In this document: in pieces, positions 1-7,770 of the stretch | Numbering within the stretch: position 1 is the stretch's first letter | How the letters are laid out: each line of letters begins with the position of its first letter | Notes under the pieces: generated by a model | What the model was told of the DNA's origin: nothing | The model's input: only the letters and a program-made list of their open reading frames with translations | The model's database searches: none | Source: a bacterium | Lineage (GTDB): Bacteria > JAJRZV01 | Length of the DNA stretch: 7,770 bases | Assembly (NCBI GenBank): GCA_024275095.1 | Contig: JAJRZV010000009.1 | Span: forward strand, 1 to 7,770 | Direction of reading: 5' to 3' | Made by a program: the position numbers and the translations under genes

Positions 1-1284
1 CTTCGGCACGATGGACGCAGCATTGGAGAACTTGTGGAACGGTTTATTGGTCGGAGAGGCAAATTACTATTTGCTGGTTTTACATTTTTTGCACTGATTC
101 TTGTTGTTGCTGTTTTTGCCAACGTGGTGGCCAAAACCTTTATCAGTCGGCCACAGGTCGCTTCCTCTTCCGCGTATTTCATCATGGCCGCGGTTGGATA
201 TGGCTTTCTCACATATCGCCTGAGAGTGAAAGGTGGTCTGTCATTTGCCATCGCTCTGTTGATGGTTGTGGGTTCAGTATACCTGGGTTTTTTGAAAGGA
301 ATTACGGGTACGTATACATTCTGGGTGATTATCCTTCTAATATATGTATATGTTGCTGCCACAGCTCCTGTGTGGATATTGCTGCAGCCCCGAGATTTTC
401 TTAACTCTATTATACTTTACGCACTTCTTGGAGCTTCAGTTGTTGGTGCATTTTTCAGTAATATTCATTTGAATATTCCGGTTTTTCGAAGTTTTACACC
501 AGGAGAAATGGACTATCTTTTTCCTTTTCTATTCGTTACTGTGGCCTGTGGAGCTGTTTCAGGTTTCCATTCCCTGGTCTCGTCGGGTACGACGTCCAAG
601 CAACTCGACCGCGAAACACATTCCCTTCCTGTGGGATATGGAATGATGCTCGTGGAGGGTTTGTTGGCCCTCGTTGCGCTGGCTGCAGCGGGGATAATGA
701 GTTTTCAGGATTACTCTCAACTCCTTCATCAGAAAGGTGGGCCGGTAATGGTTTTTGCCACCGGCGTTGGGAAATTTCTTGTGGCGCTTGGCCTGAACGT
801 TGACCAGGCGATAACTCTTTCTGCTCTTGCTGTTTCAGCCTTCGCACTTACATCACTGGACACATCCACACGCCTTGCTCGCCTGATACTGGAAGAGGTT
901 TTCATAGGCGAAGGACCTGCCGGGAAGATACGGTTTATCAGTACTTTCGTGGTGGTGATTTTCAGCGGTGCCCTTCTCCTGTCAGGCGGTGCAATTGTGC
1001 TGTGGCCCCTCTTCGGCTCGGCGAATCAACTTCTTGCCGCGCTCGCTTTGCTTGCCGTGTTCGTGTGGTTGAAAAATTCTGGACGTCTGAGCCTTTCATT
1101 CGTACGGTATCCGATGTATTTTGTTTTTTCATTTACCACAGTGAGCCTTGTTATAACCGGATATAAAAATCTTATTTCCGGACGCTATTTCCTTGCTCTG
1201 GTGGCCGGGTTGCTTTTTGCTCTGGCAACTGTACTGGTGGCTGAATCCTTACGGGTTAAGGGGGTAAATAAAGATGCGAAGTGA
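1..1284 (+). CDS. cstA: CstA-family carbon starvation transporter, 5' truncated by window edge
   Basis: C-terminal 427 residues of an inner-membrane CstA-family protein; characterised members import peptides or pyruvate under nutrient limitation. The frame is open from base 1. Its first codons read LRHDGRSIGEL, a conserved CstA stretch, so the GTG at 34 is an internal valine and the true start lies upstream. Further family motifs, numbered by codon in the window, are WILLQPRDFLN (125-135), the block FPFLFVTVACGAVSGF followed by HSLVSSGTTSKQL (174-202), TSLDTSTRLARLILEE (284-299) and LWPLFGSANQLLAAL (334-348). About ten hydrophobic segments span the remainder, ending in a short basic tail. The C-terminal part is much shorter than that of the roughly 700-residue E. 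coli CstA, so this is the compact form. Its last 11 bases overlap cdsA, implying co-transcription. Substrate cannot be told from sequence. Family assignment is secure. Confidence 0.93.
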   Translation, partial: LRHDGRSIGELVERFIGRRGKLLFAGFTFFALILVVAVFANVVAKTFISRPQVASSSAYFIMAAVGYGFLTYRLRVKGGLSFAIALLMVVGSVYLGFLKGITGTYTFWVIILLIYVYVAATAPVWILLQPRDFLNSIILYALLGASVVGAFFSNIHLNIPVFRSFTPGEMDYLFPFLFVTVACGAVSGFHSLVSSGTTSKQLDRETHSLPVGYGMMLVEGLLALVALAAAGIMSFQDYSQLLHQKGGPVMVFATGVGKFLVALGLNVDQAITLSALAVSAFALTSLDTSTRLARLILEEVFIGEGPAGKIRFISTFVVVIFSGALLLSGGAIVLWPLFGSANQLLAALALLAVFVWLKNSGRLSLSFVRYPMYFVFSFTTVSLVITGYKNLISGRYFLALVAGLLFALATVLVAESLRVKGVNKDAK

Positions 1285-2068
1285 ACTCACAAGGCGTGTA
1301 GTCACTGCAATTGTTGCAATTCCACTGTTACTGGTCCTGTTGTGGCTTGGAGGGTACTACTTTATTGGTCTGCTGGCGGTGCTTTCTTTTATTTTTTTTA
1401 AAGAGGCCAACAACCTTGCCCAAAAGTCAGGTGGCGGATTCGCGCATCTTCTCTGCTGGGTTATGGTATGCATGGTGATGGTTGGTATGCACATGAGAAT
1501 TGAAATTACGCTTTTTTACATTTGGGGAGCTTTTTTCATTATTCTTTCTACGGCACTTTTCAAGTCATCCCCCTACTACGCTCTTGTACACGGTGTGTTC
1601 TACTACCTTTACGGAGCCCTGGGATTTGGTCATGCCGTGTTGATGAGGGACGCCGACGAGGGCTTGTTGTGGTTGATATACGTCCTTGCTGCCACTTTTA
1701 TGGCGGATACGGGTGCTTATTTTGCAGGCAAAGCTTTTGGCAGGCACAAACTCGCTCCATCAATTTCTCCGGGTAAATCGTGGGAAGGCGTGGCTGGAGG
1801 TGTTATTCTTTCTTATATAACCATGATTGTGGCGGTATTTCTCTTCAGGGGGCGATGGGAATTGGTGTGGACGTTGATTTTTGCAGTCTTAATCACATTT
1901 GCAGGACTTGCCGGTGATCTTGCAGAATCTGCTATCAAAAGGCGTGCAGGCGTAAAGGATTCGGGCACGTTTTTCCCGGGGCACGGTGGTGTCATGGATC
2001 GGGTGGATAGCCTTATGGTGAACATTCCACTGGCTTATTACTTTTTCAGGCTTGCCGGAGTAATGTAA
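1274..2068 (+). CDS. cdsA: Phosphatidate cytidylyltransferase (CDP-diglyceride synthase)
   Basis: Integral membrane enzyme that converts phosphatidic acid and CTP to CDP-diacylglycerol and pyrophosphate, the entry step to bacterial phospholipids. At 264 residues it has normal length for the family. The CDS signature is complete at residues 219-245: S219, K222-R223, K228-D229, G236-H237-G238-G239, D242-R243 and D245 are all in register. A second conserved block, ADTGAYFAGK (144-153) then SPGKSWEG (165-172), precedes it. Hydrophobic segments fill residues 9-42, 57-95, 103-122, 130-143, 175-191 and 198-212. The ATG start is preceded by AAGGGGG at 1258-1264 with nine bases of spacing. The gene overlaps cstA by 11 bases and lies two bases before the DUF4388 gene. 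Its common neighbours (uppS, frr, dxr, rseP) are not seen here. Whether a second cdsA exists elsewhere is unknown. Confidence 0.96.
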   Translation: MRSELTRRVVTAIVAIPLLLVLLWLGGYYFIGLLAVLSFIFFKEANNLAQKSGGGFAHLLCWVMVCMVMVGMHMRIEITLFYIWGAFFIILSTALFKSSPYYALVHGVFYYLYGALGFGHAVLMRDADEGLLWLIYVLAATFMADTGAYFAGKAFGRHKLAPSISPGKSWEGVAGGVILSYITMIVAVFLFRGRWELVWTLIFAVLITFAGLAGDLAESAIKRRAGVKDSGTFFPGHGGVMDRVDSLMVNIPLAYYFFRLAGVM

Positions 2069-2070
2069 GT

Positions 2071-3210
2071 ATGAGTCTTGTTGGAAATCTGGAAGACCTC
2101 GGACTTGCGGAAATTCTTCAGATCATTAACCTCAGTCGCAAGTCCGGTTTGCTCAACATCGAAAATGAAGGGAAAAGTTATGTTATCGTGTTCAGGAACG
2201 GTCAGGTGATCTCTGCGTATGAGAAGGACTCAAAGCGCCATCTGGGTCACGCGGTGATTGAGAGAGATATTATGACCATCGAGGAGTTCAATGAACTGGC
2301 ACGAATGTTTAAGGAAAAAGGACAGAAGAACGAAACGCTTAAAGAATTTATCATCCGTAAATCGGATGTGCCGCGTGAACTTATAGAGGATGCTGTGGTT
2401 GAAGAGGTAGAGGAGATTGTTTTCAAAGTCTTCAGTTTCAAGGAAGGAAAGTTTTCATTTGAACTGATAGAGGACGACCGGGAGATCTTCCAAAAGATAC
2501 CCAAAGGAATTCCGTACCTGGATTCGGGACTTAACCCTCAGTACCTGGCAATGGAAGCCGTTCGAATTCGAGAAGAGGCTTTTCGTGGTATAGGAGAGCC
2601 GGAAAAAGCCCGGAAAGAAGGAAGCGGTGAGGAGAAATACGAGCGGCTGGAGTTCAGTGAACTTGACTCTTACGATTTCAGCGGGGACATGGGGTATGAC
2701 CAGTGGTCCCTCCTGCGGTCTTTTATCTACGAACTCGCACTTCCGGGAGGCTCAGCCGATGTCAGCCTCATGGTACTTCGGTTCGCAGGAGAGATGTTCA
2801 GACGAGCTGTAATATTCGCCGTTCGAAGAGAGAAGTTTATCGGTGTGGGTGCAGTGGCTGAGGGGGATTCCGGAGTAGACCCGGAAGGGGTGAAAAAGAT
2901 CGTTATCGGCCTGGGCGAGGAATCCATACTCAAAGATGCGTATGTTCAGAAGAGGCCTGTAAAGCGCCGGTTACTGGAAAGCGGCGGGGATCGAATGCTC
3001 ATACAGGCACTTGGAGGTTATGAACCTGCAGAGTCCTATGCAGCACCTCTTATAGTGGCAGGAAGGGTTGCTGCCGTTATTTACTGCGATAATGCCCCAG
3101 ATACCAAGGAGGTTGGTGATACAAGCGCTCTTGAGGTTTTTATGTTGCAAGCAGGACTTGTGATGGAGAAAATGTTACTGGAGAAAAAAATTAAAGAAAA
3201 ACTTCAATAA
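2071..3210 (+). CDS. DUF4388 (PATAN-like) plus GAF-like domain protein
   Basis: 379-residue soluble protein with no signal peptide or membrane segment. Residues 1-135 look like a DUF4388/PATAN domain: the opening MSLVGNLEDLGLAEILQIIN, then SRKSGLLNIENEGKS and the strand IVFRNGQVISAY are typical, followed by helices ending near EEVEEIVFKVFSFKEGKFSF. Residues about 170-205 are a charged linker. Residues about 208-365 resemble a GAF-like sensory fold, with SYAAPLIVAGRVAAVIYCDN (322-341) matching the usual 'PL-GRV-GV-Y-DN' pattern. The end, KMLLEKKIKEKLQ, is a basic helix. PATAN domains are known from cyanobacterial PatA-type regulators, where they are fused to a receiver; here the receiver is the separate next gene. 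ATG start two bases after cdsA, with GGAG at 2057-2060. Likely a regulatory or output partner of the CheA/CheY pair (inference). The ligand of the GAF-like domain, if any, is unknown. Confidence 0.8.
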   Translation: MSLVGNLEDLGLAEILQIINLSRKSGLLNIENEGKSYVIVFRNGQVISAYEKDSKRHLGHAVIERDIMTIEEFNELARMFKEKGQKNETLKEFIIRKSDVPRELIEDAVVEEVEEIVFKVFSFKEGKFSFELIEDDREIFQKIPKGIPYLDSGLNPQYLAMEAVRIREEAFRGIGEPEKARKEGSGEEKYERLEFSELDSYDFSGDMGYDQWSLLRSFIYELALPGGSADVSLMVLRFAGEMFRRAVIFAVRREKFIGVGAVAEGDSGVDPEGVKKIVIGLGEESILKDAYVQKRPVKRRLLESGGDRMLIQALGGYEPAESYAAPLIVAGRVAAVIYCDNAPDTKEVGDTSALEVFMLQAGLVMEKMLLEKKIKEKLQ

Positions 3211-3214
3211 ATCC

Positions 3215-3224
3215 AGGTGGGGAG
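3215..3224 (+). promoter_or_regulatory. Ribosome-binding site deciding the cheY GTG start
   Basis: The purine-rich run AGGTGGGGAG sits in the only gap longer than two bases in this operon (14 bases, 3211-3224) and leads straight into the GTG at 3225. Spacing is short: about four bases from AGGTGG. The alternative in-frame GTG at 3243 has GGAGAGG nine bases upstream, but starting there would remove the residues just before the first receiver beta strand, so 3225 is preferred. Confidence 0.6.
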
Positions 3225-3608
3225 GTGGAGAGGAAGAAAAAAGTGCTTGTTGTCGAAGATTCCCGGATTACTCGAGACCTCATTGTGGCGACTATTGAGG
3301 AAGGGACGGGAGCTCAGGTCGTGCAGGCCGAAAACGGTTTTCGCGCTTTAAAGTTGATTCCTGCGGAAGGCCCTTTCGACCTGATGGTATTCGACATTAA
3401 TATGCCCGATATCAACGGGCTCGAGTTGGTACGTTTCGTCAGAGAAAGTGAGCATCTGAGGGACGTGCCAGTGATTATCGTTTCCACCGAAGGTAAAAAA
3501 AGCGATATCCAGCGGGGTTTCCAGGCAGGAGCTGACGATTATATCGTGAAGCCCTTTTCCACGGAGCAGCTTTTGAATGTAGTGAAAAAATACCTTGGGA
3601 ACAGGTAA
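3225..3608 (+). CDS. cheY: CheY-like single-domain response regulator
   Basis: 127-residue stand-alone receiver domain, the likely phosphoryl acceptor of the CheA encoded next. The acidic pocket is E11-D12, the phosphorylated aspartate is D57 in FDINMPDINGLEL, the switch hydroxyl residue is S87 (threonine in E. coli CheY), the aromatic switch is Y106, and the invariant lysine is K109 before P110. Numbering of D57, 87, Y106 and K109 matches E. coli CheY. There is no output domain, so it must act by protein contact. GTG start, 14 bases after the DUF4388 gene. The stop TAA shares its last A with the cheA ATG, giving translational coupling. The target could be a flagellar switch, a pilus motor or the neighbouring DUF4388 protein; the sequence does not decide. 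No phosphatase gene (CheZ, CheC or CheX) is present in the window. Confidence 0.93.
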   Translation: MERKKKVLVVEDSRITRDLIVATIEEGTGAQVVQAENGFRALKLIPAEGPFDLMVFDINMPDINGLELVRFVRESEHLRDVPVIIVSTEGKKSDIQRGFQAGADDYIVKPFSTEQLLNVVKKYLGNR

Positions 3609-5614
3609 TGTCGGACCCGTTAGACAGTGCATACAAGGAATTTATTGCTGAATGTGAAGAGCATATAGAGGAACTTTACCGGAACATAGATGAACTCGAG
3701 TCTGCCGTTAGCGGGGGCAAGCGAATCGACCCCGATGTATTGAATGCAATGTTCAGGGCTGCCCATTCCCTCAAGGGCGTTTCCGGAATGTTCGGGTTTG
3801 AAACGCTCAGTAAACTCAGCCACGATCTGGAGAACATTCTTGATGAGTTGCGTCTGGGTAAGAGGCAGGCAACCCAAACGTTTATCGGCCATCTTTACGA
3901 TGCAGTGGATGCTTTGAGGAAAATACTTGCAGCGGGGAAGGAGGATGCGCTTTCGGACGAGGTGCGGCGCGAGGCAGTGAACATAATAGATCAGCTCATG
4001 AAAACACGGGAAGAAGAGTCCCCCAAAGGCATAGAAGAATCGGGTTATGACGTGCCCGAACGAATTGTATCTGTAATGACTGAATACGAAGAACACCGCC
4101 TCAGGGAAAACATGCGCATGGGGATGAACCTCTATCTTCTTAAGGCGGTGTTTGACCTCGAGGATTTTGACGAGAGGCTGAACCTTCTCAACGAACGGAT
4201 CAAGCAGGACGGGGGCGAGGTGATATCCACACTTCCCAGTGCTGATGAAGTGGAGCCTGGAAAGATTAAATTTGAATTGCTTGTGGGTACAGAGAGTGCT
4301 CTGGAAGAGGTTAAAAAGAAACTATCGGATTTTAAAATTGAAATAGAAGAGCTGAAAAAGAAGGCAGAGGTTCCACCTGCCCCTGCCCCCCCGGTTGAAG
4401 AGAAGCCTCCGCCTCCTCCCACAGAAACACCCGTGCATACAACCCAGTTTTTGAGAGTAGAGATCTACAGGCTTGATGAAATTATGAATGTAGTCGGTGA
4501 GTTGTTTCTTGCAAGAACAGCAGTGGGACGCCTGCTGGAGAGGTGGAAAAGAGAAGGGAAAGATACCGAGGATATACTCGAGCTTGAGCGTATTGAGAGA
4601 AGCATGGAAAGAAACCTCAACGATTTGCGCGAGCGCATAATGGAAATTCGCATGATACCGGTGAAATCACTTTTTGATCGGGTTACGCGTGCAGTCAAGA
4701 AGATTGCGAGAGAGATGAAAAAGGACATCGTTATTGAATATTCAGGTGAAGAGACAAAACTGGATAAGTTCATCATAGAGGAACTTATGGACCCCCTCAT
4801 GCATATCATCAGGAACTCCATTGACCATGGATTGGAATCGCCTGAAGAACGCATGCTGGCCGGAAAACCAGAAACAGGCCGTATTTCCCTTCTTGCATAT
4901 CAAAAAGGCAATCACGTGGTAATTGAAGTGGAGGATGACGGTCGAGGTATCGACGTGGAAAAGATTAGAGCCAAAGCAGTGGAAAAAGGGCTCATAGGGC
5001 GTGGGGAGGTTATCTCGGAGGAGGAATTGCTTAACCTTATATTCATGCCGGGATTCAGCACCAAGGATGAGGTAAGCATGATTTCCGGGCGGGGAGTGGG
5101 TCTTGATGTGGTGGCGGATAAGATAAAGGGTCTTCGGGGTATTGTGGAGGTAAAGACGAAGAAAGGTGAAATGACGCGTTTCGTACTTACCCTGCCCATG
5201 ACATTGGCCATTATTCAGGCCCTTCTCATCAAGATCGGGGAAAGGGAGTTCGGTATTCCTATTACGGCTGTTCATGAGACCATTGAATATGAAAGTTCCA
5301 TACTTCGAGCCGTGGAAGGTAGGGAGGTGGTTTTGCTCAGGGATGAAACCATTCCCATACTGAATCTGGAGCAAATGTTTTCTTTTTCAACAGATGGCTA
5401 TGAGCCCCGATTTCTCATTATTACAGGAATGGGAGACCGTAAGGTGGGCATCCCTGTAACCGACCTTATAGGTCGCAGTGATGTAGTGATTAAAAGTCTG
5501 GGTGGAGTGTTCAAAAATTTGAAGGGAATCGCAGGAGCTGCTGATCTGGGAGAGGATCGGATTGTCCTGATCCTGGATGTAACCTCGTTGCTGGAAGAAG
5601 TGGTGAGGGTGTGA
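3608..5614 (+). CDS. cheA: Chemosensory histidine kinase CheA
   Basis: 668-residue cytoplasmic kinase of chemosensory arrays that autophosphorylates and passes phosphate to CheY. P1 (HPt) spans about 1-125 with phosphorylated H53 in AAHSLKG. Residues about 150-252 form a second small domain in the place of P2 (NLYLLKAVFDL, then GGEVISTLP and KIKFELLVGTES). A proline-rich linker follows at 256-275. P3, the dimerisation helices, covers about 281-350. P4, the ATPase domain, covers about 351-530: N box IIRNSIDHG (401-408 region, N403), G1 box DDGRGID (443-449), F box FMPGFSTKDEV and G2 box SGRGVGLDVV (493-502). P5, the CheW-like coupling domain, runs from about 531 to 665. All catalytic motifs look intact. 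The start overlaps the cheY stop by one base, with GGGA at 3597-3600. The last codons GTG AGG GTG also provide the ribosome-binding site of the next gene. Assignment is secure; the output pathway is not. Confidence 0.97.
   Translation: MSDPLDSAYKEFIAECEEHIEELYRNIDELESAVSGGKRIDPDVLNAMFRAAHSLKGVSGMFGFETLSKLSHDLENILDELRLGKRQATQTFIGHLYDAVDALRKILAAGKEDALSDEVRREAVNIIDQLMKTREEESPKGIEESGYDVPERIVSVMTEYEEHRLRENMRMGMNLYLLKAVFDLEDFDERLNLLNERIKQDGGEVISTLPSADEVEPGKIKFELLVGTESALEEVKKKLSDFKIEIEELKKKAEVPPAPAPPVEEKPPPPPTETPVHTTQFLRVEIYRLDEIMNVVGELFLARTAVGRLLERWKREGKDTEDILELERIERSMERNLNDLRERIMEIRMIPVKSLFDRVTRAVKKIAREMKKDIVIEYSGEETKLDKFIIEELMDPLMHIIRNSIDHGLESPEERMLAGKPETGRISLLAYQKGNHVVIEVEDDGRGIDVEKIRAKAVEKGLIGRGEVISEEELLNLIFMPGFSTKDEVSMISGRGVGLDVVADKIKGLRGIVEVKTKKGEMTRFVLTLPMTLAIIQALLIKIGEREFGIPITAVHETIEYESSILRAVEGREVVLLRDETIPILNLEQMFSFSTDGYEPRFLIITGMGDRKVGIPVTDLIGRSDVVIKSLGGVFKNLKGIAGAADLGEDRIVLILDVTSLLEEVVRV
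4373..4432 (+). other. Proline-rich linker in CheA between P2-like domain and P3
   Basis: Residues 256-275 of CheA hold eleven prolines mixed with alanine, glutamate and threonine. They separate the P2-like domain from the dimerisation domain and probably form a stiff, extended tether that lets P1 reach the ATPase domain. The coding strand contains a run of seven C at 4386-4392, but the frame stays open across it. Confidence 0.75.
5605..5609 (+). promoter_or_regulatory. Ribosome-binding site deciding the ATPase start
   Basis: GAGGG lies seven bases before the ATG at 5617, and only one base before the GTG at 5611 that would give the longest open frame. Spacing and the family's usual N-terminus (M-Y-x-x-F-Y-G-L) both favour ATG 5617. 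The site is encoded by the last codons of cheA. Confidence 0.8.
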
Positions 5615-5616
5615 AT

Positions 5617-6426
5617 ATGTATGAAAGTTTTTACGGACTTGATGCCAAGCCTTTCTCCAAAACTCCCGACCCTGAATTTCTCTACATGAGCAAACAGCAT
5701 GCGGAAGCTCTTGCACGTCTGCAATTCGCAGCCGAAGAGAAGGAAATCATGGTTCTTACCGGTGAAATAGGAACGGGGAAGACGACTCTTTCAAGGGCTC
5801 TGTTTGATTCCCTGGGGGATTCGTATAAAAAGATTCTCATCATCAATCCAGTACTTTCTCCATACCAGTTTTTAAGGGTGCTCGCCAGGCGTCTGGGTGT
5901 TTCTCAGCTTCCGAGGTCGAGAAGTGAACTGTCAGAAAAAATTCAGGAGGCTTTTTTCGAATTTTTTGAACAGGGAATCACGCCAGTTATTGTAGTGGAC
6001 GAGGCACAACTCATACCTGGTAAACCTACTTTTGATGAGATACGCCTGCTCACCAATTTTCAGCTGGATGATACGAACCTCTTTTGTTTGATTCTTGTCG
6101 GACAGCCGGAACTCAACCGGAGGTTAAGGCACCCTGCATACCGGGCACTCAGCCAGCGTTTCGGCCTCCGTTTTCACCTTGATCCTCTGAGCCTTGATGA
6201 GACGCGGGAATACATCAAGTTTCGCTTGGAGAAAGCAGGGGGCACGCTGGATGTTTTTTCTGAAAACGCTGTGGAACTGATTTATAAATATTCCGGGGGT
6301 ATTCCCAGGGTCATCAACAACATTGCATCCGCATGCCTCATAGAAGGTTTTGCTCGAGAGGAGAGAGTAATATCTCCTGACGTGGTTGAAGATGTTGTTT
6401 CAGATCTTGGGCTGAAAGAGGATTGA
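5617..6426 (+). CDS. ExeA/GspA-type AAA+ ATPase (ATPase domain only)
   Basis: 269-residue cytoplasmic P-loop ATPase. The N-terminus MYESFYGLDAKPFSKTPDP is the hallmark opening of the ExeA/GspA family. Walker A is GEIGTGKTT (49-57), Walker B is VIVVDEAQ (124-131), the sensor-1 region is LILVGQPEL (158-166), R177 or R181 in YRALSQRFG may be the arginine finger, and SGGIPRVINN (226-235) is the sensor-2 segment. ExeA of type II secretion carries a transmembrane segment and a peptidoglycan-binding region after the ATPase; both are absent, so this is the short form also found in exopolysaccharide/exosortase loci and resembling TnsC/TniB-like ATPases. It begins two bases after cheA and ends two bases before cheW, so it is part of the chemosensory operon. 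The start is ATG 5617 rather than GTG 5611. Its role here is unknown; an energy-using effector or assembly factor controlled by the pathway is one inference. Confidence 0.88.
   Translation: MYESFYGLDAKPFSKTPDPEFLYMSKQHAEALARLQFAAEEKEIMVLTGEIGTGKTTLSRALFDSLGDSYKKILIINPVLSPYQFLRVLARRLGVSQLPRSRSELSEKIQEAFFEFFEQGITPVIVVDEAQLIPGKPTFDEIRLLTNFQLDDTNLFCLILVGQPELNRRLRHPAYRALSQRFGLRFHLDPLSLDETREYIKFRLEKAGGTLDVFSENAVELIYKYSGGIPRVINNIASACLIEGFAREERVISPDVVEDVVSDLGLKED
6418..6421 (+). promoter_or_regulatory. Ribosome-binding site deciding the first cheW start
   Basis: GAGG (within AAGAGGAT) lies seven bases before ATG 6429. The longest open frame would begin at TTG 6423, immediately adjacent to this site and overlapping the upstream stop, which is too close for initiation. 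ATG 6429 is therefore chosen. Confidence 0.8.
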
Positions 6427-6428
6427 GC

Positions 6429-7274
6429 ATGGATATTCTCGAAGCAAGGAAAAAGGCTAAGACAAAAAGCAGGGGTAAAGGCGTTAAAAAGCGTCGTAAG
6501 AAAATTCAACCTGAAGAGAAGAAGCCGGCTAAGAAGGACGAAATTAAGGATGCTATTCTCGAAGCCTCTCAGGACCTTGCAGTAATGGAGGAGGGTCTGG
6601 AAAAAATTGAGGAGAGGGAGGAAGAAAAGGCATTGATTGAAGCGCTGGAAGGGAAAGTTGAAGACGAATCCTCTGGAGAAACGGTTGAAGAGAAAGTGGA
6701 AATGGATCAGCAGGTGTTTCAGGAAACAGAGAAGAAGGAAGAAGACGCAGAACTTTCATTTGCCGATGTGGCCGCGGCTGAGCTCCTCAAGCAGGCCGAG
6801 GCGCAGAAGGCCCTTGGGGAAGAGGTGCAATTTCTGGCCTTCCGACTGGGGAAAGAATTCTTCGCTGTTGAGATTCACCACATTCGTGAAATTGTAAAAC
6901 CGAGGAGTATCACCCCTGTACCGGGTGTTTCAGAACATATACTTGGAATTACATCCGTACGAGGCAATATCATGCCTGTTGTCGATGTGGGTTACAGGAT
7001 AGGGATGTTTGATTCACTTTACGATCCCGGGAATTGGGATAAAAAAACACGGTTTGTTATTTTCAATTTTGACAGGGTTCTTGTGAGCATGGTGGTACAG
7101 GAGGTTGCAGGGGTTATAAAAGCTTTTGAGGAAGAGGTCGAACCAGTGCCTCCTACAGTTACCGGGCCCGCATCAGAATATCTTGTAGGCATTATAAGGC
7201 GTGACTCTGACATCTATACTGTTATCAGTATAAGAGAGGTGTTTGATTTTCTTTTCAAGGCTGAGGGTGATTGA
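6429..7274 (+). CDS. cheW: CheW coupling protein with long charged N-terminal extension
   Basis: 281-residue protein, about 120 residues longer than a typical CheW. Residues 131-277 form a standard CheW domain that links chemoreceptors to CheA: VQFLAFRLGKEFFAVEIHHI opens it, VPGVSEHILGITSVRGN (164-180) includes the conserved arginine R178, and IMPVVDVGYRIG follows. Residues 1-36 are strongly basic (K/R clusters such as KKRRKK at 20-25). Residues about 38-110 are very rich in glutamate, probably helical or coiled-coil, and about 110-130 form an alanine-rich helix leading into the domain. No signal peptide or membrane segment is seen. The ATG start lies two bases after the ATPase stop. The last codons (AAG GCT GAG GGT GAT) contain the ribosome-binding site of the second cheW. 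The CheW call is secure; the role of the extension is unknown, with array scaffolding, partner binding or anionic-surface binding all possible. Confidence 0.93.
   Translation: MDILEARKKAKTKSRGKGVKKRRKKIQPEEKKPAKKDEIKDAILEASQDLAVMEEGLEKIEEREEEKALIEALEGKVEDESSGETVEEKVEMDQQVFQETEKKEEDAELSFADVAAAELLKQAEAQKALGEEVQFLAFRLGKEFFAVEIHHIREIVKPRSITPVPGVSEHILGITSVRGNIMPVVDVGYRIGMFDSLYDPGNWDKKTRFVIFNFDRVLVSMVVQEVAGVIKAFEEEVEPVPPTVTGPASEYLVGIIRRDSDIYTVISIREVFDFLFKAEGD
7263..7267 (+). promoter_or_regulatory. Ribosome-binding site for the second cheW
   Basis: GAGGG lies eight bases before GTG 7276. An in-frame GTG at 7267 with AAGG at 7257-7260 is a possible alternative and would add three residues (M-I-E). 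The 7276 start keeps the 1-2-base spacing seen at most other junctions of this operon. Confidence 0.55.
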
Positions 7275-7275
7275 A

Positions 7276-7770
7276 GTGGCTGAGTTTGTAGAGTACAGAG
7301 TTGATGGAGTTCATTTCGCCATAGATATAATGGAAGTGTTTGAAATCATTATGCCTCCGGAAAACGTTATACCCGTTCCCCAGGCACCATCGTACGTAAA
7401 AGGACTTTACGATTTGCGGGGTACAGTCATTCCCATTGTGGATATGAGATTAAAGCTGGGTATTGAAGCTTCTCCTCTTACCAAAAAAGCGAGGGTACTC
7501 GTGGCCAGAGTGGGAGAGAAGCCCATGGGAATATTGGTGGATGAGGCTTCCCGGATTCTTCGAGTCTCAAATGAGGCAGTAAAACCTCCTCCAGAGGTGT
7601 TCGTTGAGGCCCAGGAAGGCGCATTTATGAAAGGAGTGCTCAGGGATGCCGGTAGACTTGTTTTAATTCTTGATCATTCTCGCGTTTTCAAAGAGAGGGC
7701 TGTTATAGCTCTTGAGGAATTAAAGAAAGGTATAGAGGAGGTAAAAACCAGCAAAACAAAATCCAAGAAA
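7276..7770 (+). CDS. cheW: Second CheW coupling protein, 3' end beyond window
   Basis: The frame is open from GTG 7276 to the window end (165 codons, no stop), so the gene is 3' partial. Residues about 1-138 form a CheW domain: AEFVEYRVDGVHFAIDIMEV, then VPQAPSYVKGLYDLRGTVIP with conserved R48, VDMRLKLG, GILVDEASRILRV and the closing VLRDAGRLVLILDHSRVF. Residues 139-165 leave the fold as a charged helix ending in a lysine-rich tail (KTSKTKSKK). The domain is complete, so the protein probably ends soon after 7770, but a further fused domain cannot be excluded. It starts one base after the first cheW stop and differs clearly from it in sequence, so the two are diverged paralogs rather than a recent duplication. 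Two coupling proteins may serve different receptors or different positions in the array. Start codon choice (7276 versus 7267) is uncertain. Confidence 0.93.
   Translation, partial: MAEFVEYRVDGVHFAIDIMEVFEIIMPPENVIPVPQAPSYVKGLYDLRGTVIPIVDMRLKLGIEASPLTKKARVLVARVGEKPMGILVDEASRILRVSNEAVKPPPEVFVEAQEGAFMKGVLRDAGRLVLILDHSRVFKERAVIALEELKKGIEEVKTSKTKSKK

Follow-up and report, generated by a model that had tools for sequence, protein, structure and literature searches.

A PATAN-GAF gene without an internal receiver opens a chemotaxis-like operon

The adjacent genes for a PATAN (DUF4388)-GAF protein and a free CheY, at positions 2,071 to 3,608 of the 7,770-bp stretch of DNA analysed here (the window), form the opening of a complete chemotaxis-like operon. 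Judged by gene order and content, this operon is homologous to the beta-group che systems found in delta-proteobacteria and their relatives, among which Esn and Che8 appear to rank. With moderate confidence we favour the reading that it is an Esn/Che8-type che operon, in which the PATAN-GAF protein would be an output or adaptor component that acts on surface appendages or matrix and has lost its receiver. The window is an entire contig (C82) of a genome of 2.45 Mb and 97% completeness that has no close relative among the genomes compared, and all its genes lie on the plus strand. The features discussed below are the following.

Start of the window, 5'-cut, + strand: CstA-like gene, first gene of the window
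1274..2068, + strand: cdsA-like phosphatidate cytidylyltransferase (PF01148, E 1.1e-63)
2071..3210, + strand: PATAN(DUF4388)-GAF protein, 379 aa, without internal receiver (PF14332, AlphaFold2 model, GAF fold, ortholog alignment)
2071..2586, + strand: PATAN/DUF4388 domain, residues 1-172 (Pfam and model)
2242..2433, + strand: alpha-helical PATAN insertion (residues 58-121) resembling MshEN/GSPII of pilus ATPases, motif degenerate
2590..2697, + strand: short linker, residues 174-209, of low confidence over 184-209, where most orthologs carry a receiver
2686..3204, + strand: GAF-fold domain, residues 206-378 (AlphaFold2 model, structure matches)
3225..3608, + strand: CheY, single receiver domain, GTG start, phosphoacceptor D57 (Response_reg, E 5.7e-28)
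3608..5614, + strand: CheA with Hpt, weak P2, P3 dimer, HATPase and CheW-like domains (domain matches)
5611..6426, + strand: ExeA-like AAA ATPase (AAA_22, E 2.2e-23)
6429..7274, + strand: CheW whose N-terminus carries a long, charged extension (CheW, E 1.2e-25)
7276..7770, + strand: second CheW, truncated at the end of the contig, with its stop on contig C95 (CheW, E 8.3e-33)
175-2682 and 2696-4801 of locus L151 (contig C95): two MCP genes inside the operon

The continuation of the operon is found on contig C95, whose positions 1-141 are identical to window positions 7630-7770, an exact overlap of 141 bp that joins the two contigs of the bin. C95 carries the end of the second CheW gene, the two MCP genes, and genes for a zinc-ribbon-receiver protein (Zn-ribbon-REC) and a HEAT-repeat protein, cheR, cheB, a GAF gene, a second cheY and ndk. 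The joined operon thus reads PATAN-GAF, CheY, CheA, AAA ATPase, CheW, CheW, MCP, MCP, Zn-ribbon-REC, HEAT, CheR, CheB, GAF, CheY, and the overlap together with this gene content indicates a full chemosensory pathway including the adaptation enzymes. Directly upstream, the cdsA-like gene ends at 2068, and the PATAN-GAF gene starts at 2071; cdsA is probably an operon neighbour that stands outside the chemosensory system, and in one of the related loci (L070) the PATAN-REC-GAF gene (REC, receiver) is likewise closely preceded by a cdsA.

The domain architecture of the PATAN-GAF protein agrees largely with what a preliminary description of this DNA had proposed. Its N-terminus matches DUF4388 (PF14332) over residues 5-169 with E 5.5e-22 and 78.5 bits against a Pfam cut-off of 25, so that the assignment to DUF4388/PATAN is borne out; the limits suggested for the domain (1-135) stop short, as it ends near residue 172. 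The second half had been called GAF-like over residues 208-365. Here the Pfam match to GAF (PF01590) stays below the cut-off (E 0.11), and it is the structure that speaks for the assignment: an AlphaFold2 model built from a 33-sequence alignment (mean pLDDT 88.4, mostly >90 within the domains, linker 184-209 disordered) matches solved GAF domains over residues of about 206-376, with a VIA Z of 17.9 to 3ci6 (rmsd 3.4 Å, 156 residues) and a Foldseek E of 9e-7 for the GAF part. The fold and roughly the limits of the GAF-like region hold, therefore, and the expected HMM match does not. Pfam detects no Response_reg domain within 2071-3210, and the alignment with orthologs shows a gap at the receiver site. 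The PATAN domain itself is divergent, its best identity being 49% over core columns, and a sequence search of solved structures found no relative.

The adjoining gene encodes, as had been described, a free CheY with D57: the Response_reg match is canonical, and the gene is co-directional with the PATAN-GAF gene and lies inside the che operon. Residues E11, D12, D57, T88 and K109 are present, completing the set of acidic pair, phosphoacceptor, threonine and lysine, and D12, D57, T88 and K109 are invariant across 72 neighbouring CheYs, in which the stretch DINMPDINGLEL is also very conserved.

A scan of contigs with the window protein alone as query gave no matches. With a receiver-stripped family alignment as query 80 loci were recovered, the majority belonging to Desulfuromonadales/Geobacteraceae and further delta-proteobacterial bins. 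In the three best of the relatives obtained first (L040-L042) the protein has 560-654 aa and the order PATAN, receiver, GAF, and in L041, L042 and the contig of L040 (there as L061) separate CheY and CheA genes follow the PATAN-REC-GAF gene; other genomes of the three phylum-level groups concerned have such long forms wherever the gene is whole. Overall, across relatives from several phyla, an internal receiver is present in 63 of the 80 usable proteins and absent in 17, the window protein included, and where present it always sits between PATAN and GAF. Nearly all internal receivers keep the acidic residues, the phosphoacceptor and the lysine; in the L042 group the acidic pair is changed. The surrounding gene order is strongly conserved. 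At 69 of 73 loci (55/58 with and 14/15 without internal receiver) the distance from the PATAN gene to the start of a CheY gene is no more than 250 bp. Of the 50 loci for which 9 kb or more of downstream sequence is available, all have CheY and CheA, 44 the AAA ATPase, 45 Zn-ribbon-REC, 46 HEAT, 45 CheR and 41 CheB. The ExeA-like ATPase (window 5611-6426) is kept between CheA and CheW in those 44 of 50 relatives. At two loci (L068 and L069) a receiver-less PATAN-GAF gene is followed by a zinc-ribbon-receiver gene in the place of CheY, and five receiver-less relatives (L065, L068, L072, L074, L079) have a PATAN domain that lacks the helical insertion entirely.

How did the window protein come to be without a receiver? 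The CheA tree implies at least six changes of receiver state, five of them forced by well-supported branches, and the PATAN/GAF tree seven changes, three of them forced, both trees being unrooted with long branches. Since the receiver site is shared and the form with a receiver occurs across deep groups, a series of losses is a simpler account than repeated gain, and we infer that the receiver was lost repeatedly. As judged from these sequence comparisons, an internal receiver was probably once present in the window protein and then lost, as happened in several related lineages.

The preliminary description had seen in the two adjacent genes a split PATAN/receiver pair, that is, the two modules of a PatA-type PATAN-receiver protein in separate genes. 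The adjacency of the PATAN and CheY modules would fit such an origin of the free CheY. Relatives with an internal receiver, however, nearly all have a free CheY as well (55 of the 58 in which this could be scored), the receiver of the PATAN-REC-GAF proteins sits mid-protein, and the window CheY resembles the free CheYs of the relatives (median identity 48%, 122 bits) and matches the internal receivers poorly (about 25% identity, 25 of 63 detected, best 38 bits). By orthology the window CheY is a member of the relatives' free CheYs, a group apart from the internal receivers, and its retention beside receiver-containing forms marks it as an old, separate component. The split-PatA origin is contradicted by this co-occurrence and orthology; we reject it as extremely improbable. 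The source genome also has a further PATAN gene that is fused to its receiver: a second chemosensory cluster, on contig C136 (L158 1402-5302), encodes a receiver-PATAN fusion beside its own CheA, which ends in a C-terminal receiver, as well as a CheB-like protein. On contig C9 (L155 5893-9271) a receiver-PATAN protein is encoded beside a gene with a GGDEF match, and two further proteins of the source genome combine PATAN with TPR repeats (L157 6393-7562, L159 5934-7463), one of them also with a DnaJ domain.

A functional rather than evolutionary pairing could also be imagined, in which phosphorylated CheY binds the PATAN-GAF protein in trans and stands in for the lost receiver as switch. The strict adjacency of CheY and PATAN genes (69/73), the very conserved CheY stretch given above and the persistence of CheY through repeated changes of receiver state would be consistent with it. 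Adjacency is equally strong, however, at loci where the PATAN protein itself includes a receiver whose residues are intact, and thus need not reflect binding, so that we regard this pairing as fairly unlikely.

How might the pathway act on the cell? FliM and FliG are absent from the 97%-complete genome, pilB, pilT and pilC are present together on contig C132, and PilB, the pilus motor, is a binding partner of PATAN regulators in Synechocystis (PMC10519157, PMC12288463), a contact known from cyanobacteria only. For these reasons an output on surface appendages (pilus or surface) is likely. The earlier proposal that the pathway serves the surface or envelope and not flagella is in line with these gene contents and with the published relatives, which affect electrode colonisation and matrix. 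In the favoured reading of an Esn/Che8-type operon, the receptors and the two CheWs would control CheA, CheA would phosphorylate CheY at D57, and CheR and CheB would adapt the receptors. The PATAN-GAF protein would be the output or adaptor of the pathway, its PATAN part acting either on matrix production or on surface appendages, there most probably on the motor that extends type IV pili. In most relatives the PATAN protein would be controlled by its own receiver and by GAF input; with the receiver lost in the window lineage, control would probably fall to the GAF domain and partner proteins, and the free CheY at the operon head would still take phosphate from CheA. Against this reading weigh the divergence of the window's PATAN domain and its degenerate insertion motif, and the literature yielded no experiment on a PATAN-GAF protein of the window type.

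Two other assignments of function have to be weighed against this one. The PATAN-GAF protein could be an input or scaffold component, its GAF domain sensing a small molecule and tuning CheA or the array, with no output on pili. The confident GAF fold is kept, and in L068 and L069 the gene adjoins that of the Zn-ribbon-REC protein instead of CheY, as might suit such a role; known PATAN regulators act downstream, on PilB, however, and the receiver of most orthologs keeps its phosphorylation residues, as expected of an output protein, which makes an input role improbable in our estimation. Alternatively, not pili but the extracellular matrix or the c-di-GMP level could be under the control of the pathway. 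A diguanylate cyclase is linked to Esn (Chan et al., 2017; PMC5585712), knockouts of Geobacter cluster 5 affected the matrix according to preliminary unpublished data stated in PMC2577667, and the source genome has five GGDEF proteins. Against this stands the lack of a cyclase gene in the operon, and we consider control of matrix or c-di-GMP in place of pili possible, albeit somewhat doubtful.

A link to pilus motors may also lie in the PATAN insertion, whose helices span residues 58-64, 70-83, 90-97 and 102-121 in the model. The best structural neighbours of a PATAN-only model (pLDDT 94.7) are, over residues 55-115, the c-di-GMP-binding GSPII/MshEN domains of pilus ATPases (VIA Z 5.2, rmsd 1.9 Å over 57 residues; Foldseek probability 1.00, yet E 0.16), and a family profile of the insertion aligns to the N-termini of the source genome's PilB and GspE with 97.9% probability in hhalign. 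Pfam MshEN gave no match to the PATAN proteins at E up to 10. The likeness was not found stated in the literature examined; PATAN and its insertion were reportedly described by Makarova et al. in 2006, who may already have it. Of 79 relatives, which are not mutually independent, 36 contain a relaxed form of the 24-residue MshEN motif (Wang et al., 2016; PMC5013675), almost always at residue 57; among shuffled sequences the share is 0.06%. The insertion of the window protein is degenerate and fails to match it. PilB and GspE of the source genome also miss the full relaxed pattern, so that the motif is a rough guide and a miss no proof of non-binding. The insertion is well kept in Geobacter-type relatives (PATAN regions of L078, L073 and L152). 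Contig C110 of the source genome encodes tandem PATAN proteins (L152 6875-8017 and 7926-9305), the second of which matches the relaxed motif (RFGAILIKKGFLTPKQLWAGVKYQ). It could be speculated that the insertion is a derived MshEN c-di-GMP module, that PATAN-REC-GAF proteins integrate c-di-GMP, phosphate from CheA and a GAF ligand and signal to the pilus motor through mimicry of PilB's N-terminal domain, and that the window protein is a stripped form that has lost receiver and nucleotide motif and retains GAF input alone; to this combined proposal we assign a low probability.

In the comparison with known systems, gene order and content are the basis for the equation with Esn and Che8, the loci of G. 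sulfurreducens and M. xanthus being known here from publications. The beta group is a conserved type of che cluster in Geobacter, Anaeromyxobacter and Myxococcus (Tran et al., 2008; PMC2577667), with cheA, cheW, cheR and cheB in one conserved cluster, and the order is conserved here too; the Geobacteraceae loci examined likewise read PATAN, CheY, CheA, ATPase, CheW, CheW, Zn-ribbon-REC, HEAT, CheR, CheB. Unlike the clusters of Tran and colleagues, which are without mcp, the window operon has two MCP genes, and therefore it would be a variant of the beta-group type; MCPs are also carried by loci of other relatives. It further differs in that its PATAN protein has no receiver and that no CheY lies between its two CheWs. 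Geobacter Esn and Myxococcus Che8 appear to be members of the same cluster type. For Esn, an electrode sensing network whose requirement for growth on electrodes is published for G. sulfurreducens only, Chan et al. (2017; PMC5585712) report that deletions of esnB (GSU2220) and esnC (GSU2222) made growth on electrodes defective and left Fe(III) oxide reduction unaffected, that an electrode screen hit CheW GSU2220, the ATPase GSU2221 and CheA GSU2222, with a Tn-Seq electrode effect for the ATPase, and that MCP and diguanylate cyclase are encoded elsewhere, unlike the MCPs of the window operon. The CheW-ATPase-CheA order of GSU2220-GSU2222 matches the window operon, and the PATAN gene was not found named in the passages of that paper examined. 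The Che8 locus of M. xanthus (MXAN_4751-4759) contains, in locus-tag order, CheY8b, CheA8, CheW8b, CheW8a, two genes, CheR8, CheB8 and CheY8a (Moine et al., 2014; PMC3945109), similar to the order here, except that CheA8 and CheW8b, by their locus tags, follow each other too closely for an ATPase gene to lie between them. In cyanobacteria, PixG/PixH (Tax1) and related PATAN-REC and CheY pairs of Synechocystis share with the window a che operon that encodes a PATAN protein and a free CheY, one of each (PMC5812497, PMC10519157); PixG has its own receiver, whereas the window protein has a GAF domain and none. PatA of Anabaena shares the N-terminal PATAN domain and differs in its same-chain receiver and its genomic setting.

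The beta-group/Esn pathway governs electrode colonisation by Geobacter, and the papers examined were not found to name a direct output protein from its operon. The conserved PATAN-(REC)-GAF gene at the operon head is a candidate for this output protein of Esn-type pathways, one whose receiver comes and goes and beside which CheY stays. Furthermore, sequence and structure suggest that PATAN is linked to that end of pilus motors which binds c-di-GMP. The output role, the turnover of the receiver and the link of PATAN to the pilus motor would all be testable in Geobacter.

Follow-up and report, generated by a model that had tools for sequence, protein, structure and literature searches.

A conserved ExeA-type AAA+ ATPase whose gene is flanked by cheA and a tagged cheW: a candidate array factor of a chemosensory class found in several phyla

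AAA+ ATPases of the ExeA/GspA family are tied to secretin assembly (PMC4098917), and a gene of this type placed between cheA and cheW raises the question of what such a protein does in a chemosensory operon. The window (the whole stretch of 7,770 nucleotides analyzed here) encodes CheA, a CheY-like receiver, a DUF4388 protein, CstA, CdsA, the ATPase, an N-terminally extended CheW (CheW-ext), and a second CheW (Table 1). The ATPase gene (ATG at 5617, TGA at 6424–6426) is separated by 2 nt from the cheA stop codon (TGA, 5612–5614) and by another 2 nt from the cheW start codon (ATG, 6429); a TTG at 6423 was set aside in favor of this ATG as the CheW-ext start. The window captures just the beginning of the operon. 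The last 141 bases of the window contig (C82, 7630–7770) match the first 141 bases of contig C95 (L041 1–141) exactly, which makes the operon contiguous from one contig to the other. Its remainder on C95 encodes two methyl-accepting chemotaxis proteins (MCPs), a zinc-ribbon/receiver protein, a HEAT-repeat protein, CheR, CheB, a GAF protein, and a second CheY. Both the zinc-ribbon/receiver protein and the HEAT-repeat protein (L041 4798–7784) are recurring members of the operon. A secreted protein that by eye resembles phosphate-type substrate-binding proteins is encoded between two operon MCP genes at two loci (L003 13446–14276 and L025 13524–14333).

Table 1. Features of the chemosensory gene cluster in the window. 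Counts of relatives refer to loci for which the available sequence sufficed.
Feature	Position	Strand	Basis
DUF4388 protein	2071..3210	+	ORF and Pfam match; upstream in 13/17 relatives
CheY-like receiver	3225..3608	+	ORF and Pfam match; CheY upstream of cheA in 15/17 relatives
CheA histidine kinase (Hpt, dimerization, HATPase, and CheW domains)	3608..5614	+	ORF and Pfam match
ExeA-type AAA+ ATPase of 269 aa, comprising just the AAA+ core and lid	5617..6426	+	ORF, profile matches, alignment, AF2 core of a relative
CheW-ext (N-terminal tag, variable linker, CheW domain)	6429..7274	+	ORF, Pfam match, alignment
Conserved CheW-ext tag, here MDILEARKKA	6429..6458	+	Alignment of 27 CheW-ext
Second CheW, no tag	7243..7770	+	ORF and Pfam match; crosses the contig end into C95

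The 2.45-Mb genome that contains the window has one CheA, five MCPs, and several ATPases of the PilB/PilT type. The window CheA provides its single H-kinase_dim match, and FliG was not found in the genome. With one CheA and no FliG, this chemosensory system is not flagellar; given the PilB/PilT-like ATPases and the absence of FliG, outputs such as pili are plausible. The genome has two ExeA-like ATPases, of which just the window copy lies by cheA. The second (L042 7648–8565, in G000:C121) has a TIGR03015 score of 222.3 bits and is located between genes for TPR proteins and for a large protein of AsmA-like appearance.

For the ATPase itself, the first-pass annotation had described an intact Walker A/B protein of the ExeA type, 2 nt from each neighbor, and the open reading frame, motifs, profile match, and coordinates all agree with that description. 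The protein matches Pfam AAA_22 at 83.5 bits and has intact Walker A (GEIGTGKTT), Walker B (VVDEAQ), arginine-finger (QR), and sensor-2-like (GIPRVIN) positions. Among the ATPases of 26 relatives, G49, G52, G54, K55, T56, T57, D128, and E129 are invariant, as are Q180, R181, G228, P230, R231, and N234. An AAA+ core and the N-terminal motif MYxxFYGLxxxPF are shared with ExeA/GspA and with the XrtA/PEP-CTERM ATPases described by TIGR03015. However, the protein scores 236.2 bits against TIGR03015, under the cut-off of 324.5, and identity as an XrtA/PEP-CTERM ATPase was rejected on this score. Furthermore, no gspB, secretin, or XrtA gene adjoins it, and che genes surround it in the window and on C95. 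Unlike ExeA/GspA, it ends after the AAA+ lid, so that the transmembrane and peptidoglycan-binding parts of the C-terminal region are absent from its 269 residues, as had been proposed from the first reading. In an AlphaFold2 (AF2) model of a Geobacteraceae relative, the AAA+ core and lid are predicted with confidence; the closest solved folds of this part include Cdc6/ORC, MuB, and TnsC (VIA Z of about 19–20). The likeness to TnsC and MuB concerns the fold only; identity in these structural alignments is 14–18%, and there is no transposase context around the ATPase.

The ATPase gene is strictly linked to cheA. When GTDB genomes were searched with the ATPase as the sole query, 27 loci with 52–58% identity were returned, and cheA is directly upstream in 27/27. 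The gene also adjoins cheA in 16/16 further Geobacteraceae loci, with cheW on the other side where the locus was long enough, and in 30/30 of the Nitrospirota loci read. In total, cheA immediately precedes the gene in all of about 70 relatives (51–59% identity; the number is approximate because some genomes were possibly reached twice), which come from Nitrospirota, Geobacteraceae, Acidobacteriota, and other lineages. The first-pass annotation had named the absence of this neighborhood from relatives as the sign of a chance insertion; the neighborhood is conserved in all of these relatives, and chance insertion is thus rejected. At one locus, a gene for a hemerythrin-domain protein separates the ATPase gene from that of the tagged CheW (L002 9830–10219), a possible oxygen or metal input.

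The che-linked copies are also distinct from other ExeA-like ATPases. Scores fall into two groups in 18 of these genomes, with one cheA-adjacent copy of at least 295 bits and all others at or below 194 bits. The ExeA-like paralogs that were fetched have at most 43% identity, and no CheA was found within about 1.5 kb of the 12 lower-scoring copies from the 18 genomes or of the paralog in the window genome. Exactly one high-scoring copy is present in 46 of 48 Geobacteraceae species and in 37 of 148 genomes of the phylum Nitrospirota. The che-linked ATPases form a single clade apart from the paralogs (support 98/90), and ATPase distances follow CheA distances (Spearman rho 0.90 across 26 taxa). 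A recently transferred secretion ATPase is ruled out by this single clade together with the co-inheritance with CheA.

The cheW downstream of the ATPase carries a short N-terminal tag that is described here for the first time. The near-invariant consensus M[DN][IL]xx[IA]RKKx opens the protein as MNLAEIRKKA in Geobacteraceae, as MDIAKIRKKA, MDLLEIRKKA, or MDILAARKKA in Nitrospirota, and as MDILEARKKA in the window. It is present in 46/46 ATPase-bearing Geobacteraceae and in 24 of 30 sampled Nitrospirota loci. When searched at the DNA level, the exact pattern occurs once per genome, beside the ATPase, in 42 of 48 Geobacteraceae, and the reversed pattern has no matches across the same 48 genomes. 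The remaining four ATPase-bearing Geobacteraceae have RRK variants of the tag in the same place. In two Acidobacteriota and one Nitrospirota (G005, G014, and G017), the tag is retained on a cheW that is unlinked from the ATPase. The linker from the tag to the CheW domain is not conserved in the alignment of 27 CheW-ext proteins. Within Geobacteraceae, however, the part of the linker adjoining the CheW domain contains another conserved helix (FDPxxxxLxGRxxA; L126 3066–3881, CheW-ext residues 105–123).

The closest described system is Esn of Geobacter sulfurreducens, in which GSU2221, labeled "ATPase", lies between esnC (cheA, GSU2222) and esnB (cheW, GSU2220), the same order of CheA, ATPase, and CheW as in the window. 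In a transposon sequencing (Tn-Seq) screen, insertions in all three genes impaired growth on electrodes, with log2 values of −2.8 for GSU2222, −2.1 for GSU2221, and −2.4 for GSU2220 (Chan et al., 2017, PMC5585712). The authors of that screen state that the transposon has no polar effect; clean deletions are reported for esnB and esnC, and none is listed for GSU2221. This published screen is the sole experimental hint to the role of the ATPase. The electrode defect is common also to pilus and polysaccharide genes in the same screen, and the output proposed for Esn is the diguanylate cyclase EsnD, which is encoded elsewhere (PMC5585712). By its position and by the presence of the ATPase throughout the family, GSU2221 is the presumed ortholog of the window ATPase. 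The first-pass annotation had regarded such an ATPase as foreign to characterized chemosensory systems. This view does not quite hold, given Esn, where GSU2221 has a Tn-Seq defect. Our literature search found no paper that discusses this ATPase and met GSU2221 only in PMC5585712.

At the level of the whole cluster, the likeness is to the group beta che clusters, described among Geobacter and other delta-proteobacteria with cheA, cheW, cheB, and cheR listed and no mcp (Tran et al., 2008, PMC2577667); the ATPase did not come up when that paper was searched by term. Geobacteraceae loci have CheY and the DUF4388 protein upstream and the HEAT-repeat protein, CheR, and CheB downstream, and cheR and cheB follow on C95, contiguous with the window. 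However, two mcp genes follow in the window operon, and the window lineage belongs to another phylum, with relatives in Nitrospirota and Acidobacteriota. We equate this cluster with group beta on the basis of its gene content and its occurrence throughout the family.

Taken together, the strict linkage to cheA, the single clade, the one copy per genome, the tag on the adjoining CheW, and the shared Tn-Seq defect indicate that the ATPase is a core accessory of this chemosensory class; that it belongs to the class is close to certain. Between the two functions considered at first reading, an output of the kinase pathway and an array-positioning factor, the latter is the better fit, since it is the invariant core (CheY, CheA, and the tagged CheW) that the ATPase accompanies, and not the variable parts. 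An array-level role is therefore favored over an output role. In its full form, the favored reading is that the non-flagellar Geobacter group beta/Esn class has in this ATPase a core accessory of its own, co-inherited with CheA, and that the ATPase may control the assembly or placement of arrays through the tagged CheW. We assign this reading a probability of roughly 0.4.

Contact of the ATPase with the tag, oligomerization, and array control are the parts of this reading that we infer. In the cytoplasm, the ATPase would oligomerize in an ATP-dependent manner, and CheW-ext would couple this oligomer to the receptor array. With its CheW domain in the array, CheW-ext could reach outward through the flexible linker, such that the basic N-terminal tag may contact either the ATPase or some other fixed partner. 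The place, time, or manner of array assembly in this class would then be under the control of ATP turnover. MuB and TnsC are oligomeric AAA+ proteins. A precedent for a peptide hook is suggested by the entry title of the TnsC complex 9gmz.

The arrangement may be compared with ParC/ParP in Vibrio, which involves an unrelated ATPase. The N-terminal part of ParP binds the ATPase ParC, and its CheW-like domain enters the array via a long linker (PMC5706961). In both cases, a che operon encodes an ATPase together with a CheW-like (AIF) protein whose CheW domain is preceded by an N-terminal part and a linker, although binding by the tag is putative here. ParC is of the ParA/MinD type, whereas the window ATPase is an AAA+ protein (AAA_22, ExeA type). 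Moreover, the N-terminal part of CheW-ext is a tag of 10 residues and not a domain, and no sequence kinship is implied. It is conceivable, if somewhat doubtful, that an AAA+ ATPase of the ExeA/TnsC/MuB kind drives the positioning or assembly of arrays in a chemosensory class that is widespread, acting via a short N-terminal tag on a dedicated CheW and representing a second solution independent of ParC/ParP.

The complex of the ATPase with the CheW extension, suggested for prediction by the first-pass annotation, was modeled crudely. A Geobacteraceae locus with ATPase and CheW in one frame was read through, with stops treated as residues, to give a single AF2 chain. The tag had a pLDDT of 57 in this read-through chain vs. 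75 in CheW-ext alone, which gives no indication of docking on the ATPase monomer and no support for the complex; the test is a weak one, judged by pLDDT and with fewer tag-bearing rows and an artificial linker. Natural fusions of ATPase and CheW were not noticed among the loci read. One Geobacteraceae genome (G020) provides a case of natural loss. It lacks the ATPase and keeps cheA and a near-intact tag (MNLAETRKKA), and in the short stretch between these genes, the beginning of the ATPase apparently persists as a remnant (FHGLREKPF; L106, G020:C83). The tag may have another partner in this genome, or the loss of the ATPase may be recent. Since cheA and cheW were not lost with it, the ATPase is not strictly needed.

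Three other explanations were weighed. In the first, the pathway would switch the ATPase through CheY, the zinc-ribbon receiver, or the HEAT-repeat protein, and the ATPase would energize or assemble type IV pili, secretion, or polysaccharide machinery. The tie of ExeA/GspA to secretin assembly (PMC4098917), the PilB/PilT-like ATPases in a genome without FliG, and the electrode defect shared with pilus and polysaccharide genes in Geobacter (PMC5585712) are consistent with such an output. However, the operons of relatives that were read contain no pilus or secretion gene, the ATPase has no transmembrane or peptidoglycan-binding part, its gene is linked instead to cheA and the cheW with the tag, and EsnD, encoded elsewhere, is the output proposed in Geobacter (PMC5585712). 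On balance, an output role appears rather doubtful.

Alternatively, the ATPase may be an AAA+ chaperone that acts on CheA/CheW assembly, exchange, or stoichiometry, with no part in array positioning. The constant and immediate adjacency to cheA, the co-inheritance with CheA, and the basic tag on the adjoining CheW would fit such a remodeler, but the ATPase lacks a substrate-threading or client-binding domain, and G020 kept cheA and cheW after the loss of the ATPase. This explanation is considered unlikely. Finally, a gene of unrelated function that is merely located in the operon would agree with the persistence of cheA and cheW without the ATPase in at least one relative (G020), but it is highly improbable given the position conserved across phyla in all of the approximately 70 loci, the single clade, and a GSU2221 Tn-Seq phenotype of the same kind as those of cheA and cheW.

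These findings identify the ATPase as a real, conserved, and little-noticed component of a chemosensory class that is present in several phyla. The window genome, with its sole CheA found and no FliG, is also a case in which a chemosensory system occurs with no flagellar motor. An Esn-type system governs the growth of Geobacter on electrodes, and the ATPase and the tagged CheW provide two specific core parts of it, namely one gene and one peptide of 10 residues. If the ATPase and the tag do position or assemble arrays, ATP-driven control of chemosensory arrays would extend beyond ParA-type proteins.
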